This document shows, one piece after another, positions 1 to 64,000 of a stretch of 64,000 bases of DNA; position 1 is the stretch's first letter; every line of letters starts with the position of its first letter. The notes under the pieces were generated by a model, which saw only the letters and a list, made by a program, of their open reading frames with translations, did not search any database and was not told the DNA's origin. Position numbers and translations under genes: made by a program. Source of the DNA: Oribacterium parvum ACB1 (GTDB lineage: Bacteria > Bacillota > Clostridia > Lachnospirales > Lachnospiraceae); contig NZ_KE148312.1 of NCBI RefSeq assembly GCF_000238055.2, positions 1,174,501 through 1,238,500 on the forward strand, read 5' to 3'.

Positions 1-2155
1 CCGGATACGCATGAAGCTCACAGGCAAGATTCGTGCATTGCCATTTTCTGATTTCTTTTTCCTTGTGCGCACTGTAAAGGAGAGCGCGGAGGAGAAGACG
101 GGTATTTTCCATATTGTAAGGAAGACCCGCTATATAGATTCCTCGTCCCTTTCCGTAATCGTGAGCGGATAAATGCACAGAGCCGTCACTGTACTCCAGA
201 ATCTCCGTTTCCTTTTCCAAGGCGTAGATGCTCTTCTGACTTTCTCCGAAGTTTAAGTTTTCCGCAGGGAAGTCTTCCAAGAGGAAGTGCTCCGTTTTTG
301 CGGTTTTAAAGTATTTATCCGTAGAGAGGCTAAAGCCCATTTCCTTGTCTACACCGAAGATGTCTGCAAGCTGGAAATATTTTCCCTGGAAAGAGCAGGC
401 GCTCGGTTCTCCGACACCGATAAGTCCTCCACCGTTATAAACAAAGGCGCGAAGAAGACTTTGGAGCTTTTCTTCCTTCCAGATTTCTCCGCCCGACCAG
501 GAGGTCATAGCATCTCCGGCATTGATAAGAACATCCACATCCTTTGGAACGCCCTTCTCTAAAAGCTCGTCAAAGGAGTAGAACTCCACATCTGTGTCCA
601 TTCCGGATAGGGCTTCCAGGATTCCGAAGTAGCTGTAGGCCTTTTGATAATAAAGCGCATGGGCAACCATGTAGGCCTGCCAGGAGCGAAGCTTACCCCA
701 GGCATTGACGATACCGACTTTCAGCTTTGCATAAGGCTTTGTACCTTGGACTTTCTCGTAAAGATCACGGAATTCTTCCGCGACTTCCGCAATATAGTCA
801 ATAAACTTCGGGAACTTATAGGCAAGGCTTAAGTAGCCGCCATAACCGATGCGGTCCACGGGTTTCCGCATAATGGCGCGACGCGCACTCACCCAGTTTT
901 CCATGGCTTCCGGCACAGGATCGTTTCCCTCGTAAAAGGTGTCCGGAAAGAAGTAGGGGAGGAAGCGTCCTTCTGTGTAACGCACCCCCGGAATATCCGC
1001 AATTAAGCGAAGTGTTGCACCGCCTCCGACACTGCCGACCACGCTGTCCAGTCCAATTTCCTTAAAATACTTGCCGTAAGGCTCGGTCCCGATCCAGTTG
1101 TCTCCGAGAAACATCATGGCTTCTTTTCCGGCTGCGTGTACGAGGTCTACCAGCTCTTTCGCTTCCTTTGCTACGAAGCGGGCGATAAAGTCCATGTAGT
1201 CGAGGTAAGCCTTTGTCGGGGTACGGAAGGTGCTGTGGAAATAGCCCTCATCCACAAGGTCTTCCGGGCGAAGGCGGTAGCCGTATTCCTTTTCAAAGGC
1301 TTCCAAAGCCTCTACGGAAACCGTTCCACCGTAGCCGAACCAGTCTACGAATTTTTCCTTTTCTTCGTGATTAAACTGCAGGGTAAAATGATAGAAGAAG
1401 GTGGTGAAACGCACTACATCCGTCTTCGGATGAGCTTCCAGCCAGCGCTTTAACTCCTCCTTTGCAAAACGATTGCTGTAGGGTTTTCGAATATCAAAGG
1501 GAATATCTGCAGGTTTATCTCCCCAGTTGTTCGTGATGTGGTTATACATTTCCGTCGGATCCCAGAGAGCAAAGGCGAGGAAACTCAAAGTATACTCATG
1601 AAAGGGAGTGGCATCTTCCAAGATAAGAAGGGCGGTTTCTCCATCTTGCAGAAAATAGGAAGGAAGTCCTGTTTCCTTTGTCTCTTCTGTAGAGCTTTTC
1701 GAGTTTTCTTTCGAAGCTTCGGCTTTCTCGCCGGAGCTTTTTACGAATTTATCCGGTGAAAGTCGCCATCTTTCGGGAGAAATCACTTCTCCTGTTGTTC
1801 TGTCGATGAGCTCCCACCACTTCTTCGGGTCATGCAGGAAGTCCGGTGTAACCTGCTTTCTGAAAAAACCGTCCATATAGGGGATTTCCAGATGATGGGA
1901 AAATGCGGTTACTCTTTTGGACATGAGGTAAAACTGCTGGCATTCTTCCATGTGTTCTTTGGCAAATTCATTGTGCCCTCTTGCCACAAAATAGGTACTG
2001 TATACCTTCACCGGAAGGGAAAGGGTTTCCTCGTCCAGTTTGGTTCCGTCGCTGTCTCGTATCGCATCCGCCCCGAGGCGTGCAATCAATTCTTCCGTTT
2101 CTTTTAGAAAATTGTTTTCGCTGGGGAGGGTAAGTCTTCCGCTTGTTTTCTTCAT
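1..2155 (-). CDS. lnpA: 1,3-beta-galactosyl-N-acetylhexosamine phosphorylase (GH112), 3' end cut by window
   Basis: The reverse strand is open from an ATG at 2155 to the window edge (718 codons). Family members are about 720-750 residues, so nearly all of it is present. The start follows a strong site, AGAAGGAG, 6 bases upstream. The product looks like a GH112 galacto-N-biose/lacto-N-biose phosphorylase, a cytoplasmic enzyme that splits Gal-beta-1,3-HexNAc with phosphate to galactose-1-phosphate and GlcNAc or GalNAc, used on mucin and milk glycans. Supporting stretches are the N-terminal GRLTLPSENNF, WFGYGGTVS, FLGDNWIGTEPYGKYF and VLINAGDAMTSWSGG. A Ser/Lys/Glu-rich insert at about residues 133-160 (KSSGEKAEASKENSKSS) breaks the conserved fold and looks like a slippage-type low-complexity insertion. 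It is divergent from an AraC regulator that may control it. No signal peptide is seen. Confidence 0.85.
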   Translation of the reverse strand, partial: MKKTSGRLTLPSENNFLKETEELIARLGADAIRDSDGTKLDEETLSLPVKVYSTYFVARGHNEFAKEHMEECQQFYLMSKRVTAFSHHLEIPYMDGFFRKQVTPDFLHDPKKWWELIDRTTGEVISPERWRLSPDKFVKSSGEKAEASKENSKSSTEETKETGLPSYFLQDGETALLILEDATPFHEYTLSFLAFALWDPTEMYNHITNNWGDKPADIPFDIRKPYSNRFAKEELKRWLEAHPKTDVVRFTTFFYHFTLQFNHEEKEKFVDWFGYGGTVSVEALEAFEKEYGYRLRPEDLVDEGYFHSTFRTPTKAYLDYMDFIARFVAKEAKELVDLVHAAGKEAMMFLGDNWIGTEPYGKYFKEIGLDSVVGSVGGGATLRLIADIPGVRYTEGRFLPYFFPDTFYEGNDPVPEAMENWVSARRAIMRKPVDRIGYGGYLSLAYKFPKFIDYIAEVAEEFRDLYEKVQGTKPYAKLKVGIVNAWGKLRSWQAYMVAHALYYQKAYSYFGILEALSGMDTDVEFYSFDELLEKGVPKDVDVLINAGDAMTSWSGGEIWKEEKLQSLLRAFVYNGGGLIGVGEPSACSFQGKYFQLADIFGVDKEMGFSLSTDKYFKTAKTEHFLLEDFPAENLNFGESQKSIYALEKETEILEYSDGSVHLSAHDYGKGRGIYIAGLPYNMENTRLLLRALLYSAHKEKEIRKWQCTNLACELHAYP

Positions 2156-2536
2156 GCTGTTCTCCTTCTAAGCTTTCGGTACTGTCTGTAAAGTAGAGGT
2201 ATCCTGTTTTGAATGAGGATCATTAGTATAGTATCTGCTATTTTTTTATTATAGAAAACCAATCTATCCTGTCGCATTATAAAACGAATTCAAGGGTCTA
2301 GCCATATCCATCTATTGTACTATTGCTTACTTTATTGGTACAATTGATCACAGAGGTATTGTATTATTTTTACTTAACAAGTGGCGCAGGCGAAGTCTGG
2401 GGCACCTTGTTCTTAACGAGTATCGTGCACAGAGCATGCGGTATTTCGCTTATAATCAGTATCGTGTGCAGAGCATGCGAGATCTCGTTTTTAATCGGTA
2501 CTGTGCGTGATGTGACAGTTAATTGAGGACAGAAAA
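2156..2536. other. Divergent intergenic region, lnpA / AraC regulator
   Basis: This 381-bp, mostly AT-rich stretch must hold both divergent promoters. I could not assign a convincing -35/-10 pair on either strand. The AraC-proximal third (about 2413-2518) holds short degenerate inverted repeats listed separately. The small reading frame at 2323-2526 runs through these repeats and has no good ribosome site, so I do not call it a gene. Confidence 0.5.
2413..2518. repeat. Cluster of three short GTATCG-type inverted repeats (family C)
   Basis: There are three successive units of about 35-40 bp. Each begins with ACGAGTATCGTGC, TCAGTATCGTGTGC or TCGGTACTGTGCG. The first two continue through AGAGCATGCG to a GGTATTTCG or AGATCTCG arm that is complementary to the start. 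Related units occur at 14427-14463 and 44300-44400. The units look like small hairpins that have multiplied and drifted. Confidence 0.6.
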
Positions 2537-3442
2537 ATGGACTACCAAAGTGTTTGCTTAAAGGATTGTATGGAAATAAGAGAGATTGTCTCCCTCCATT
2601 ATTTTCAATATAGAAGTGATTTTACCTTCCCCGGGGAGACACATCCCTTTTGGGAATTTGTTTGCGTGGATGCAGGAGAGATTACGGCGCAGGCAGGAGA
2701 GGAAACATATCGCTTAAAAAAGGGAGATATTCTTTTCCACGCACCGAATGAGTTTCACTCGGTAAAGGCGGACGGGAAAAGCAGTCCCAGCATCGTGGTA
2801 ATCAGTTTTTACTGTGACAGCCCCTCTATCTGGCGTTTTCAGAAAAAATGCTTACGAATCAGCGATAAGGAGAAGAGTCTTCTTGCGAAAATCATCACGG
2901 AGGGAAAAGGGGTTTTTGCAGGGAGAATGGATCAGCCCTACCAGAAGAAACTGCTCTTTTTGGAGGCGGAAAGCTTTGGAGGACAGCAGCTTATCCGCCA
3001 GTATCTTTCCGAATTTTTGATTCAACTCTATCGCCGTTATTTTTCCTATCCTCTCCCGATGGAGGCGGAGGACTATTATGTGGAGAAAAGTTCAAGGCAG
3101 AGTGAAAGCTATAATCGTCTTGTGGAATATCTGGAAAGCCATGTCTATGAAAAACTTAGCATGGAGCGGATTTGTAGAGATAATCTCATGGGACGCTCCT
3201 ACGTGCAGAAGATTTTCCGGGAAGTCGGAAATACCGGCGTTATGGCTCTGTTTTCCAAAATGAAAATCGATACGGCAAAGCGGATGATTCGGGAAGGACA
3301 GCTGAATCTCACGCAGATTGCGGATAAGCTTGAGTTTTCTTCGATTCATTATTTCTCTCGTCAGTTTAAGAAGGAATGCAAAATGTCTCCCTCGGAATAT
3401 AGCTCCTCGATTCGCTCGCTTTCGGAGGAGAGCGGGGGCTAA
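2537..3442 (+). CDS. AraC family transcriptional regulator
   Basis: 301 residues. The N-terminal half is an AraC-type cupin sensor (HPFWEF, then LKKGDILFHAPNEFHSV at about residues 60-80, the usual small-ligand barrel). The C-terminal 100 residues form the double helix-turn-helix, with YSRQFKKECKMSPSEY-like signature residues near 275-290 (seen here as HYFSRQFKKECKMSPSEY). The ATG follows GAGGAC about 8 bases upstream. It is divergently transcribed from the GH112 phosphorylase gene, the usual arrangement for a sugar-responsive activator of a glycan-use gene. That regulatory link is inferred from position only. No transport genes are visible beside it. Confidence 0.85.
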   Translation: MDYQSVCLKDCMEIREIVSLHYFQYRSDFTFPGETHPFWEFVCVDAGEITAQAGEETYRLKKGDILFHAPNEFHSVKADGKSSPSIVVISFYCDSPSIWRFQKKCLRISDKEKSLLAKIITEGKGVFAGRMDQPYQKKLLFLEAESFGGQQLIRQYLSEFLIQLYRRYFSYPLPMEAEDYYVEKSSRQSESYNRLVEYLESHVYEKLSMERICRDNLMGRSYVQKIFREVGNTGVMALFSKMKIDTAKRMIREGQLNLTQIADKLEFSSIHYFSRQFKKECKMSPSEYSSSIRSLSEESGG

Positions 3443-3699
3443 GCGTCCTTATTTAGTGCGTTCAAGAACTATTTTATAGATTTCAATATTCTATAAATTC
3501 GAAAAGCTATAGATAAAAGGAATTTGTCTAAGAAAAAAGCTTGCTCTATGCTAAAAGCAGGAAATATGAAAATAGGCGAGCTGTTTTTGGTTTTTTTCTC
3601 ATGCTATGTGTAATGGAATCTTATTAAGATAAATATGTAAGGCGTGAAGAATTAGCTTGTACTTGAGTAGAGTATTTGGTCAATGATTAGGAGGAAGCT

Positions 3700-4851
3700 A
3701 TGAAGTTAGTTAAGGATTTACCGGAAATATTTGCAAGCTTTTCCGAGCAGAGGCAGAAGTCTTTTCTTGCCGTAAAGGAGTGGAAGGATAAGGGAAAGCC
3801 GGTTGTGGGATCGTACTGTACTTATTTTCCGAAGGAAATCGCGATGGCGGCCGGGGCGGCGAGTGTATCTCTTTGCGCAACCTCCGATGAAACGATTCCG
3901 GAAGCGGAGAAGGATTTACCGAAGAATCTTTGCCCACTGATTAAGTCGAGCTACGGCTTTGCGAAAACCGACAAGTGCCCCTTCTTTTATTTTTCCGATG
4001 TGGTGGTGGGGGAAAGCACCTGTGACGGAAAGAAGAAAATGTATGAGCTGATGAGCGAGTTTAAGGATGTCTTTTTCCTCCGCCTTCCGCATGAGCAGAC
4101 GGAAAAGGCGGTGGCGCTTTACAGAGACGAGATTGTGCGCTTAAAAGACTATCTGGAACAGAAGTTTGAAGTGAAGATTACGGAGGAAATGGTGCGGGAA
4201 GCGACAAGGGTGAATAACCGCGCAAATAAAGCTCTGAAGGATTTGTATTCCGTTATGAAACATGACCCTACTCCCGTTTCGGGCTACGACATTTTCAAAG
4301 TCCTCTACGGCTCCACATTCCGTTTTGACCGTGCTGCTCTTGCGGACGAGGTCAATGCCCTTCGAGAGAAAATTGAGCGGGAATATACGGAAGGAAAACA
4401 TTTTGAAAAAAGACCGAGAATCCTCATTACGGGCTGCCCTATTGGCGGAGCCACGGAAAAGGTCATTCGTGCCGTGGAGGACAACGGTGGCGTTGTTATC
4501 GGTTATGAGAACTGCAGTGGAGAAAAGGCGGTGGGCATTCAAGTAGAGGAAGATGCGGAAGATATTTATGAAGCGCTTTCCCGGCGTTATCTTGCAATCG
4601 GCTGCTCCATTATGACGCCGAACAAGAATCGTTTTGACAGCCTTTCGGAGATGATTGATGAGTACCACGCGGACGGCGTGCTGGATATGACCTTGCAGGC
4701 CTGTCATACCTATGCGATTGAGACCAATAAGGTCCACCGATTTGTTACGGAGGAAAAGGGCATTCCCTATATCAATGTGGAAACGGATTACTCTCAGACG
4801 GACATCGGACAGCTGAACACCAGAGTAGCGGCCTTTATTGAAATGCTGTAA
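3700..4851 (+). CDS. Double-cubane-type 2-hydroxyacyl-CoA dehydratase-like protein (YjiM/HgdB family)
   Basis: 383 residues, the same length as E. coli YjiM. It belongs to the HgdB/BcrC/FldB superfamily of oxygen-sensitive iron-sulphur proteins. Cysteines that could bind the cluster are seen at about residues 40 (GSYCTYFP), 59 (SLCATSDE), 78 (NLCPLIKSS), 93 (TDKCPFFYF) and 108 (GESTCDGKKK), with a later GCPIGG and an IGCSIMTPN. The YjiM-like subfamily includes the 'double-cubane cluster protein', a homodimer that, with its ATPase partner, reduces difficult small substrates. It is followed 125 bp downstream by the matching activator and lacks the second dehydratase subunit of true 2-hydroxyacyl-CoA dehydratases. 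Its physiological substrate cannot be told from sequence. The start has a strong AGGAGG site. Confidence 0.85.
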   Translation: MKLVKDLPEIFASFSEQRQKSFLAVKEWKDKGKPVVGSYCTYFPKEIAMAAGAASVSLCATSDETIPEAEKDLPKNLCPLIKSSYGFAKTDKCPFFYFSDVVVGESTCDGKKKMYELMSEFKDVFFLRLPHEQTEKAVALYRDEIVRLKDYLEQKFEVKITEEMVREATRVNNRANKALKDLYSVMKHDPTPVSGYDIFKVLYGSTFRFDRAALADEVNALREKIEREYTEGKHFEKRPRILITGCPIGGATEKVIRAVEDNGGVVIGYENCSGEKAVGIQVEEDAEDIYEALSRRYLAIGCSIMTPNKNRFDSLSEMIDEYHADGVLDMTLQACHTYAIETNKVHRFVTEEKGIPYINVETDYSQTDIGQLNTRVAAFIEML

Positions 4852-4855
4852 AGAA

Positions 4856-4905
4856 ATTTGCAAGGCGAAGAAAAAAGACGATAAGAAAAATTTGCAAGGC
4901 GAAAA
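4856..4905 (+). repeat. Imperfect direct repeat between the two reductase genes
   Basis: The string AATTTGCAAGGCGAA occurs twice (about 4856-4870 and 4889-4903), right after the stop codon of the first gene, in a purine-rich stretch. It looks like a local duplication, and similar A-rich repeats follow several other stop codons in this window. Confidence 0.7.
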
Positions 4906-4976
4906 GGAAAACGCGGAGATATTTTTTCGTAAAAATGCTTTCAAAGAAAATGGACTAAGCGGAAAGGGACTAAAAA

Positions 4977-5765
4977 ATGGAGAGAAAATTTCTGGGAATT
5001 GATATCGGTTCCACAGCGGCAAAGGCGGTGGTACTCGATGAAAAGGGAGAGATTGAACAGGCCTTCACTGTGCCTACCGGTTGGAGCAGCTTTGAGGCAT
5101 TAAAGTCCATAGGTTCTAAACTCAGTATGCCGATGGACGAGGAGCATTACGCCTGTATCGCAACGGGCTACGGTAGAAATGCGGTAGCCTTTGCGGGAAA
5201 GACCATGACGGAAATTACCTGTCACGCGAAAGGCGCAATGACTCTTTTTGGAGAAAATCCCATGAATGTGGTGGATGTCGGCGGGCAGGACACGAAGGTC
5301 ATTACCTGCCGGGGAAAGGCCGTAGAAGAATTCTTTATGAATGACAAATGCTCCGCCGGAACGGGAAAGTTTTTGGAGGTTATGGCGAATCGCTTGAACA
5401 TTTCCTTGGAAGAATTGAATGAGCTTGCGAGAAAGCACACGGAAGAGGTGAAAATCAGTTCGATGTGTACGGTGTTTGCGGAGTCGGAGGTGATTTCTCT
5501 CGTAGGACAGGGAATTGCAAGGGAAAATATTGCCTACGGCATCCTGCAGTCTGTTGCAGGAAAGGTTTCTCAGATGCTCGGGAAGCTTCGAAACCAAGAA
5601 CTCGATATTTACCTCACGGGCGGACTTTGCGAGGCGGAGTATTTTCAAGAGCTTCTTTCGGAAGTACTTGGAAGACCGATCCATTCCGACAAGTATGCAC
5701 GCTACGCCGGCGCCCTCGGGGCGGCAGTCTTTGCCAAGGAACAGGCAGAGAAGGGGCGGATTTAG
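4977..5765 (+). CDS. Acyl-CoA dehydratase activator / double-cubane reductase ATPase (BadF/BcrA/HgdC family, YjiL-like)
   Basis: 262 residues, typical for single-domain HgdC/FldI-type activators. This is an ASKHA-fold ATPase whose homodimer carries one [4Fe-4S] cluster and injects low-potential electrons into its partner on ATP hydrolysis. The phosphate-1 loop GIDIGSTAAKAVV lies at residues 8-20, the phosphate-2 motif VDVGGQDTK near 95, and the two cluster cysteines in NDKCSAGTG and SSMCTVFAESEV. The adenosine motif YLTGGLCE is near 215. It sits directly downstream of the YjiM-like gene and almost certainly is its dedicated reductase. Electrons probably come from ferredoxin or flavodoxin; this last point is family knowledge. 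Confidence 0.88.
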   Translation: MERKFLGIDIGSTAAKAVVLDEKGEIEQAFTVPTGWSSFEALKSIGSKLSMPMDEEHYACIATGYGRNAVAFAGKTMTEITCHAKGAMTLFGENPMNVVDVGGQDTKVITCRGKAVEEFFMNDKCSAGTGKFLEVMANRLNISLEELNELARKHTEEVKISSMCTVFAESEVISLVGQGIARENIAYGILQSVAGKVSQMLGKLRNQELDIYLTGGLCEAEYFQELLSEVLGRPIHSDKYARYAGALGAAVFAKEQAEKGRI

Positions 5766-5780
5766 AGCTTTACTTAGCAT

Positions 5781-5924
5781 AATTCCCCCGAATACCCTAT
5801 TGCACAAAGTCGCTCTCGCTCGGTTATAAGCTCCCGGCACTAAGCATCAAACTTCGCTTTTGCTCGTTTTCTGCAAGTGCCGAGCTCTCCAAACGCTTTG
5901 TTCCACAGGGTATGCGGGGGAATT
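5781..5924. repeat. Long imperfect palindrome, family A copy 1
   Basis: The outer arms AATTCCCCCGAATACCC (5781-) and GGGTATGCGGGGGAATT (-5924) are complementary. Inside are the family core AAAGTCGCTCTCGCTCGGTT, the inner pair AGCTC/GAGCT, the hairpin start CACTAAGC and its partner GCAAGTG, and CTCCAAACGCTTTG closing the AAAG. The same core with different arms occurs at 35376-35526 and 51484-51623. It lies between the convergent activator and glutaredoxin genes, and no U-run follows it. Confidence 0.85.
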
Positions 5925-6012
5925 TATTCATAGTGGGTAAAACGCATAAAAGACCAATGCTCGCTTACAATGGATTTCATGCTTAGTTTCTCTGTTGGAA
6001 ACTGTCTAAATC

Positions 6013-6297
6013 CTATACCTTCGTCAGAACATAATCGAGATCCATCGTGCGTTCTCCGTCTTCCAGGACAAAGCAGGGAATCCCGATGCGCCCTTCATCC
6101 GGATAATCCTTTTTCAAAGCCTGTTCCCGGAAGGGCTTATAGATTTCTTCTTGCTCACGAAATGCAAGAAAACGTTTTAGATTATATAAATTCTCACTTA
6201 AATCAATAAACTCAAAATCTGCGCCCTTCTCGCTCAAAGCTTTCTTTGCTTCAACACAACCGGGGCATTGCTGACTTCCATAAATTTGTACTTTCAT
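6013..6297 (-). CDS. Glutaredoxin-like protein
   Basis: 94 residues with a thioredoxin-fold start (MKVQIYGSQQCPGCVEAKK). The CPGC redox pair is at residues 12-15, and the cis-proline appears in GIPCFV near residue 75. Such short monothiol/dithiol glutaredoxin-like proteins are common beside redox genes in Clostridia, but their partners are mostly unknown. It ends facing the activator gene, with a family A palindrome between. Start ATG at 6297 follows an AAGGAAGAA-type purine stretch on the minus strand. Confidence 0.82.
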   Translation of the reverse strand: MKVQIYGSQQCPGCVEAKKALSEKGADFEFIDLSENLYNLKRFLAFREQEEIYKPFREQALKKDYPDEGRIGIPCFVLEDGERTMDLDYVLTKV

Positions 6298-6599
6298 CTT
6301 TCTTCCTTTCTTGACTGAGTTTAACTGTTGTAAAGACCCTTAGTTTGACTATGGCGAAAACAAATATATATTTCTGTATATTGTTTATTATTCTAACATG
6401 AATTGCAAAGAATCTAAAGTAAGTGATGCAGGGACAATATTTTAATTGTCACAGAATTTGGGACAGTTTAGAATTAAATGAGCAAGAAAAACAAAAATCG
6501 ATATAAAATATTTCGATATATCAGTTGTTGATAGATTTTTGTGCTGTGATATAATAAAAAACAAGTGAAATTAAGAGGGAAACAAAGAGGAGAATAGAG
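6298..6599. other. AT-rich divergent intergenic region
   Basis: 302 bp separating the minus-strand glutaredoxin gene from the plus-strand ATPase gene. It holds the ATPase promoter (6528-6555). Just upstream are two direct TCGATATA repeats (6498-6505 and 6513-6520, 15 bp start to start) that could be an operator. The rest shows no reading frame or RNA gene that I can support. Confidence 0.5.
6528..6555 (+). promoter_or_regulatory. Probable sigma-A promoter of the ATPase-TOPRIM pair
   Basis: TTGATA at 6528-6533 and a perfect TATAAT at 6550-6555 are separated by 16 bp, about 45 bp before the ATG. TCGATATA direct repeats immediately upstream may be regulatory. Confidence 0.65.
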
Positions 6600-8087
6600 A
6601 TGAAGGACTACTATCTGCGTCTTACGGATTTAGAGATAAACGGTTTAAAAAATGTAAAAAACGGAAAACTGAATTTTGTAAATAAAAGAAAGGCATTTAA
6701 AGCCAGCGTTCTTGGACTCTATGGTCAGAACGGTACCGGAAAGACGGCTCTTATCGATGCCTTGCATATTTTAAAATTGCTTCTTTCCGGAAAGTCGATT
6801 CCGGATGAGTATTGTAACTATATCAATGTGGATTCCCGGGAGGCAAATCTCTCTTATCGTTTCCGGATTTATGTTTCGGAAACGGAAAATTATGATGTAG
6901 ATTACGAAGTTTGTTTGACGGTGGACGAGCAGAGAGAAGAATCATTTTCAACTTCCGTGGTGGCGGAGGAGGTGCTCCCCTATTTATCGGAAAGAGAGGG
7001 GAATCTATGGAATTCCTTGGGAAAAAAGAAGCGTCGATTGGAAATAAAAAGCGAAAAGCTGAGTTATGCCTATACGGATGGGGAGAAGAGGATTAAAAAG
7101 CATACTTTTCTGCAAAGCACAAGGACGGAATTGATTGCTCCTAAAAAGTATTACGCACTTCTCTTTGGAAGGAAAAAGGAAACAGCGGAAAGGTTGAAGC
7201 TCATCAGTTTGATGGCAAAACAGAAATCGCAGTCCTTATTTTTTTCTGTGGCATTTTTGCAACTGCTTTTTGAACAGCTGAATGCGAGTAAAACTCCGAA
7301 TGATGAACTTCTCTTTCATATCGATATTTTGGTTAAGTTAGCAAATTACGGTCGTACCGAACTTTTTGTCCTTGGTGCGTCCAGCACGGGGAAGATTAAT
7401 TTAGGAGAGCTGCCTATCCGGTATAAAGCTTCGGAAAAGCAGGAACACGGGATAACGGGAGAATATTTTCTGTCTTTAGATGAGGCGACTGAACTACCGG
7501 AAGAACTTTTTCCGGAGGCGAAGAGATTGATTCAAAACATAAATGGTGTTTTGGAGCAAATCATCCCCGGCCTTACCATCTCCGTAGCGGACCTAGGTGC
7601 TGTTATGCTTATGGAAAACGGAGAAGGAAAAAAGGGCCGTCGCATACAGCTTATGTCCAATAAAAACAGTAAAGAAATCCCGCTTCGTTACGAATCAGAA
7701 GGAATAAAGAAGATTGTCTCCGTGCTGCATCTTCTAATAGGAATGTATAATCAGTCCTCTATTACAGTGGCGATTGATGAGTTGGATGCCGGGATATTCG
7801 AATATCTTCTTGGAGAAATCCTGCACATCCTCTCGGAAAAGGGAAAGGGACAATTGATTTTCACCTCACATAACCTGCGTCCCTTGGAGACGATAGACCG
7901 GGGCTTTATTGCCTTTACAACAACAAATCCCGAGAACCGCTACATTCGCTTTGCCAATATAAAAACAACCAATAATCTGCGTGATTTTTATTTCAGAGAC
8001 ATTGTTCTCGGCGAGCAAAATGAGCCGGTTTATGAGATGACCAACAATGCAGAGATAGCCTTGGCTCTGAGAGAGGCGGGTGAGTAG
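6600..8087 (+). CDS. ABC-type AAA ATPase of a putative defence cassette
   Basis: 495 residues. The N terminus has the RecF/OLD-like start LTDLEINGLKNVKNG and a Walker A motif GQNGTGKT at residues 42-49. A middle region of about 250 residues is not recognisable. An ABC-signature-like stretch (RYESEGIKKIVSVLH) lies near 365, Walker B (VAIDELDAG) near 390 and a switch histidine (FTSHN) near 422. This is the AAA_15/AAA_21 layout used by the ATPase subunits of OLD, PARIS (AriA) and AbiL-type systems. The gene ends inside the start of a TOPRIM-like gene (8-bp overlap). It is AT-richer than its housekeeping neighbours and has its own promoter, which fits horizontal gain. A defence role is inferred, not shown. 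Confidence 0.8.
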   Translation: MKDYYLRLTDLEINGLKNVKNGKLNFVNKRKAFKASVLGLYGQNGTGKTALIDALHILKLLLSGKSIPDEYCNYINVDSREANLSYRFRIYVSETENYDVDYEVCLTVDEQREESFSTSVVAEEVLPYLSEREGNLWNSLGKKKRRLEIKSEKLSYAYTDGEKRIKKHTFLQSTRTELIAPKKYYALLFGRKKETAERLKLISLMAKQKSQSLFFSVAFLQLLFEQLNASKTPNDELLFHIDILVKLANYGRTELFVLGASSTGKINLGELPIRYKASEKQEHGITGEYFLSLDEATELPEELFPEAKRLIQNINGVLEQIIPGLTISVADLGAVMLMENGEGKKGRRIQLMSNKNSKEIPLRYESEGIKKIVSVLHLLIGMYNQSSITVAIDELDAGIFEYLLGEILHILSEKGKGQLIFTSHNLRPLETIDRGFIAFTTTNPENRYIRFANIKTTNNLRDFYFRDIVLGEQNEPVYEMTNNAEIALALREAGE

Positions 8088-8787
8088 CTTGACTCGGAAA
8101 AAAATTGTCTTCATTATTGTAGAAGGTCCATCGGATGATGAAGCCCTTGGGGTAATCTTTAGCCGTGCTTTCGATAAAAATGCTGTTTATGTGGAAGTGA
8201 TGCATGGAGATATCACCAGTGTAAAAGGAAATCACAGTGGAAATATTGTAGGAAAAGTTGGAGATTTACTGAAACAATATGCGAAGTCCAATCACTACAG
8301 TAAAAGTGATTTTCTGGAAGTGATTCATATTATGGATACGGATGGCGCATTTATTTCCGATGAAAATGTGGTAGAAGATCATAGCCTTAGAACTTTGCAA
8401 TACAGCTTGTCGGAGATTCGTTGTAAAGATGCCGCCTTAATTCGCAGTCGAAATAAGCAAAAAAGTGAAAATATGGATAAGCTGAGCAGACAAAGTCAAG
8501 TTTGGGATTCCGTTCCTTATCGATGCTATTATATGTCTTCTAACTTAGACCATGTCTTACACAATCTCTTAAACTGTTCCTCGGAGGATAAGGAGAGAAA
8601 TGCTTTTCTCTTTGCTAAAAAATATAAAAATGCTCTAGGAGAATTTCTGCAATTTCTTTGCGAATCGGATTTTTCCGTAAACACAAGCTACAGGGAGTCC
8701 TGGGATTTTATTAAAGAAGGACTGCACTCTTTGGAAAGACATAGTAATCTCGGACTTTGTTTTAAAGAAATTAGAAGAGGAGAATGA
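8080..8787 (+). CDS. TOPRIM-like nuclease/effector partner of the ATPase
   Basis: 235 residues. It begins with GTG overlapping the ATPase stop codon, preceded by GAGAGGCGG. The N terminus has a TOPRIM-type glutamate in IIVEGPSDDEAL (E15) and an Asp-x-Asp in HIMDTDGAF (D86, D88), the two metal-binding motifs of TOPRIM nucleases and OLD-type proteins. The remaining C-terminal part (YMSSNLDHVLHNLL and onward) is not recognised. Coupling by overlap to an ABC-type ATPase is the layout of PARIS, AbiL and class 2 OLD-like pairs, but the protein does not match AriB or RloB as I know them. It could be an anti-phage effector or a nucleic-acid maintenance factor. Confidence 0.7.
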   Translation: MSSLTRKKIVFIIVEGPSDDEALGVIFSRAFDKNAVYVEVMHGDITSVKGNHSGNIVGKVGDLLKQYAKSNHYSKSDFLEVIHIMDTDGAFISDENVVEDHSLRTLQYSLSEIRCKDAALIRSRNKQKSENMDKLSRQSQVWDSVPYRCYYMSSNLDHVLHNLLNCSSEDKERNAFLFAKKYKNALGEFLQFLCESDFSVNTSYRESWDFIKEGLHSLERHSNLGLCFKEIRRGE

Positions 8788-8823
8788 AGGGGAAATGTCC
8801 GAAATTATTTCCGTAAAGTTAAT

Positions 8824-8852
8824 TTGACAGCCCCTTTCTTTTTGTTTATAGT
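8824..8852 (+). promoter_or_regulatory. Sigma-A promoter of prfA
   Basis: TTGACA at 8824-8829 and TATAGT at 8847-8852 with a 17-bp spacer, in the gap before prfA. The bases after the -35 (ACAGCCCCTTT) match the right arm end of family B palindromes, so this may be a promoter made from a repeat remnant. Confidence 0.7.
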
Positions 8853-8986
8853 CTCTGTGGTTAAAAGTCTGATGAGATGATGAAGAAAGCTGTTTTTGAG
8901 CTGAGAGGCTACAGTGCGAAGCGATAGAACAGGAATTTTTTAAAATAGACGCCTGAAAAGAGCAAAGTTTTCAGAAAGAGGACAAA

Positions 8987-10063
8987 ATGTTTGAGAATTT
9001 AGAAGAAGTAAAAAAGCACTATGAGGAAATCATGGAGAATCTCACGATTCCCGAGGTGGTTTCCGATATCAACCAATATAAGAAGCTGATTTTAGAGCAG
9101 AGTAACTTAGAGCCCGTTTATAAAGCCTATATCGCTTTCCGAAAGGCGGAGGAAAGCGAGAAAGATGCCCTTTTAATTTTGGATAATGAAAAGGACAAGG
9201 ACTTAATCGAGATGGCGAAGGAAGAGCTTTCCACGGCGAAAGAAGATCAGGAGCGCCTTACGAAGGAAATTCAGCTCCTATTGCTCCCGAAGGATGAAAA
9301 TGACGACAAGAATATCGTTATGGAAATCCGCGGAGGTGCCGGCGGAGAAGAGGCGGCTCTTTTTGCAGGCTCTTTATACAGAATGTATACCAGCTATGCG
9401 GAAAAAAGAGGCTGGAAAACGGAGCTCGTTTCCTTTAATGAAACGGGACTTGGCGGACTGAAGGAAGTCGTATTTATCGTAAACGGACAGGGAGCATACT
9501 CGAGACTCAAATACGAGTCCGGCGTACATCGCGTACAGAGAGTTCCGGAAACGGAGAGCGGCGGAAGAATTCATACCTCGACTGCAACGGTGGCCGTTAT
9601 GCCGGAAGTGGAAGATGTGGAGGTGGAAATCAATCCTGCCGATGTCAAGATGGAGGTTTTCCGTTCTTCCGGTGCCGGCGGACAGCACATCAATAAAACC
9701 TCATCTGCAGTGCGCCTTATCCATGTTCCTACCGGAATGGTTGCGGAGTGTCAGGAAGAGCGTTCTCAGGTACAAAACAGAGAAAAAGCAATGCGTCTTC
9801 TTCGTGCAAGACTCTATGAGATTGAGCTGGAGAAGCAGCAGAAGGAAAATGCGGAAGAAAAGCGCTCGCAGCTCGGAACCGGAGATCGTTCGGAGAAGAT
9901 TCGTACCTATAACTTCCCGCAGGGAAGAGTAACGGATCATCGCATTAAACTTACCCTTTACAATATGGACGCCGTTTTGGGCGGTGACCTGGACCTTGTG
10001 ATTGATCCTCTCATTACCGAAGATCAGGCGGAGAAGCTGGCAAGACTGGAAGAGAATGCATAA
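8987..10063 (+). CDS. prfA: Peptide chain release factor 1
   Basis: 358 residues, full length for RF1. It ends translation at UAA and UAG. The codon-recognition tripeptide appears as PET (PxT type) in RVPETESGGRIHTS near residue 185. The catalytic GGQ is in SSGAGGQHINKTSSAV near residue 232, where PrmC methylates the glutamine. The N-terminal helical part and the GGAGGEEAALFAG motif are intact. RF2 would carry SPF instead, so the assignment to RF1 is firm. The usual partner prmC is not adjacent. It has its own promoter 130 bp upstream. Confidence 0.97.
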   Translation: MFENLEEVKKHYEEIMENLTIPEVVSDINQYKKLILEQSNLEPVYKAYIAFRKAEESEKDALLILDNEKDKDLIEMAKEELSTAKEDQERLTKEIQLLLLPKDENDDKNIVMEIRGGAGGEEAALFAGSLYRMYTSYAEKRGWKTELVSFNETGLGGLKEVVFIVNGQGAYSRLKYESGVHRVQRVPETESGGRIHTSTATVAVMPEVEDVEVEINPADVKMEVFRSSGAGGQHINKTSSAVRLIHVPTGMVAECQEERSQVQNREKAMRLLRARLYEIELEKQQKENAEEKRSQLGTGDRSEKIRTYNFPQGRVTDHRIKLTLYNMDAVLGGDLDLVIDPLITEDQAEKLARLEENA

Positions 10064-10081
10064 AGCCGAAAAGGGGTTCAA

Positions 10082-10195
10082 ATGAGCGGAACGGAAAGAA
10101 ACGAGAAGTTCCCGGAGAATGCTTGCGGTAAATGTGCAAGAAAGCCTTACAAATGTATGGAGATTCCTGTGAAAGCCTTGCAAGGAAAGAAATAA
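10082..10195 (+). CDS. Candidate 37-residue cysteine-containing small protein
   Basis: A short frame starting at ATG 10082, with AGGGG at the normal distance upstream, lies 18 bp after prfA. It encodes 37 residues, with three cysteines in CGKCARKPYKC. The spacing CxxCx6C could bind zinc or be redox active, but three cysteines is an incomplete set and I recognise no family. It could be co-transcribed with prfA. Chance is a fair alternative for such a short frame. Confidence 0.4.
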   Translation: MSGTERNEKFPENACGKCARKPYKCMEIPVKALQGKK

Positions 10196-10277
10196 GGGAT
10201 AGAATCAAATAGAAATATATCTATTTATGAAATGGAAAGTTAAACCAAAATCCAAATAGAGTTAAAGCAGAGGGAAA

Positions 10278-12017
10278 ATGGAAAAGAGAGACTATTCAGA
10301 TCTGAGAACACGCGGACGAAAGAGAGCAAGAAGGGAGGGACGGAGTATCCTTCCTTTCTTTCTTATCTTATTTGCTTTTTTATTGGCGATTGCCGGTTTT
10401 GGTGCATATTACTATGTGAAAAAATATATGCCGACGAAGGAAAGAGCAGACTTAAACAGCTATTTTTCCGTCTCGGGAGATAACGTAGAGATATATCTGA
10501 ATCATGAGAAGGTAAAGGATGGAGAACAGCTGACACTGGGCAGGATGCGGGACGGAGAAGTGTATCTACCCTATGGCTTTGTAGTGAAGAACCTCAATAT
10601 CCGCTTTTACTATGACGATACGGAGAAGAACCTTCGCTATGCGCTTCCGGATAAGCTCCTTCTTTTTACCGACGGAGAAAAGGGGGAGGACGGGAAAGTG
10701 GATTTCTTTACCGAGGGAAAGAGCATTTTCATAAGTCTGTCTCTTATTGAAAAGCATACTGCGGTTTTAAATCGCAGCTATACGGATACGGAGCATAAGC
10801 GTGTATTTTTGGAAAATGAATTTAAGCCTGCCACAGTAGCAAGCCTTAAGAAAAAAGAGGCGGTTCGTGTGCAAGGTGGGGTTAAAAGTCCGATCCTTAC
10901 CGATTTGGAAGAGGGAGCTAAGGTGATTATCCTCGAAAAAATGGAGAAGTGGTCCAAGGTGGAGACGGAGGACGGCTTTATCGGTTATCTTCGAAACAGT
11001 CGTCTCAATGAGCCCACAAGCGAGGAACGCAGCAGCGATTTTAAGGACCCGGAGTACAGTCATAAAAATCTGGGTGAAGGGACTTATCCGGTGCTTGCTT
11101 TCCACCAGATTACCAATGCGGAGTCCAACCAAGGCTTACAGACACTTCTTCCCAATGCGTCAGGGGTCAATATCCTGGCTCCCACTTGGTATGTGATGAA
11201 GGATGAAGAAGGAAATTTAACTTCCTATAGCGATGCTAGTTATGTGGAGCTTGCCCATAGTACGGGAAGAAAAGTATTTGCCACAGTAAACAACTTTGAT
11301 GCCGGAAAAATCAATCTGAAGACGCTGCTTTCCAATGGAACGAAGCGAACAAAGCTCATTGACGCTTTGATTTCGGATATGAAGGGAAAAGGCATTGACG
11401 GAATCAATGTGGATATTGAGCTTCTTCCGGAGAAAGCGGCACGGGATTATCTTCAGTTTATGCGGGAGCTTTCCATTGCCTGCAGAAAGAATGACCTATA
11501 TTTAAGTGTGGATTGCTATGTTCCTTTCCCCTATAACGCTTACTACAATATTAAAGAATTGGGAACAATCTGCGACTATGTTGTAATTATGTGCTATGAC
11601 GAGCACTATGCAGGCTCGGAAGAAGCCGGTTCGGTATCTTCTCTTTCCTATGTGAGCCGTGGAATCGAAGAGACTGCGGCAGTAATGGACAAGGACAGAA
11701 TCATCATTGCCCTTCCCTTCTATACGAGAGTCTGGATTACCGATAAGTCCGGAAAGCTCCGCTCCGAGGCGCTCTCCATTAAGGCGGCGAAAGAGTGGAT
11801 TACGGAGAAAAATGTTTCTCTTGAATGGCTCAGTGACATCGGTCAGAACTATGGAAGTATTCAGGACGGCGACGAGAAGAAAGAAATCTGGATGGAAGAT
11901 GAGAAATCCATGGAAGAGAAGATGAAGCTTCTTCATGAAAATGGTATTCACGGCGTTGCGGCATGGAAGCTGGGACAGGAGCCGGAGGGATTTTGGTCTA
12001 TCCTTACAGGGGAATAG
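10278..12017 (+). CDS. Membrane-anchored GH18-type glycosidase with SH3 domain
   Basis: 579 residues. A basic N terminus (residues 1-22) precedes one membrane segment at about 24-47, so the rest lies outside the cell. A beta-rich region at about 55-185 resembles the copper-amine-oxidase N-terminal-like domain of clostridial wall proteins (FVVKNLNIRFYYDD). A bacterial SH3 domain follows at about 195-240 (ILEKMEKWSKVETEDGFIGYL), then a GH18 barrel at about 270-575. The catalytic motif reads GIDGINVDIE, near residue 375. The last strand has GVAAWKLGQEPEGFW. The likely role is cleavage of peptidoglycan or another beta-1,4-GlcNAc polymer, as in SleL/YaaH-like enzymes. It is 2 bp from the next gene, so the two are probably co-transcribed. 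Confidence 0.85.
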   Translation: MEKRDYSDLRTRGRKRARREGRSILPFFLILFAFLLAIAGFGAYYYVKKYMPTKERADLNSYFSVSGDNVEIYLNHEKVKDGEQLTLGRMRDGEVYLPYGFVVKNLNIRFYYDDTEKNLRYALPDKLLLFTDGEKGEDGKVDFFTEGKSIFISLSLIEKHTAVLNRSYTDTEHKRVFLENEFKPATVASLKKKEAVRVQGGVKSPILTDLEEGAKVIILEKMEKWSKVETEDGFIGYLRNSRLNEPTSEERSSDFKDPEYSHKNLGEGTYPVLAFHQITNAESNQGLQTLLPNASGVNILAPTWYVMKDEEGNLTSYSDASYVELAHSTGRKVFATVNNFDAGKINLKTLLSNGTKRTKLIDALISDMKGKGIDGINVDIELLPEKAARDYLQFMRELSIACRKNDLYLSVDCYVPFPYNAYYNIKELGTICDYVVIMCYDEHYAGSEEAGSVSSLSYVSRGIEETAAVMDKDRIIIALPFYTRVWITDKSGKLRSEALSIKAAKEWITEKNVSLEWLSDIGQNYGSIQDGDEKKEIWMEDEKSMEEKMKLLHENGIHGVAAWKLGQEPEGFWSILTGE

Positions 12018-12019
12018 TA

Positions 12020-13099
12020 ATGGAAACAAGGATATTTTCGAACAAGGATATCGAGGAAGCGGCGCGGATTCTGAAGACAGGCGGGCTAGTGGCTTTTCCG
12101 ACGGAGACAGTTTACGGTCTTGGAGGAAATGGGCTGGATAAGGAAGCTGCACGAAAAATCTATGCGGCGAAGGGGCGTCCCTCGGACAACCCCTTGATTC
12201 TTCATGTTTCAAAAATGGAAGAAGTGATTCCTCTTGTGGAGAGTGTTCCGGAGAAGGCGAAGCTCCTTATGGACAGCTTCTGGCCCGGACCGCTCACACT
12301 CATTTTAAAAAAATCGGCAATAGTCCCCTTGGAAAGCACGGGGGGCTTAGATACCGTGGCACTCCGCTGCCCGGACAATGCTCTGACTTTAGAGCTGATA
12401 GAAAAGGCAGGGCTTCCTATAGCGGGACCTTCTGCGAACCTTTCCGGAAGTCCGAGTCCGACAGAGGCTTCTCATGTGTACCATGACCTTGCGGGAAGAA
12501 TCGAAGGCATACTCGATGACGGGGCAGTCGGCATCGGAGTAGAGTCCACTATTTTGGATATGAGTACGGAAAGACCCACTCTTTTAAGACCGGGAGCAAT
12601 TACTTTGGAGGATCTTACAGAGGTACTCGGAGAGAAGCCGGACATAGATCCTACCTTACTCGGAAAGAGCATGGAAGACGGTTTTGTACCGAAGGCACCG
12701 GGAATGAAGTATCGCCATTATGCTCCGAAAGCAGAGATGATTTTGTTTCGCACTTTAGAGCATAAGGGCGCGGAAAGTAAGGTTAGAGAAAGTATGGCAA
12801 AGTACCTTGAAGAGGAGAGGGGGGATTCTTTTCAAAAAAAGATAGCCATTCTTTGCGCGGAAGAAACAAAACCCCTCTATCAGGAGATGGCAGAAAAGAA
12901 AAACATCAGACTGAAGATTCTTGGAAGGCGAGAGGATCCTTTATCCATGACACACAATCTTTTTCGGATTTTGCGGGAATGCGATGAAGAAGGGATTAAT
13001 CTGATTCTTTCAGAAAGCTATCCGGAAGAGGGTGTGGGATTTGCTTTGATGAATCGTATGAAAAAAGCGGCAGGACAAAAAATTATTCTGATAAAATAA
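12020..13099 (+). CDS. L-threonylcarbamoyladenylate synthase (Sua5/YwlC type)
   Basis: 359 residues from the ATG at 12020. The open frame reaches back to 11963, but that part lies inside the upstream gene and adds residues unlike the family. The enzyme uses threonine, bicarbonate and ATP to make threonylcarbamoyl-AMP for t6A37 of ANN-decoding tRNAs. The YrdC domain fills residues 1-200: GGLVAFPTETVYGLGGNG, KGRPSDNPLILHV, PGPLTLIL and AGPSANLSGSPSPT. The Sua5 C-terminal domain follows after the linker APGMKYRHYAPKAE. The two-domain form distinguishes it from the short TsaC. It starts 2 bp after the GH18 gene stop, which suggests coupling. Confidence 0.93.
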   Translation: METRIFSNKDIEEAARILKTGGLVAFPTETVYGLGGNGLDKEAARKIYAAKGRPSDNPLILHVSKMEEVIPLVESVPEKAKLLMDSFWPGPLTLILKKSAIVPLESTGGLDTVALRCPDNALTLELIEKAGLPIAGPSANLSGSPSPTEASHVYHDLAGRIEGILDDGAVGIGVESTILDMSTERPTLLRPGAITLEDLTEVLGEKPDIDPTLLGKSMEDGFVPKAPGMKYRHYAPKAEMILFRTLEHKGAESKVRESMAKYLEEERGDSFQKKIAILCAEETKPLYQEMAEKKNIRLKILGRREDPLSMTHNLFRILRECDEEGINLILSESYPEEGVGFALMNRMKKAAGQKIILIK

Positions 13100-13259
13100 A
13101 CAAAAAACTTTTAAATAGTTCATTTTAACTTAGAGTATATGTAAAAATCAATAGCCTATTCAAAAAACTTTTATAGCAAAATCCTCTAGAAAGTCGTAAT
13201 TCATAGGAGTAGAATAATAAAAAAGAATGTAGATTGGCGACCTACAGAAAGAGGTGCCT

Positions 13260-14084
13260 ATGAAAATGAAGAAGGAGGATAGAAACATTCATTTGAAGGA
13301 ACAAATGATGTTTTCAGAGCTGTTAGACCGACTGGAAGAAAGACAAGACAGATTACATATAGATTATGACGAGGAGGAAGGGGCAGCTGAGGGGTTTGGC
13401 AGCCTCTTTTCTGACTTGCAGGAAGATATAACACTTTGTGAAGAAGATTGCCCCGAAAAACGGAGTCCCAGCTTCGACCCGAGTGCTTTGCCAAGAGAAG
13501 GGGAGTTGCTAATCGAAGGGGAGAGACTCTGTCTTCTTGCGATTTCCGAAAAAGATTGTAGGGGGTACTTGGAGGTGGAGTATGACTCCTCCTTTATCAA
13601 AGAAGCATTTACGGATGAAAGCTTTTTAGAGAAAGTTTGGGAGAGCTTCTTTCAGAAAAATAAAGCCTACTATAGTATTTTTGATCTAAACAGTGTCTTT
13701 TTAGGATATTGCGGAATTCGAAATCTCCAGGCAAAGCCTTGGGAACTGTCAATTGCATTAAAAAGAGAGTATCAGGGACAGGGAATCGGACCGGAGAGTT
13801 TACAGCTGTTGATGAAGGCTCTAAAGCGGCGAACAGGAGAGAGGATATTCCGCGGAAGAGTTGATGCGGATAATGAATCTTCCATCAGCATGATGCGGAA
13901 AATAGGGGCAAAGGCGCACGGCATCAGTGAAGTCTTTCTTCGCGGAGAACGTCTTGCCGCCTATGAAAAAAAGAATAAGTATCTGGTGGACGATCGTTTA
14001 AAGGAACTTGCAAAAGAATTTAAAGTGGAACCGCAGGAGCTAATCGGTCATGCCTTAGACTTCTGGATTGAGTTGCCTGCATAA
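13260..14084 (+). CDS. GNAT family N-acetyltransferase
   Basis: 274 residues from the ATG at 13260, chosen because AAGAGG lies 5-6 bases upstream; a GTG two codons earlier is in frame but too close to that site. The first 90 residues are acidic, variable and unrecognised. The GNAT fold occupies about 90-235, with the acetyl-CoA loop REYQGQGIGPESL near 175-187 and the fourth-strand motif DADNESSISMMRKIGAK near 205-220, as in RimJ/RimL-like enzymes. The C-terminal tail (LKELAKEFKVEPQELIGHA) is extra. The acceptor substrate is unknown. A family C terminator-like hairpin and a family B palindrome follow. Confidence 0.8.
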   Translation: MKMKKEDRNIHLKEQMMFSELLDRLEERQDRLHIDYDEEEGAAEGFGSLFSDLQEDITLCEEDCPEKRSPSFDPSALPREGELLIEGERLCLLAISEKDCRGYLEVEYDSSFIKEAFTDESFLEKVWESFFQKNKAYYSIFDLNSVFLGYCGIRNLQAKPWELSIALKREYQGQGIGPESLQLLMKALKRRTGERIFRGRVDADNESSISMMRKIGAKAHGISEVFLRGERLAAYEKKNKYLVDDRLKELAKEFKVEPQELIGHALDFWIELPA

Positions 14085-14101
14085 AAATGAGGATATAAAA
14101 T

Positions 14102-14417
14102 AAAGGGGCTGTAAAAAATTAAAATGATAAATAAATTTTCAGCAATATAGGTCTGAACTTGGGCACGCTCTCGCTAGCTTCGCCTGACTGAGCATGGGCT
14201 CGGTAGCCCATTGCTCACTTTGCTTCACAAAGCAACTTCCTTCGGAAGTTGGTCTTGTACAGGACAACTTTTCTGATGAAAAGTTTGTCCTTACGTAACG
14301 GATACTAAGCGAAAAACTGCGTTTCTCTTGTTTTTCGCAAGTACCGACGGGCTCAGACTACCCCGCATTCAGACCTATATTGCTTAGAAAAATATTTTGA
14401 TTTTTTACAGCCCCTTT
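14102..14417 (+). repeat. Long imperfect palindrome, family B copy 1, with an inserted run of hairpins
   Basis: The left arm AAAGGGGCTGTAAAAAATTA begins at 14102, and the right arm GATTTTTTACAGCCCCTTTT ends near 14417; they are complementary. Next come the paired CAATATAGGTCTGAA / TTCAGACCTATATTG, the conserved ACGCTCTCGCTAGCTTCGCC and the TACTAAGC...GCAAGTA hairpin, then GGGCTCAGACTACCCC. Unlike the other copies, it has about 108 extra bases (14185-14292) made of four hairpins: 14189-14217, 14220-14235, 14234-14250 and 14262-14290. It fills most of the 585-bp gap between the GNAT gene and the hydrogenase regulator; the last 200 bp of that gap hold a terminator and an AT-rich promoter region. 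Confidence 0.88.
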
Positions 14418-14426
14418 TTTAATTCA

Positions 14427-14469
14427 TAACGAGATATCGCGCAAAACCTGCGGTATCTCGTTATTTTTT
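14427..14469 (+). terminator. Terminator-like hairpin (family C unit)
   Basis: TAACGAGATATCGC pairs with GCGGTATCTCGTTA across a 9-base loop and is followed by a run of T. It belongs to the same short-repeat family as the clusters at 2413 and 44300 and would end transcripts coming from the GNAT gene. Confidence 0.75.
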
Positions 14470-14669
14470 CACAAAAAACAAGGTCGGATTTTGTTATAAA
14501 TACGAATACTTATCAATTCTGTAAATATGCTATACTTAGAAAATCAAAGTGTAAATTTTCTTTGGAAATCAAGCCTTTTTTAAAGTGAAGAAGGGAAGCC
14601 GTCTTTGGGGAACTTGTTTTTTAGAAGAATATTGAAGCTTAGACAGACTATGTATAGGAGGCTTAAGAA

Positions 14670-14921
14670 ATGGAACAGGAAAACAGAATTGCCGTAATGG
14701 CGATTATTGTGGAAAATCGGGATTCCGTGGAGGAGTTAAATACGCTTCTTCATGAATACGGAAACTATATCGTGGGAAGAATGGGTTTACCTTACGAGAA
14801 GAAAAATCTGCATATCGTATCGATTGCCTTGGATGCTCCCAATGATACCATTTCCGCACTTGCTGGAAAAATCGGAAACATTTCCGGTATCAGCGTGAAA
14901 ACGGCCTATGCCAGTGTGTAG
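14670..14921 (+). CDS. TM1266-type iron-only hydrogenase system regulator
   Basis: 83 residues with the NikR/ACT-like fold of the TM1266 family (RIAVMAIIVENRDSVEELN, then YGNYIVGRMGLPY and the closing ISGISVKTAYASV). The family is called a putative regulator because it is almost always encoded with [FeFe]-hydrogenase maturation genes; no DNA-binding domain is present and the ligand is unknown. The last 14 bases overlap hydE, so the two are translationally coupled. AGGAGG lies before the ATG. Confidence 0.88.
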   Translation: MEQENRIAVMAIIVENRDSVEELNTLLHEYGNYIVGRMGLPYEKKNLHIVSIALDAPNDTISALAGKIGNISGISVKTAYASV

Positions 14922-16059
14922 AGAGAGCTTTTCTCCGGCGCTTTTTCCGTCTGAGGGTGAGGAAGGATATATTCCGTATTCAGAAGAAAAGGGGAAAAGT
15001 ATTTCCGAACTCTTGCATCTTCTTTCTGAAAAGCATCAACTCAGTCTTTCCGCCTATGAGAAGATTCTTCAGGAGAGGACGGAGGAAGATGAAGAACTCG
15101 CAAGAAGCCTTGCGAAGGAATGCACGGAGAAGCATTACGGAAATGGAGTATATACACGAGGACTCATTGAGCTAACGAATTACTGTAAGAACAATTGCTA
15201 CTACTGCGGAATTCAAAGGGAAAATGCGGAGGTGGAGCGGTATCGTCTTTTTAAAGAGGAGATTCTTTCCTGCTGTGAGGAGGGCTATCGCCTCGGATTT
15301 CGGACCTTTGTAATGCAGGGAGGAGAGGATCCTTATTTTACGGATGAGCGTATTGTGGACATTGTTACGGCAATTCGAGAAGCATACCCTGACTGTGCGA
15401 TAACCCTTTCTATCGGGGAAAAGTCCAGAGAGTCCTATGAGAAATACTATAAGGCGGGGGTGAATCGCTATCTGCTTCGTCACGAAACCGCGGATGAAGA
15501 ACATTATCAGTACCTCCATCCAAAGGAGTTAAGCTGGAAGAGAAGGATGCGTTGCTTGCAGGATTTAAAGGAAATCGGTTTTCAGGTGGGCTGCGGCTTC
15601 ATGGTAGGCTCTCCTCATCAGACGGTAAAGACCTTGGCGAAGGACCTCTACTTTATCCAGGAATTTCAGCCGGATATGTGCGGAATCGGACCATTTATCC
15701 CGCAGCACGCAACAAGATTTGCAAAGGAGAAGGCGGGAAGTCTTAGAGAGACCTTATTTCTTTTAGCACTTCTTCGGCTCATTAAGCCTAATCTCCTTCT
15801 TCCGGCAACAACGGCCCTCGGCACGATTGATGAGCATGGAAGGGAGCTGGGGATTCTTTCCGGGGCCAATGTGCTCATGCCGAATCTCTCACCGACAGAA
15901 GTCAGGAAGAAATATCTCCTTTACGACAATAAAATCTGTACGGGAGATGAGTCTGCACAGTGCAGAGCGGACTTAGAGAAGAAAATGAAAGCAATCGGAG
16001 CGGAACTTTTAGTGGATAGGGGGGATGCGAAAAAAGAGAAAGAGAGCGAAATAGAATAA
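14908..16059 (+). CDS. hydE: [FeFe] hydrogenase H-cluster maturase HydE, radical SAM
   Basis: 383 residues. The radical SAM cluster motif CxxxCxxC is in ELTNYCKNNCYYCGIQ near residue 90. HydE is a radical SAM enzyme that, after HydG, processes the organometallic iron-cysteine synthon on the way to the [2Fe] subcluster. Other family stretches are MQGGEDPYFTDERIV, HETADEEHYQYLHP and VGSPHQTVKTLAKDL. The N terminus is some 25-30 residues longer than usual. The ATG at 14908 overlaps the regulator gene, and no better in-frame start exists before the conserved part. It is the first enzyme gene of a hydE-hydG-hydF run. Confidence 0.95.
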   Translation: MPVCRESFSPALFPSEGEEGYIPYSEEKGKSISELLHLLSEKHQLSLSAYEKILQERTEEDEELARSLAKECTEKHYGNGVYTRGLIELTNYCKNNCYYCGIQRENAEVERYRLFKEEILSCCEEGYRLGFRTFVMQGGEDPYFTDERIVDIVTAIREAYPDCAITLSIGEKSRESYEKYYKAGVNRYLLRHETADEEHYQYLHPKELSWKRRMRCLQDLKEIGFQVGCGFMVGSPHQTVKTLAKDLYFIQEFQPDMCGIGPFIPQHATRFAKEKAGSLRETLFLLALLRLIKPNLLLPATTALGTIDEHGRELGILSGANVLMPNLSPTEVRKKYLLYDNKICTGDESAQCRADLEKKMKAIGAELLVDRGDAKKEKESEIE

Positions 16060-16113
16060 AAAGTAAAAAGAGCAACAAAAAGTAAAAGGAACAATAAAAA
16101 GTAAATGAGCAAC
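16056..16113 (+). repeat. A-rich degenerate tandem repeat after hydE
   Basis: Three units of about 19 bp that begin AAAAAGTAAA and end AGCAAC or ACAAT run from the hydE stop codon onward. The pattern looks like replication slippage. Similar purine-rich repeats follow the stop codons near 4856, 19480 and 26357. Confidence 0.7.
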
Positions 16114-16346
16114 AGACCGCCTTGCTGTGAGCGAGAGAAACAAAAGCAAGTGCAGAAACAAATTATAATATTAAAACAGTCTATTTATTTTATCTGAACG
16201 GAATGGTTCTTTTTTGAATAAAAGTCGAAGGGAATACTTCTTTTTTCGTTAGAAGGATTTACTGCGACAATGAGGGAAAGAGAGGAATTGTGGCAGATTT
16301 CCTCATTAAATTCAAAAAGATCTTCGGACCGAAAGAAGGGAGCATC

Positions 16347-17795
16347 ATGAACTACAATCCAAAATCTTTAAAAGCGGAAGAATTCATTTCCCATGAGGAA
16401 ATTCTGGAGACTCTTCGTTTTGCAGACGAAAAGAAGAACGACAGAGCCTATATCGAATCGATCTTAGAAAAAGCAAAACCCATTTACAATCCAAACGGAA
16501 GCTTACACTGCGGAGGACTGAATCATAGAGAAGCCTCTGTCCTTTTAGCCTGTGAAATTCCGGATTTGAATGAAAAAATGATCAAACTTGCGGAAGAAAT
16601 CAAGCTGGCCTTTTACGGAAATCGTATCGTGCTTTTCGCTCCGCTCTACCTTTCCAACTACTGTGTAAACGGCTGTACCTATTGCCCATATCACGCGAAA
16701 AACAAGACGATTGCAAGAAGGAAGCTTACGCAGGAGGAAATCAGAAAGGAAGTCATTGCTCTACAGGATATGGGGCATAAGAGACTCGCTCTGGAAGCGG
16801 GAGAGGATCCGGTACATAATCCGATTGAATATATTTTAGAGAGTATCAAGACCATTTACAGCATCCACCATAAGAACGGAGACATTCGCAGAGTCAATGT
16901 CAATATTGCCGCGACCACGGTGGAAAACTATAGAAAGTTAAAGGAAGCAGGAATCGGAACCTATATTCTTTTCCAAGAGACCTATCATAAGAAAGCCTAT
17001 GAGGAGCTTCACCCGACCGGCCCGAAGCACGACTACTGTTATCACACGGAAGCGATGGACAGAGCCATGGAAGGCGGTATCGACGATGTGGGAATCGGCG
17101 TGCTCTTCGGCCTCGACAAATATCGCTATGAATTTGCAGGACTCCTCATGCACGCGGAGCACTTGGAGGCGGTGCACGGGGTAGGACCGCATACCATTTC
17201 CGTGCCGAGACTGAAGAAGGCGGACGACATCGATCCGACTCAGTTTGATAACGGAATTGATGACGAGATTTTTTCGAAGATTATTGCGTGCATTCGTATT
17301 GCCGTACCCTATACCGGTATGATTATTTCCACAAGAGAGTCCGAAGAAGTGCGAAAAAAAGCACTTTCTATGGGGATTTCTCAGATTTCCGGTGCGTCCA
17401 GAACCTCGGTGGGCGGCTACACGGATGAGGAAAGACCGCATGATACAGAGCAGTTTGATGTTTCCGATCAAAGAACCCTCGATGAGGTGGTCCAGTGGCT
17501 TATGGACCTTGGCTACATCCCCTCTTTCTGCACTGCCTGCTATAGAGAGGGAAGAACCGGGGACCGCTTTATGGCACTTTGTAAGTCAGGACAGATTCAA
17601 AACTGCTGTCACCCGAATGCTTTAATGACCTTGGCAGAGTACCTGACCGACTATGCAAGTCCCGAAACCAGAAAAAGCGGAGAAGAGCTGATCAAAGAGG
17701 AACTGACTACAATTCCGAACGAAAAGCGAATGAGAATTGCAGGGGAACATATCGAGAGTATCTATCAGTCCAACAAAAGGGATTTCTATTTCTAG
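16347..17795 (+). CDS. hydG: [FeFe] hydrogenase H-cluster maturase HydG, radical SAM tyrosine lyase
   Basis: 482 residues from the ATG at 16347, which has AAGGGAG just upstream and gives the family's usual length of about 470-480. A GTG at 16290 would add 19 residues and is less likely. HydG splits tyrosine to p-cresol, CO and cyanide and builds the Fe(CO)2(CN) synthon. The radical SAM motif is in YCVNGCTYCPYHAKN. The C-terminal cluster ligands appear as CTACYREGRTG and QNCCHPNA, both needed for the auxiliary dangler-iron cluster. It lies between hydE and hydF, separated from hydF by a reverse-oriented family B palindrome. Confidence 0.96.
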   Translation: MNYNPKSLKAEEFISHEEILETLRFADEKKNDRAYIESILEKAKPIYNPNGSLHCGGLNHREASVLLACEIPDLNEKMIKLAEEIKLAFYGNRIVLFAPLYLSNYCVNGCTYCPYHAKNKTIARRKLTQEEIRKEVIALQDMGHKRLALEAGEDPVHNPIEYILESIKTIYSIHHKNGDIRRVNVNIAATTVENYRKLKEAGIGTYILFQETYHKKAYEELHPTGPKHDYCYHTEAMDRAMEGGIDDVGIGVLFGLDKYRYEFAGLLMHAEHLEAVHGVGPHTISVPRLKKADDIDPTQFDNGIDDEIFSKIIACIRIAVPYTGMIISTRESEEVRKKALSMGISQISGASRTSVGGYTDEERPHDTEQFDVSDQRTLDEVVQWLMDLGYIPSFCTACYREGRTGDRFMALCKSGQIQNCCHPNALMTLAEYLTDYASPETRKSGEELIKEELTTIPNEKRMRIAGEHIESIYQSNKRDFYF

Positions 17796-17834
17796 TTTCA
17801 TATATGAAAATTGGAAGTAGATGATTTTCTGTTA

Positions 17835-17956
17835 TTTTGTGATTGCCGTATGGGGACAATCTGAGCCCGTGGGTTCTTAGTTTTTGGTATTGTAAAAACT
17901 TAGAACCCCTACGTGGCGAGGTTAGCGAGAGCGTGTCCCCATATGGCAATGCAAAA
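17835..17956 (-). repeat. Long imperfect palindrome, family B copy in reverse orientation
   Basis: The arms GATTGCCGTATGGGGACA and TGTCCCCATATGGCAAT are complementary. Read on the minus strand, the interior gives the family features CACGCTCTCGCTAACCTCGCC and ACGGGCTCAGA. The inner stem here is GGGTTCTAAGTTTTT paired with AAAAACTAAGAACCC, quite unlike the other copies yet still perfectly complementary. It lies between hydG and hydF. Confidence 0.85.
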
Positions 17957-17999
17957 TGAAGAAAGTTTAACTCCATTATCTTCACTTTAAGGAGGAACT

Positions 18000-19469
18000 A
18001 TGAGCTTACAGGATACACCGCAAAGTGAGCGTATTCATATCGGCTTCTTCGGAAGGAGGAATGCAGGGAAATCGAGCTTGATCAATGCTATTGCAGGGCA
18101 GAGAGTTTCCCTCGTTTCCAAGACCCTCGGAACAACGACTGACCCGGTCAGAAAATCCATGGAAATATTGCCCCTTGGCCCCGTAGTTCTTATTGATACT
18201 CCGGGAATCGATGACGAAGGAAGTCTTGGGAAAATGCGTGTTTCTCGCAGTAAAGAGGTAATTCGTGAGACGGATATCGCGTTGCTTGTTTTGTCTGCGA
18301 AGGTTTTTATAGAGGAAAATGCCGGGGTTTTTCAAAGGGGACTTGAAAAGGAGAAGTCTCCTTCTGTTTTTACTCATAGTAAAGTTTCAGAGCAAAAAAA
18401 ACAGAGTCTTACAAAGGCGAAAAGCGGAAAGGAGCTGATTCCTGAAACGGAACGGCTCCTTTTGGAAGTTTTTAAAGAGGAACATATCCCTGTGATGCTG
18501 ATTTTCAGTCAAGCAGACAGATTAAGCGAAACGGAGAGGGAAGTGCTGGAAGAAGCACTGGAAACCTTAGAACAGAAAAAGGGAGAATACGGCATCCAAA
18601 GTATAAAGCTTATCTCCGGTCTGTTTTCGGAGGGAAGAGGTGATTTTACCGGAACCGGAGGAGATAAGGGGAGTGAATGCAGAGAATATACTTCCGGAAG
18701 CGAAGAAAGCAAGGAGAGCGAAGTCGATAAGCGAAGTAAAGGCATTGAAGAAATCAAAACTGCTTTGGCAGAGTTTCTTCCTAAAACGGAAGAAAGAAGA
18801 CTTTTTTCCGGCCTTGTGGAAGCAGGAGACTTCATTGTTCTTGTGACACCGATTGATGAGTCTGCACCGAAGGGGAGACTTATTTTACCTGAGCAGATGG
18901 CAATCCGAGATCTTCTCGATTACCATGCCATCCCGATAGTTACGCAAGTAGAGGAATTAAAAGCCGTTATGGAAAGCCTCGGAAACAAAGTGAAGCTTGT
19001 GGTAACGGATTCGCAGGTCTTTAAAGAAGTGGAAAGCATCCTTAAGAAGAATATCCCGTTAACTTCCTTTTCTATTCTTATGGCAAGATATAAGGGCTTT
19101 CTGGATTATGCAATGGAAGGCTGTGCGACTTTGGATTCGTTGGAAGAAGGGGATAAGATCTATATTGCGGAAGGTTGCACCCATCACAGACAGTGCGGAG
19201 ATATCGGTACGGTGAAGCTTCCGAGAATGATTGAGAAATACAGCGGAAAAACTCTTGACTTTGTTTTTACAGGAGGAAAGGGCTTTCTCTCTGAAGAAAA
19301 ACGCCAAGGAATCAGGCTGATGATTCATTGTGGTGCTTGTATGCTGAGTGAAAGAGAAGTACAATCTCGGTACCGGGATTTTCTGGATAGGGAGATTCCC
19401 ATCTGCAATTATGGACTTGCTATGGCAAAGATGACGGGGATTTTGGACCGAGCGGTTATGATGCTGTAA
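18000..19469 (+). CDS. hydF: [FeFe] hydrogenase maturation GTPase HydF
   Basis: 489 residues against the usual 400-410. The N-terminal GTPase domain has G1 GRRNAGKSSLIN at about 14-25 and G3 DTPGID near 67. The C-terminal cluster-binding part has CTHHRQCGD and HCGACML, the ligands for the scaffold [4Fe-4S] cluster. HydF carries the [2Fe] precursor and hands it to apo-hydrogenase. The extra length comes from low-complexity, charged inserts, mainly at about 115-145 (FTHSKVSEQKKQSLTKAK) and 205-245 (TGTGGDKGSECREYTSG). These insert at loop positions, so the protein should still work. AAGGAGG precedes the ATG. The hydrogenase structural gene is not in this window. Confidence 0.94.
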   Translation: MSLQDTPQSERIHIGFFGRRNAGKSSLINAIAGQRVSLVSKTLGTTTDPVRKSMEILPLGPVVLIDTPGIDDEGSLGKMRVSRSKEVIRETDIALLVLSAKVFIEENAGVFQRGLEKEKSPSVFTHSKVSEQKKQSLTKAKSGKELIPETERLLLEVFKEEHIPVMLIFSQADRLSETEREVLEEALETLEQKKGEYGIQSIKLISGLFSEGRGDFTGTGGDKGSECREYTSGSEESKESEVDKRSKGIEEIKTALAEFLPKTEERRLFSGLVEAGDFIVLVTPIDESAPKGRLILPEQMAIRDLLDYHAIPIVTQVEELKAVMESLGNKVKLVVTDSQVFKEVESILKKNIPLTSFSILMARYKGFLDYAMEGCATLDSLEEGDKIYIAEGCTHHRQCGDIGTVKLPRMIEKYSGKTLDFVFTGGKGFLSEEKRQGIRLMIHCGACMLSEREVQSRYRDFLDREIPICNYGLAMAKMTGILDRAVMML

Positions 19470-19560
19470 GAGGAAGAATGAAATAAGAACAGGATAGGAA
19501 CAGCGTAGAAATAGGATAACAACACTATAAGAACAGGATAAGACGAAGGAAGGACTTTTC

Positions 19561-20823
19561 ATGGTGCGTTTGATACATACAGCGGATTTGCATTTGGATT
19601 CTGCATTTTCTTCCCGCTTTTCGAAGGAAGAGGCGGAGGAGAGGAGGCAGAACTTACTTATGGCTTGGAACAGGCTCCTTTCTTATGGTATAGAGAAAAA
19701 GGTACAGGCTGTTTTGATAGCGGGTGACTTATTTGACAGTGCAGTAGTATCCCGCTCTACGATGGAGATTTTTCTTTCTTCAATTAGGCGGAATCCCGAT
19801 ATTTCCTTCTTCTATTTAAGAGGGAATCATGACACGGAAAATACTTTTCGCTTTCAGGAAAACCTGCCGAAGAATCTCTTTCTTTTTTCAAAGGGAGGGA
19901 AGAAATATCGCTTAAATGAGAAGTTGATTTTGGCAGGAAAAGAGTATTACGGAAGTACGGAAAGAAACAAAGACGGTTTTTCGGGGCAGTCCTTTTGGGA
20001 TTTCAAGGAAGAGGACTGCAATCTTTTCATGCTGCATGGGGAGCTTACCGAGTCGGACATACGATATCCTTTAGATTCTGATTCCGGTATAGGGTTCGGA
20101 AGCGAAGGAAGGACTAAACAGGATAGAAATGCCCAGACAGATAGAAAAGTACAGCAGGGCAGAGATACATGGGGAGACAGAGAAGAGCAGCAGGATAAGG
20201 ATGCGGAAAACGAGGTGCAGGACAATGCAGGAATCTCCTTAAAAGCACTTTCCCGCTACCCTGTTCATTACCTTGCTCTTGGGCATATCCATAAAAGGGG
20301 AGAAGGACAGTTTGGCAGCATACGGTATGCATATCCCGGTTGTCTGCAGGGAAGAGGCTTTGATGAAGAGGGAGAGAAGGGATTTTTCTATCTGGAGGTA
20401 AATGAAGAAACGAAGGAAATCCAAACGGAATTTATTCCCATAAAAGAGGGGGAGTTCCGGATTTTAGAGTTGGAGCTTTGTGAAGAAGACGACAGCCTCT
20501 CCGCCTTGGAAAAGATAGAAGAAAAAATAAAGGAAGAGGCTTGTACGGAGAAAGACAGCCTAAGGATTCTCTTAAAGGGGGAAAAGAGTCCCGAGGGAGA
20601 ACGAAATCTTCGCTATCTGGAGAGAGCACTTTCTGAGAGATTCTCTTATGTAGAAGTCAAGGAAGAAAGTCGGCTTGTGCTTCGAAAAGAAGATTATATC
20701 CATGAAAAGAGCTTAAAGGGTGAGTTTTTACGCATGGTCAGTGATAGCGAAAGCTTGAGTGAAGAGGAAAAGGAAAAGATTATTTTGCTCGGAATCGGGC
20801 TTTTACAGGGAGAAGAATTATGA
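19561..20823 (+). CDS. SbcD/YhaO-type DNA repair metallophosphoesterase
   Basis: 420 residues. The five calcineurin-like phosphoesterase motifs are visible: HTADLHLDS (residues 6-14), AGDLFDS near 58, RGNHD near 92, MLHGEL near 158 and ALGHIHKRG near 240. It should be the two-metal nuclease subunit of an SbcCD/Mre11-like complex, paired here with the overlapping YhaN-type ATPase. A Gln/Asp/Arg-rich insert (RTKQDRNAQTDRKVQQGRD, about residues 182-222) sits between motifs and looks like a recent low-complexity expansion. Purine-rich ATAAGAACAGGATA repeats precede the gene. Confidence 0.88.
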   Translation: MVRLIHTADLHLDSAFSSRFSKEEAEERRQNLLMAWNRLLSYGIEKKVQAVLIAGDLFDSAVVSRSTMEIFLSSIRRNPDISFFYLRGNHDTENTFRFQENLPKNLFLFSKGGKKYRLNEKLILAGKEYYGSTERNKDGFSGQSFWDFKEEDCNLFMLHGELTESDIRYPLDSDSGIGFGSEGRTKQDRNAQTDRKVQQGRDTWGDREEQQDKDAENEVQDNAGISLKALSRYPVHYLALGHIHKRGEGQFGSIRYAYPGCLQGRGFDEEGEKGFFYLEVNEETKEIQTEFIPIKEGEFRILELELCEEDDSLSALEKIEEKIKEEACTEKDSLRILLKGEKSPEGERNLRYLERALSERFSYVEVKEESRLVLRKEDYIHEKSLKGEFLRMVSDSESLSEEEKEKIILLGIGLLQGEEL

Positions 20824-22787
20824 TTATCCAATCTTGTCATATAGCACAATTTGGAAAGTGGAAGGAGAAGAACTTCGACTTTTCGGAGGGCTTAAATCCT
20901 TTCCTTTGGGAAAATGGAGAAGGGAAGACTACCCTTATGCATTTCTTTCACATCCTATTTTACGGATTATCCGGCGAGAGAAAGCAGGATGTTTCCGAAA
21001 ATGAGAGGAAGCATTACATGCCGTTTCAAGGCGGAAGCTTCGGCGGGAATATCCATTTTCAGAAAAATGGCAAGAATTATATCCTGGAGAGGAGCTTTGG
21101 ACTTAGAAAGGCGGAGGACAGCTTTCGCCTCTTGGAGGAAAACGGGAAGGATAGCCATGATTTTACGGAAAATATAGGAGAAGAGCTGTTTTCCCTGGAT
21201 AGTGAAGCCTTTCAAAGGGTTTGCATGATCAGCCATGAGGACCTTTCCCTTCACTTTAATTCAACCGTACATGCAAAGCTTGGAAATGTTTCCGATGATG
21301 ACGAAGATATGAAGAAGTTCCAGAAGGTGCAGGATACTTTAAAAGATGCCATCAATGCACTTTCCCCGAATCGACGAACCGGTGCCATTTTTAAGAAGAA
21401 AATGGAAGAGGAGAGTCTTGGTATAGGACTCTTCCAAAAGAAGGAAGAGGAGGAACGGGCGCTTGCTTTAGAAACAGAAGTGCTTCGTCTGGAAGAAGAG
21501 AGCAGAAAGAAGGAAGAAGAGGAAGAAAAGCTGGCAGAAGAAGTCCGGAAGGGCATTCTGGAAAAGGAGAGCCTTGGAAAAAGAGTGGAGTACAAGAAAC
21601 TTTCGGAAGAGTTGGAAAAGGCCCGTTTCCGCTATGAAAATGCAAAAAAATGGTATTATCAGGAGCGATACGAGGATTTAAGCTCTTTAGAGCGGGACAA
21701 TCTTTGGAAGGAGGAGATGCAGGAGCTCAGAGAGAAGATTGCTTTACTAAAGAAGGAGGCCGAACAGCCTGTTGAGTCTGTTCTTCCGGAAGTAGAGGAA
21801 GAGAAAGAGAAGAGAAATCCGCTTCCCTTCCTTCTGCTTTTTATTGCAGGACTTTTTCTCCTTCTTTTTGTTCTTAAAATTGCAGGTCTCCCTCTTCCGC
21901 TTCCCGGAAGTCTTTCTCTTTTGATTGCGCTGCTTTTGTCCTGCATTGCTTTTGCCGTTTTTTACGGAGAGAAGGAGAAAAAACAGCGGGCCGTAGGAAA
22001 GAGGAGTTTGGAAGAAGAGAAAAGACGAAAGACGGAGTCCCTTAGAATTCTATCTTTGGAAGAGTTGCTTACCCGTTTCCATAAGCTGGAGGATATGCTT
22101 TCCTTGGAAAAGGAAGAGAAAGAAAGAAAAGAAGAGTTGGCTGCTTTTATGGAAAAAGAAGGAGAAATAAAGGAAATCTCCGAGGAAGAGTATGTTTCCC
22201 TGGAAGAGAGTCAGAAACAGCTTGATGCAGTAAGAAAAGAGCAGGAGTTCTTACGGGACAGAATCAGGGAGAAGCGAGAGGAAAGGGAAGATCGGGTGGA
22301 AAGCCTGAAAGCCCTGTCCGAGCAGGAAAGAAGACTTTTAGCTACAAGAGAGGAAAGAATTGCAATGGAGGAGCGGATTCACATCCTCCAGGCATGCAAA
22401 GAATACATGGAGAAGGCAAAGGAAGCTTTTTCTTCCGAGTATAGAGGGCCAATCCTTGAGGGCTTTGTTCACTACTTCCATGCACTATGCGGAGTGGAGC
22501 AGGAATTTGCCATTACGGATGAGCTGGAAATTGAGTTTATAGAAAGGGGAATCCGTAGGAATCTGGCGTATTTTAGTGAGGGCTTACAGGATCTCTGTCG
22601 TTTTGCTTTAAAGCTCGCTGTTTTTGATGCTATGTTCCCGGGAGAAAAGCCGGTCCTCTTCCTGGATGATCCCTTCAGTCATTTTGATGATGAAAAAGGA
22701 AAGAAAGGTCTTGCTTTACTGCAGGAGCTTGCAAAGGATAGACAGATTTTCTACTTTACCTGTTCTTCTATGCGTGCAGTAAACTAA
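20820..22787 (+). CDS. YhaN-type AAA ATPase, SbcC/Rad50-like, with membrane hairpin
   Basis: 655 residues overlapping the nuclease gene by 4 bp (ATGA). Walker A is GEGKTTLMHFF near residue 35. Long charged coiled coils flank a hydrophobic hairpin at about 335-382 (FLLLFIAGLFLLLFVLKIAG and onward), which would put the ATPase at the membrane, as in B. subtilis YhaN. The C-terminal lobe has YFSEGLQDLCRFALKLAV (signature region) and VLFLDDPFSHFDDEKGK (Walker B and D-loop). The protein is shorter than YhaN (about 960) because its coiled coils are shorter. It probably acts with the upstream nuclease on damaged or foreign DNA ends. Confidence 0.85.
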   Translation: MIIQSCHIAQFGKWKEKNFDFSEGLNPFLWENGEGKTTLMHFFHILFYGLSGERKQDVSENERKHYMPFQGGSFGGNIHFQKNGKNYILERSFGLRKAEDSFRLLEENGKDSHDFTENIGEELFSLDSEAFQRVCMISHEDLSLHFNSTVHAKLGNVSDDDEDMKKFQKVQDTLKDAINALSPNRRTGAIFKKKMEEESLGIGLFQKKEEEERALALETEVLRLEEESRKKEEEEEKLAEEVRKGILEKESLGKRVEYKKLSEELEKARFRYENAKKWYYQERYEDLSSLERDNLWKEEMQELREKIALLKKEAEQPVESVLPEVEEEKEKRNPLPFLLLFIAGLFLLLFVLKIAGLPLPLPGSLSLLIALLLSCIAFAVFYGEKEKKQRAVGKRSLEEEKRRKTESLRILSLEELLTRFHKLEDMLSLEKEEKERKEELAAFMEKEGEIKEISEEEYVSLEESQKQLDAVRKEQEFLRDRIREKREEREDRVESLKALSEQERRLLATREERIAMEERIHILQACKEYMEKAKEAFSSEYRGPILEGFVHYFHALCGVEQEFAITDELEIEFIERGIRRNLAYFSEGLQDLCRFALKLAVFDAMFPGEKPVLFLDDPFSHFDDEKGKKGLALLQELAKDRQIFYFTCSSMRAVN

Positions 22788-22810
22788 AAAACAATACATT
22801 TCAATAGAAG

Positions 22811-23023
22811 AAGGGGCTGTAAAAAAATCAAAATAATTTTCTAAGCAATATTGGTCTGAACTTGGGGCACGCTCTCGCTAGCTTCGCCTCGTAACGGATA
22901 CTAAGCGAAAAACTGCGTTTCTCTTGTTTTTCGCAAGTACCGACGGGCTCAGACTACCCCCGCATTCAGACCTATATTGCAAGGAATATCTTAATTATTT
23001 TGATTTTTTTACAGCCCCTTTTT
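22811..23023 (+). repeat. Long imperfect palindrome, family B copy
   Basis: Arms AAGGGGCTGTAAAAAAATCA (22811-) and GATTTTTTTACAGCCCCTT (to about 23020) are complementary. The interior has CAATATTGGTCTGAA/TTCAGACCTATATTG, GGGGCACGCTCTCGCTAGC, the CGGATACTAAGC...GCAAGTACCG hairpin and GGGCTCAGACTACCCC. The right arm ends in T6, so it could work as a terminator after the YhaN gene. Confidence 0.88.
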
Positions 23024-23290
23024 TGTATGAAAAAAGTGATTTTAGCAGACTTCATCAGGCTTTCGTTCCCTCAAAAATAATCATTCGATAAGATAAAACT
23101 GCCTTATATATTAAAAAATAATACCGATATACATACATGAGGTAGTATTTTAATATATTTCCCCTGCAGAAAATAGAGGATGAAAAGCAGGAGAAAAAGG
23201 AACGGTAAAGCCGAGAACTGCGGTTGGAAAGCATTTACATCTGCAGGAAGGCAGGGTTTAGCAGCATAAAGAAAGAGGTGAGGGAGAAGG
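23024..23290 (+). promoter_or_regulatory. Leader region of the pilin-sortase operon
   Basis: About 267 bp holding two inverted repeats. The first (23107-23125 with 23141-23157) pairs TATATTAAAA...TACC with GGTAGTATTTTAATATA and could be an operator or promoter-proximal hairpin. The second pairs CCTGCAGA (from 23163) with TCTGCAGG (to 23247), a likely structured 5' leader shortly before the ATG. A definite promoter was not resolved in the AT-rich part. GAGGTGAGGGAGAAGG precedes the start codon. Confidence 0.45.
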
Positions 23291-24769
23291 ATGAAAAAAA
23301 GAATGAAAAAATGGCTGGGTTGCGCAGCAGCGGCAATCATGGTCATCGCCATGGGAGCGACGGGCTTTGCGAGAGACTTTGATACAGACCAGAACCTTAG
23401 TTTTTTTGGAGGTTCAGGAACTGCAAACGTCGGTGTACACTCGACCGGTCAAGCTTTGGGAAACACGGTATCCTTTGATAAGGTGATTTTGGTGGAAGAT
23501 GGAGGAACGGAAGCTGTAGATGAACCCTATGTTAAATGGAAATATACGATTCGTCCGGTAAAAGACGACGGTACAGTAGACACCATTAATGCCGGTCTCG
23601 CTCCGGATGTTGCGGCGACCTACAAAAAGGGGACAACTACGATTTCGGACGGAACCAATACAATCCTTGTAGAGCCCGGACAAGCGGCACAGATTACAGG
23701 CGGTACGGAGAAGACGGCGGAGTTTAAGGCGGATACCTATAATATTCCTACCGCTGTGATTACAGCACCGGATGTACAGACCTTTACCAAGACGGTCAGC
23801 TTCAGCTTTGACACTACGCAATTTACAAAACCGGGAGTATATCGCTTCGTTATTACAGAGAGTGATCCGGAGGGAGCCAATAAGACCGATGTGGAAGATA
23901 TTGGCGGAAAAGGAGATAATGGAGCAGGCGAAACAGATGTTCCTTATCAAAGAGAGCGTTTTTTGGATGTTTATGTCAGATCAAAAGATAACGCAGGAGT
24001 CATAACGTATGAAATTTATGGTTACGTAATGCATAGCGGAGATACGGATAAGGATCATAATGCAACCGGAAATAAGTGGGCACAGCACAAGAACTCCGGT
24101 TTTGACGGCGGTAAACAAAAAGGAAATGGTAAGCTTACTCCACAGGGTTATACAAGGTATATCCCGAGAAAGGTTAAGATTAAAAAGAAAATTTCCGGTT
24201 TGGTACCGACGGATACACTTTTCCCCTTTACGATTCAACTATTGCACGGCGCAACACAGACCGTTGCAGGAAATGACAACAAAGATATGCAAATTAAGGT
24301 AAAGTATCCGGGATTCACTGCGACAGCTCCCAATACTTATGAGATTATGACCATTGATCAATTTAACGCAGCGGTGCGGAATTTGAAGCATGATGAAGAG
24401 GTGGAAATCATCGGTTTACCGAAGAGCACTACAGTGGTTGTAAAGGAGCAGAACAAGAACTTTGTCGGTGCGGTAAAGTCAGATTTGACCGGCTATAAGT
24501 CCGTTGATTTGATTGATGCGAATAAGGATACCACCATTACGGTGCCGACCAAGGTTTTAAAGCCGGATGCTACTTCTACAGACCCGGATTCTTTCTCCGC
24601 TGAAGTAACCAGACAGTTGACTGCGAATGATTTGGGTCTTCTCTACCACAACCATGTGGATGAGATTACGCCGACCGGTGTAGTCCTTACGGTAGTGCCG
24701 TATGCCATGATGATTTTTGTATCCATTAGTATGGCGTTTATGTTCCTTACTAAGAGAAAAGAAGAATAA
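23291..24769 (+). CDS. FctA-like pilin backbone protein with sortase signal
   Basis: 492 residues. A signal peptide occupies about 1-28 (KKWLGCAAAAIMVIAMG, cleavage after GFA). A pilin isopeptide domain of the Spy0128/FctA type follows (SFSFDTTQFTKPGVYRFVI near 180), and then a DUF7601-like beta domain near 300-400 (KKKISGLVPTDTLFPFTI, VEIIGLPKSTTVVVKE). The C terminus has ITPTGVVLTV, a QVPTG-like sorting motif, before a membrane segment and the basic end KRKEE. Proteins of this layout are the shaft subunits of FctA-type pili joined by a class B/C sortase, and such a sortase gene follows 15 bp downstream. Assembly into a pilus is inferred. Confidence 0.85.
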   Translation: MKKRMKKWLGCAAAAIMVIAMGATGFARDFDTDQNLSFFGGSGTANVGVHSTGQALGNTVSFDKVILVEDGGTEAVDEPYVKWKYTIRPVKDDGTVDTINAGLAPDVAATYKKGTTTISDGTNTILVEPGQAAQITGGTEKTAEFKADTYNIPTAVITAPDVQTFTKTVSFSFDTTQFTKPGVYRFVITESDPEGANKTDVEDIGGKGDNGAGETDVPYQRERFLDVYVRSKDNAGVITYEIYGYVMHSGDTDKDHNATGNKWAQHKNSGFDGGKQKGNGKLTPQGYTRYIPRKVKIKKKISGLVPTDTLFPFTIQLLHGATQTVAGNDNKDMQIKVKYPGFTATAPNTYEIMTIDQFNAAVRNLKHDEEVEIIGLPKSTTVVVKEQNKNFVGAVKSDLTGYKSVDLIDANKDTTITVPTKVLKPDATSTDPDSFSAEVTRQLTANDLGLLYHNHVDEITPTGVVLTVVPYAMMIFVSISMAFMFLTKRKEE

Positions 24770-24784
24770 CAAGGGAGGCGGAAG

Positions 24785-25519
24785 ATGAACATTGGCGTTA
24801 TTGCCGCGAAAGTCGGGGACAAAGTAATCGTCATTTTTGCGGTAATACTCATGGTTCTTCTGATGAGCTACGGAAGCTTCTCCCTTTGGTATACCTATAT
24901 GACCATGCAGGAGGGCTTTCTGAACAATGAACTGATGGCGTTAAAGCCCTTCGCAGATAAGGATGGAAGCTTAAGCTTCCAAGATCTCCTTATGATAAAT
25001 GAAGATGTTCGGGCTTGGATTACCATTGACGATACCCATATTGACTACCCTATGGTACAGGGGGAGAACGATATGGAATATGTCAATAAAGATGTAATGG
25101 GGAACTTTTCCCTTTCCGGTTCCATTTTTATGAGCTACCGGAACAAGCCCGATTTTTCCGACCCCTATATCCTGACATACGGACACCACATGGATAGTGG
25201 AGGGATGTACGGAGATGTAATGCAGTTCATTGAACCGGAATATTTCGAAGCGCATCGGACAGGAAGCCTGATATTACCGGACAAGATAAGGAAGTTGGAG
25301 ATTTTTGCGTGTTTTGAGGGGGATGCCTATGACCCCTACATCTACAATGTTTTGGATAAGGATGGCAATATGGGAGGATTTCTGGGATATATCCGGAAAA
25401 ATGCCCAACAGTATAGAGAGATTAATATAAAGGATACAGATCAGATTATCAGCTTATCCACTTGTGTCTCTGCTTCCACCAATGGACGAATGGTGGTATT
25501 TGCCCGTATCAATCCATAG
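24785..25519 (+). CDS. Class B sortase
   Basis: 244 residues. One N-terminal membrane segment lies at about 15-38 (VIVIFAVILMVLLMSYGSF), then the sortase barrel. The catalytic histidine is in LTYGHHMDSGG near residue 138, the cysteine in ISLSTCVSAS near 227 and the arginine in GRMVVFARI at the end. The position of the domain, the length and the SLSTC active site fit class B, the type found in FctA pilus loci where the sortase polymerises subunits with (Q/I)xPTG motifs. It is flanked by the two presumed substrates, so the operon is self-contained. Confidence 0.92.
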   Translation: MNIGVIAAKVGDKVIVIFAVILMVLLMSYGSFSLWYTYMTMQEGFLNNELMALKPFADKDGSLSFQDLLMINEDVRAWITIDDTHIDYPMVQGENDMEYVNKDVMGNFSLSGSIFMSYRNKPDFSDPYILTYGHHMDSGGMYGDVMQFIEPEYFEAHRTGSLILPDKIRKLEIFACFEGDAYDPYIYNVLDKDGNMGGFLGYIRKNAQQYREINIKDTDQIISLSTCVSASTNGRMVVFARINP

Positions 25520-25534
25520 AAAGAGAGGGAAAAT

Positions 25535-26356
25535 ATGGGGAGGGGAAAACGAATCGTTTGCCTAATTGTGTTTGCCCTGATGATTTCTTTGAGGCTGGTC
25601 TTTTCCTCAAAAGCGGGAGAAAGTGCCTTCGGCACACTTCCACCGGTGAAAGTGGAGATTCCCTTTAGTGTGGAACTGCTTGGAGATGATACTCCCGTTA
25701 CGGATTTTCGTGTCTATATGGAGCCCTCTGTTGAGAGTCCCAACGCAACTTTGCCGGAACCCTACTATCTGGATATTCGAAGTGAATCGAGAAGGGAAGA
25801 TCGCAGCTTCGGAAAAATGTTGTTTTATAGCCCGGGACGATATTTTTATAAGATTAAGCAGGAACAGAAAAATTATGAGGGCTTTCACTATGACAGAACG
25901 GTCTATGACTTGGAGATAGAAGTGCTGGAAGCGGATATGGATGCCAAAGGAAATGCAGTTTCTCCTTACCTTTATGCAATTGTTCACGGGAAGAAGGAAG
26001 GGGAAAATAAAGAAACGGAGTATTTTACCTTTATAAACTCCTATAAGGCGACGAAGACGGAAAAGTCTTTGGCTCTTTCCGAAAAAGGACTTCCTCCATC
26101 CAATCAGCTGTCTGCGCCTCATACAAAAAAAAGAGAGGTACTGGGGGCAGAGCGAGGAATGGTCGGAAAATTACAGGGAGTGATTCCCAAAGCTCTACGA
26201 CTAGCAAGGAAAATGGCGACTAGCGATGAAAGCAGTATGATGCTTTACGGACTTGCAACGCTTTTTACGACGGGAAGTCTTCTCCTTTGGCTTTACAAAG
26301 TTAAGAAGCACAAAGAGGAGATGAAAGAAGAGCTTAAGAAAGAAAAGGAAGACTGA
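25535..26356 (+). CDS. Minor pilin-like protein with FctA domain and atypical anchor
   Basis: 273 residues. A signal peptide is seen at 1-27 (VCLIVFALMISLRLVFS). An FctA/Spy0128-type isopeptide domain fills about 35-170 (PVKVEIPFSVELLGDD, FYSPGRYFYKIKQEQKNYEG, YDRTVYDLEIEVLE). A linker with VLGAERG follows, then ATSDESS, a membrane segment (LYGLATLFTTGSLLLWLY) and a lysine-rich tail. There is no LPXTG or QVPTG motif. The VLGA-R-G and (K/A)T-x-D-x-S stretch also occurs in the adhesins at 54838 and 57824, so it may be an alternative sorting signal. Probably a tip or base protein of the pilus. Confidence 0.78.
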   Translation: MGRGKRIVCLIVFALMISLRLVFSSKAGESAFGTLPPVKVEIPFSVELLGDDTPVTDFRVYMEPSVESPNATLPEPYYLDIRSESRREDRSFGKMLFYSPGRYFYKIKQEQKNYEGFHYDRTVYDLEIEVLEADMDAKGNAVSPYLYAIVHGKKEGENKETEYFTFINSYKATKTEKSLALSEKGLPPSNQLSAPHTKKREVLGAERGMVGKLQGVIPKALRLARKMATSDESSMMLYGLATLFTTGSLLLWLYKVKKHKEEMKEELKKEKED

Positions 26357-26460
26357 GAGAATACGTAAGAAAACGAAGACTAAGAGATTAAGTAAGAAAA
26401 CGAGTAAGAAAACACATAAGAGAATACGTAAGCAGAATAAGTTAGAGGATAAGGAAAAGA
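26357..26460 (+). repeat. Degenerate A-rich direct repeats after the pilin operon
   Basis: GTAAGAAAACG and close variants (GTAAGCAGA, AATACGTAAG) recur about six times straight after the stop codon. No gene is present. This looks like slippage-generated sequence. Confidence 0.65.
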
Positions 26461-26479
26461 ATAATTAACTTAATAAGGT

Positions 26480-26606
26480 CATTTCCATAGCCCGGTAGAA
26501 AACGATAGTTCGTTAGAGAGAGGGAAGGTGGGAATCCGGAAACCGCTGTTTTTAAGTGCATGCTCGGATGAGCGTAAGGGATGCATGAAGAGACTGCGGT
26601 TTTTTA
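26480..26606 (+). ncRNA. Candidate structured RNA ending in a terminator
   Basis: Within the 371-bp gap before nadK, AACGATAGTTCGTT forms a small hairpin. AAACCGC (26540-26546) pairs with GCGGTTT (26596-26602) around a nested stem (TGCAT/ATGCA enclosing GCTCGGATGAGC), followed by TTTT. The stretch AGAGGGAAGGTGGGAATCC followed by CCGCTGT recalls part of the cobalamin riboswitch core, but the conserved B12 box was not found. It may be a leader, an attenuator or only the pilin operon terminator. Confidence 0.35.
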
Positions 26607-26727
26607 GTGGAGAAAAGCTTGTCCGATTATGAAGTATAGGCAAGACAGGGATTATCGTGTAAAATAAGATGAAATCTACAGATGGTTTTTTAAGGCTAAG
26701 ATTGTTATACTAGAAAGGTCTGATGAA

Positions 26728-27543
26728 ATGAAACTGGCACTGATTGTGAATCAAAAAAAAGAGGATGCGGAGAGTTTTCAGAATATTATTTTGCAGAATC
26801 TTGCGGAGAGAAAGATTCATCCGGAGCTGTTTTTAAATAAAAATTTTCAAAGGGATGATTTTACAAATACCGATTGCATCATTACTCTTGGAGGAGACGG
26901 TACGATTTTACATACGGCGGGAGTGCTGGAAGGGATGGAAGTGCCTATTTTGGGCATCAATACCGGGCACCTCGGCTATTTGACCGAGATTCGGAAGAGA
27001 AGAGAAATAGACGGTGCAATTACAAGACTTTTGGCAGGAGACTATGTTGAGGACCGGAGGTCCATGCTACGAGGGAAGATCGTTCGGGAGGGAAAAGAGA
27101 TTTTTTCCCGTCTTGCTTTGAATGAAATTCTGTTTTCCAGAGTCAGAGGGGTCAGTATTCATCATTTTCAGGTGTTTTGCGACGGTATGGAGCTGGTTCG
27201 ATATTCTTCGGATGGAATCATTATTTCCACCCCCACCGGATCGACTGCTTACAATTTATCTGCGGGAGGCCCTATTATTTCTCCGGAAGCACAAGTCTAT
27301 ATCATGAATCCCATCTGTGCCCACAGCTTTAACAACAGAGCGGTGGTTTTGGATGATCGTCGTGTGCTGGAGATTATCATGGAAAAAGGAGATCAGGTCC
27401 TTTCCTTTGATGGGGAAGAGCCTGTGGAACTGTTTTCCAAAGACAAGATCATTATTGAAAAGGCTAAAGAAGAGACGGTGCTGGTGAAGTTTTCGGGAGA
27501 AAGCTTTCTGCATACTTTAAGAGAGAAGATGGCATTGGTTTAG
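26728..27543 (+). CDS. nadK: NAD kinase
   Basis: 271 residues, normal for the family. The enzyme phosphorylates NAD to NADP with ATP or polyphosphate. Motifs in order are LGGDGTILHTAG near 55 (GGDG), GINTGHLGYL near 82, NEILFSR near 133 and SDGIIISTPTGSTAYNLSAG near 165-185. The ATG follows AGAAAGG. In Clostridia nadK is usually followed by argR and recN. Here recN follows with only 105 bp between and no argR. Confidence 0.96.
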   Translation: MKLALIVNQKKEDAESFQNIILQNLAERKIHPELFLNKNFQRDDFTNTDCIITLGGDGTILHTAGVLEGMEVPILGINTGHLGYLTEIRKRREIDGAITRLLAGDYVEDRRSMLRGKIVREGKEIFSRLALNEILFSRVRGVSIHHFQVFCDGMELVRYSSDGIIISTPTGSTAYNLSAGGPIISPEAQVYIMNPICAHSFNNRAVVLDDRRVLEIIMEKGDQVLSFDGEEPVELFSKDKIIIEKAKEETVLVKFSGESFLHTLREKMALV

Positions 27544-27565
27544 AGTGCGTTCAGAAAGGGGAACG

Positions 27566-27664
27566 ATGAAGAAGAGCCGACAGAATGGTATACATTCCCT
27601 AAAGACTGCGCTTCATTATAAAAGAAATCCTCAAAAAGGAGGAAGAGCATGCTTGAGCAACTGA
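27566..27664 (+). pseudogene. Short frame in the argR position, possible argR remnant
   Basis: A 32-codon frame starts at ATG 27566 with AAAGGGG just before it and ends inside recN. It begins MKKSRQNGIHSL, loosely like ArgR N termini (MK-x-x-RQ-x-x-I), and occupies the place where argR stands in many clostridial nadK-recN clusters. The rest does not match ArgR and runs through the recN ribosome site. A deletion remnant or chance are both possible. Confidence 0.25.
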
Positions 27665-29304
27665 TGGTGAAGGATTTGGCATTGATTGAGAAATCGCTTG
27701 TCGAATTCGGCCCCGGCTTAAATATATTAACGGGAGAAACCGGAGCCGGAAAGTCTATCCTGCTCGGCTCCATTCAGCTTGCCTTGGGGCAGAAGGCGAA
27801 TAAAGATATGATTCGTCACGGGAAGGAGCAGGCCGTAATCGAGCTTTCCTTTTCGTTAAAGAAGGAAGAGGAGAAGGCACTTGAAGAGCTGGAAGAAGAC
27901 CTGGAGATTGAAGAGGGGAGCCTTTTCATTCGCAGAAAGATTTCTGAGAAAAAGTCGGATATTCGGGTAAATGACCTTGCCGTAACACTGGGAAAGTTAA
28001 AGGAAATCAGCGGGGAACTCCTGGATCTGCACGGCCAGCATGAGCATTACAGCCTTCTTAAGGAAGGAGCACAGCTTGCGATTTTAGATAATTATCTGGA
28101 ACGAAAGGGAGAAACGATTCTTTCTGCGGTAAAGGCAAGTTACGAAAACTATCGGGAGAAGAAAAAAGCGCTGGAACAGTATCGACTTCCCGATACGGAA
28201 AGACTGAGAGAACTGGATTTTCTGAACTTTGAGTTGGAGGAGTTGCAAAATGCGGCTTTAGAAGTCGGAGAAGAGGAGCGGATTGCAAAGGAATACTCCC
28301 TTTATGAGAATATGGATCATCTGAAATCTTTGCTTTTACGCGTACAGGACAATCTTTCCGGGATGGATTTTCACGCTCCGGTAAAAGAACTGGAAGAAGC
28401 AGTCGGATATGATGATTCTTTACAGAATCTATTGGATACTGCCTACGAGCTGGAAGCGGTAGGAGAAGACTGCTTAAGAGGAGCAGCACATTATCTGGAT
28501 CATGCAGAAGTGGACGAGGAGAAGTTCCATCTTCTGGGAGAACGTTTGGATACGATTCGTACCGTGATGATGAAGTACGGCGGTTCGGAGGAAAAGGCCT
28601 TAAAGGCGATGACGGAAAAGGAAGAGCGGAAACGTTTTCTGGAAGACTATGAGATAGAACGGGAAAAGGCGGAGAAGGAATTGCGTTTTTCTTTTGAAGA
28701 GCTGGAAAAGAAGGCGGAAGCCCTGTCCGAAGTAAGGCAAAAGGTTGGAAAAGAGTTGGAAAAGCTCATCCAAAAAGAAATGCAGGATATGGGATTTCTG
28801 GATACACAATTTGCCTTTCAGTTTCAAAAAAAGAAGGAGATTACGGAAAAGGGCTTTGATGAGGTAGAATGTTTCGTCAGTTTGAACCCGGGAGAGCCGC
28901 TTAGGGCGCTTCGAGAAGTGGGAAGTGGAGGGGAGCTTTCTCGTATTATGCTTTCCATTAAGACCGTTTTGGCTGATACGGATGCGGTTCCGACTCTTAT
29001 CTTTGACGAGATTGATACCGGTATTTCCGGAAGAACGGCGGAAAAGGTGGGGGAGAAGCTGCAAAAGATAGCAGCAAAGCACCAGGTTATCTTGATTACA
29101 CATCTGCCGCAGATTGCAGCGAAGGCGGACAGGCATTTTCTCATTGAAAAAAATGTAGTGGACGGAAAGACGAAAACAGAGATTCACGCACTGTCGGAAG
29201 AGGAGTCTGTTGAGGAGCTTGCAAGGCTTTTAGGGGGGGAGGATCTGACTGAGGAAGCTCTCCAGAATGCAAGAAGCTTGAAGAAGAAAGCAGAACGGAA
29301 ATAA
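27649..29304 (+). CDS. recN: DNA repair protein RecN
   Basis: 551 residues, the usual RecN length. It is an SMC-like ATPase that helps double-strand break repair. Walker A is GETGAGKSILLGS near residue 32. Two coiled-coil arms cover about 160-370. The signature is REVGSGGELSRIMLS near 425 and Walker B is TLIFDEIDTGISG near 450, with LITHLPQIAAKAD as the switch region. An AAAGGAGGAAGAGC site precedes the ATG. Downstream glgA begins 17 bp later, so the genes may be co-transcribed although they are unrelated in function. Confidence 0.96.
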   Translation: MLEQLMVKDLALIEKSLVEFGPGLNILTGETGAGKSILLGSIQLALGQKANKDMIRHGKEQAVIELSFSLKKEEEKALEELEEDLEIEEGSLFIRRKISEKKSDIRVNDLAVTLGKLKEISGELLDLHGQHEHYSLLKEGAQLAILDNYLERKGETILSAVKASYENYREKKKALEQYRLPDTERLRELDFLNFELEELQNAALEVGEEERIAKEYSLYENMDHLKSLLLRVQDNLSGMDFHAPVKELEEAVGYDDSLQNLLDTAYELEAVGEDCLRGAAHYLDHAEVDEEKFHLLGERLDTIRTVMMKYGGSEEKALKAMTEKEERKRFLEDYEIEREKAEKELRFSFEELEKKAEALSEVRQKVGKELEKLIQKEMQDMGFLDTQFAFQFQKKKEITEKGFDEVECFVSLNPGEPLRALREVGSGGELSRIMLSIKTVLADTDAVPTLIFDEIDTGISGRTAEKVGEKLQKIAAKHQVILITHLPQIAAKADRHFLIEKNVVDGKTKTEIHALSEEESVEELARLLGGEDLTEEALQNARSLKKKAERK

Positions 29305-29320
29305 TGCGAAGGAGTTCAAG

Positions 29321-30769
29321 ATGAAAAATATACTATTTTTGGCGTCGGAAGCGGTTCCCTTTATTAAGACCGGTGGTCTTGCGGATGTGGTGGGTTCTCT
29401 TCCCAGAGAGGTAGACAAGAACTATTTTGATGCCCGAATCATGATTCCCAAGTATATGTGTATGAAGGAAGATGACCGGAACAATCTGCAGTATGTAACG
29501 CACTTTTACATGGACTATATGGGACAATCCCGTTATGTCGGGGTGTTGAAGAAGGAAGTGGACGGGGTTCTTTACTACTTTATAGACAATGAATATTATT
29601 TTGCCGGAAACAAGCCTTATGGAAACTGGTACTGGGATCTGGAAAAGTTCTGCTTTTTCTGTTATGCCGCTCTTTCCGCTTTGCCGCTTTTGAATTTTCA
29701 TCCGGATGTAATTCATTGCCATGATTGGCAGACGGGATTGGTACCGGTTCTTTTAAAGGATCGTTTTGCGGGAGGGGAGTTCTTCCGTTCTATTCGCTCT
29801 GTTTTTACAATTCACAATCTGCGCTTTCAGGGAACTTGGGACAAGAAGACGATACAGCGTTTTACAGAGCTTTCCGACTACTATTTTACTCCGGATAAGC
29901 TCGAATTTAAGAAGGATGCCAATCTCTTAAAAGGCGGTCTTGTTTATGCGGATGCCATCACAACGGTAAGTAGGACCTATGCGAAGGAAATCCAGACCGC
30001 GTTCTATGGAGAAGGGCTGGAGGGGCTTTTACAGGCAAGAGACCATGACCTTCGCGGTATTGTAAACGGAATTGATTACAATGCATGGAATCCGAAGAGA
30101 GACCCTTACCTTGCTTATCCGTATGATAAGGTAAGCGTGCATAAGGAAAAGGGAAAGAACAAGCGGGATTTGCAGGAGAGTCTTGGACTTGCCGTAGATG
30201 ATGAGACGATGCTGATTTCCATGGTAACGAGACTTACGGACCAAAAGGGCTTGGATCTTGTGGAGCGTGTTTTTGATGAGCTTTGTCAGGATAGAGTACA
30301 GTTTGTGATTTTGGGAACCGGAGATGAGCATTATGAGAACCTCTTCCGCTACTTTGCATGGAAGTATCCCGATCGGGTCTCCGCACAGATTTATTATTCG
30401 GAGGAAATCAGTCACAAGATTTATGCCGGCAGTGATGCCTTCCTGATGCCTTCGCTTTTTGAGCCTTGCGGACTTTCTCAGTTGATTTCACTGCGCTATG
30501 GAACGATTCCTATCGTAAGAGAGACGGGGGGACTATGTGATACGGTAGAGCCCTTTAATGAATATGAGAAGAAAGGTACGGGCTTCTCTTTCTCCAATTA
30601 CAACGCACATGAAATGATGGCGTGTGTACGATATGCGGAGCGTATTTACTATGACGATAAGAAGTCCTGGAGAGGACTTGTGAGTCGAGCAATGAAGGCG
30701 GACTTCTCATGGAAGAGCTCCGCATTACAGTATCAGGAACTCTATGACTGGCTCGTAGAGTGGAGATAA
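29321..30769 (+). CDS. glgA: Glycogen synthase, GT5
   Basis: 482 residues. It transfers glucose from ADP-glucose to growing alpha-1,4-glucan. The GT5 signature KTGGLADVVGSLP is at residues 16-28 and binds ADP. Further family stretches are HCHDWQTGLVP near 135, TIHNLRFQG near 166, NGIDYNAWNP near 250 and PSLFEPCGLSQLISLRYG near 380, which has the catalytic C-terminal glutamate. No other glycogen genes (glgC, glgB, glgP) are adjacent. Confidence 0.95.
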   Translation: MKNILFLASEAVPFIKTGGLADVVGSLPREVDKNYFDARIMIPKYMCMKEDDRNNLQYVTHFYMDYMGQSRYVGVLKKEVDGVLYYFIDNEYYFAGNKPYGNWYWDLEKFCFFCYAALSALPLLNFHPDVIHCHDWQTGLVPVLLKDRFAGGEFFRSIRSVFTIHNLRFQGTWDKKTIQRFTELSDYYFTPDKLEFKKDANLLKGGLVYADAITTVSRTYAKEIQTAFYGEGLEGLLQARDHDLRGIVNGIDYNAWNPKRDPYLAYPYDKVSVHKEKGKNKRDLQESLGLAVDDETMLISMVTRLTDQKGLDLVERVFDELCQDRVQFVILGTGDEHYENLFRYFAWKYPDRVSAQIYYSEEISHKIYAGSDAFLMPSLFEPCGLSQLISLRYGTIPIVRETGGLCDTVEPFNEYEKKGTGFSFSNYNAHEMMACVRYAERIYYDDKKSWRGLVSRAMKADFSWKSSALQYQELYDWLVEWR

Positions 30770-30880
30770 GGCTTGGTACTTAGTATTACTTTGTGATTTT
30801 GCCCCTGACGGAAGAAAAGTGGAACAGGCGGAATAAATCGTGATTCCGCTAAATAGAAAGGGATAGAGAGAAAGCGAAAC

Positions 30881-31357
30881 ATGGGCTTTTTCATGGAACA
30901 GTTGTTATCAAATTATTTACTGATGTCGGCACTTGTTTCCTGGTTTGTGGCGCAGCTTATTAAAACAGCTATTGATGCCTATTTCAATAAAGGAATAAAC
31001 TGGGAAAGAATGACCGGATCCGGCGGGATGCCTTCCAGCCATTCTTCGACGGTTGTTGCTTTGGCTACCGCTGCCGGTGTATCTTATGGTGTAGACAGTG
31101 CTATTTTTGCAGTGGCACTGATCTTTGCTATTGTAGTTATGTATGATGCGACAGGAGTGAGGCGAGAGACGGGAAAGCAGGCCGTGATTTTAAACCGGCT
31201 TTTATTGGATAATCCTTTCTCCTGGACCGGAAAAGAGTTTGAAAAGAAGCTGAAGGAGTACGTCGGACACAGCCCTTTACAGGTTTTAATGGGGGCTATT
31301 TTGGGACTTATGATAGCACTCATAATGGGATATTTATATGAATTTATTTTTATTTAA
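30881..31357 (+). CDS. Divergent PAP2 family membrane protein (YuiD-like)
   Basis: 158 residues with about four membrane segments. It has the divergent PAP2 (DUF212) motifs GSGGMPSSHSSTVVALAT near 46-62 and YDATGVRRETGKQA near 87-100, which resemble acid phosphatase/vanadium haloperoxidase active sites. Substrate unknown, possibly a lipid phosphate. The ATG at 30881 has a weak purine site; an in-frame ATG four codons later is possible. The last 20 bases overlap the next gene. Confidence 0.85.
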   Translation: MGFFMEQLLSNYLLMSALVSWFVAQLIKTAIDAYFNKGINWERMTGSGGMPSSHSSTVVALATAAGVSYGVDSAIFAVALIFAIVVMYDATGVRRETGKQAVILNRLLLDNPFSWTGKEFEKKLKEYVGHSPLQVLMGAILGLMIALIMGYLYEFIFI

Positions 31358-32345
31358 AGAGGGAAGAAGGAGAGTCGGATTTCGTTCTTATCTCTTTTTC
31401 GTATTGCTTTTTTCCGTCTTGTTTTTCAACTCCTGTAAAGGAATTGCCATAAGCGGGAAGACGGAAAATGTACCGGGCTACAGCAAGGCGGAAGCCATGC
31501 TGGTTCTCGGATCGGAAAGAAACCGTTACCAAAATATCATGGGGCCGGAAGTTTGGAATATTCCAATTACGGGACAGCTGGAAAAAACTTATGGAGCCTA
31601 TTTTATTGATAAAACCAAAGAATTTCTGCAGGATATCCGTACCTTAAATCTCCTTGCGGAGGAAAAGGGAATCCAGCCCAACAGTACGGAGATGGAAGGG
31701 ATACGAAAGGCGGCAAATAAGTTCTACACCTCCCTGTCCGAGGAAGATAAGGTCTTTTTCGGAGATTGTACGGAAAAGGATGTAGTGGATATGTATACCG
31801 CTTATTTTACGGCGGAAAAAACGGTGGACGCACTTCTTTCCAAGGTAGATACGGAGCTGAGTGCGGCGGAATCCAAGGTAATCCGGATAGAGCAGATTGT
31901 CGTAAGTGATGAAGAGACGGCCAGAGATCTCTTGGAAAAGGTGAGAACAAGCGGAGCAAACTTCACCTACTATGCAAGACAGTATTCGGAGGATCCGGAG
32001 TTTCAAAAGCAACTTTCCTTCGGAGAAAAGGAAGATAAAGTCTATGAAACGGCATTTTCCTTGAACAATAATGAAATTTCCGACATTGTTTCGGAAAACG
32101 GCAAGTTTTATATCATTAAATGTTTGGATTCCTATGATGAAGAGGCGACGAAGGATAGAAAAGAAAGACTGGAGCAATCCATTCGAGTGTTGCGCTTTAA
32201 TGAAAGCTATGATGCATATCAGAAAGAGCATATTGTGCGTTTCAGAGAGCCTTTCTGGAAGACAATCGACTTGCACGCCGGAGAAGGCAGCACGGCGGAC
32301 TTCTTCTTTTCCGTGTATCAGGAGTATGTGAAGATAGATAAATAG
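31338..32345 (+). CDS. Parvulin-like peptidyl-prolyl isomerase lipoprotein (PrsA-like)
   Basis: 335 residues. The N terminus has a membrane segment (YLFFVLLFSVLFF) ending at NSC, a plausible lipobox around residue 32. The middle helical part matches SurA/PrsA-type chaperone arms. A PpiC-type domain at about 185-275 shows RIEQIVVSDEETARDLLEKV, YARQYSEDPE and FSLNNNEISDIVSENGKFYI. Such lipoproteins fold secreted proteins on the outer face of the membrane. It overlaps yuiD by 20 bp. The only in-frame start is the ATG at 31338. Confidence 0.8.
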   Translation: MNLFLFKEGRRRVGFRSYLFFVLLFSVLFFNSCKGIAISGKTENVPGYSKAEAMLVLGSERNRYQNIMGPEVWNIPITGQLEKTYGAYFIDKTKEFLQDIRTLNLLAEEKGIQPNSTEMEGIRKAANKFYTSLSEEDKVFFGDCTEKDVVDMYTAYFTAEKTVDALLSKVDTELSAAESKVIRIEQIVVSDEETARDLLEKVRTSGANFTYYARQYSEDPEFQKQLSFGEKEDKVYETAFSLNNNEISDIVSENGKFYIIKCLDSYDEEATKDRKERLEQSIRVLRFNESYDAYQKEHIVRFREPFWKTIDLHAGEGSTADFFFSVYQEYVKIDK

Positions 32346-32356
32346 AAAGAAGAAAT

Positions 32357-32570
32357 AAAAAGGGGCTGTAAAAAAATTAAAATAATTTTCTAAGCAATAT
32401 AGGTCTGAACTTGGGGCACGCTCTCGCTAGCTTCGCCACGTAACGGATACTAAGCGAAAAACTGCGTTTCTCTTGTTTTTCGCAAGTACCGACGGGCTCA
32501 GACTACCCCTGCATTCAGACCTATATTGCAAAGAATTCCTTTATTATTTTGATTTTTTACAGTCCCTTTA
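32357..32570 (+). repeat. Long imperfect palindrome, family B copy
   Basis: Arms AAAAGGGGCTGTAAAAAAAT-type left (from 32357) and GATTTTTTACAGTCCCTTTA right (to 32570) pair with a G-T change. The interior is nearly identical to the copy at 22811 (CAATATAGGTCTGAA, ACGCTCTCGCTAGCTTCGCC, TACTAAGC/GCAAGTA, GGGCTCAGACTACCCC). It lies between convergent genes and may end both transcripts. Confidence 0.88.
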
Positions 32571-32579
32571 CGATTCATT

Positions 32580-33434
32580 CTATAGGGCTACGATAATCCC
32601 TTTGTCGTTGGCATAGATGGTAGCGACTCCTCTTGCATTCGTGATCACAATATCTCTAAACTTTGCCGCCTTTTCGAAATCAGCCTTTACCTGCTCTGCT
32701 CTTTCCGGGTCGTTTACATGAGTGATGACGAGACGCTTATTTTTTACGGCATCGACTCCACCTGCTTTTTCTACGGCAAGCTCCACCATTTTCTTGAGCG
32801 CTTTTTGCATCCCTCTTTGTTGCCCGAATTGTACGATGGCACCATCTACCGCTCCCATTACGGGTTTAATGTTTAGGGCACTGGCAAGGAAAGATTTCAC
32901 ACCGGTAAGGCGTCCGTTTTTCCGCAAGGTGTCCAGACTTTCCAGTACAAAAAGGGTGGTGATTTCGGAACATTCCTTTTCGATTAGGGAGATAACTTCT
33001 TCAAAGCTTTTTCCTGCTTCCTTTAATTCCTGAATCTCCATACAGAGTTTACACTCTCCGGCACTTGCCGAATTGGAGTTAAAGATATGAACCTTTTTCT
33101 TTTCTTCTCCGGCATTTTCCTCGTAAAGGCTCTGCCCTATTGTTGCAGCCTGAAAGGTTCCGGATAGCTTAGCGGAGAGAGTCACAATATAGACCTCTTC
33201 CGCATCCGAATCTTCAATCGCCTTCTGAAAAGCTTCCGGAGAGGGGCAAGCGGTCTTTGGTCCGACAGGAGATTCCTTAACTCTTTTTAAAAAATCCAAT
33301 TGATCAAAATGCTCATCATCCAAGATGGAGTAGGAAGCGATTTCCAGGGTGAGGGGAACGCTACGGAAGACGGGATTCTTCTGCATTTCCTCCGTAAAAT
33401 CTCCACAGCTGTCGGCAATAATTTGGTATGACAT
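32580..33434 (-). CDS. DegV family fatty-acid-binding protein
   Basis: 284 residues, the normal DegV length. The start MSYQIIADSCGDFTEEM matches the family's first strand and serine/cysteine lipid-binding region. Other matches are TACPSPEAFQKAIE, YIVTLSAKLSGTFQAA near 90 and VLESLDTLRKNGRLTG near 165. Fatty-acid-binding FakB proteins belong to this family and pass exogenous fatty acids to FakA kinase. Which DegV member this is cannot be told, and no fakA lies nearby. AGGAGG-like GGGGAGGA precedes the ATG on the minus strand. Confidence 0.92.
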   Translation of the reverse strand: MSYQIIADSCGDFTEEMQKNPVFRSVPLTLEIASYSILDDEHFDQLDFLKRVKESPVGPKTACPSPEAFQKAIEDSDAEEVYIVTLSAKLSGTFQAATIGQSLYEENAGEEKKKVHIFNSNSASAGECKLCMEIQELKEAGKSFEEVISLIEKECSEITTLFVLESLDTLRKNGRLTGVKSFLASALNIKPVMGAVDGAIVQFGQQRGMQKALKKMVELAVEKAGGVDAVKNKRLVITHVNDPERAEQVKADFEKAAKFRDIVITNARGVATIYANDKGIIVAL

Positions 33435-33646
33435 AAGTCCTCCCCTTTCTTATCTATAGGTTTAAAAATCTCTTGCGTGATAAAACACCGGAAGAGAATA
33501 GTATTGTCTTTTTTAAAAAATAATGTAGTTTTTAAAACTACATTGGAATTATAACGAGCATACCATAGCACTGTCAAGCTATCCTTGACAGAGTGCAGTA
33601 CTTGCAATAAGATTTTTCAAGAGAGTAGTGGAGAAAGGAAGGACTT

Positions 33647-35362
33647 ATGCCAACGAAAGAAGCTAAGATGTCCCATAATACGGAAAGAGATATTCTGGTC
33701 ACAGGCCATCGCAATCCGGATACGGATTCTATCTGTGCCGCCATTTCCTATGCCCGTTTTAAAAATAAATACAATAAAACGAATCACTATATCCCCTGCA
33801 GGGCAGGTAGCTTGAATGCGGAGACAAGCTTTGTCCTTGATTATTTTAAGGAAGAAAAGCCGCGCCTCTTGGAGAGTGTCAAAACACAGGTTTCGGACGT
33901 GGCTTATCGGAAAACCCCGGGTGTCCCGAAAAATATGTCCTTAAAACAGGCCTACCAGATTATGCGGGACAGTCATGTGGTAACTCTTCCTGCGGTGACG
34001 AAGCAAGGAATATTAGAGGGGCTGATTACAATTTCGGATATCGCAAAATCCTATATGAATGTCTATGATTCCGCTATCATTTCTACGGCGAAGACACAGT
34101 ATAAGAATATTTTAGAAACCCTGGAGGCAACCCGGATTACGGGAGATATTGAACGCTTCTGCCAAAAGGGAAAGGTCGTGATTGCGGCAGCCAATCCGGA
34201 GATGATGAATTACTATATTGAACCGCATGATATTGTAATCCTCGGAAACCGAGCGGAAAGTCAGCTCTCCGCTTTAGATAACGGTGCGGACTGCATCATT
34301 ATCTGTGAAGGAGCAAATGCCTCTCCGACCATCCGTGACCTTGCCGAGCAAAACGGCATGATCATCATGGTAACTTCTTATGATGCCTATACGGCGGCAC
34401 GCCTCATCAATCAATCTATCCCGATTGACTTCTTCATGACGAAGGAAGGAATCCTGAGTTTTCAGGAAGAAGACTATGTAGATGATATCCGGGAAGTTAT
34501 GGCGAGTAAAAGGCATAGAGACTTCCCGGTCTTAAGTAAGGAAGGAAAATACCTCGGGATGATTTCCCGTAGAAACCTGATGGGTGCCCATGGAAAACAG
34601 GTTATTATGGTAGACCATAACGAACTCGGGCAAGCGTTGGAAGGGATGGAAAATGCAGAGATTCTGGAGATTATCGACCATCACCGGCTGGGAACCATAC
34701 AGACTCTTTCTCCTGTCAGCTTCCGAAATCAGCCCTTGGGCTGCTGCAGCACCATTATTTACAAAATCTATCAGGAAAATGGAGTGAAGGTGGATAAGAA
34801 AACGGCAGGGCTTCTGATGTCCGCCATCATTTCCGATACTCTGCTCTTTCGTTCCCCTACCTGTACACCCGAAGATGAGAAGGCTGCACGGGAGCTTGCA
34901 AAAATTGCGGGCGTCGATATTGAGGCTTATGCAATGGAAATGTTTGCAGCAGGCTCCAATTTAAAACAAAAGACAGATAAAGAAATCTTTTATCAGGACT
35001 TTAAGATTTTTACCGCAGGGAAGATTCGTTTCGGTGTGAGCCAGGTCACTTCTCTAAATGAAGAAGAGCTGGACGGTTTAAAAGAGAGACTATTGCATTT
35101 TGCGAAGAGCGCTCTGGAAAAAGAGAATTTGAACATGGCCTTTGTGATGCTTACGAATATTCTTCGTCAGGATACGATTCTTCTTGCAGTAGGTCCCCGT
35201 TCCGGAGAGCTGATCAATATGGCCTTCTCCCTGGAGAGCGAAAAGGTGGTCTATACGCTTCACGGGGAGAGCGTAGAAGGTTATTCCGCACGAATTCCCG
35301 AGCTGGTTTCCAGAAAGAAACAGCTGATTCCGCCCCTTTCTCTTTTTGCGGAACAGTTATAA
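33647..35362 (+). CDS. CBS/DRTGG-regulated manganese-dependent inorganic pyrophosphatase
   Basis: 571 residues. The DHH catalytic domain is split: the N-terminal part has GHRNPDTDSICAAISYA near residue 17-33, and the rest resumes after about 300 with IIDHHRLG near 345. Between lie a CBS repeat near 75-130, a DRTGG-type segment near 135-245 and a second CBS near 250-310. DHHA2 forms the C-terminal end (about 420-571). It hydrolyses pyrophosphate with Mn or Co; in the CBS-PPase family AMP and ADP inhibit, ATP activates and DRTGG-containing members also bind diadenosine polyphosphates. AGGAAGGA lies before the ATG. Confidence 0.94.
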   Translation: MPTKEAKMSHNTERDILVTGHRNPDTDSICAAISYARFKNKYNKTNHYIPCRAGSLNAETSFVLDYFKEEKPRLLESVKTQVSDVAYRKTPGVPKNMSLKQAYQIMRDSHVVTLPAVTKQGILEGLITISDIAKSYMNVYDSAIISTAKTQYKNILETLEATRITGDIERFCQKGKVVIAAANPEMMNYYIEPHDIVILGNRAESQLSALDNGADCIIICEGANASPTIRDLAEQNGMIIMVTSYDAYTAARLINQSIPIDFFMTKEGILSFQEEDYVDDIREVMASKRHRDFPVLSKEGKYLGMISRRNLMGAHGKQVIMVDHNELGQALEGMENAEILEIIDHHRLGTIQTLSPVSFRNQPLGCCSTIIYKIYQENGVKVDKKTAGLLMSAIISDTLLFRSPTCTPEDEKAARELAKIAGVDIEAYAMEMFAAGSNLKQKTDKEIFYQDFKIFTAGKIRFGVSQVTSLNEEELDGLKERLLHFAKSALEKENLNMAFVMLTNILRQDTILLAVGPRSGELINMAFSLESEKVVYTLHGESVEGYSARIPELVSRKKQLIPPLSLFAEQL

Positions 35363-35375
35363 TTATAATAAATCA

Positions 35376-35526
35376 TCAGTGGTTCCCGAGCATCCTCTTC
35401 CGCAAAGACGCTCTCGCTCGGTTCCGGCTTAGCGGCACTAAGCATCGAACTTCGCTCTCGCTCGTTTTCTGCAAGTGCCGAAGCCTCCAAACGCTTTGCT
35501 ATAGAGGATAGCTCGGAAATCACTGG
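35376..35526. repeat. Long imperfect palindrome, family A copy 2
   Basis: Outer arms TCAGTGGTTCCCGAG and CTCGGAAATCACTGG are complementary, continued by CATCCTCT/AGAGGATA. The core is AAAGACGCTCTCGCTCGGTT, with inner pair GGCTT/AAGCC, then GGCACTAAGC...GCAAGTGCC and CTCCAAACGCTTTG. The inner and outer stems differ in sequence from copies at 5781 and 51484 yet still pair. Confidence 0.87.
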
Positions 35527-35612
35527 ATTGTATTCATAAAAGCATTCTACGAGGCTGTGCAGGAATAAGCCTGAATAACAATTGCTGTAGGAAGCAAAAA
35601 GAGGAAGAAGGA

Positions 35613-36110
35613 ATGAATATATGTTTAATCGGGATGCCATCCAGCGGGAAGAGCGTCCTCGGAAAGATGCTTGCGAAGAAACGAAGGATGCGATTTTTGG
35701 ATCTTGATACGCTGATTCAGGAAAATACCGGCAAGCTCTTAAGAGAGATCATCGCGGAGGAGGGCAGAGAAGGCTTTCTTCGGATAGAAGAAGAGGCGGG
35801 GGCGTCTCTTTCCGTGGAAAATACGGTCATTTCTCCGGGAGGATCCATCTGCTATGGAGAGAGGGCGATGAAGCATTTACGGGAGATTTCGAAGGTTATT
35901 TTCCTGCATGTCCCTTATGAGGAAATGGAAAAAAGAATCGGTGATCCGGTGAAGCGCGGGGTAGCGATTCCGGAAGGCTTTACGTTAAAGGATCTTTACG
36001 AAGAAAGAACGGCACTCTACCGTAAATATGCCGAATTCACACTGGAAGAAGAGAATTTATCGGCGGAAGAGTGTCTGGAGAAACTGATGCAGTACTTGGA
36101 CCGTATATAA
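35613..36110 (+). CDS. aroK: Shikimate kinase
   Basis: 165 residues. Walker A reads GMPSSGKSVLGK at 7-18. The shikimate-binding stretch is FLDLDTLIQ (DxD) near 34, then FLRIEEEAG, and SPGGSICY near 75 gives the GG motif. The LID region (RKYAEFTLEEENLS) is shorter than in E. coli AroK, and the usual arginines are partly unclear, so a related small-molecule kinase is possible. The enzyme would phosphorylate shikimate in aromatic amino acid synthesis. No other aro gene is adjacent. Confidence 0.82.
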   Translation: MNICLIGMPSSGKSVLGKMLAKKRRMRFLDLDTLIQENTGKLLREIIAEEGREGFLRIEEEAGASLSVENTVISPGGSICYGERAMKHLREISKVIFLHVPYEEMEKRIGDPVKRGVAIPEGFTLKDLYEERTALYRKYAEFTLEEENLSAEECLEKLMQYLDRI

Positions 36111-36172
36111 AGGATATTGAGAAGCGGAATTTTCAGGGCGGACGGCGCGAGGATTTACTTTAGGGAAGAACA

Positions 36173-38959
36173 ATGGAAAATATTGTAATCGGGCTTTTAG
36201 CCCATGTCGATCGGGGAAAGACCAGTCTTTCGGAGAGCCTTCTCTTTGAAAGCGGGCAGATTTCAAAGAAGGGTCGTGTAGATCATGGAGACAGCCATCT
36301 GGACCATGATGAGCTGGAGCGAAAAAAAGGGATAACCATTTATGCAAAGAGTGTTTATTTTTCAAGGGGAAATAAGCGCTTTTTTCTTTTGGATACTCCC
36401 GGGCACAGAGAGTTTTCCGGAGAAATGGAGCGTGCTCTGCAGGTTCTAGACTATGGGATACTCCTTTTGGACGCGAAGGAAGGGATAGGAAAGAGGGAAA
36501 AGGAGCTTTGGACACTTGCGAAGGAGGCAGGGCTTCCACTCTTTTTCTTTGTCAACAAAATGGATCTTTTCCACGGGGATAAAAAAGACTTGCTGGAGGA
36601 CTTGAAAAGGAATTTCCCGGAGGAAAATATCCTGGATTTCCATTTATTTCAAAGAGAGTTGTTTCAAGATGATTTGTCTAGAGGTGAATTATTCCAAAAG
36701 GGTTCCTTTCAAAATGATTCCTTTCAAAATGATTCCTTTCAAAATGATTCCTTTCAAAATGATTTTCCGGAAAAGAATCCGGCGCAATGTGATTTTCTTG
36801 AGTCTATTGCCCTTTCCAATCTGGAAAGCACGGAAGAGTATCTGGAAACAGGGAGTCTTAGGCTTTCGACGGTAGTGGAGTCTATAGAGAAGAGACAACT
36901 GATGCCGCTTTTTTTTGGCTCTGCCTTGCAACAAGAGGGGATAGGCGCATTTTTAGAGGCCCTTTCCGCGCTTACTGTGATGCGTAAAGCGGAAAAAAGA
37001 AAAGAAGAAGCAGGAGAAGATGGGACAGGGAGAGAAAGAGAGGAGAAAAGAGAGGAGAAAATTGAGGAAAAACGAGGGGTAAAGACAGTAAGAGATAAGT
37101 CCGAGAAGGCAGGCTTTATATATAAAATCACCCACGACGAAAAGGGAAGAAGAATTGCAAAAGGACGGCTCTTTAAGGGGAGTTTGGCTCTTAGAGAGGA
37201 ATGGATAGAAGGAGAGAAGCTGACGGAGCTTCGTATGGAGCAGGGAGAGCGCTATGATGAGATTTCTCTTGTTGAACCGGGTATGCTTTTTTCCTGCCCT
37301 GTGTCGGAAAAGGTCAATCAAGGATATTTTCCGGAAGAGGCCGGGAATAAGACGAAAGAAAACGGTTTTTTCAGACTGAAGCTTACGATAGAGGGAGATG
37401 ATATTCTGCGCTACGCTCGTGAGATTTCGGCCATCGCGAAGGAATTTCCGGAGTGGAAGCTGCATATCGAAGAAGAAAGCAGGACGGTCCTTTTGAACTC
37501 TCTCGGAAATCTGCAAAGAGAGCTTATGAAAAACATTTTTCAGAAAAGAACCGGGAAGGAACTGGAGTTCTCCGCGCCGGAGCTTGTGTACGGGGAAGGT
37601 CCGCGGAAAGAAGCCTACGGAAGAGCCGTCATAGAAAGTCCGGGGCATTATTTTGGAATCTTTATACGACTTTCACCTCTTTCTTATACCTTGTCCGAAA
37701 AAGAAAAAATATTGCAAAAGGAAGAAATACTGAAAAGCGAAGGAAGAAAAGCAGGAGGTCTTCTTTCTATTTCGGAAAAGAGTTCTCTAAAAAAGGACTG
37801 GATCAGTCTTTTACAAAATGAATGGGAAGACTTGGACCTAAGAGGCCCGGCTTTTTCAGGACCCTTTACTAACTATCGGATAGAGATTTTGGAGGCAGAG
37901 TGGACGGAAAGCCGTTCCTATTATATGGATTTAAAAGGAGCTCTTTGGGAGGCTCTTAACATGGCGAAGAACAATGCCGGGCTTCATCTCTATTCTCCTG
38001 TTTTTTCCTATGCGATTCGAACAGAGCAGGATACTACGGGGCAGGTTCTCCAAGAGATTGAAAGACTTTCCGGAAAGCAGGAAGAGCTTTTTATGGAAGA
38101 GGAAAAGGTCCTTCTAAAAGGAAAGATGCCGGGGGAAAGCTTGCCGGAGTTTCTCGAGATTCTGCAAAGAAGGGGAATCGATGCAGACTATCATTTTTCT
38201 CATTTTGCGGAAATGGAAGAAGAGAAGGAAAGGAAAGTTTTCATAGAACGCATGGGCGATGAGGAAGATTGGGAAGCTCTTTTCTACGGCAGAGAAGAGG
38301 CGGAATGTATCGAGAGGGGGATTTTGCCTAAGAAGAAGGAGAAGACGGGAGAGTTCATCAGCGATATAGAACTGGAAGAAATCTTCTTAAAGACCTTCGG
38401 CCCAATTCGAAACCGGGGGCAGGAAGCCTTGCTTTCCGAGCAAAAACTTGTTTTGTCGAAGGAAAAGGAAGAAAAGCAGAGAGAAGCCAGAGCACAGTAT
38501 GAAAGAAAGTGGAGTCCCGGGAAGAAGGAAATCCTTCTTGTGGACGGGTATAATTTTATGTTCGCGAAAAATGACTTAAAGGAGCTTGCGACGGAAGATC
38601 TCATGGCCGGAAGGGAAAAGGTGGTACAGCTTTTATCCGAGTATGCGGTATTTTATGACAAAGAGGTTTATCTGATTTTTGATGCCTATCATGTAAAAGG
38701 AAATCAGGGAAGCAGAAAGCAGTTTGGAAAGAACCTCGAGCTCATTTTTACAAAAGAAGGAGAATCGGCGGATTTTACACTCACAAAGCTTGCTAAGGAC
38801 TTTTCGGAAAAGGGAAGGAGGGTCAGCGTCGTGACTTCGGATCAGGCGGTACAGGTACAGGCCTTCTCCGGAAAGGGAGTCAGTCGTTATTCTTCACGGG
38901 AATTTTTCGTTATCTTAGAAGATATGCGAAAACAGATTTCGGAAATGGATTTAAGCTGA
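36173..38959 (+). CDS. EF-G/TetM-like translational GTPase fused to a YacP-type NYN domain
   Basis: 928 residues. Residues 1-260 form a translation-factor GTPase: G1 AHVDRGKTS at 10-18, the switch I region ELERKKGITI near 48, G3 DTPGHREFS near 73 and G4 VNKMDL near 128. EF-G/TetM-like domains II to V follow to about 690 (AGFIYKITHDEKGRRIAKGR, GRAVIESPGHYFGIFIRL). The last 145 residues are a YacP/Rae1-like NYN domain (ILLVDGYNFMFAKND near 790, LIFDAYHVKG, VVTSDQAVQVQ). Rae1 cleaves mRNA at ribosomes, so the fusion joins a ribosome-binding GTPase to a possible ribosome-associated nuclease. Two low-complexity inserts occur, one made of four SFQND repeats. Sequence alone does not support tetracycline resistance. 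Confidence 0.85.
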   Translation: MENIVIGLLAHVDRGKTSLSESLLFESGQISKKGRVDHGDSHLDHDELERKKGITIYAKSVYFSRGNKRFFLLDTPGHREFSGEMERALQVLDYGILLLDAKEGIGKREKELWTLAKEAGLPLFFFVNKMDLFHGDKKDLLEDLKRNFPEENILDFHLFQRELFQDDLSRGELFQKGSFQNDSFQNDSFQNDSFQNDFPEKNPAQCDFLESIALSNLESTEEYLETGSLRLSTVVESIEKRQLMPLFFGSALQQEGIGAFLEALSALTVMRKAEKRKEEAGEDGTGREREEKREEKIEEKRGVKTVRDKSEKAGFIYKITHDEKGRRIAKGRLFKGSLALREEWIEGEKLTELRMEQGERYDEISLVEPGMLFSCPVSEKVNQGYFPEEAGNKTKENGFFRLKLTIEGDDILRYAREISAIAKEFPEWKLHIEEESRTVLLNSLGNLQRELMKNIFQKRTGKELEFSAPELVYGEGPRKEAYGRAVIESPGHYFGIFIRLSPLSYTLSEKEKILQKEEILKSEGRKAGGLLSISEKSSLKKDWISLLQNEWEDLDLRGPAFSGPFTNYRIEILEAEWTESRSYYMDLKGALWEALNMAKNNAGLHLYSPVFSYAIRTEQDTTGQVLQEIERLSGKQEELFMEEEKVLLKGKMPGESLPEFLEILQRRGIDADYHFSHFAEMEEEKERKVFIERMGDEEDWEALFYGREEAECIERGILPKKKEKTGEFISDIELEEIFLKTFGPIRNRGQEALLSEQKLVLSKEKEEKQREARAQYERKWSPGKKEILLVDGYNFMFAKNDLKELATEDLMAGREKVVQLLSEYAVFYDKEVYLIFDAYHVKGNQGSRKQFGKNLELIFTKEGESADFTLTKLAKDFSEKGRRVSVVTSDQAVQVQAFSGKGVSRYSSREFFVILEDMRKQISEMDLS
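36704..36763 (+). repeat. Four perfect 15-bp tandem repeats inside the GTPase gene
   Basis: The unit TCCTTTCAAAATGAT occurs four times in tandem and codes for SFQND repeats. The flanks keep looser copies (FQDD, FQKG). Being a multiple of three bases, copy-number change would keep the reading frame. Confidence 0.95.
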
Positions 38960-39035
38960 GTGTTTTTTTTCTCCCACCCCACCCCTGCCTCCTTCCTTAT
39001 TTTGAACTATTTTTGTTTTTGCAGCTCTGTTCTGT

Positions 39036-39064
39036 TTGACGTAAGGGACAGCCAATGATAAGAT
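39036..39064 (+). promoter_or_regulatory. Sigma-A promoter of the DUF3829 lipoprotein gene
   Basis: TTGACG at 39036-39041 and TAAGAT at 39059-39064 with a 17-bp spacer, about 118 bp before the chosen start codon. Confidence 0.6.
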
Positions 39065-39181
39065 ATCGTACGGCAACGATGATTGTGAAATTTCATCACT
39101 ATTATGAAAAAATTAAGAACAATAAGGGGAATGGGAAAGTGGAGTATCCGAAAGCCCATTTACAAAAAAGGGAGAGAAGAA

Positions 39182-40270
39182 GTGAAGAAAATAACTTTAG
39201 GAATGACCGCACTTGTGCTTGTACTGAGTCTTTCGGCTTGCGGAGAGTTAAAGGAAGCACAGAATGCATTTAAGAAGGGAAACGAAGAGAAGGAAACTGC
39301 AGCGGAGGGAAAGAAATCCGCTTTAAACAATCTTCTGGGGGCAATGCAGGGTAATAAAAAATCCTATGAAGACGATACTCCGGTGAGTGACTTGGAAGCC
39401 TACAACAATTATGTTGATTTGAGTAACTTTATGACCGGAGATGTGGAAAGTGCCTTGGACCGATACTTTGCCGGCGTGGAGGCGTCATCCGATTTTCATC
39501 CGGTGGAGAACGGATATTATATCGCGAACGGTTTTTCTTCTACAAATTATGATTTTCTGGATACCGTGGAGTCTCAGGCGGATCTCGGCACGGCCTATCC
39601 GGATGTAGATAATGCAGCTATGGAATTGATTCCCGCATTGAGAAACCTGATGCAGGTTTTGGATGAAGCGGCGGACTACGGAAAGCAGAAGAGCTATCTG
39701 GACGATAATTATGCAAAGGGAGAGGAAATTCATACTCGTTTTGTTCCTGCCGTAAACAGCTATGATGATTTGCGTGTTCCTTTCTTGAACAGCTTAAGAG
39801 ACATCCTGAAAGAGCAGCAGAAAAAGGATCTGGAGCGTTTGGAAAAAGAGGGCTACACGATTCGCTATCAGATGCTGAAGCTCACAGTACTGAAGTCCGA
39901 GATTATGAATGTTATCTATACGCAGGAAAGTGTTTCGGATGAAAATATTCTTTCTCTGGATGTAACGGACATTAAGCCTAAGTATGAGGAGTATTCTTCC
40001 ATTTTGGCTGAGTTTGCAACAAACTACAAAGATAAAGCGGAACAGGAAAAGGAAGGCTTTGAAACATACCAAAGTACACAGCTTGGTCTGTTCTATGATG
40101 CGGTAGTAAACTTTAAGGTACAGACTCAGGCGCTGATTTCTCGCGTAGAGGAGCAGAGAGAATACTCTGAAGCGGAGAAGTTGATTTTAAGAACTGCAGA
40201 CGGTTCATTGGAGCATCTTGCAGAATGCGGTTCGGATGTGACTTCCAGATATAATTCCGTAATCGATTAA
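39182..40270 (+). CDS. DUF3829 (YiiG-like) lipoprotein
   Basis: 362 residues from the GTG at 39182. The frame reaches back to an ATG at 39104, but the GTG has GGGAGAGAAG before it and gives a textbook lipoprotein signal: KK, a hydrophobic core TLGMTALVLVLSL and the lipobox LSAC. The mature part is helical and acidic and matches DUF3829 in layout (SDLEAYNNYVDLSNFM, SYDDLRVPFLNSLRDIL). The function of this family is unknown; it would be anchored on the outer face of the membrane. Confidence 0.8.
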   Translation: MKKITLGMTALVLVLSLSACGELKEAQNAFKKGNEEKETAAEGKKSALNNLLGAMQGNKKSYEDDTPVSDLEAYNNYVDLSNFMTGDVESALDRYFAGVEASSDFHPVENGYYIANGFSSTNYDFLDTVESQADLGTAYPDVDNAAMELIPALRNLMQVLDEAADYGKQKSYLDDNYAKGEEIHTRFVPAVNSYDDLRVPFLNSLRDILKEQQKKDLERLEKEGYTIRYQMLKLTVLKSEIMNVIYTQESVSDENILSLDVTDIKPKYEEYSSILAEFATNYKDKAEQEKEGFETYQSTQLGLFYDAVVNFKVQTQALISRVEEQREYSEAEKLILRTADGSLEHLAECGSDVTSRYNSVID

Positions 40271-40313
40271 AGAGTGATTTTTGAAGTTCACATGGCTGAA
40301 AAAAGCGTAGAAT

Positions 40314-40342
40314 TTGACAAAACAAGGAAGTTTCCGTATAAT
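40314..40342 (+). promoter_or_regulatory. Perfect consensus sigma-A promoter
   Basis: TTGACA at 40314-40319 and TATAAT at 40337-40342 with the ideal 17-bp spacer. It begins a transcript of about 215 bases that could end at the hairpin near 40529-40562, just before the CorC-type gene. Confidence 0.85.
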
Positions 40343-40448
40343 TCCGATAATATTTCCTGCCGGGAGCATAGAGAAATGATGTTCCTTTGCGGAGAAAAGT
40401 TAAAGAAGTAAAAAGATTCATGATATACAGCTTTGGAAAGGAACAGTC

Positions 40449-40520
40449 ATGGAGGACGACGGGGACGGGAATACGCAAAACCCTACTCTAAGTAAGAAAA
40501 AAGAAGTATTTTTATATTGA
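40449..40520 (+). CDS. Candidate 23-residue leader or small protein
   Basis: ATG at 40449 with AAGGA six bases upstream encodes 23 residues (starting MEDDGDGNTQNP, ending in a KKK segment) and stops nine bases before the terminator-like hairpin. It lies on the short transcript predicted from the perfect promoter at 40314. I recognise no family, and a non-coding role for this RNA is equally possible. Confidence 0.3.
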   Translation: MEDDGDGNTQNPTLSKKKEVFLY

Positions 40521-40528
40521 GGATCAAG

Positions 40529-40564
40529 AAGAAGGTATAGTGGATTGCTGCTATGCCTTTTTCT
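40529..40564 (+). terminator. Hairpin with U-run before the CorC-type gene (terminator or attenuator)
   Basis: AAGGTATAG (40532-40540) pairs with CTATGCCTT (40551-40559) and is followed by TTTTC. It would end or attenuate the transcript from 40342, leaving the downstream gene dependent on read-through. Confidence 0.65.
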
Positions 40565-40594
40565 CGTTGCATAAAGGAGGATTAAAAAAGCATT

Positions 40595-41917
40595 ATGCTG
40601 GGAAGAGTTGTACTCTTATTTGTATTGATTTTGGTCAATGGATTTTTTTCCTGTGCGGAAATCGCGGTACTACAGGTAGGAGAAGCAAAAGTAAAGAAAC
40701 TGAGCGAAGAGGGAAATAAAAAAGCAAAGAAGCTTTTGCAATTTACGGAGGAGCCCTCTCGCTTTTTGTCGACCATACAGGTGGCGATCACCATGGCGGG
40801 ATTTCTCTCGAGTGCCTTTGCGGCGGAGAGTTTTGCAGGCTTGTTGGATGCTTTGGCGCTCCGCTTCCTTCCCTCTTTCAGCATAGGTGTGATTCATCCT
40901 ATTTCTATTGTCCTGATTACCCTTGTATTATCTTACATCAGTATTGTTTTTGGAGAACTGGTACCGAAGAGGCTTGCGCAGGTACATACAGAAGCAATTG
41001 CTCTGAATATTGCGTCGATACTCGGCTTTGTTTCTCTTATCAGTACACCTTTGGTCTTTCTTCTTTCCGCATCGACCAACGCCATTCTTCGTTTGATCGG
41101 TATTGACCCGGATGAGGATGCAACACGCATTTCTGAAGAGGATATACTTTTGATGGTAGACGAAGGGATGGAGAAAGGAACCATTGAATCCTCGGAAAAC
41201 GAATTTATCCAGAATGTCTTTGAATTTAAGGATTTGATAGTGGAGGAAGTCTGCACCCATAGAACGGATGTGGCAATGCTTTATATAGAGGATACGGATA
41301 GGCAGTGGAGGAGAACCATACATGAGCACCGCTATGCCTGTTATCCAATCTGCGGAGAAGACGATGACGACATTATCGGAATCCTGAACACCAAAGACTA
41401 TTTCCGTTTAAATGACTTAAGCCGCCCCAACGTAATGAAAAATGCGGTGGAACGCCCCTTCTTTATTTCTCAAAACATGAAGGTTTCCGATTTGTTTGAA
41501 ACCATGAAAAAGGAGCGGAAGTACTATGCCGTGGTACTGGATGAGTATGGCGGAATGACGGGAATTGTGACTCTCCATGACCTGATTGAAGCGCTTGTAG
41601 GAGATTTGCATGAAGAGGATGAGATACCGGAGCCGGATCCGATTGAAGCGGTAACGGAAAATGAATGGATTATTCTGGGGACAGCCGATCTAGAGGATGT
41701 AAATGAGGAACTTAAGATTAATCTGGACTTGGAAGCGGCCGATACCTTCGGCGGATATATCATGGGAATTCTCGGAAAGGTTCCGGAGGACGGAACGAGC
41801 TTCCATCTGGATACGGATAATCTCAGTATTGATGTAGCGGAGATCAAGAATCACAGAATCGGAAAGACGATAGTGCGCTTGATTGAGCCGGAAGAGAAAA
41901 AAGAGGAAGAGGAATAA
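40595..41917 (+). CDS. CNNM/CorC (HlyC/CorC family) transporter-like membrane protein
   Basis: 440 residues. The N-terminal DUF21 membrane domain has four segments in residues 1-150, including the conserved NGFFSCAEIAVL and FGELVPKRLAQ. A CBS pair follows at about 205-335 (DVAMLYIEDTDRQWRRTI, VVLDEYGGMTGIVTLHDLIE), then a C-terminal CorC_HlyC domain (WIILGTADLEDVNEELKINL). CNNM-type proteins export magnesium or protect from it. The ribosome site GGAGG lies about 15 bases before the ATG, farther than normal, so the start is less certain. Confidence 0.9.
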   Translation: MLGRVVLLFVLILVNGFFSCAEIAVLQVGEAKVKKLSEEGNKKAKKLLQFTEEPSRFLSTIQVAITMAGFLSSAFAAESFAGLLDALALRFLPSFSIGVIHPISIVLITLVLSYISIVFGELVPKRLAQVHTEAIALNIASILGFVSLISTPLVFLLSASTNAILRLIGIDPDEDATRISEEDILLMVDEGMEKGTIESSENEFIQNVFEFKDLIVEEVCTHRTDVAMLYIEDTDRQWRRTIHEHRYACYPICGEDDDDIIGILNTKDYFRLNDLSRPNVMKNAVERPFFISQNMKVSDLFETMKKERKYYAVVLDEYGGMTGIVTLHDLIEALVGDLHEEDEIPEPDPIEAVTENEWIILGTADLEDVNEELKINLDLEAADTFGGYIMGILGKVPEDGTSFHLDTDNLSIDVAEIKNHRIGKTIVRLIEPEEKKEEEE

Positions 41918-41940
41918 AAAAAGAGAAATAAAGAATGCAC

Positions 41941-41968
41941 TTGACAAATGACGAAAAAAGTCTAGCAT
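41941..41968 (+). promoter_or_regulatory. Probable promoter of the HMA protein gene
   Basis: TTGACA at 41941-41946 with TAGCAT at 41963-41968, a 16-bp spacer, 38 bp before the start codon. The -10 is weak. Confidence 0.5.
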
Positions 41969-42006
41969 AGTTAGTTGTGTTAAACCGATTAATTATGGAG
42001 GCAGAT

Positions 42007-42378
42007 ATGGGAAATTATATCATTATAGGACTTGTAATCGTAATCATATATTTTGCGGTGCAGAGTGTCATAAAAAGAGGAAAGAACGGTTGCTGCGGAG
42101 GCGGATCCTGTTCCGTGCATGAAGTAAAAGCGGAGGATCAGGACTTGAGTCACTATCCCTTTAAAGCAGTCGTTACTGTTGAAGATATGCATTGTGAGAA
42201 CTGCAAGAAGAAGGTGGAGAGTGCCTTAAATGCAGTACACGGTGTTTGGGGAAAGGTTGATTTAAAGAGTAAAACGGCAGAAGTCCGGATGAAGGAAGAG
42301 CATACGGAGATGGAGATTCGAGAGTGGATCAATAAGGCCGGCTACGGCGTTTCTCATGTAGAACTGGAAAAGATATAA
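42007..42378 (+). CDS. Membrane-anchored heavy-metal-associated (HMA) domain protein
   Basis: 123 residues from the ATG at 42007, which has GGAGG five bases upstream; the frame extends to 41977, but without such a site. One membrane segment at about 2-24 is followed by a cysteine cluster GCCGGGSCSVH, like the FeoB-associated cysteine-rich tail, and then an HMA ferredoxin-like domain with the metal motif MHCENC near residue 60. It could bind copper, zinc or another soft metal near the membrane. No P-type ATPase or feoB gene is adjacent. Confidence 0.83.
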   Translation: MGNYIIIGLVIVIIYFAVQSVIKRGKNGCCGGGSCSVHEVKAEDQDLSHYPFKAVVTVEDMHCENCKKKVESALNAVHGVWGKVDLKSKTAEVRMKEEHTEMEIREWINKAGYGVSHVELEKI

Positions 42379-42430
42379 ACTAGAAAAGAAATAAACGAGA
42401 AAAAAACGAAAAGAAATAAAAAAAAAATGC

Positions 42431-42472
42431 AAAACGGAATGCCAATCTAAAAGAAGAGGCATTCCGTTTTAT
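42431..42472 (+). terminator. Rho-independent terminator after the HMA gene
   Basis: AAAACGGAATGCC (42431-42443) pairs perfectly with GGCATTCCGTTTT (42458-42470) around a 14-base loop. It carries A and T runs on both sides, so it could work in both directions. Confidence 0.9.
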
Positions 42473-42545
42473 GGTAATCCGTCCATAATCATGGTAAAAT
42501 AGATGAGTTTGAAAGAGATGGAAAATCACGAAACGGAAGGACAAT

Positions 42546-43127
42546 ATGAGAGAAGAGCAAAAAGACTTTCATGTAGAAGACATCGAAGAAAAAAAGCCGG
42601 TAAAGCTGATTGAACGGAGTCTAAAATATAAGGGTTCCGTTTTGGAAGTGTATGATGACTATGTGGATGTGGGAGGGCACAAGACCCACTGGGATTTTAT
42701 TCATCATATGGGAGCCTCGGCCGTACTTCCGGTTCTTCCCGACGGGAAGATTCTTATGGTCAGGCAGTACAGACATGCTTTGGGCAGGTTTACCCTGGAG
42801 ATTCCTGCCGGAAAGAGGGACAGTGAAGATGAGGATTTTCTTCTTTGTGCGAAGAGAGAACTTTCCGAAGAAACGGGCTACAGCAGCGAAAACTGGGAGT
42901 TCCTACTCTATGTCAACACAACCGTTGCCTTTTTGGATGAAAAAATCGGCATCTATGTGGCAAGAGATTTGAAAAAGGGCGAACAACATTTTGATATCGA
43001 TGAAGAGATTTTCTTGGAAGAATGGGAACTTTCGGACCTGCAGGAATTAATTTATGCAGGGAAGCTTACGGACGGGAAGACGGTAGCGGCAATACAGAGC
43101 TATGCGGCAAAGTTTCGCAATGCGTAA
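42546..43127 (+). CDS. Nudix hydrolase, ADP-ribose pyrophosphatase type
   Basis: 193 residues. The Nudix box runs AGKRDSEDEDFLLC then AKRELSEETGY at about 92-115, matching Gx5Ex7REUxEExGU. The N-terminal GSVLEVYDDYV and the VRQYRHALGRFTLEIPAG stretch fit the NudF/YqkG subgroup that splits ADP-ribose to AMP and ribose-5-phosphate. Its neighbour apt salvages adenine to AMP, so both feed the adenylate pool, although a shared transcript is not proven. Confidence 0.92.
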   Translation: MREEQKDFHVEDIEEKKPVKLIERSLKYKGSVLEVYDDYVDVGGHKTHWDFIHHMGASAVLPVLPDGKILMVRQYRHALGRFTLEIPAGKRDSEDEDFLLCAKRELSEETGYSSENWEFLLYVNTTVAFLDEKIGIYVARDLKKGEQHFDIDEEIFLEEWELSDLQELIYAGKLTDGKTVAAIQSYAAKFRNA

Positions 43128-43244
43128 ATAGAAACGGAACTTTGTGCACAAGGACTCTTGCTTAATCACGCGGCAACGGCTTATAGGAGATAATCCTTGT
43201 CTGTTATTGGAGGTTCAGGCAAGAGATTAAGAAAAGAGGAGAGT

Positions 43245-43775
43245 ATGAAAAAAGAGCATTTGGCGGATTATGTTTTATCTATTCCGGATTTTCCGGAGAA
43301 GGGGATCATTTTCAGAGACATTACTTCCCTGATTCAGGATCCTGACGGTTTAAAAGATTCTGTGGACGGGCTCATTCGTTCGTTAGAGGGGATTGACTTT
43401 GACCTGGTCATCGGTTTGGAAAGCCGAGGCTTTATCTTCGGAACGGCAATTGCCTATGAGCTTCACAAAGGTTTTGTTCCGGTAAGAAAGAAAGGAAAGC
43501 TTCCCCGGGAGACGATTTCCGTTGCTTACGATCTTGAGTACGGAAAGGCGGAGGTGGAGATTCATAAGGACGCCATAAAGAAGGGAACAAAGGTGGTTAT
43601 CGTGGATGATCTCATTGCTACCGGAGGAACCCTGGAGGCCGCTTGTAAGCTTGTAGAAATGCTTGGCGGAGAAGTAGTGAAGATTTCCGTTGTGATGGAG
43701 CTTGCCGGCTTGGAGGGCAGGAAGAAGCTTTCCGGCTATAAATTGGAATCCTTGATCTGCTACGAAGGAAAATAG
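43245..43775 (+). CDS. apt: Adenine phosphoribosyltransferase
   Basis: 176 residues from the ATG at 43245, which has AAGAGGAG upstream; the open frame reaches back to 43197 but adds unlike residues. The enzyme joins adenine to PRPP to make AMP. Key stretches are IPDFPEKGIIFRDIT at 10-24, GLESRGFIFG near 60, the hood KGKLPRETISVAYDLEYG and the PRPP loop VVIVDDLIATGGTLEAA near 118-134. greA follows after 4 bp, suggesting one transcript. Confidence 0.96.
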   Translation: MKKEHLADYVLSIPDFPEKGIIFRDITSLIQDPDGLKDSVDGLIRSLEGIDFDLVIGLESRGFIFGTAIAYELHKGFVPVRKKGKLPRETISVAYDLEYGKAEVEIHKDAIKKGTKVVIVDDLIATGGTLEAACKLVEMLGGEVVKISVVMELAGLEGRKKLSGYKLESLICYEGK

Positions 43776-43779
43776 GGTC

Positions 43780-44283
43780 ATGTCTGAAGAATTAACGAAA
43801 GAAGATGTCCGAAAAATAGAAGAAGAGATTGTAAAGCGAAAGCTGGAGACGCGTCCGAAGCTGATAGAAGCGGTAAAAGAAGCAAGAGCGCAGGGGGATT
43901 TGTCCGAGAATTTTGAATATTATGCCGCAAAGCGGGAGAAGAATCAAAATGAATCCCGCATCCGTTACCTGGAGAGAATTCTGAAGTTTGCCAAGGTGAT
44001 TTCTACGGAGAGTAAGGACGGTGAAGTTGGAATCAATGATACGGTGACCCTGTTCTTTCCTGAGGAAGGAGAAGAGGAAGTCTATCGACTCGTGACTTCT
44101 ATACGCGGACAGTCCTTGGAGGGGAAAATCTCCAATATTTCCCCGCTGGGAAAGGCGATTGTCGGGAAGAGAGAGGGTGAAACGGTAGAGGTGAGACTCG
44201 AAACCGGCGCATCCTATACAGTTGAGATTCGGAAAATAGAAAAAACGGGAGAAAAAGAAGAAGAGGGCATCCGGAAATTCTAG
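43780..44283 (+). CDS. greA: Transcription elongation factor GreA
   Basis: 167 residues. The N-terminal coiled coil carries the GreA tip acidic region (AVKEARAQGDLSENFEYYAAK at about 30-50, with D39 and E42 equivalents), and the C-terminal FKBP-like domain has ISPLGKAIVGKREGETVEV. It makes stalled RNA polymerase cut its backtracked RNA. The end is a charged tail (EKEEEGIRKF) longer than usual. Only 4 bp separate it from apt. Confidence 0.95.
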   Translation: MSEELTKEDVRKIEEEIVKRKLETRPKLIEAVKEARAQGDLSENFEYYAAKREKNQNESRIRYLERILKFAKVISTESKDGEVGINDTVTLFFPEEGEEEVYRLVTSIRGQSLEGKISNISPLGKAIVGKREGETVEVRLETGASYTVEIRKIEKTGEKEEEGIRKF

Positions 44284-44299
44284 ATGCTCTCTTTTATTC

Positions 44300-44400
44300 T
44301 TAACAAGTATCGCACGCGCATCGTGCGATATGGTTTATAACAAGTGTCACACGCGAATTGTGCGGTATCTTGTATTATGAGTATCACACGCGAGGCGCAC
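44300..44400. repeat. Cluster of short GTATCG-type inverted repeats (family C)
   Basis: Three units of about 40 bp lie end to end between convergent greA and the CBS gene. They start TAACAAGTATCGCACGCG, TAACAAGTGTCACACGCG and GAGTATCACACGCG, each followed by a complementary GTGCGATAT, GTGCGGTATCTTG or GCGCACGGG arm. The first two could act as terminators. They are related to the repeats at 2413 and 14427. Confidence 0.75.
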
Positions 44401-44418
44401 GGGCTTTCGGATAGAAAA

Positions 44419-44883
44419 CTACCCTGTCAGAGAGGAATCCTCCACGGGGAAAGCCATGATGTCGCTATGCCCAAAGTTTTGGAAGTCTGCATGGCGATAG
44501 AGGTAGTTCATGATTTCCCTCCTCTTTACCATCCCGATAAAGTGCCCCAAGTCATCGACTACAGGCACAAAGTTTTGAGTTACAGCCCTATGTACCAAGC
44601 TTTCCATGGAACTGTTGATATCCACGGCTTCATAGTGCTTACACATGGGGATATCCTTTACCATGATTTTTTCCGCTTCCCGAAGGTCTAATTTCAACTG
44701 ATTTTTTATCTCCCAGAGCAAATCACCTTCTGTCAGAGTTCCGGCGAACTTTCCGTCCTTTGTTAAAACGGGAATAGAAGAATACCGATGATATTCCATT
44801 TTTTCCAGAGTGTTCCGCAGACTATCCTCTTCCTCCACATAAGCTACATCACACTTAGGAGTCATGAAGAACAAAATATTCAT
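44419..44883 (-). CDS. Two-CBS-domain protein
   Basis: 154 residues from the ATG at 44883. GGGAGG lies upstream, and the GTG at 44901 would place that site inside the gene. Two CBS modules fill the protein: FMTPKCDVAYVEEEDSLRNT with YSSIPVLTKDGKFAGTLTEGD, then IMVKDIPMCKHYEAVDINSS with NFVPVVDDLGHFIGMVKRRE. CBS pairs bind adenine nucleotides and usually act as regulatory domains. No catalytic domain is fused, so the partner is unknown. Confidence 0.88.
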   Translation of the reverse strand: MNILFFMTPKCDVAYVEEEDSLRNTLEKMEYHRYSSIPVLTKDGKFAGTLTEGDLLWEIKNQLKLDLREAEKIMVKDIPMCKHYEAVDINSSMESLVHRAVTQNFVPVVDDLGHFIGMVKRREIMNYLYRHADFQNFGHSDIMAFPVEDSSLTG

Positions 44884-45096
44884 AAAAGTGAAACCTCCCA
44901 CTTTTCATTCTCGTCTTCTTATATATCGACAAGATTCACAAAAATATACCTTTGCTCTAAGCATAAAAAGAAGATATGACAGAATTGTGACTGGAAGCTT
45001 AAAAAAGAAAAAAGAACTGCGATATTTTGAAAACTTATCCTTAGGAAAAGGATAGGGATGGCTATCTACTTAAAATACGAGTGAAATAGACTCATT

Positions 45097-45125
45097 TTGA
45101 CAAGGCTTAAGGAACAGAGTAAAAT
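45097..45125 (+). promoter_or_regulatory. Sigma-A promoter of the rel gene
   Basis: TTGACA at 45097-45102 and TAAAAT at 45120-45125 with a 17-bp spacer, 27 bp before the ATG. A small ACTCC/GGAGT hairpin lies in the short leader. Confidence 0.8.
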
Positions 45126-45152
45126 ACTCCTATATCAAAGAATGGAGTCATT

Positions 45153-47420
45153 ATGCTTTTAGACAAGAAGGAAGACCGACCCTTAGAAAGACCTAAGGAC
45201 AATACTCCACCTGAAGAGCTCTTGCAGATGCTTCTTGAAAATGTGCGTTCCTACCACCCTTCCGAAGACCTTTCCATGATTACGAAGGCATACGAAGTGG
45301 CGAAGGAGCAACATAAGGACCAGAAGAGAAAATCAGGGGAGCCATATATTATTCATCCCCTCTGCGTAGCCATCATCCTTGCCGACTTGGAAATGGATAA
45401 GGAAACGATTGCGGCAGGGCTTCTTCACGATGTGGTGGAAGACACCGGTATGACCTTAAAGGACCTGGAGGCGGAATTCAATCCGGATGTGGCAAGTCTT
45501 GTGGACGGTGTAACCAAGCTGACACAGTTGAATCTGAATTCCGACAAGGTGGAGATGCAGGCGGAGAATCTGCGGAAAATGTTCGTCTCCATGGCAAAGG
45601 ACATCCGTGTGATTATCATAAAACTTGCGGACCGTTTGCATAACTTAAGAACGCTGGAATACCAGAGTCCGGAAAAGCGAAAGGAGAAGGCGAGAGAGTC
45701 TTTGGAGATATACTCCCCTCTTGCGGATCGACTCGGTATCAGTAAGATTAAGATTGAGATGGACGATCTTTCTTTAAAGTACCTGGAGCCGGAAGTTTAT
45801 TATGACCTTGCGGATAAGGTGCACTTTAAGAGAGAGGCAAGAGAAGACCGGATCAACTCCATCGTGGAAGAGGTGCGGGAACATATAGAAGAAAGCGGTA
45901 TTGAAGCGAATATTAAGGGAAGAATCAAGCATTTCTTCTCGATATACAAGAAGATGGTGAATCAGAACAAGACCATAGACCAGATCTATGATCTTTTTGC
46001 GATTCGTATCATTGTGGAGACGGTGCGGGACTGCTATGCGGTGCTGGGGGTAATTCACAAGATGTACACTCCGATTCCGGGCCGTTTCAAAGACTATATC
46101 GCGATGCCCAAGCCCAATATGTATCAGTCTCTTCATACCACTGTTATCGGAAGAGACGGAGTGCCCTTTGAGATACAGATTCGTACCTATGAGATGCACA
46201 GAACCGCAGAGTTCGGTATTGCGGCGCATTGGAAGTACAAGGAGCAGGGCGGATCCAACGAGAAAGCCACGGAGACGGAGATGTCCAAGATGAAGTGGCT
46301 GCATGAGATTTTAGAGTGGCAAAAAGACGAGTCGGATTCCAAGGAATTTATGAACATGGTGAAGTCCGACCTCTCTCTCTTCAATGAAAATGTTTACTGC
46401 TTTACACCGACGGGAGATGTCAAAAACCTGCCGCAGGGCTCTACGCCGATTGACTTTGCTTATTCCATCCACTCTGCCGTGGGAAATAAGATGGTGGGGG
46501 CAAAGGTCAACGATAAGCTTGTTCCGATAGAGTACCAATTACAAAATGGAGACCGGGTAGACATCATCACCAGCCAAAACTCCAGGGGACCATCCAGAGA
46601 TTGGCTGAAAATTGTAAAGTCCACCCAGGCGAAAAATAAGATTAACCAATGGTTCAGACACGAGCAGAAGGATGAGAATCAGGATCGCGGTAAGGACCTT
46701 TTGGATAAATATGTGAAGGCTAAGGGGCTTTCCCTCCCGGAGTTGACCAAGCCCGAGTATATTGCGGCAGTTTTGCGCAGATACAGCTATAGAGACTGGG
46801 ACAGCGTGCTTGCGGCAGTGGGACGAGGCGGTATCAAAGAGTCACAGGTTATTTCGAAGCTTCTCGATGCAAAGCACAAGGCGGAAGACAAGAGTATTGA
46901 TGATAAGACGGTTTTAAAGAATATTGAAGATCTGACAAAGAAGCCGGAGGTAATCCGAAAGTCCAAGTCCGGTATCATTGTAAAGGGGATTCATGACCTT
47001 GCGGTACGCTATGCAAGATGCTGCAACCCTGTACCGGGAGACGAGGTGGTCGGCTTTGTGACAAGAGGACGAGGAATCACGGTTCACCGTACCGACTGCA
47101 TTAACATCATGGATTTATCTGAGGATGAGAAGGCACGCCGAATTGAGGTGGAGTGGGATAATAACCCCGGAAACGGAGAGAGCTATTCTACGGAATTACA
47201 GCTTTTTACCAACAACAGAATCGGCTTAATTGTAGACATTTCCAAGGTTTTAGCGGATGACAATATTGCGATACAGGGGATGAATACCCACTCCGCAAAG
47301 AACGGAAAGGTAACGATTCTTCTGTCCTTTGAGGTGCCGAACAGGGAGGTTTTGAATACAATCATAGGAAAGCTCAGAAAGATTCAGGGTGTTTATGAAA
47401 TAGAGAGAGGTAAGGGGTAA
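45153..47420 (+). CDS. rel: Bifunctional (p)ppGpp synthetase/hydrolase Rel
   Basis: 755 residues, full length for a long RSH protein. The HD hydrolase domain has HPLCVAIILADLEMD and GLLHDVVEDTG at about 68-102 and KLADRLHNLRTL near 155. The synthetase domain follows with KMYTPIPGRFKDYIAMPK and YQSLHTTVIG near 305-340, then TGS (CFTPTGDVKNLPQGSTPIDFAY near 425), the zinc-finger-like region with RYARCCNPVPGDE near 640 and the C-terminal ACT domain. Both catalytic halves look intact, so it should make and degrade the alarmone. The next gene starts at the base after the stop codon. Confidence 0.96.
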   Translation: MLLDKKEDRPLERPKDNTPPEELLQMLLENVRSYHPSEDLSMITKAYEVAKEQHKDQKRKSGEPYIIHPLCVAIILADLEMDKETIAAGLLHDVVEDTGMTLKDLEAEFNPDVASLVDGVTKLTQLNLNSDKVEMQAENLRKMFVSMAKDIRVIIIKLADRLHNLRTLEYQSPEKRKEKARESLEIYSPLADRLGISKIKIEMDDLSLKYLEPEVYYDLADKVHFKREAREDRINSIVEEVREHIEESGIEANIKGRIKHFFSIYKKMVNQNKTIDQIYDLFAIRIIVETVRDCYAVLGVIHKMYTPIPGRFKDYIAMPKPNMYQSLHTTVIGRDGVPFEIQIRTYEMHRTAEFGIAAHWKYKEQGGSNEKATETEMSKMKWLHEILEWQKDESDSKEFMNMVKSDLSLFNENVYCFTPTGDVKNLPQGSTPIDFAYSIHSAVGNKMVGAKVNDKLVPIEYQLQNGDRVDIITSQNSRGPSRDWLKIVKSTQAKNKINQWFRHEQKDENQDRGKDLLDKYVKAKGLSLPELTKPEYIAAVLRRYSYRDWDSVLAAVGRGGIKESQVISKLLDAKHKAEDKSIDDKTVLKNIEDLTKKPEVIRKSKSGIIVKGIHDLAVRYARCCNPVPGDEVVGFVTRGRGITVHRTDCINIMDLSEDEKARRIEVEWDNNPGNGESYSTELQLFTNNRIGLIVDISKVLADDNIAIQGMNTHSAKNGKVTILLSFEVPNREVLNTIIGKLRKIQGVYEIERGKG

Positions 47421-48059
47421 ATGTTGCAAGTAAAACGAATCTTAGTGGGAATCGTTGGGACAAACTGCTATATTGTTTATGACAAGGATACGAAGGAAGC
47501 GGTTGTGATTGATCCCGGTGCGGAGGAGGAAAGAATCATTTCCTTCATAGAAGAGGAGGGCTTAAAGCCGGAAGCGATTCTGCTCACCCACGGGCATTTC
47601 GATCATATTTTGGCGGTACCGGCACTTAGAGAGAAGTACAAGATCCCGTTATATGCAGCTAAAGAAGAGCGGGAAATGCTCGGAGACGGAGAACTGAATC
47701 TTTCCGGAAGAGATCCGGAGGACAGTGTGGAGATTAAGGAATTCATTCCTCTTCATGACGGGGAGGAACTGGAATTTCTTGGAAGGAAATGGAAAGTCAT
47801 CACAAGTCCGGGACACACTAAGGGCTCTGTCTGCTACTTTTTGGCAGGAGAAATTCCCTATCTTTTCAGTGGCGATACGCTCTTTTTGGAGTCCTACGGA
47901 AGAACGGATTTATTTAGCGGAAGCGAGAAGGACATTATCAAAAGTATACGAGAAAAGCTCTTTCTGCTTCCGGATGATACCTTGGTTTTTCCGGGGCATG
48001 AGGAAAGCACAACAATACGAAATGAAAAGAGCTATAATCCGGTTAATTTCTTTAAGTAA
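47421..48059 (+). CDS. MBL-fold metallo-hydrolase, glyoxalase II-like
   Basis: 212 residues. The metal motif is THGHFDHILAVPAL near 53-66 (HxHxDH), with TSPGHTKGSVCYFL near 128, SGDTLFLESYGRTDLFSG near 148 and FPGHEEST near 190. It belongs to the YcbL/glyoxalase II-like group that hydrolyses thioesters or related bonds. It starts immediately after the rel stop codon (TAAATG), so translation is likely coupled. In many Clostridia dtd stands between rel and this gene; here it is absent. Confidence 0.9.
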   Translation: MLQVKRILVGIVGTNCYIVYDKDTKEAVVIDPGAEEERIISFIEEEGLKPEAILLTHGHFDHILAVPALREKYKIPLYAAKEEREMLGDGELNLSGRDPEDSVEIKEFIPLHDGEELEFLGRKWKVITSPGHTKGSVCYFLAGEIPYLFSGDTLFLESYGRTDLFSGSEKDIIKSIREKLFLLPDDTLVFPGHEESTTIRNEKSYNPVNFFK

Positions 48060-48066
48060 ATTTTAT

Positions 48067-48272
48067 CAGGGCTGTAAAAAATCAAATTAATTCTTGAGCA
48101 ATATAGGTCTGAAATGGGGGCACGCTCTCGCTAGCTTCGCCTCGTAACGGATACTAAGCGAAAAACTGCGTTTCTCTTGTTTTTCGCAAGTATCGGGCTC
48201 AGACTACCCCCGCATTCAGACCTATATTGCCCAAAAATATTTATTATTGTGTTTTTTTTACAGTCCTTTTTT
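48067..48272 (+). repeat. Long imperfect palindrome, family B copy
   Basis: Arms AGGGCTGTAAAAAATCAAAT (from 48068) and TTTTTTTACAGTCCTTTTTT (to 48272) are complementary. Interior features are CAATATAGGTCTGAA/TTCAGACCTATATTG, GGGGGCACGCTCTCGCTAGC, CGGATACTAAGC...GCAAGTA and GGGCTCAGACTACCCC; here the ACCGAC after the inner hairpin is shortened. It lies after the MBL gene and ends in T6, so it may also terminate. Confidence 0.87.
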
Positions 48273-48320
48273 GAGTTCTTAAAGACGATCCTTTAAGGGA
48301 TGCAGAGTTTTATTTTGAAA

Positions 48321-48353
48321 GAGGAAAAGTGTATAAAATTTTCCTCTTTTTTT
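48321..48353 (+). terminator. Rho-independent terminator
   Basis: GAGGAAAA (48321-48328) pairs with TTTTCCTC (48339-48346) around a short AT loop, followed by TTTTTTT. It backs up the family B element after the rel-MBL transcript. Confidence 0.85.
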
Positions 48354-48418
48354 GTATTTATTTTTATAGGATTTCCCCTTTTCAAAATAGAGCTTTTGTC
48401 GTATGATAAGGAGCGAAA

Positions 48419-48465
48419 ACACAATATGTAGTGCAGAATCAAAAATTCAAAACAATATCATGTTC
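48419..48465 (+). promoter_or_regulatory. Pair of NrdR-box-like operators before nrdD
   Basis: ACACAATATGTAGTGC (48419-48434) and AAACAATATCATGTTC (48450-48465) both resemble the NrdR box ACAC(A/T)ATAT(A/T)TTGT-type palindrome. They start exactly 31 bp apart, the three-helical-turn spacing typical of NrdR sites. NrdR would repress nrdD when dATP/ATP signals are high. A -10-like TATGAT (48402-48407) lies just upstream. Confidence 0.7.
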
Positions 48466-48512
48466 ATTTTTGAAAACAAGGCTAAGTTATACATACAAGT
48501 TTAAGGATTCAT

Positions 48513-48547
48513 AAAGCCTGGAAAGATTGTCTTTTCCGGCTTTTTTT
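48513..48547 (+). terminator. Terminator-like hairpin in the nrdD leader (possible attenuator)
   Basis: AAAGCC(T)GGAAAGA pairs with TCTTTTCCGGCTTT and is followed by seven T, yet it lies only about 18 bp before the nrdD start and after the NrdR boxes. If nrdD is transcribed from the nearby promoter, RNA polymerase must pass this hairpin, so it may regulate by attenuation. Confidence 0.7.
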
Positions 48548-48564
48548 CACGGATAGGGGGAAAT

Positions 48565-50760
48565 ATGGAAACGGAAGTTTTACTCATGAAGAATGTCATT
48601 AAGCGGAATGGAAAAGAAGTAAAGTTTGATGTCTCAAAGATTGTTCATGCTATTGAGAAGGCCAATCATGAGGTAGATCCCATCTTTCAGTTAAACAGCT
48701 TCCAGATTCAGGCAGCTGCAGAGTCTGTGGTCAAGAAGATTCAGGCGAAAAGCTATGCTGTAAATGTTGAAGAGATTCAGGATATGGTAGAGACCGCCAT
48801 CATGGAGATGCGCGGCTATGAGGTGGCGCAGAAGTATGTTCGTTATCGTTATAAGAGAGAGATGGCGAGAAAGGCGAACTCCACGGACGACGATATCTTG
48901 GCACTCATTGATCAGGCCAATGAAGAGTTAAAGCAGGAAAACTCCAACAAGAACCCGGTTATCAACTCCACACAGAGAGACTATATGGCGGGAGAGGTTT
49001 CCAAGGATTTAACCAGGAGACTCTTACTTCCGGAAGATATTGTGCATGCCCATGAGGAAGGCATGATCCATTTTCATGATTCCGATTACTATGCGCAGAA
49101 GGAGCATAACTGTGACCTTATTAACTTGGAGGATATGCTTCAGAACGGAACCGTGATTTCCGAAACGATGATTGAGAAGCCGCACAGCTTCTTTACTGCC
49201 TGCAATGTAACCACACAGATTGTGGCACAGGTGGCTTCCAATCAGTACGGCGGACAGTCCTTTACGCTTTCCCACTTAGCGCCCTTTGTGGACATTTCCA
49301 GACAGAAGATAAGAGAAGCTGTCATCGAGGAGAGAAAAGAAACCGGTGAAAGCATGGATGAGGAAATCATCACTAAAATCGTGAACCGCCGCTTACGAGA
49401 AGAAATCAAGAGCGGTATCCAGACTATCCAGTATCAGCTGATTACCCTTATGACCTGTAATGGACAGGCTCCCTTTGTGACGATGTTTATGTACCTTGAT
49501 GAAGTGGAGAAGGGACCGGTACGGGATGACCTTGCCCTGATTATTGAAGAGGTGCTTCGACAGAGAATGCAGGGGGTGAAAAATGAAAAGGGCGTATGGA
49601 TTACCCCTGCTTTCCCGAAGCTCATTTACGTTTTGGATGAGGACAATATTTTTGAAAACTCTCCTTACTATTATTTGACCGAACTTTCCGCAAAGTGCAC
49701 GGCAAAGAGGATGGTGCCCGACTACATTTCCGCAAAGAAGATGAAGGAGTATAAGGGAGGAGACGTATATCCTTGTATGGGTTGCCGTTCCTTCCTTACG
49801 GAAGACAAAGAAGGACTCGGAGAAAACGGAAAGCATAAGTACTACGGTCGTTTTAATCAGGGTGTAGTAACCATCAATTTAGTGGATGTGGCTTGCTCTT
49901 CCGAGGGCGATATGGAGAAGTTCTGGGAGATTTTGGATGAGCGCCTCGCGCTTTGCCATAAGGCACTTCGTCTTCGTCATGAGAGACTCCTCGGCACGGT
50001 TTCCGATGTGGCACCGATTCTTTGGCAGTACGGCGCACTCGCAAGACTGAAGAAGGGAGAGACCATCGATAAGCTCCTCTTTAACAACTACAGCACCATT
50101 TCTCTCGGCTATGCAGGGCTTTACGAGATGTGTGTCCGTATGCTCGGTGTTTCTCATACGACAGAGCAGGGAAGAGAGTTCTCTTTAAAGGTTATGGAAA
50201 AGCTGAATGAGGCCTGCAAGACCTGGAGAGCGGCAGAGAATATCAGCTACTCCGTATACGGTACTCCTATGGAATCCACTACTTATAAGTTTGCAAAGGC
50301 TTTAAAGAAGCGCTTCGGGGAGATTCCCGGGGTGACGGACAAGAACTATATTACGAACTCCTACCATGTACACGTTTCGGAGAAAATCGATGCCTTCTCG
50401 AAGCTTTCCTTTGAGGCGGATTTCCAGAAGCTTTCTCCGGGCGGCGCAATCAGCTATGTGGAGGTACCGAATCTCCAAAACAACATTCCGGCGGTACTGA
50501 GCCTCATGAAGTTTATCTATGAGAACATCATGTATGCGGAGCTGAATACCAAGTCCGATTACTGCTGTGCCTGCGGCTTTGACGGAGAGATTCAGATTAT
50601 CGAAGACAGCTACGGCAAGCTCCAGTGGCGCTGCCCGAACTGCGGAAATACGAATCAGGAACAGCTTTCCGTGGCAAGAAGAACCTGCGGTTATATCGGA
50701 ACGCAGTTTTGGAATCAGGGGAGAACACAGGAGATAAAGGATCGGGTGTTGCACCTGTAG
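48565..50760 (+). CDS. nrdD: Anaerobic ribonucleoside-triphosphate reductase
   Basis: 731 residues. This class III glycyl-radical enzyme reduces NTPs to dNTPs without oxygen. An ATP-cone allosteric domain fills residues 1-95 (VIKRNGKEVKFDVSKIVHAI). The catalytic barrel includes GQAPFVTMFMYLDE and PCMGCRSFLTEDKE. The C terminus has the zinc cysteines CCACGFDGE and RCPNCGN and the radical loop RRTCGYIGTQFWNQGR. The ATG at 48565 has AGGGGGAAAT upstream. The activase nrdG follows 205 bp later, with a family B palindrome between the two. Confidence 0.96.
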   Translation: METEVLLMKNVIKRNGKEVKFDVSKIVHAIEKANHEVDPIFQLNSFQIQAAAESVVKKIQAKSYAVNVEEIQDMVETAIMEMRGYEVAQKYVRYRYKREMARKANSTDDDILALIDQANEELKQENSNKNPVINSTQRDYMAGEVSKDLTRRLLLPEDIVHAHEEGMIHFHDSDYYAQKEHNCDLINLEDMLQNGTVISETMIEKPHSFFTACNVTTQIVAQVASNQYGGQSFTLSHLAPFVDISRQKIREAVIEERKETGESMDEEIITKIVNRRLREEIKSGIQTIQYQLITLMTCNGQAPFVTMFMYLDEVEKGPVRDDLALIIEEVLRQRMQGVKNEKGVWITPAFPKLIYVLDEDNIFENSPYYYLTELSAKCTAKRMVPDYISAKKMKEYKGGDVYPCMGCRSFLTEDKEGLGENGKHKYYGRFNQGVVTINLVDVACSSEGDMEKFWEILDERLALCHKALRLRHERLLGTVSDVAPILWQYGALARLKKGETIDKLLFNNYSTISLGYAGLYEMCVRMLGVSHTTEQGREFSLKVMEKLNEACKTWRAAENISYSVYGTPMESTTYKFAKALKKRFGEIPGVTDKNYITNSYHVHVSEKIDAFSKLSFEADFQKLSPGGAISYVEVPNLQNNIPAVLSLMKFIYENIMYAELNTKSDYCCACGFDGEIQIIEDSYGKLQWRCPNCGNTNQEQLSVARRTCGYIGTQFWNQGRTQEIKDRVLHL

Positions 50761-50789
50761 ACTTTATTTCTGCGCATAAAATTATGCTT

Positions 50790-50936
50790 CCACATGATGT
50801 GTATATTGAAACAGGGGCACGCTCTCGCTAACCTCGCCACGTAGGGGATACTAAGCGAAAAACTGCATTTCATTTGTTTTTCGCAAGTACCCACGGGCTC
50901 AGATTACCCCTTATTTCAATATACACATCATTGTGG
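50790..50936 (+). repeat. Long imperfect palindrome, family B copy with unique arms, between nrdD and nrdG
   Basis: Outer arms TGATGTGTATATTGAAA (50795-) and TTTCAATATACACATCA (-50930) are perfectly complementary, and the flanking CCAC/GTGG pairs extend them. The core is GGGGCACGCTCTCGCTAACC, with inner pairing GGGGATACTAAGC...GCAAGTACCC and GGGCTCAGATTACCCC. Here GGG pairs with CCC where other copies have CGG with CCG, a compensatory change. Confidence 0.88.
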
Positions 50937-50965
50937 ATGTTTTTATCTTTTAGGGGAAGAAAACC

Positions 50966-51484
50966 ATGCATTATGCAGAAGTGAAATATTTCGATGTGGC
51001 AAACGGGCCGGGGATAAGAGTCAGTCTCTTTGTCTCCGGCTGTCCTCATGCCTGTCCGGGCTGTTTTAACGAGATTGCCTGGAATTATGAATATGGAGAA
51101 AAGTATACGGAGGAAGTGGAGGAGAAGATTCTTAAGGCTGTTTCCAAGGCGGAGATTCAGGGCTTGAGTCTACTTGGCGGAGAGCCTCTATATCCTGCGA
51201 ATCTTCGTGCCCTTTTGCCACTTCTTCGGAAACTAAGGGAAAGGCTCCCGAAAAAGGACATCTGGTGCTATTCCGGCTATACCTACGAGGAGCTTCTTTC
51301 CAGAAAAGGGGAAGAAAAAAAAGAACTCGAAGAGCTCTTTTCATACCTTACCGTCCTTGTGGACGGACGCTTTATAGAAGCGGAAAAAGATATCACGCTC
51401 CTCTTCCGGGGGTCTAAGAACCAAAGGTTGATTCTTGTTGAAGAAAGCAGGAGGAGGGGAGAAGTCGTTTTGTATAATCAATAA
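50966..51484 (+). CDS. nrdG: Anaerobic ribonucleotide reductase activase, radical SAM
   Basis: 172 residues. The radical SAM motif is SGCPHACPGCFNE near 30-40 (CxxxCxxC), which makes the glycyl radical on NrdD. GLSLLGGEPLYPANL near 70 and YSGYTYEELLS are further family marks. It is encoded downstream of nrdD, as expected for partners, but separated by a hairpin element that could separate or modulate the two messages. The stop codon lies at the edge of a family A palindrome. Confidence 0.95.
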   Translation: MHYAEVKYFDVANGPGIRVSLFVSGCPHACPGCFNEIAWNYEYGEKYTEEVEEKILKAVSKAEIQGLSLLGGEPLYPANLRALLPLLRKLRERLPKKDIWCYSGYTYEELLSRKGEEKKELEELFSYLTVLVDGRFIEAEKDITLLFRGSKNQRLILVEESRRRGEVVLYNQ

Positions 51485-51623
51485 ACACCCCACTCCATTA
51501 CCCGTCTAAAGACGCTCGCGCTCGGTTCCGACGTAGCAGCACTAAGCATCGAGCTTCACATAGCTTGCTCTCTGCAAGTGCCGACGTCTCCAAACGCTTT
51601 ATCCGGATAATGGAGTAGGTGTT
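51484..51623. repeat. Long imperfect palindrome, family A copy 3
   Basis: Outer arms AACACCCCACTCCATTA and TAATGGAGTAGGTGTT are complementary. The core is AAAGACGCTCGCGCTCGGTT, with inner pair GACGT/ACGTC, then GCACTAAGC...GCAAGTGC and CTCCAAACGCTTTA. It lies between convergent nrdG and the lipoprotein gene. Confidence 0.87.
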
Positions 51624-51634
51624 ATGAATACAAA

Positions 51635-51658
51635 ATGACTTTTCTGATGAAAAGTCAT
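51635..51658 (-). terminator. Perfect short hairpin at the end of the lipoprotein gene
   Basis: ATGACTTTT pairs with AAAAGTCAT around a CTGATG loop, starting five bases after the minus-strand stop codon, and is followed there by TTTT-type bases. The 16 bases CTTTTCTGATGAAAAG also occur in a hairpin inserted in the family B copy at 14262-14290, so the hairpin appears mobile or modular. Confidence 0.6.
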
Positions 51659-51662
51659 ATCT

Positions 51663-52094
51663 TTATTTCCCCGGATCAACCATGGAGATGATGTTCATAT
51701 CCTTATCGAAGGTTACTTCAACCTTGGTGCCGATTTCAATACCCTGTGAGAGTCCGGAAAGATCACTTTTCTCGGTCTTTGTCAGCTCGTAATCTTTTCC
51801 GTCATTTCCTTGGATGCTTACACTAAACATGGCGGCATCGGTAATGGTTCCGTTGATTACGGTTAAATCCTTCTTTTCTTTCTTGCCGGATTCCTTTCCT
51901 TTTGCTTCATTCTCTACTTCACTTGCTTTTTCCGTACCGTCCTTAGACTCTGTATCCTTTTTTTCGCCTTCATCCCCCGATGTGATTTCCGTTGAGACTT
52001 CGGCAGCTTTTGTCGTTTCCGTAGTGGCTTTCTTCGCGCAAGCCATCAGACCAAGTAAACCGACTACTCCTATCAATAATACAATTTTCTTCAT
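51663..52094 (-). CDS. Small lipoprotein of unknown function
   Basis: 143 residues. Signal MKKIVLLIGVVGLLGLMAC has the lipobox LMAC. A long Lys/Glu/Ser/Thr-rich linker (about 24-75) leads to a compact C-terminal domain of about 65 residues (TVINGTITDAAMFSVSIQG, GTKVEVTFDKDMN) that looks like a small beta-barrel. Related lipoproteins occur in Lachnospiraceae, but no function is known to me. It is downstream of the GntR gene on the same strand, 121 bp away. Confidence 0.75.
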   Translation of the reverse strand: MKKIVLLIGVVGLLGLMACAKKATTETTKAAEVSTEITSGDEGEKKDTESKDGTEKASEVENEAKGKESGKKEKKDLTVINGTITDAAMFSVSIQGNDGKDYELTKTEKSDLSGLSQGIEIGTKVEVTFDKDMNIISMVDPGK

Positions 52095-52215
52095 TTTGTG
52101 CTCCTTCCTGGAAAAGCCTTTAGAGACTTATCCATTATAGAATACAATTGTTAAAATTCTTTGTTCAGAGAAGGATTATATTTCTTACTTTTCAAACAAT
52201 TCTGTATTTCTTGAT

Positions 52216-52920
52216 TTAACGTTTTTTTGCAGATTGTCTACTGCGCTCCTCCGCTTCGTTCAGATTCTTGGATACGGTAATTTCCTGATTATCAATATGC
52301 TCCTTCATCAAGGCCTTTGCACGAATGATGTCTCGAATGCGGATGGCTTCCAGAATCTTTTCGTGCTCGCTAATCAGAGTTCCGCGCTGCGCTTCGTCCT
52401 TAATATACTCCAAGCGGTAACGATACATTTGCTCCCGGAGGTTGTTAATCATCTGAATTAAACGCTTGTTTCCGGTAGCGGTATAAATGATATCGTGATA
52501 AGCTTCATCGGCTTCGGCAATCTCCATCTCCGTACCGGTCTCCACGATTTTTTTAAAATGTTTTTCCGCCTCTTGAAGCGCCAGTAACTGCTCTTCGGTG
52601 ATGCGCTGGCAGGCAAGGTCTGTAGCGAGTTCTTCCAGTGCACCGCGTACCTCTAAAACATCCTGTAGGGACTTATGGGAGATTTTTGCGACTTCAGCTC
52701 CACGCCGAGGAATCATGAGTACCAGCCCCTCCAGTTCCAGCTTACGAATCGCTTCGCGAATGGGAGTTCTGGACACCCCGAGCTTTTCTGCAAGCTGAAT
52801 CTCCATGAGCCTTTCGCCCGGTTTCAACTCCCCCTTTAGGATTGCCTGCCGAAGTGTGTTAAAAACCAAGTCCCGAAGCGGGAGATATTCGTTCATATTG
52901 ATTGTGAAATCGCTACCCAT
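52216..52920 (-). CDS. GntR family transcriptional regulator (FadR/FCD type)
   Basis: 234 residues from the ATG at 52920, where GGAGG lies 5 bases upstream; an ATG seven codons earlier lacks such a site. The winged helix-turn-helix covers about 10-75 (LRQAILKGELKPGERLMEI, AEKLGVSRTPIREAIRKLELEG). The C-terminal FCD domain (about 85-220) has EADEAYHDIIYTATGN, and its metal-binding Asp/His positions are present. The ligand is probably an organic acid. It is encoded after ispE on the same strand, a gene pair seen in other Clostridia, without clear functional link. Confidence 0.9.
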   Translation of the reverse strand: MGSDFTINMNEYLPLRDLVFNTLRQAILKGELKPGERLMEIQLAEKLGVSRTPIREAIRKLELEGLVLMIPRRGAEVAKISHKSLQDVLEVRGALEELATDLACQRITEEQLLALQEAEKHFKKIVETGTEMEIAEADEAYHDIIYTATGNKRLIQMINNLREQMYRYRLEYIKDEAQRGTLISEHEKILEAIRIRDIIRAKALMKEHIDNQEITVSKNLNEAEERSRQSAKKR

Positions 52921-53048
52921 ACTATCCTCCTTTAAAAACATTTCCTATATTGAATGGGGTATTGCAGTTATGTCTGATGCGCTAATAGGGAGTTTTTTTA
53001 TCTATCTATTATATGTATGCCATAAAGTGGAAACTCTCTTTGTCTTAA

Positions 53049-53933
53049 TTAAGCATAAGCCTCTGTAATCCAGGCATTCTCAATTAGATCTTTATGTTCT
53101 CCACTACGAAGGCTTTGAAGTATCATTTTCGCTTTTTCCTTTTCTTTTTCCGGGAAAATACCGAAAACGGTTGGACCGGATCCGCTCATAAGGGAAAGCA
53201 GCGCGCCCTCCTTTATAAAAAAGTCCTTCAATACTTGAATTTCCGGCCTGAGAGAAATACTGACTTTCTCCAAGAGATTGCCGCCAAGCGCACAAATATC
53301 TTCCAAAGATCCACTTTCCAATTCCTTTATCATTCTGTCCACATCGGGATGTTCTGCGTCAGTGATATTTTTCAAGTGAAGATTCTCATAAATCAACTTT
53401 GTAGATAGGGAAAATGCAGGTTTTACCAAAAGGATGGTGCAGGGTGGAAGAGTGGGAAGTTTACAGAGCTTTTCTCCAATTCCCTCCGAAAGAGAACAAC
53501 CTTTATGCAGGCAGAATGGAATATCGGCACCGAGCTTTACAGCACGCTTTTCCAGTTCCTCTGTACTTAAGTTCAGATGGAAGAGTTGATTTATCCCGTG
53601 AAACACCGCAGCAGCATCAGCAGAGCCTCCGGCCATACCGGCAGCAACAGGAAGACGTTTCATGAGCCGTAAGCTTAATCCTTCTTCGATGGAGAACTCA
53701 TCCATAATAGCCTTTGCGGCTCTAACCATGAGATTCTCTTCATTTGTGGGGAGAGAGGGGAGATTACATTCCATCCGGATTCCTCTTTCTCTCTCTTTTT
53801 TTATAAAAATACCGTCATGAAGGGCAACTGTGTGCATAATCATCTTTACTTCATGATAGCCGTCATTCCTTCGTCCCAACACATCCAAAGAAAGATTTAT
53901 CTTTCCGTGAGCTCTCAGCTCGATTTCATCCAT
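53049..53933 (-). CDS. ispE: 4-diphosphocytidyl-2-C-methyl-D-erythritol kinase
   Basis: 294 residues. A GHMP kinase that phosphorylates CDP-methylerythritol in the non-mevalonate isoprenoid pathway. The substrate-binding AHGKINLSLDVLGRRNDGYHE is at 7-27 (with the Asp and Lys of the active site), the ATP loop LPVAAGMAGGSADAAA near 93-107 and the third GHMP motif LMSGSGPTVFGIF near 245. No other pathway gene is in the window. The start ATG at 53933 follows a GGGGATTACT site. Confidence 0.95.
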   Translation of the reverse strand: MDEIELRAHGKINLSLDVLGRRNDGYHEVKMIMHTVALHDGIFIKKERERGIRMECNLPSLPTNEENLMVRAAKAIMDEFSIEEGLSLRLMKRLPVAAGMAGGSADAAAVFHGINQLFHLNLSTEELEKRAVKLGADIPFCLHKGCSLSEGIGEKLCKLPTLPPCTILLVKPAFSLSTKLIYENLHLKNITDAEHPDVDRMIKELESGSLEDICALGGNLLEKVSISLRPEIQVLKDFFIKEGALLSLMSGSGPTVFGIFPEKEKEKAKMILQSLRSGEHKDLIENAWITEAYA

Positions 53934-54067
53934 AGTAATCCCCTTGACTACACAATCCTCTTTGTATACAAAGTCCCTTAGATTTTACTGAAAAAATTGC
54001 ATTTTTGCAAGTACAAGAAAAATCCCGCAGCAAAGGCTACGAGATGAGAAAGTTATGCAATAAGGAG

Positions 54068-54445
54068 TCATTCATTAAAGGAAACAGTATCTAATAGTTT
54101 GTTTAGTTTCCGATCAAAAGAGAAAACATCGTATTTTTTATAAAATTTATATGCATATAAAATGCAGTCTACAAAGTCTAAATTTTTTTCAGCAAAGCAT
54201 TGAATGCCAAGCTCTAAAACATCTCTGTCATCAACATTTACTTCTAAAAGGAAGGTAAGCAAGGATTCTTTTAAAGAAGATTTGTTAACTTGATAGACCC
54301 CGGTCAATACATAAACAACTTCGGCTAAAACAAAAATGGGAACAAAGGCTTTACCATTACTAATTAGCTCTGAGACTTCGGAAGCCATATCGATATGGTC
54401 GTTTAAAATGTATCTCAATACTGCATTTGCATCAAGTAGAACCAT
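54068..54445 (-). CDS. PIN-domain toxin (VapC-like)
   Basis: 125 residues. The acidic PIN residues are in LLDANAVLRYI (D5), LAEVVYVL (E41 region), NLDFVDCILYA (D94/D97 region) and FSFDRKLNKLL (D114 region), the usual four-acid metal site. VapC toxins cut specific tRNA or rRNA when free of antitoxin. The gene overlaps the upstream antitoxin gene by 14 bp and lies on the minus strand between ispE and an adhesin gene. Confidence 0.85.
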   Translation of the reverse strand: MVLLDANAVLRYILNDHIDMASEVSELISNGKAFVPIFVLAEVVYVLTGVYQVNKSSLKESLLTFLLEVNVDDRDVLELGIQCFAEKNLDFVDCILYAYKFYKKYDVFSFDRKLNKLLDTVSFNE

Positions 54446-54668
54446 ATTTTTTTCCTACCATTTCGTTCCATGCATTATTTTCCTTATTCCATAAATTTGT
54501 ATTAGCATATTTAGATAAGGAGCCTCTTGCGGATGTAGAAGCCTTTAGAGGCTTTTCCTCGATGAACTCGTCTAATACAGTAATGATAAGTTTTTGATTT
54601 TTTTTGGCATGAACTTGTTCAAAAGTTTGTATCTGTTTTCCGTCATAATAACCATTTAATGCAAGCAT
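54432..54668 (-). CDS. Antitoxin paired with the PIN toxin
   Basis: 78 residues. The N-terminal MLALNGYYDGKQIQTFEQV and KKNQKLIITVLDEFIEEK match small antitoxins that often precede PIN toxins in Clostridia. A short C-terminal part (LSKYANTNLWNKENNAW) would bind the toxin. The gene has a good GGGAGGT site and overlaps vapC. Autoregulation of the pair is expected but not visible. Confidence 0.8.
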   Translation of the reverse strand: MLALNGYYDGKQIQTFEQVHAKKNQKLIITVLDEFIEEKPLKASTSARGSLSKYANTNLWNKENNAWNEMVGKKYGST

Positions 54669-54800
54669 AGGAAATACCTCCCTTCTAAAAAATTCAATTA
54701 TTATTGCTTTCCTACACTATAACTTGAATTCCCCTTCTTCTGCAAGCGTTAAAACAGTTTGAAAAGGTTTAAAATAAAAAATACAAGGAATTGCAATGAA

Positions 54801-54832
54801 AAAAGGAAGAGCCGTTTAAGCCCTTCCCTTTC
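54801..54832 (-). terminator. Rho-independent terminator of the first adhesin gene
   Basis: Read on the minus strand, AAAGGGAAGGGC pairs with GGCTCTTCCTTT around a TTAAAC-type loop and is followed by TTTTTTC, a few bases after the adhesin stop codon. Confidence 0.75.
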
Positions 54833-54837
54833 ATTGT

Positions 54838-57360
54838 TTATCTACTGCTTCTCTTTTTTCTCCCTGCAAAGAGGCTTGTGCAGAAGCCAAGGCCTGCCAT
54901 AGCAAAGAGCGCAAGGTTCATCCAGATGTTTCTTGAATCCTCTGTTTTGGTATAACCGCGACCTACGCCTAAAACGGCAGGTCTTTCTGCGCCGAGAACA
55001 TTTCCTTCCGGCGTACGAACAGCGGCAAGAACTTCTCCAGGATGCTCTGAAGGAGGTGTCGGAGGATTCGGTGTATTGCCACCGCCACCAGGATTATTCG
55101 GTGTGTTTCCGCCGCCGCCCGGAGTTCTCGGATTATTTCCGCCACCGCCCGGAGTTACAGGAGGAATCTCCGAAGGAGTGCTCGGTGTCGTCGGAGTCGG
55201 AGGAATCTCTGAAGGAGTACTCGGAGTAGTCGGTGTCGGAGGAATCTCCGAAGGAGTGGCCGGTGTCGGAGGTGTCGGAGGAATCTCCGAAGGAGTAGCC
55301 GGTGTCGGAGGTGTCGGGGGAACGGTAGGCTTCTGTGAATTTGTAACAGTGAATCCATTTGCTGCATCCCCTGCAATTCCTACAGTAAAACCTTCTACCG
55401 TAACTTCTTCAATACCATAGTTAATAGCTCTTCCCTGCGCATCTTCTTTTGGAAGATTGGAGAAGGATGCCTTCCAGTTGTTTGTTGCGGATAATACAAG
55501 CTTTTGATCAGGATCCTTTACTCCGTTCTTTTTAAGGTAAACTTCAATTGTTGCCGGAATTGTAGCGGGATTTGCCGCATCTACAATCCATTGCTTTTCT
55601 ACGGAGAAAGCTACGGTTTCCTTCTGTGGATCTTCCTTCTTTTTGTTGGTAACTTTTACAACAAAGGTTTTATTAACATTATCGGGGTTCGTCAAATCAT
55701 CTGTAGTAATAGAGATAGGACCGGCATTCAAAATATCATAGCCATCCGGAGCTTTAGTCTCCTCCAATTCATAGTCTGCATAGAGAAGACCATCGAAGTT
55801 TATGATACCATTATCATCCGTTTTCGCAGTTTTGGTATAGCTACTTCCCTTTTTCTTAAGGGTGAATTCCGCATCTTTTAAAGGCTGTCCGGGAACGCTG
55901 TCATCCGTTTTTTTAATCTGAATGGTATAAGTGTTTAATCCGTTTAAAATACCACCCTCGATATTCACGAAGGAATCTCTGACTTTTAAGTCGTGCTTAA
56001 TATTGGAGTCCCCCACAAGCTTTGCCTGATTGTTGTATGCTGTTGTCTTTGGCGTATCATTAATTTCTGCGTAGTAAACAAAGGTATAGCCGTCTCTTGG
56101 ATTTAAATCTCCAATAGTATACGTAAAACTTTTTCCGTCTTCTGCATATGTCGGATTCCAAGGATTGGGTTCAGCGTCTTCATTGGGATTATCCGGCTTT
56201 CTAAGCTTCCATGAACTTCCTCTATCCGGACTGTTCTCATCATCGGTTGTTGCATTTTCCCATTTATTGTTTACCCAGTTTACGGAATACCAGTTTCCCT
56301 TTTGCATTGTGGGAGAATAGGTTTTTATATCACTTTCTGTTAAATCGCTCTTAGTTGGATCAAAGTAACTCAGTTCAGGAGAGATTAATTGATCCACCAA
56401 TTTAACATTTTTTAAATTACCGGCTCCTGCTACTCTTATTACATTTCGTTCATCAATAGTAATCTTATACTGAATTAAGTAATGCGTAATTCCTTTTTTG
56501 TCGGTGACCAGGAACATCTTTCTATCTGAGGCTTTCCAGAAACTAACCGGGTTGTCCCTGTTCGTTACCTCATAGTTTACCGTATGGTTAATTTCCGTTT
56601 TGTTGTTTACGGTAATCTGTAAGGGGGCATTTTTTGTCGATTCTTTGAGAACGGATTTATCTATACTTGCAGCAAAGTATACATTTCCGGAAGTTGCGGT
56701 ATAGTTTTCAACTTCCTTAGTAAAGGTAATCTTAATCTCCTTACTTCCCGCATCATAGATTCCCTCTGCCAAGGTGATGGACTTACCTGTATCATCCTTA
56801 CCGGGGATAGAGAACTTACTGCTTTCAGACTTTAAAACATCCGGAAGTTTAATCAGAATGTAATCGTCTTTCTTTACATTCTTTGAAGAATCAATATGGA
56901 TGTCCGCTTTAAATTGCAGACTCTGGTAGCTTGTAATAGTGGTTCCGTCTTGTACATCTGCATTATCAACTGTCAATTTGTAATTGGACAAAACTCCATC
57001 GATTGCCTTAGGTGCACCGGCAACTTCCGTTGCTGATGCAGCGATTAAAGCATTCAAATCTTCTTCGCTGAAGTTCTTGCTCAGCTCCTCAAGCATGGCT
57101 AAATCATCGAAGCCATCTTCGTCATTAGCCTCATTCGCTTCTTCTGCAACTCTGTTTGTTTCTTCCTTACTACCGTTTTCAGTGAGCTCTACATTTGGAG
57201 CTTCCTCGCGCTTTTCCTCCGTAGAGGAAGCGATTTCTACTGCTTCGTTTTCAAGGTTTATCCCATCTTGATTGCTTCCTGCAGCATTGGCAAAGGAGAA
57301 TCCCTGCCAAACCATCACAAGTGCAAGCAAAAGGGACAAAATCTGTCTCTTTGCTTTCAT
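54838..57360 (-). CDS. Cna/SpaA-type surface adhesin, paralogue 1
   Basis: 840 residues. The signal peptide MKAKRQILSLLLALVMVWQG (ending ANA, about residue 26) is the same as in the next gene. A charged region to about 110 precedes an SdrC/collagen-binding-like Ig pair at about 120-480 (LTVDNADVQDGTTITSYQSL). A SpaA-like domain follows near 485-570 (FTLKKKGSSYTKTAKTDDNG, YELEETKAPDGYDI), then a Cna-B domain near 590-690 (FSVEKQWIVDAANPATIP). A stalk of SEIPPTPPTPATP repeats and Gly/Pro-rich GGGG blocks leads to VLGVGRGYTKTEDSRN and a membrane segment with a basic end (GRKKRSSR). There is no LPXTG. The class B sortase at 24785 is a possible partner, by inference only. Confidence 0.88.
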   Translation of the reverse strand: MKAKRQILSLLLALVMVWQGFSFANAAGSNQDGINLENEAVEIASSTEEKREEAPNVELTENGSKEETNRVAEEANEANDEDGFDDLAMLEELSKNFSEEDLNALIAASATEVAGAPKAIDGVLSNYKLTVDNADVQDGTTITSYQSLQFKADIHIDSSKNVKKDDYILIKLPDVLKSESSKFSIPGKDDTGKSITLAEGIYDAGSKEIKITFTKEVENYTATSGNVYFAASIDKSVLKESTKNAPLQITVNNKTEINHTVNYEVTNRDNPVSFWKASDRKMFLVTDKKGITHYLIQYKITIDERNVIRVAGAGNLKNVKLVDQLISPELSYFDPTKSDLTESDIKTYSPTMQKGNWYSVNWVNNKWENATTDDENSPDRGSSWKLRKPDNPNEDAEPNPWNPTYAEDGKSFTYTIGDLNPRDGYTFVYYAEINDTPKTTAYNNQAKLVGDSNIKHDLKVRDSFVNIEGGILNGLNTYTIQIKKTDDSVPGQPLKDAEFTLKKKGSSYTKTAKTDDNGIINFDGLLYADYELEETKAPDGYDILNAGPISITTDDLTNPDNVNKTFVVKVTNKKKEDPQKETVAFSVEKQWIVDAANPATIPATIEVYLKKNGVKDPDQKLVLSATNNWKASFSNLPKEDAQGRAINYGIEEVTVEGFTVGIAGDAANGFTVTNSQKPTVPPTPPTPATPSEIPPTPPTPATPSEIPPTPTTPSTPSEIPPTPTTPSTPSEIPPVTPGGGGNNPRTPGGGGNTPNNPGGGGNTPNPPTPPSEHPGEVLAAVRTPEGNVLGAERPAVLGVGRGYTKTEDSRNIWMNLALFAMAGLGFCTSLFAGRKKRSSR
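55160..55315 (-). repeat. Four 39-bp tandem repeats coding a proline-rich stalk
   Basis: Units start at 55160, 55199, 55238 and 55277 and are exactly 39 bp, coding 13 residues of the SEIPPTPPTPATP type. Units differ by a few bases. In-frame change in copy number would alter stalk length. Confidence 0.93.
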
Positions 57361-57416
57361 AATCTTCTTCTCCTTATTCTTTCTTAATGAAACATTAATA
57401 AATTCTTATCGAACAC

Positions 57417-57444
57417 ACTTTACCATATAGAAAAAAGATTTCAA
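57417..57444 (-). promoter_or_regulatory. Promoter of adhesin paralogue 1
   Basis: On the minus strand TTGAAA, 16 bases, then TAAAGT. The spacer ends CTATATGG, as in the promoter of the second adhesin gene (60435-60462). The 28-bp shared layout suggests common control. Confidence 0.65.
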
Positions 57445-57712
57445 GAGATTAAAATAAATATATGGAAGTGCTTGAGTCAAAATATTAATAAAATATAAAT
57501 AAAAAATTGAAATTTTTCTTCATAATTGTATTATTTGTACAATTAATTTCATTAATAAAAAAATAATTGTCTATTTTGTGAAAAAATATCCTTCCTGCCG
57601 TAAAGATTCCTTAAAACTATAAATTTTTTTTTTGGATAGAAAGTTTTTTGAATAGAGAATTGAAACCTTTAAACTTGTTCAGAATAGGGAAGAAGAGAAG
57701 TTGCAAAAAAAA
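57445..57712. other. AT-rich intergenic region between the two adhesin genes
   Basis: The 463-bp gap between the adhesin genes holds the promoter at 57417-57444, this very AT-rich stretch of about 270 bp and the terminator at 57713-57760. I see no reading frame, RNA gene or clear repeat in the AT-rich part. Confidence 0.6.
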
Positions 57713-57762
57713 ACCGACCTCCAATTGTTAGAATTTTAGGTCTAACTTTTGGGGGTCGGTAC
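57713..57762 (-). terminator. Strong terminator of adhesin paralogue 2
   Basis: Read on the minus strand, ACCGACCCCCAAAAGTTAGA pairs with TCTAACAATTGGAGGTCGGT and is followed by TTTTTTTTT. A second small hairpin (ACGGC/GCCGT) lies between it and the stop codon. Confidence 0.9.
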
Positions 57763-57823
57763 ACGGCTTATGCCGTTTCTGTCGGTTTTTTATATAGTAT
57801 TACTTGGAATGGAGATTTATCTT

Positions 57824-60385
57824 TTATCTCTTTGCTCTTTTTCTTTCATAAAGAACCGTTGCCGTAAGGCCGCAAGCTGTTAAAGCGAAGAATAAAAGGT
57901 AGATCGGCATCCGTGAAGCATCTTCCGTTTTTACAATTCCTCGTCCTGCTCCCAAAACGGAAGGGACGGTCTTGTCTACACCAAGCACAGTAGCGACTGT
58001 TTCCGGATTGCTTTCGGGATCACGATTCTTTCCCAAGACATTTCCGGGAGTGGGCTCTGTAGGAGTACCGGGTGTATTGGGACTCGGCTTCGGCGGATTT
58101 CCGCCACCGCCATTTCCTCCGCCACCGTTTCCACCGCCGTTAGGACTTGTGGGAGGAACGTCGTTTTTTGTATTGACAAAGACGTTCACATAGCCGGTAG
58201 CCGGATCGTTCTGTGTTGTTGCCGTATAGCCGGAAACATTTTCCTCGGTAACTTTGTAACGGATTTCTTTACCATTTGCATCAAGCTTTGGCATATCAAA
58301 GCTATGCTGCCAAGCGTTGCCCTCGTTTAAGGTATAAGTAGCTACCTTCTCATTGTTGGCAAAAAGCTGAACATTTAAGTGATCAGGGTGTGCTCCGCTT
58401 CCTTTCCATTTCTTTGTAACCGGGATAACAACATTTCCTCCGTTATAGTTCGTGATGGTGAATTTGTTCTCATCGGAACCGGAGATAGCGGCATTAAATC
58501 CTGCTATGTTTTCCTCGGAAACGGTGTACACGATTTCCCCTCCGTCAGCACCTTCCTTCGGAAGATTGGAGAAGGATGCCTTCCAGTCGTTTGCTGCGGA
58601 TAATTCTACCGAAAGATTATCATCCTTAACGCCGTTCTTTAAAACGAAAACCGTAACCTTATCAGGTTTGTTGGTTGCAAGAGTCGGATCTAAAACCCAT
58701 ATCTTTTCAACGGAAAAGCTTGTGCTCTTTTTCTTTACTTCCTTTTTCTTATTCAGCACTTCCACTTCCACAGTAGACCCGTTTGCGATGGAATCCTCAA
58801 AATCCTTCTTGCTGATGGTACGGGGAGTGGAATTCTTCTCGTAGCCTTTCGGAGCTTCCACCTCGGTCAAGACATAGTCGGCTTTCAAAACATTTTCCAA
58901 CTTTGCAATACCGCTATCATCGGTCACAATGGTCTTTGTATATTTAGTCTTAGGATTAACTAAAGTAAACTTTGCTCCCTGCAGAGCTTTGCCGTCATCT
59001 CCGACTTTCTTAATCTGAATATTGAAATTTTGTCCGTTTAAGAAACCGCCGGCTTCACTGACTACAAAATCTCTAAGCTTTTCTGCGGGAACAATTCCCT
59101 TACCGGTAAGCTCTGCTGAATTATTGAATTTATCGCCATTTTTAAAAGCTTCGTTAATCTCAACATAATAGCTAAGTTCATAACCGTCATCAGGAGCAAG
59201 AGTTCCTAAAGAATAGCTAAAACTTCTTCCATCTGCGGAATATTTTGGGCTATCCGCTACTGCCGGAGCATAATCATCAGGGTTCTGTCTATTTCGAAGG
59301 CTCCAACTGTTACCTCGATTGGCATCGGTGTCATCAGGGGCATTCTTCCAAGCACCATTCTGATAAGCTCCGGAACGCCAGATTCCTTTTCTAAGAACAG
59401 GAGCATACTTATCAATATCAGCCTGATTCAAGTTCAGTTTTGTAAAATGATTTTTTACATCAAAGTAAGTCAGCGCATCACTCTGCAGTGTGTCGGTAAA
59501 AACAATATTTTCATAGCTTGTAGCACCGGAGTCCTTTTTAATATTTCTCATATCCAGGGTCATTGTGTAATGGATTAAGTAATGGGTATTCCCGTCCTGG
59601 TCTACAAGCGGATAAAGTTTATAGTCGCGATCCTTATAAAAGCTTTTCGGATTTTCTTTTGTTACAATCTGATACTCTATATTGTAGTTGATGACCGTTT
59701 GTCCGTTGATTTCCATCTTAAGCGGAGCACTTGTTGTGGACGCTACCTTTTCTTGGTCAATTCTCGTATTAAAGTATACCTCTCCATCCGTACCGCTGTA
59801 GTTTTCGGCATCCTTAGTGAAGGTGATGAGGATTTCCTTGGTCGTCTCATTGTAGCTTCCTTTAGCCAGAGTTTTCCCGCCTGTTCCCGAAATGTTAAAG
59901 CTCGTGTCTGTGGACTTTAATTCCTTGGGAAGCTGGATGGAGATATAGTCGTTCTCTTTAATATTTAAGCCCCGCACCTTAATCTTTGCTTTAAATTGCA
60001 GATTCTGATAGCTGTAAAGGCTTCCGCCATTCTGCAAAGGGGTATCATTGTTTATCAAGAACTCCGGGTCGTATATAGCACCTTCAATTTGCTTGCCTGT
60101 GCTTTCTAAAGAGGTGCTTAATGCGGCTGCCATTGGGACTGTGCTGTCGCTTGCGGTATAGGCTTCCAATTCCGTGCTGAAAAGTTCCGCTTCGTTCGTA
60201 TTTTCACTTGTCGAAAGCGCTGTTTTTTCCGTGCTTTCACCGGTCGAAAGCGTTGTCTCATACGTATTTTCGCTTGCTAAAAGCGCTGTCCCGTTGCTGC
60301 TGCCTTCTGCGTTCGCAAAGGAAAACCCCTGCCAAACCATCACAAGAGCAAGCAAGAGGGACAAAATCTGTCTCTTTGCTTTCAT
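57824..60385 (-). CDS. Cna/SpaA-type surface adhesin, paralogue 2
   Basis: 853 residues. It begins with the same signal peptide as the gene at 54838 and a different Ser/Thr-rich segment (STGESTEKTALSTSENT repeats). The Ig-like part (about 110-440), the SpaA domain (FTLVNPKTKYTKTIVTDDSG near 485) and one Cna-B domain are homologous to paralogue 1, and an additional Cna-B domain (VTKKWKGSGAHPDHLNVQL near 670) is present. The stalk is short and rich in Gly/Pro. The C-terminal end has three VLG motifs, PSVLGAGRGIVKTEDASR, then a membrane segment and KRAKR. It has its own promoter and terminator, so duplication included the control region. Confidence 0.88.
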   Translation of the reverse strand: MKAKRQILSLLLALVMVWQGFSFANAEGSSNGTALLASENTYETTLSTGESTEKTALSTSENTNEAELFSTELEAYTASDSTVPMAAALSTSLESTGKQIEGAIYDPEFLINNDTPLQNGGSLYSYQNLQFKAKIKVRGLNIKENDYISIQLPKELKSTDTSFNISGTGGKTLAKGSYNETTKEILITFTKDAENYSGTDGEVYFNTRIDQEKVASTTSAPLKMEINGQTVINYNIEYQIVTKENPKSFYKDRDYKLYPLVDQDGNTHYLIHYTMTLDMRNIKKDSGATSYENIVFTDTLQSDALTYFDVKNHFTKLNLNQADIDKYAPVLRKGIWRSGAYQNGAWKNAPDDTDANRGNSWSLRNRQNPDDYAPAVADSPKYSADGRSFSYSLGTLAPDDGYELSYYVEINEAFKNGDKFNNSAELTGKGIVPAEKLRDFVVSEAGGFLNGQNFNIQIKKVGDDGKALQGAKFTLVNPKTKYTKTIVTDDSGIAKLENVLKADYVLTEVEAPKGYEKNSTPRTISKKDFEDSIANGSTVEVEVLNKKKEVKKKSTSFSVEKIWVLDPTLATNKPDKVTVFVLKNGVKDDNLSVELSAANDWKASFSNLPKEGADGGEIVYTVSEENIAGFNAAISGSDENKFTITNYNGGNVVIPVTKKWKGSGAHPDHLNVQLFANNEKVATYTLNEGNAWQHSFDMPKLDANGKEIRYKVTEENVSGYTATTQNDPATGYVNVFVNTKNDVPPTSPNGGGNGGGGNGGGGNPPKPSPNTPGTPTEPTPGNVLGKNRDPESNPETVATVLGVDKTVPSVLGAGRGIVKTEDASRMPIYLLFFALTACGLTATVLYERKRAKR

Positions 60386-60700
60386 GTTCTTCTTCTCCTC
60401 AAAAACAAAAAATTAAATATATTTACGATTAGTTACTTTAACATATAGATTCAATATTTCAATATAAAGAAAAGAATATCGTAGAATAAAAAAAATTATC
60501 ATAGAAGAAATTGATTTAATGATATTAGATTATAATTTTTTATAATTCTTCTTCAATTCGCCATAGTGTGATTTCTCTATTTATGAAAAGGAGAAAAAAT
60601 TCGAGAGAATAGAAAAGAAAAATGCATTCCGACTTTATGGATATTCAGTTTAAATCGTGCTACCATTTGTACATATCTTGCTGATAGAGAGGGATAAGCT
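60386..60700. other. Divergent intergenic region, adhesin 2 / RND adaptor
   Basis: 315 bp, AT-rich. It holds the minus-strand promoter at 60435-60462. A promoter for the RND genes was not resolved. GAGGG at about 9 bases before ATG 60701 is the adaptor's ribosome site. Confidence 0.5.
60435..60462 (-). promoter_or_regulatory. Promoter of adhesin paralogue 2
   Basis: On the minus strand TTGAAA, 16 bases, then TAAAGT, with CTATATGT at the end of the spacer. It matches the promoter at 57417-57444 in both boxes and spacing. Confidence 0.65.
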
Positions 60701-61861
60701 ATGGGTAAAAAGCTAAAATATATTGTCGGTATTTTGATTATCGGCGTACTGCTGTTTTTCGTGTTTTTACGTCTTACAAAGCCAAAGGAAGAGGTGGAAG
60801 CGAAAGCGCTGCCGACTGTCACGACCATTTCCATGGAAAAAGGGAATATTTCCGTAAAAGAAGAGCTTCTCGGAGAGATTTCCGCAAACGAGCAGTTCGT
60901 ATTACTCAGTAAGATTTCCGGAGAGGTTTTGGAGATTTATAAGGAAAATGGAGCGGAAGTCAAAAAGGGGGAGAAGATTGCTCTTTTAGATAACCAAAAG
61001 CAGATTGATGCGGCAAAGTACAGTCTGGAGCAGGCGAGGGCACAGGCGCAGGTGGCGTCGGACAGCCGGGACAGGCTGGCAGCACTTAGGGATTCGGGCG
61101 ATATTTCCGTACAGGATTTTGAAACGGCGAATGCACAGGCGAAGGCTATGGATGCACAAGTTAAGGCGGCTAAGCTGAATTATGACACACAGCTTGAGTT
61201 TGCATCGATCACTGCGCCGGCAGACGGCATTTTACAAAACAGCATTCTGGTGCAGGGCGCCTTTGTTCCGCAAGGAACACAGCTTGGCACGCTTATGGGA
61301 TCCGGTGCACAGCAGCTGAACTTTTTCGTTACGGAAGAGTTGGTAAAAAAACTGCAGCTTGGGCAGGGGGTTGTTGTGGAAAAGGGAAAGGAGAGCCATA
61401 CCGGTTCCATCACGGAGATTTCTTCTGTCCTTGTTCCGCAGACCGGACTCTATCCGGTTAAGGCGAGCGTGGAAAACACAGCTTTTCCGGAGGGCTCCAA
61501 GGTGAAGCTGAGTCTCATAAAGGACAGTCGCTCCGATGTGGAGACCCTTCCTGTTAATGTGATTTATTACGAAAATGAAGAGGCCTTTGTTTACATTTTT
61601 GAGAGGACAGAGGGAGAGGAAGGGGTTCTTCGCAAGAAAAAGTTGGAGCTTGGGCTTATGGGAGAGGAGAAGGTCGAGATTCTTTCCGGTTTAAGTCCGG
61701 ATGATCAAGTGGTTTCCTCCTGGAATAATGAGATGTATGACGGAGCCAAGGTGAGATTGCAGGCTGAATCCGGAAAAGCAGGGCAGACAAAAGATGAGCC
61801 GGTGCAAAAAGAGTCTGTAACAGAAAGCACAAAAGAGTCTGTAAAAGAAGAAAAGGGGTAG
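60701..61861 (+). CDS. RND efflux adaptor (HlyD/membrane fusion family)
   Basis: 386 residues. One N-terminal membrane segment (about 5-23, YIVGILIIGVLLFFVFL), then the barrel-sandwich halves: SGEVLEIYKENGAEVKKGEK near 70-90 and SITAPADGILQNSILVQG near 168-184, split by a helical hairpin rich in Ala/Gln. A beta-barrel follows near 200-280, and the tail is a repeated KESVTESTKESVKEEK. In a single-membrane cell it would work with the RND permease directly downstream as a MdtA/MexA-like exporter or a lipid-exchange pump. The gap to the permease start is 6 bp. Confidence 0.9.
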   Translation: MGKKLKYIVGILIIGVLLFFVFLRLTKPKEEVEAKALPTVTTISMEKGNISVKEELLGEISANEQFVLLSKISGEVLEIYKENGAEVKKGEKIALLDNQKQIDAAKYSLEQARAQAQVASDSRDRLAALRDSGDISVQDFETANAQAKAMDAQVKAAKLNYDTQLEFASITAPADGILQNSILVQGAFVPQGTQLGTLMGSGAQQLNFFVTEELVKKLQLGQGVVVEKGKESHTGSITEISSVLVPQTGLYPVKASVENTAFPEGSKVKLSLIKDSRSDVETLPVNVIYYENEEAFVYIFERTEGEEGVLRKKKLELGLMGEEKVEILSGLSPDDQVVSSWNNEMYDGAKVRLQAESGKAGQTKDEPVQKESVTESTKESVKEEKG

Positions 61862-61867
61862 AAGCGG

Positions 61868-64000
61868 ATGATATCGATTACGAAATTGGTTCTGCGCCGC
61901 CCGGTTTCGACTTTCCTTGCGGTGCTTTCACTCGTGTTTTTTGGCTTTATTGCCTTTACGACCATGAAGATGGAATTGCTCCCGGACATGAATTTTCCCT
62001 ACATGATTGTTACCACCGTTTATCCCGGTGCTTCTCCCGAGGATGTGGATGAGCTTATTTCCAAACCGGTTGAAGAAGAGGTTTCTCTCCTTTCCAATGT
62101 GCAGGAGGTGCAATCCCGTTCCATGGAAAATCTTTCCATGGTCATCATTCGCTACCGTTACGGCACAAACATGGATAAAGCCTATGACAATTTAAAAAAG
62201 AAGCTGGATGTTTTAAAGGCGAATCTCCCCGAGGATGCCGAGGATCCCTCTTATGTAGAGTTTGATATCAATGCACAGCCCGGCATGGTTCTTGCCGTTT
62301 CGGATAAGACGAAGGGAAATCTCCATAATTATGTGGAGAACAGGATAGAGCCTGAGCTGGAGAAGCTTTCTTCGGTTGCGTCCATTTCTTTGTCCGGCGG
62401 TCAGGCGGAGTATGTTCGCGTGGAGCTGTCGGAGGAGAAGCTTGCCCAGTATCATTTGACCATGGAAAATATTATCCAGATGATCAAAGCTTCCGACTTT
62501 ACCTATCCTGCCGGAAAGACAAACTACGGGAAGCAAAATCTGTCCCTTAGCGTATCGCAGGATTATTCCACGATTGAGAAATTAAAGAACCTGCCTCTTA
62601 CCACGGGCACCGGCAGTACTTTATACTTAAGGGATCTTGCGACTGTGGGTTCAGCGCTGGAAGAAGAGAACAGCATCGGGCGATATAATGGGGAAAATAC
62701 CGTCAGCCTGAGTTTAACGAAGTCGCAGGCTGACTCGGATATAGGGATGAGTCAGGATGTAAAAGCGGTTATCAAGGACTTGGAAGCGCGGAATCCGAAT
62801 CTTTCTATCCATATTATTCAGGACAATGCGGACAGCATTAAATCCTCCCTTTCCAGTGTTTTTCAGACCATGATTATGGCGGTGGTCATTTCCATGGCAA
62901 TCATTTTCTTTTTCTTCGGAGACTGGAAAGCGTCTCTTATTGTGGGCTCTTCCATTCCGATGGCGATTCTCGGTGCCATTGTCTTTATGTATGCCATGGG
63001 CTACAGCATGAATATGCTGACTCTGTCCGCTTTGGTACTGGGTGTGGGCATGATGGTGGATAATTCCATCGTTGTTTTGGAGGCGTCTTTCCGTGCGATG
63101 GACGAGGTTCAGGAGGAAAGAAGGTCGAGGAGGGAAGCGGCGATTTCCGCAGTGCGGATTGTAGGAGCTTCCGTCTTCGGCTCCACCCTCACCACCTGTG
63201 TGGTTTTCCTCCCGCTCGGCTTTTTAAAGGGAATTTCGGGACAGTATTTTAAGCCGCTGGGCTTTACGATTGTCTTTTGTATGTTGGCATCTTTGCTTTC
63301 TGCAATTACGATTGTCCCGCTCTGCTTTACTCTCTATAAACCGAAGGAAAATGAGAAAGCAGTGGCTTATCGAGCCGTACGGAGTTTGCAGGATTCCTAC
63401 AGAGAAGTGATTGGGCGCTTTTTACGGCATAAGAAGCCGGTGGTTTTGGGCACCTTCCTTATCCTTCTTTTGTCTCTGTTTCTTGCGACGCAGATTCAGT
63501 CTGAACTGATGCCGGAGATTGACAGTGCAACCGTACAGATTTCCATTACCCAAAAGCCCGGTTTAAATACGGAAGAAAAGAAGAAGACGATTTTGGAAAT
63601 AGAGGAAATGGTGTCGAAGGATCCGGATGTGGAACGCTATACCACCATTTCCGGAGGGGGAGAAGGGTTTTCCGCCTTGTACGGATCAAACGGCACGAGT
63701 ACCGTGACGGCGTATCTTAAGAAGAAACGCTCCATGTCTACAAAAGAAAAGGCCAAGACTTGGGAGAAGCTCCTGGAAACAAGGCCGAATGAAGTGATTT
63801 CGGTAAAATCCGTAAGTGATGCCAATTTCGGGGCAAGTGATGAGGATGTCAAGACAACGGAGGGCTATGAGGTCACTTTAAAAGGATCAGACTTAGATAT
63901 TCTACGAGAAAAGAGCAATGCTATTGTTACGGAAATGCAAAAAATGGATAGCCTTACCGGAATTCATTCCAGTTTGGAAAATGCCGCTCCGCTCTTAAAG
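61868..64000 (+). CDS. RND family efflux permease (AcrB/HAE1-like), 3' end cut by window
   Basis: The ATG at 61868 (ISITKLVLRRPVSTFLAVLS) opens a frame that is unbroken to the window edge, 711 codons of the usual 1000 or so. The first membrane segment, the porter-domain stretch MKMELLPDMNFPYMIVTTVYPGAS and the pore region LVLGVGMMVDNSIVVLE (near 390, with the proton-relay Asp) are typical of RND pumps. A second repeat starts near 515 (VVLGTFLILLLSL). It forms an operon with the adaptor 6 bp upstream. The substrate is unknown. Confidence 0.92.
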   Translation, partial: MISITKLVLRRPVSTFLAVLSLVFFGFIAFTTMKMELLPDMNFPYMIVTTVYPGASPEDVDELISKPVEEEVSLLSNVQEVQSRSMENLSMVIIRYRYGTNMDKAYDNLKKKLDVLKANLPEDAEDPSYVEFDINAQPGMVLAVSDKTKGNLHNYVENRIEPELEKLSSVASISLSGGQAEYVRVELSEEKLAQYHLTMENIIQMIKASDFTYPAGKTNYGKQNLSLSVSQDYSTIEKLKNLPLTTGTGSTLYLRDLATVGSALEEENSIGRYNGENTVSLSLTKSQADSDIGMSQDVKAVIKDLEARNPNLSIHIIQDNADSIKSSLSSVFQTMIMAVVISMAIIFFFFGDWKASLIVGSSIPMAILGAIVFMYAMGYSMNMLTLSALVLGVGMMVDNSIVVLEASFRAMDEVQEERRSRREAAISAVRIVGASVFGSTLTTCVVFLPLGFLKGISGQYFKPLGFTIVFCMLASLLSAITIVPLCFTLYKPKENEKAVAYRAVRSLQDSYREVIGRFLRHKKPVVLGTFLILLLSLFLATQIQSELMPEIDSATVQISITQKPGLNTEEKKKTILEIEEMVSKDPDVERYTTISGGGEGFSALYGSNGTSTVTAYLKKKRSMSTKEKAKTWEKLLETRPNEVISVKSVSDANFGASDEDVKTTEGYEVTLKGSDLDILREKSNAIVTEMQKMDSLTGIHSSLENAAPLLK

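Follow-up and report, generated by a model that had tools for sequence, protein, structure and literature searches.

What does a bacterium gain by making, as a single chain, a GTPase of the kind that works on ribosomes and a ribonuclease of the Rae1/YacP type? The question is raised by a gene of Oribacterium parvum ACB1 within the window analysed here, a stretch of 64,000 nucleotides whose relevant features are collected in Table 1. The open reading frame is a genuine GTPase-NYN fusion. Its product matches the Pfam families GTP_EFTU over residues 4-266 (E 8.5e-45) and NYN_YacP over residues 788-924 (E 4.5e-32; 111.8 bits against a cut-off of 24.6, which places it in the Rae1/YacP family), and among PDB sequences the N-terminal part corresponds to TetM and EF-G and the C-terminal part to YacP of Bacillus subtilis (5MQ8/5MQ9). 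Alignment with TetM and 63 relatives identifies G1 (AHVDRGKTS), switch I (GITI), G3 (DTPGH), G4 (NKMD) and G5 (SAL), so that all G motifs of the EF2 family are present, including the catalytic His of DTPGH. The preliminary description had proposed just such a fusion, and the motifs it quoted are present as written. The G domain also contains an in-frame tandem repeat coding for an FQNDS-type low-complexity stretch, a possible site of variable length. The nuclease shares with B. subtilis Rae1 the NYN fold and the residues D7, N10, D53, D81 and D104; the four aspartates, whose loss had been named beforehand as grounds for abandoning the nuclease reading, are thus in place. Unlike the B. subtilis protein, it lacks the C-terminal tail (the final ~30 positions of the NYN_YacP profile), W15 and E85 (Thr in its place), the latter two being kept without exception in standalone Rae1 and almost always in the fusions (E85: one gap). 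Chance read-through between two genes does not account for the frame, since the fusion is carried by all 13 good-quality Oribacterium genomes and by one clade across Clostridia.

Table 1. Positions of the fusion gene, its parts and related genes; unless a contig is named, coordinates are those of the window.
Feature	Position	Strand	Remarks
Mn-dependent inorganic pyrophosphatase gene	33647..35362	+	Conserved upstream neighbour in the genus
Shikimate-kinase-like gene	35613..36110	+	Directly upstream of the fusion; conserved neighbour in the genus
Fusion gene, Tet/EF-G-like GTPase and YacP-type NYN	36173..38959	+	Single ORF, ATG to stop, 928 aa
G domain, aa 1-270	36173..36982	+	Pfam GTP_EFTU; motif columns aligned against TetM and 63 relatives
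15-bp tandem repeat, 8.3 copies, in frame, G-domain insert	36642..36765	+	Without counterpart in aligned relatives
Domains II and III, aa 311-475 (approximate)	37103..37597	+	TetM alignment, DSSP of AlphaFold model
Domain IV, aa 476-608 (approximate)	37598..37996	+	Fold predicted; family loops EPLRHYAEVH and HxKHTxGGDFR lost
Domain V and shortened C-terminal part, aa 609-700	37997..38272	+	Family block SVFCSHGAG...YMHL missing (alignment)
Low-confidence linker, aa 701-785	38273..38527	+	Contains conserved helix DIELEEIFLKTFGP
NYN_YacP nuclease domain, aa 786-924	38528..38944	+	Pfam, PDB matches, residue alignment
TetW-type protein	G000:C1:314690-316534 (L124 4691-6610)		Above NCBIfam cut-offs

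Structure prediction, one of the checks proposed at the outset, agrees with this domain content. The AlphaFold model of the O. parvum protein, built with 20 aligned sequences (mean pLDDT 68), is matched by Foldseek to EF-G and TetM over ~700 columns and shows the five-domain EF-G fold. A canonical relative from Kandleria vitulina (mean pLDDT 82) gives the same Foldseek answer, its model matching ribosome-bound EF-G and, at 29% identity, TetM (3J9Y). Confidence falls below a pLDDT of 50 across most of residues 672-783 of the O. parvum protein; because the stretch ahead of the NYN domain is of low confidence in both models, the nuclease looks flexibly tethered, and for the same reason the domain arrangement in the model was set aside.

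The architecture is already known and widespread among gut clostridia. Clostridial ‘Tet proteins with a YacP-like NYN domain’, identical in architecture to the O. parvum fusion, were reported from ten species by Atkinson in 2015 and proposed to confer an RNase-based tetracycline resistance (PMC4342817), a proposal that predates the characterisation of Rae1. This is the only prior report found, and no experimental study of the fusion was found in the literature searched, in which subscription papers are sparsely covered. The 2015 proteins were called Tet and tied to resistance, whereas the clade described here is separate from Tet, lacks Pro509 and replaces Rae1; the O. parvum copy, moreover, is unusually altered and strongly diverged from the proteins reported then. 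The preliminary description was right about the fusion, its non-Tet status and the aspartates, and missed the 2015 report, the spread of the fusion and its replacement of Rae1, the unfused GTPases and the lost decoding-centre loop.

The gene occurs in 13 of 13 Oribacterium genomes that are at least 90% complete, as one long frame in 12 and split into two ORFs in one metagenome-assembled genome. The pyrophosphatase and shikimate-kinase-like genes lie upstream at 10 loci, those of O. parvum, of a second divergent genome (G310) and of seven further congeners, one genome entering the count twice, and because these neighbours are common to congeners the fusion is regarded as a stable chromosomal orthologue; a paralogous origin was rejected on the same identity of upstream neighbours. 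The product of the adjacent kinase gene has the shikimate-kinase fold, and its substrate is uncertain, since NCBIfam matches it best to a homoserine kinase model, at 167 bits against a cut-off of 197. Elsewhere in the window, two large proteins of surface type, encoded side by side at 54838-60385 on the minus strand, carry Big_8, SpaA and Cna_B domains.

In its hosts, the fusion takes the place of standalone Rae1. It is the only YacP in the O. parvum genome, where the cysS-mrnC-rlmB cluster is present without yacP and an unrelated gene occupies the expected place. Within the flanks retrieved, rlmB accompanies 38 of 42 standalone yacP loci versus none of 62 fused loci. Among relatives, 51 genomes bear a YacP, 34 as the fusion and 17 as the standalone gene; in the wider class draw, the GTPase is found in 117 of 291 genomes, in ~100 of these in one long frame with the NYN domain. 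The exclusivity is not absolute, four class-draw genomes having two YacP matches: in one genome both are fusions, and in three, all of one genus, the second match is not listed. At two loci, L269 (G404) and L252 (G299), the GTPase and NYN parts of the fusion gene lie in separate ORFs, through either a frameshift or a real division.

The GTPase trees place all fused GTPases in one clade (SH-aLRT 99-100) and show that the fusion arose once; the NYN tree has too few columns to resolve and does not contradict a single origin. Unfused relatives, described as ‘translation factor GTPase’ in Ligilactobacillus salivarius, Epulonipiscium and Christensenellaceae, belong to the same GTPase family, share its KHT-GGDFR loop and differ from the fusions in having no NYN domain. 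They fall outside the fused clade, with the exception of an L. salivarius plasmid protein within it, which likely lost its NYN domain later; by this topology the unfused GTPase is older than the fusion. Among 15 class-draw genomes with an unfused GTPase, nine have a separate YacP and six have none (G554, G388, G384, G414, G530 and G429), so the GTPase cannot be a nuclease carrier only. Strict co-occurrence with YacP, which would have pointed to a functional link, was not supported either (9/15, compared with ~45% of GTPase-less genomes). One genome, G469, holds two unfused copies (L261, and a second at G469:C1:1255706) and a standalone YacP.

The likeliest function, to which a probability of roughly 0.45 may be given, is a Rae1-type cleavage of mRNA on paused ribosomes in which the GTPase would dock the nuclease. 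Rae1 of B. subtilis is an endoribonuclease of the ribosomal A site (PMC6613710), and TetM acts in the A site via domain IV (PMC7456112); since published work ties relatives of each half to this site, both halves plausibly address the same place. In such a mechanism, a translational GTPase that is sister to the Tet ribosomal-protection proteins would carry a Rae1/YacP endoribonuclease on a flexible linker; the GTP-bound fusion would bind a paused ribosome and enter its A site with domain IV facing the decoding centre; there the mRNA would be cut by the NYN domain on its tether, and GTP hydrolysis would release the protein. The fusion replaces the standalone Rae1 that most other YacP-bearing Firmicutes keep beside rlmB, and the O. 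parvum copy is the positional orthologue in a fast-evolving sublineage. That the protein would couple its binding to ribosomes with the cleavage of mRNA, as suggested from the sequence at the start, remains the best reading. Several points count against it. B. subtilis Rae1, which is a standalone protein typically encoded beside rlmB, works without a GTPase carrier; the GTPase has a job without the nuclease, given the unfused forms in YacP-less genomes; and EF-G-like factors might be rivals of Rae1 for the one A site, not partners in it. In O. parvum, the low identity of domain IV to its nearest relative (31%), the lost loop and the Thr at E85 also speak against this function.

Possible, if on the unlikely side, is that the GTPase has a ribosomal task of its own, which would be to clear or reset blocked A sites much as Tet does, though for another obstacle, and that the NYN domain is a separate Rae1 activity, tethered so that the two are co-expressed and locally concentrated, with rRNA or tRNA perhaps as its target in place of mRNA. 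This division of labour fits the unfused GTPases that branch outside the fused clade, which in some cases occur in YacP-less genomes and show no clear enrichment for a separate YacP (9/15), and it fits the probable loss of the NYN domain in the L. salivarius plasmid copy; the retention of one fusion in ~100 genomes, together with the loss of standalone Rae1, suggests instead a joint function of the two halves.

The O. parvum copy is a poor representative of its family, because it has lost the decoding-centre loop that its relatives keep. It scores 357 bits against the family model (A3) and the G310 copy 345, versus about 800-1067 for other members, and both copies sit on a common stem, 4.24 substitutions per site long, inside the Oribacterium clade. 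Both are without the HxKHTxGGDFR loop and the C-terminal SVFCSHGAG...YMHL block that mark the fused clade, so that the orthology of the O. parvum copy rests on tree and synteny: it falls among the fused proteins of Oribacterium (SH-aLRT 98) on a long branch that leaves its exact place unsure, and the shared gene order supports orthology. Between O. parvum and G310, domain IV is the least conserved part (31% identity) while the G domain and NYN retain 59% and 58%; in other congeners domain IV is among the best-conserved blocks (61-64%). A hidden frameshift in the divergent middle was sought by comparing every frame of the O. parvum gene with domain IV of the relatives, which gave no match, and because the independent genome G310 diverges similarly and in frame, a frameshift or assembly error was ruled out as far as possible.

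This pattern would suit a lineage whose copy has been remodelled, with the G and NYN domains under selection, the contact with the decoding centre lost or replaced, and a mode of action unlike that of the relatives. The long shared stem, the low family score, the decay concentrated in domain IV, its recurrence in G310 and the gene neighbours that exclude a paralogue all favour it; the domain IV fold is nevertheless still predicted, the lineage consists of two sequences only, and per-domain dN/dS gives a rough sign only, synonymous sites being saturated or nearly so. As an account of the gene, remodelling is unlikely. The copies of O. parvum and G310 may contact the ribosome differently from their relatives; the O. 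parvum protein keeps all its nucleotide-binding motifs and NYN aspartates, and probably still binds GTP and cuts RNA but touches the ribosome in another way.

The 2015 proposal, of tetracycline resistance conferred by a protein with an RNase tail, is very improbable. Tet proteins are the closest characterised relatives, TetM and TetW sharing the EF-G-like five-domain GTPase (~31% profile identity to TetM), and some members carry a TetM/W/O/S family annotation. Yet the fusion family lies below every NCBIfam Tet cut-off: against the 775 bits of tet_protect, O. parvum reaches 213 and canonical members 379-429, whereas the genuine TetW-type ribosomal protection protein of the same O. parvum genome (639 aa) scores 819. 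In the trees, TetM, TetW and four other Tet-like proteins fall outside the family, which forms a clade of its own. Pro509 of TetM overlaps bound tetracycline (PMC7456112); this residue is Pro in none of the 63 relatives (K in 58, R in two, and Q, S and V), Ser in O. parvum and Gly in G310, and the tip of domain IV around it reads HxKHTxGGDFR in the family in contrast to YSPVSTPADFR in TetM and TetW. With the chromosomal locus stable across the genus, the resistance reading was rejected on score, loop residues, tree and context, in keeping with the early judgement that this is not a standard tetracycline resistance protein. The unfused L. salivarius plasmid protein (L120), annotated as TetM/W/O/S resistance, reaches 381 bits where 775 are required, and likewise lacks Pro509. 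An anti-phage or toxin-like RNase, for which the nuclease domain alone could be adduced, is exceedingly improbable: PADLOC gave no match, inheritance is vertical and near-universal in the genus, and no conserved antitoxin-like partner adjoins the gene, a mobile or defence gene being rejected on the absence of a PADLOC match and the stability of the locus.

A bolder and doubtful extension of the docking mechanism would make the protein a one-chain stall sensor, in which a non-resistance sister of the Tet GTPases, using its own HxKHTxGGDFR decoding-centre loop, would recognise a defined state of the paused ribosome and license the fused Rae1 to cut the mRNA; GTP hydrolysis would then act as a checkpoint that co-translational decay of mRNA has to pass in clostridia, and the O. 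parvum lineage would have evolved a second mode of recognition. The GTPase is a cousin of the tetracycline-resistance proteins, and the fusion is probably not a resistance gene. Because annotation often labels the family as tetracycline resistance, a housekeeping factor may be inflating the counts of resistance genes in gut metagenomes. With Rae1 joined to a translational GTPase in much of the clostridia, the recruitment of the nuclease to the right paused ribosome becomes directly testable.
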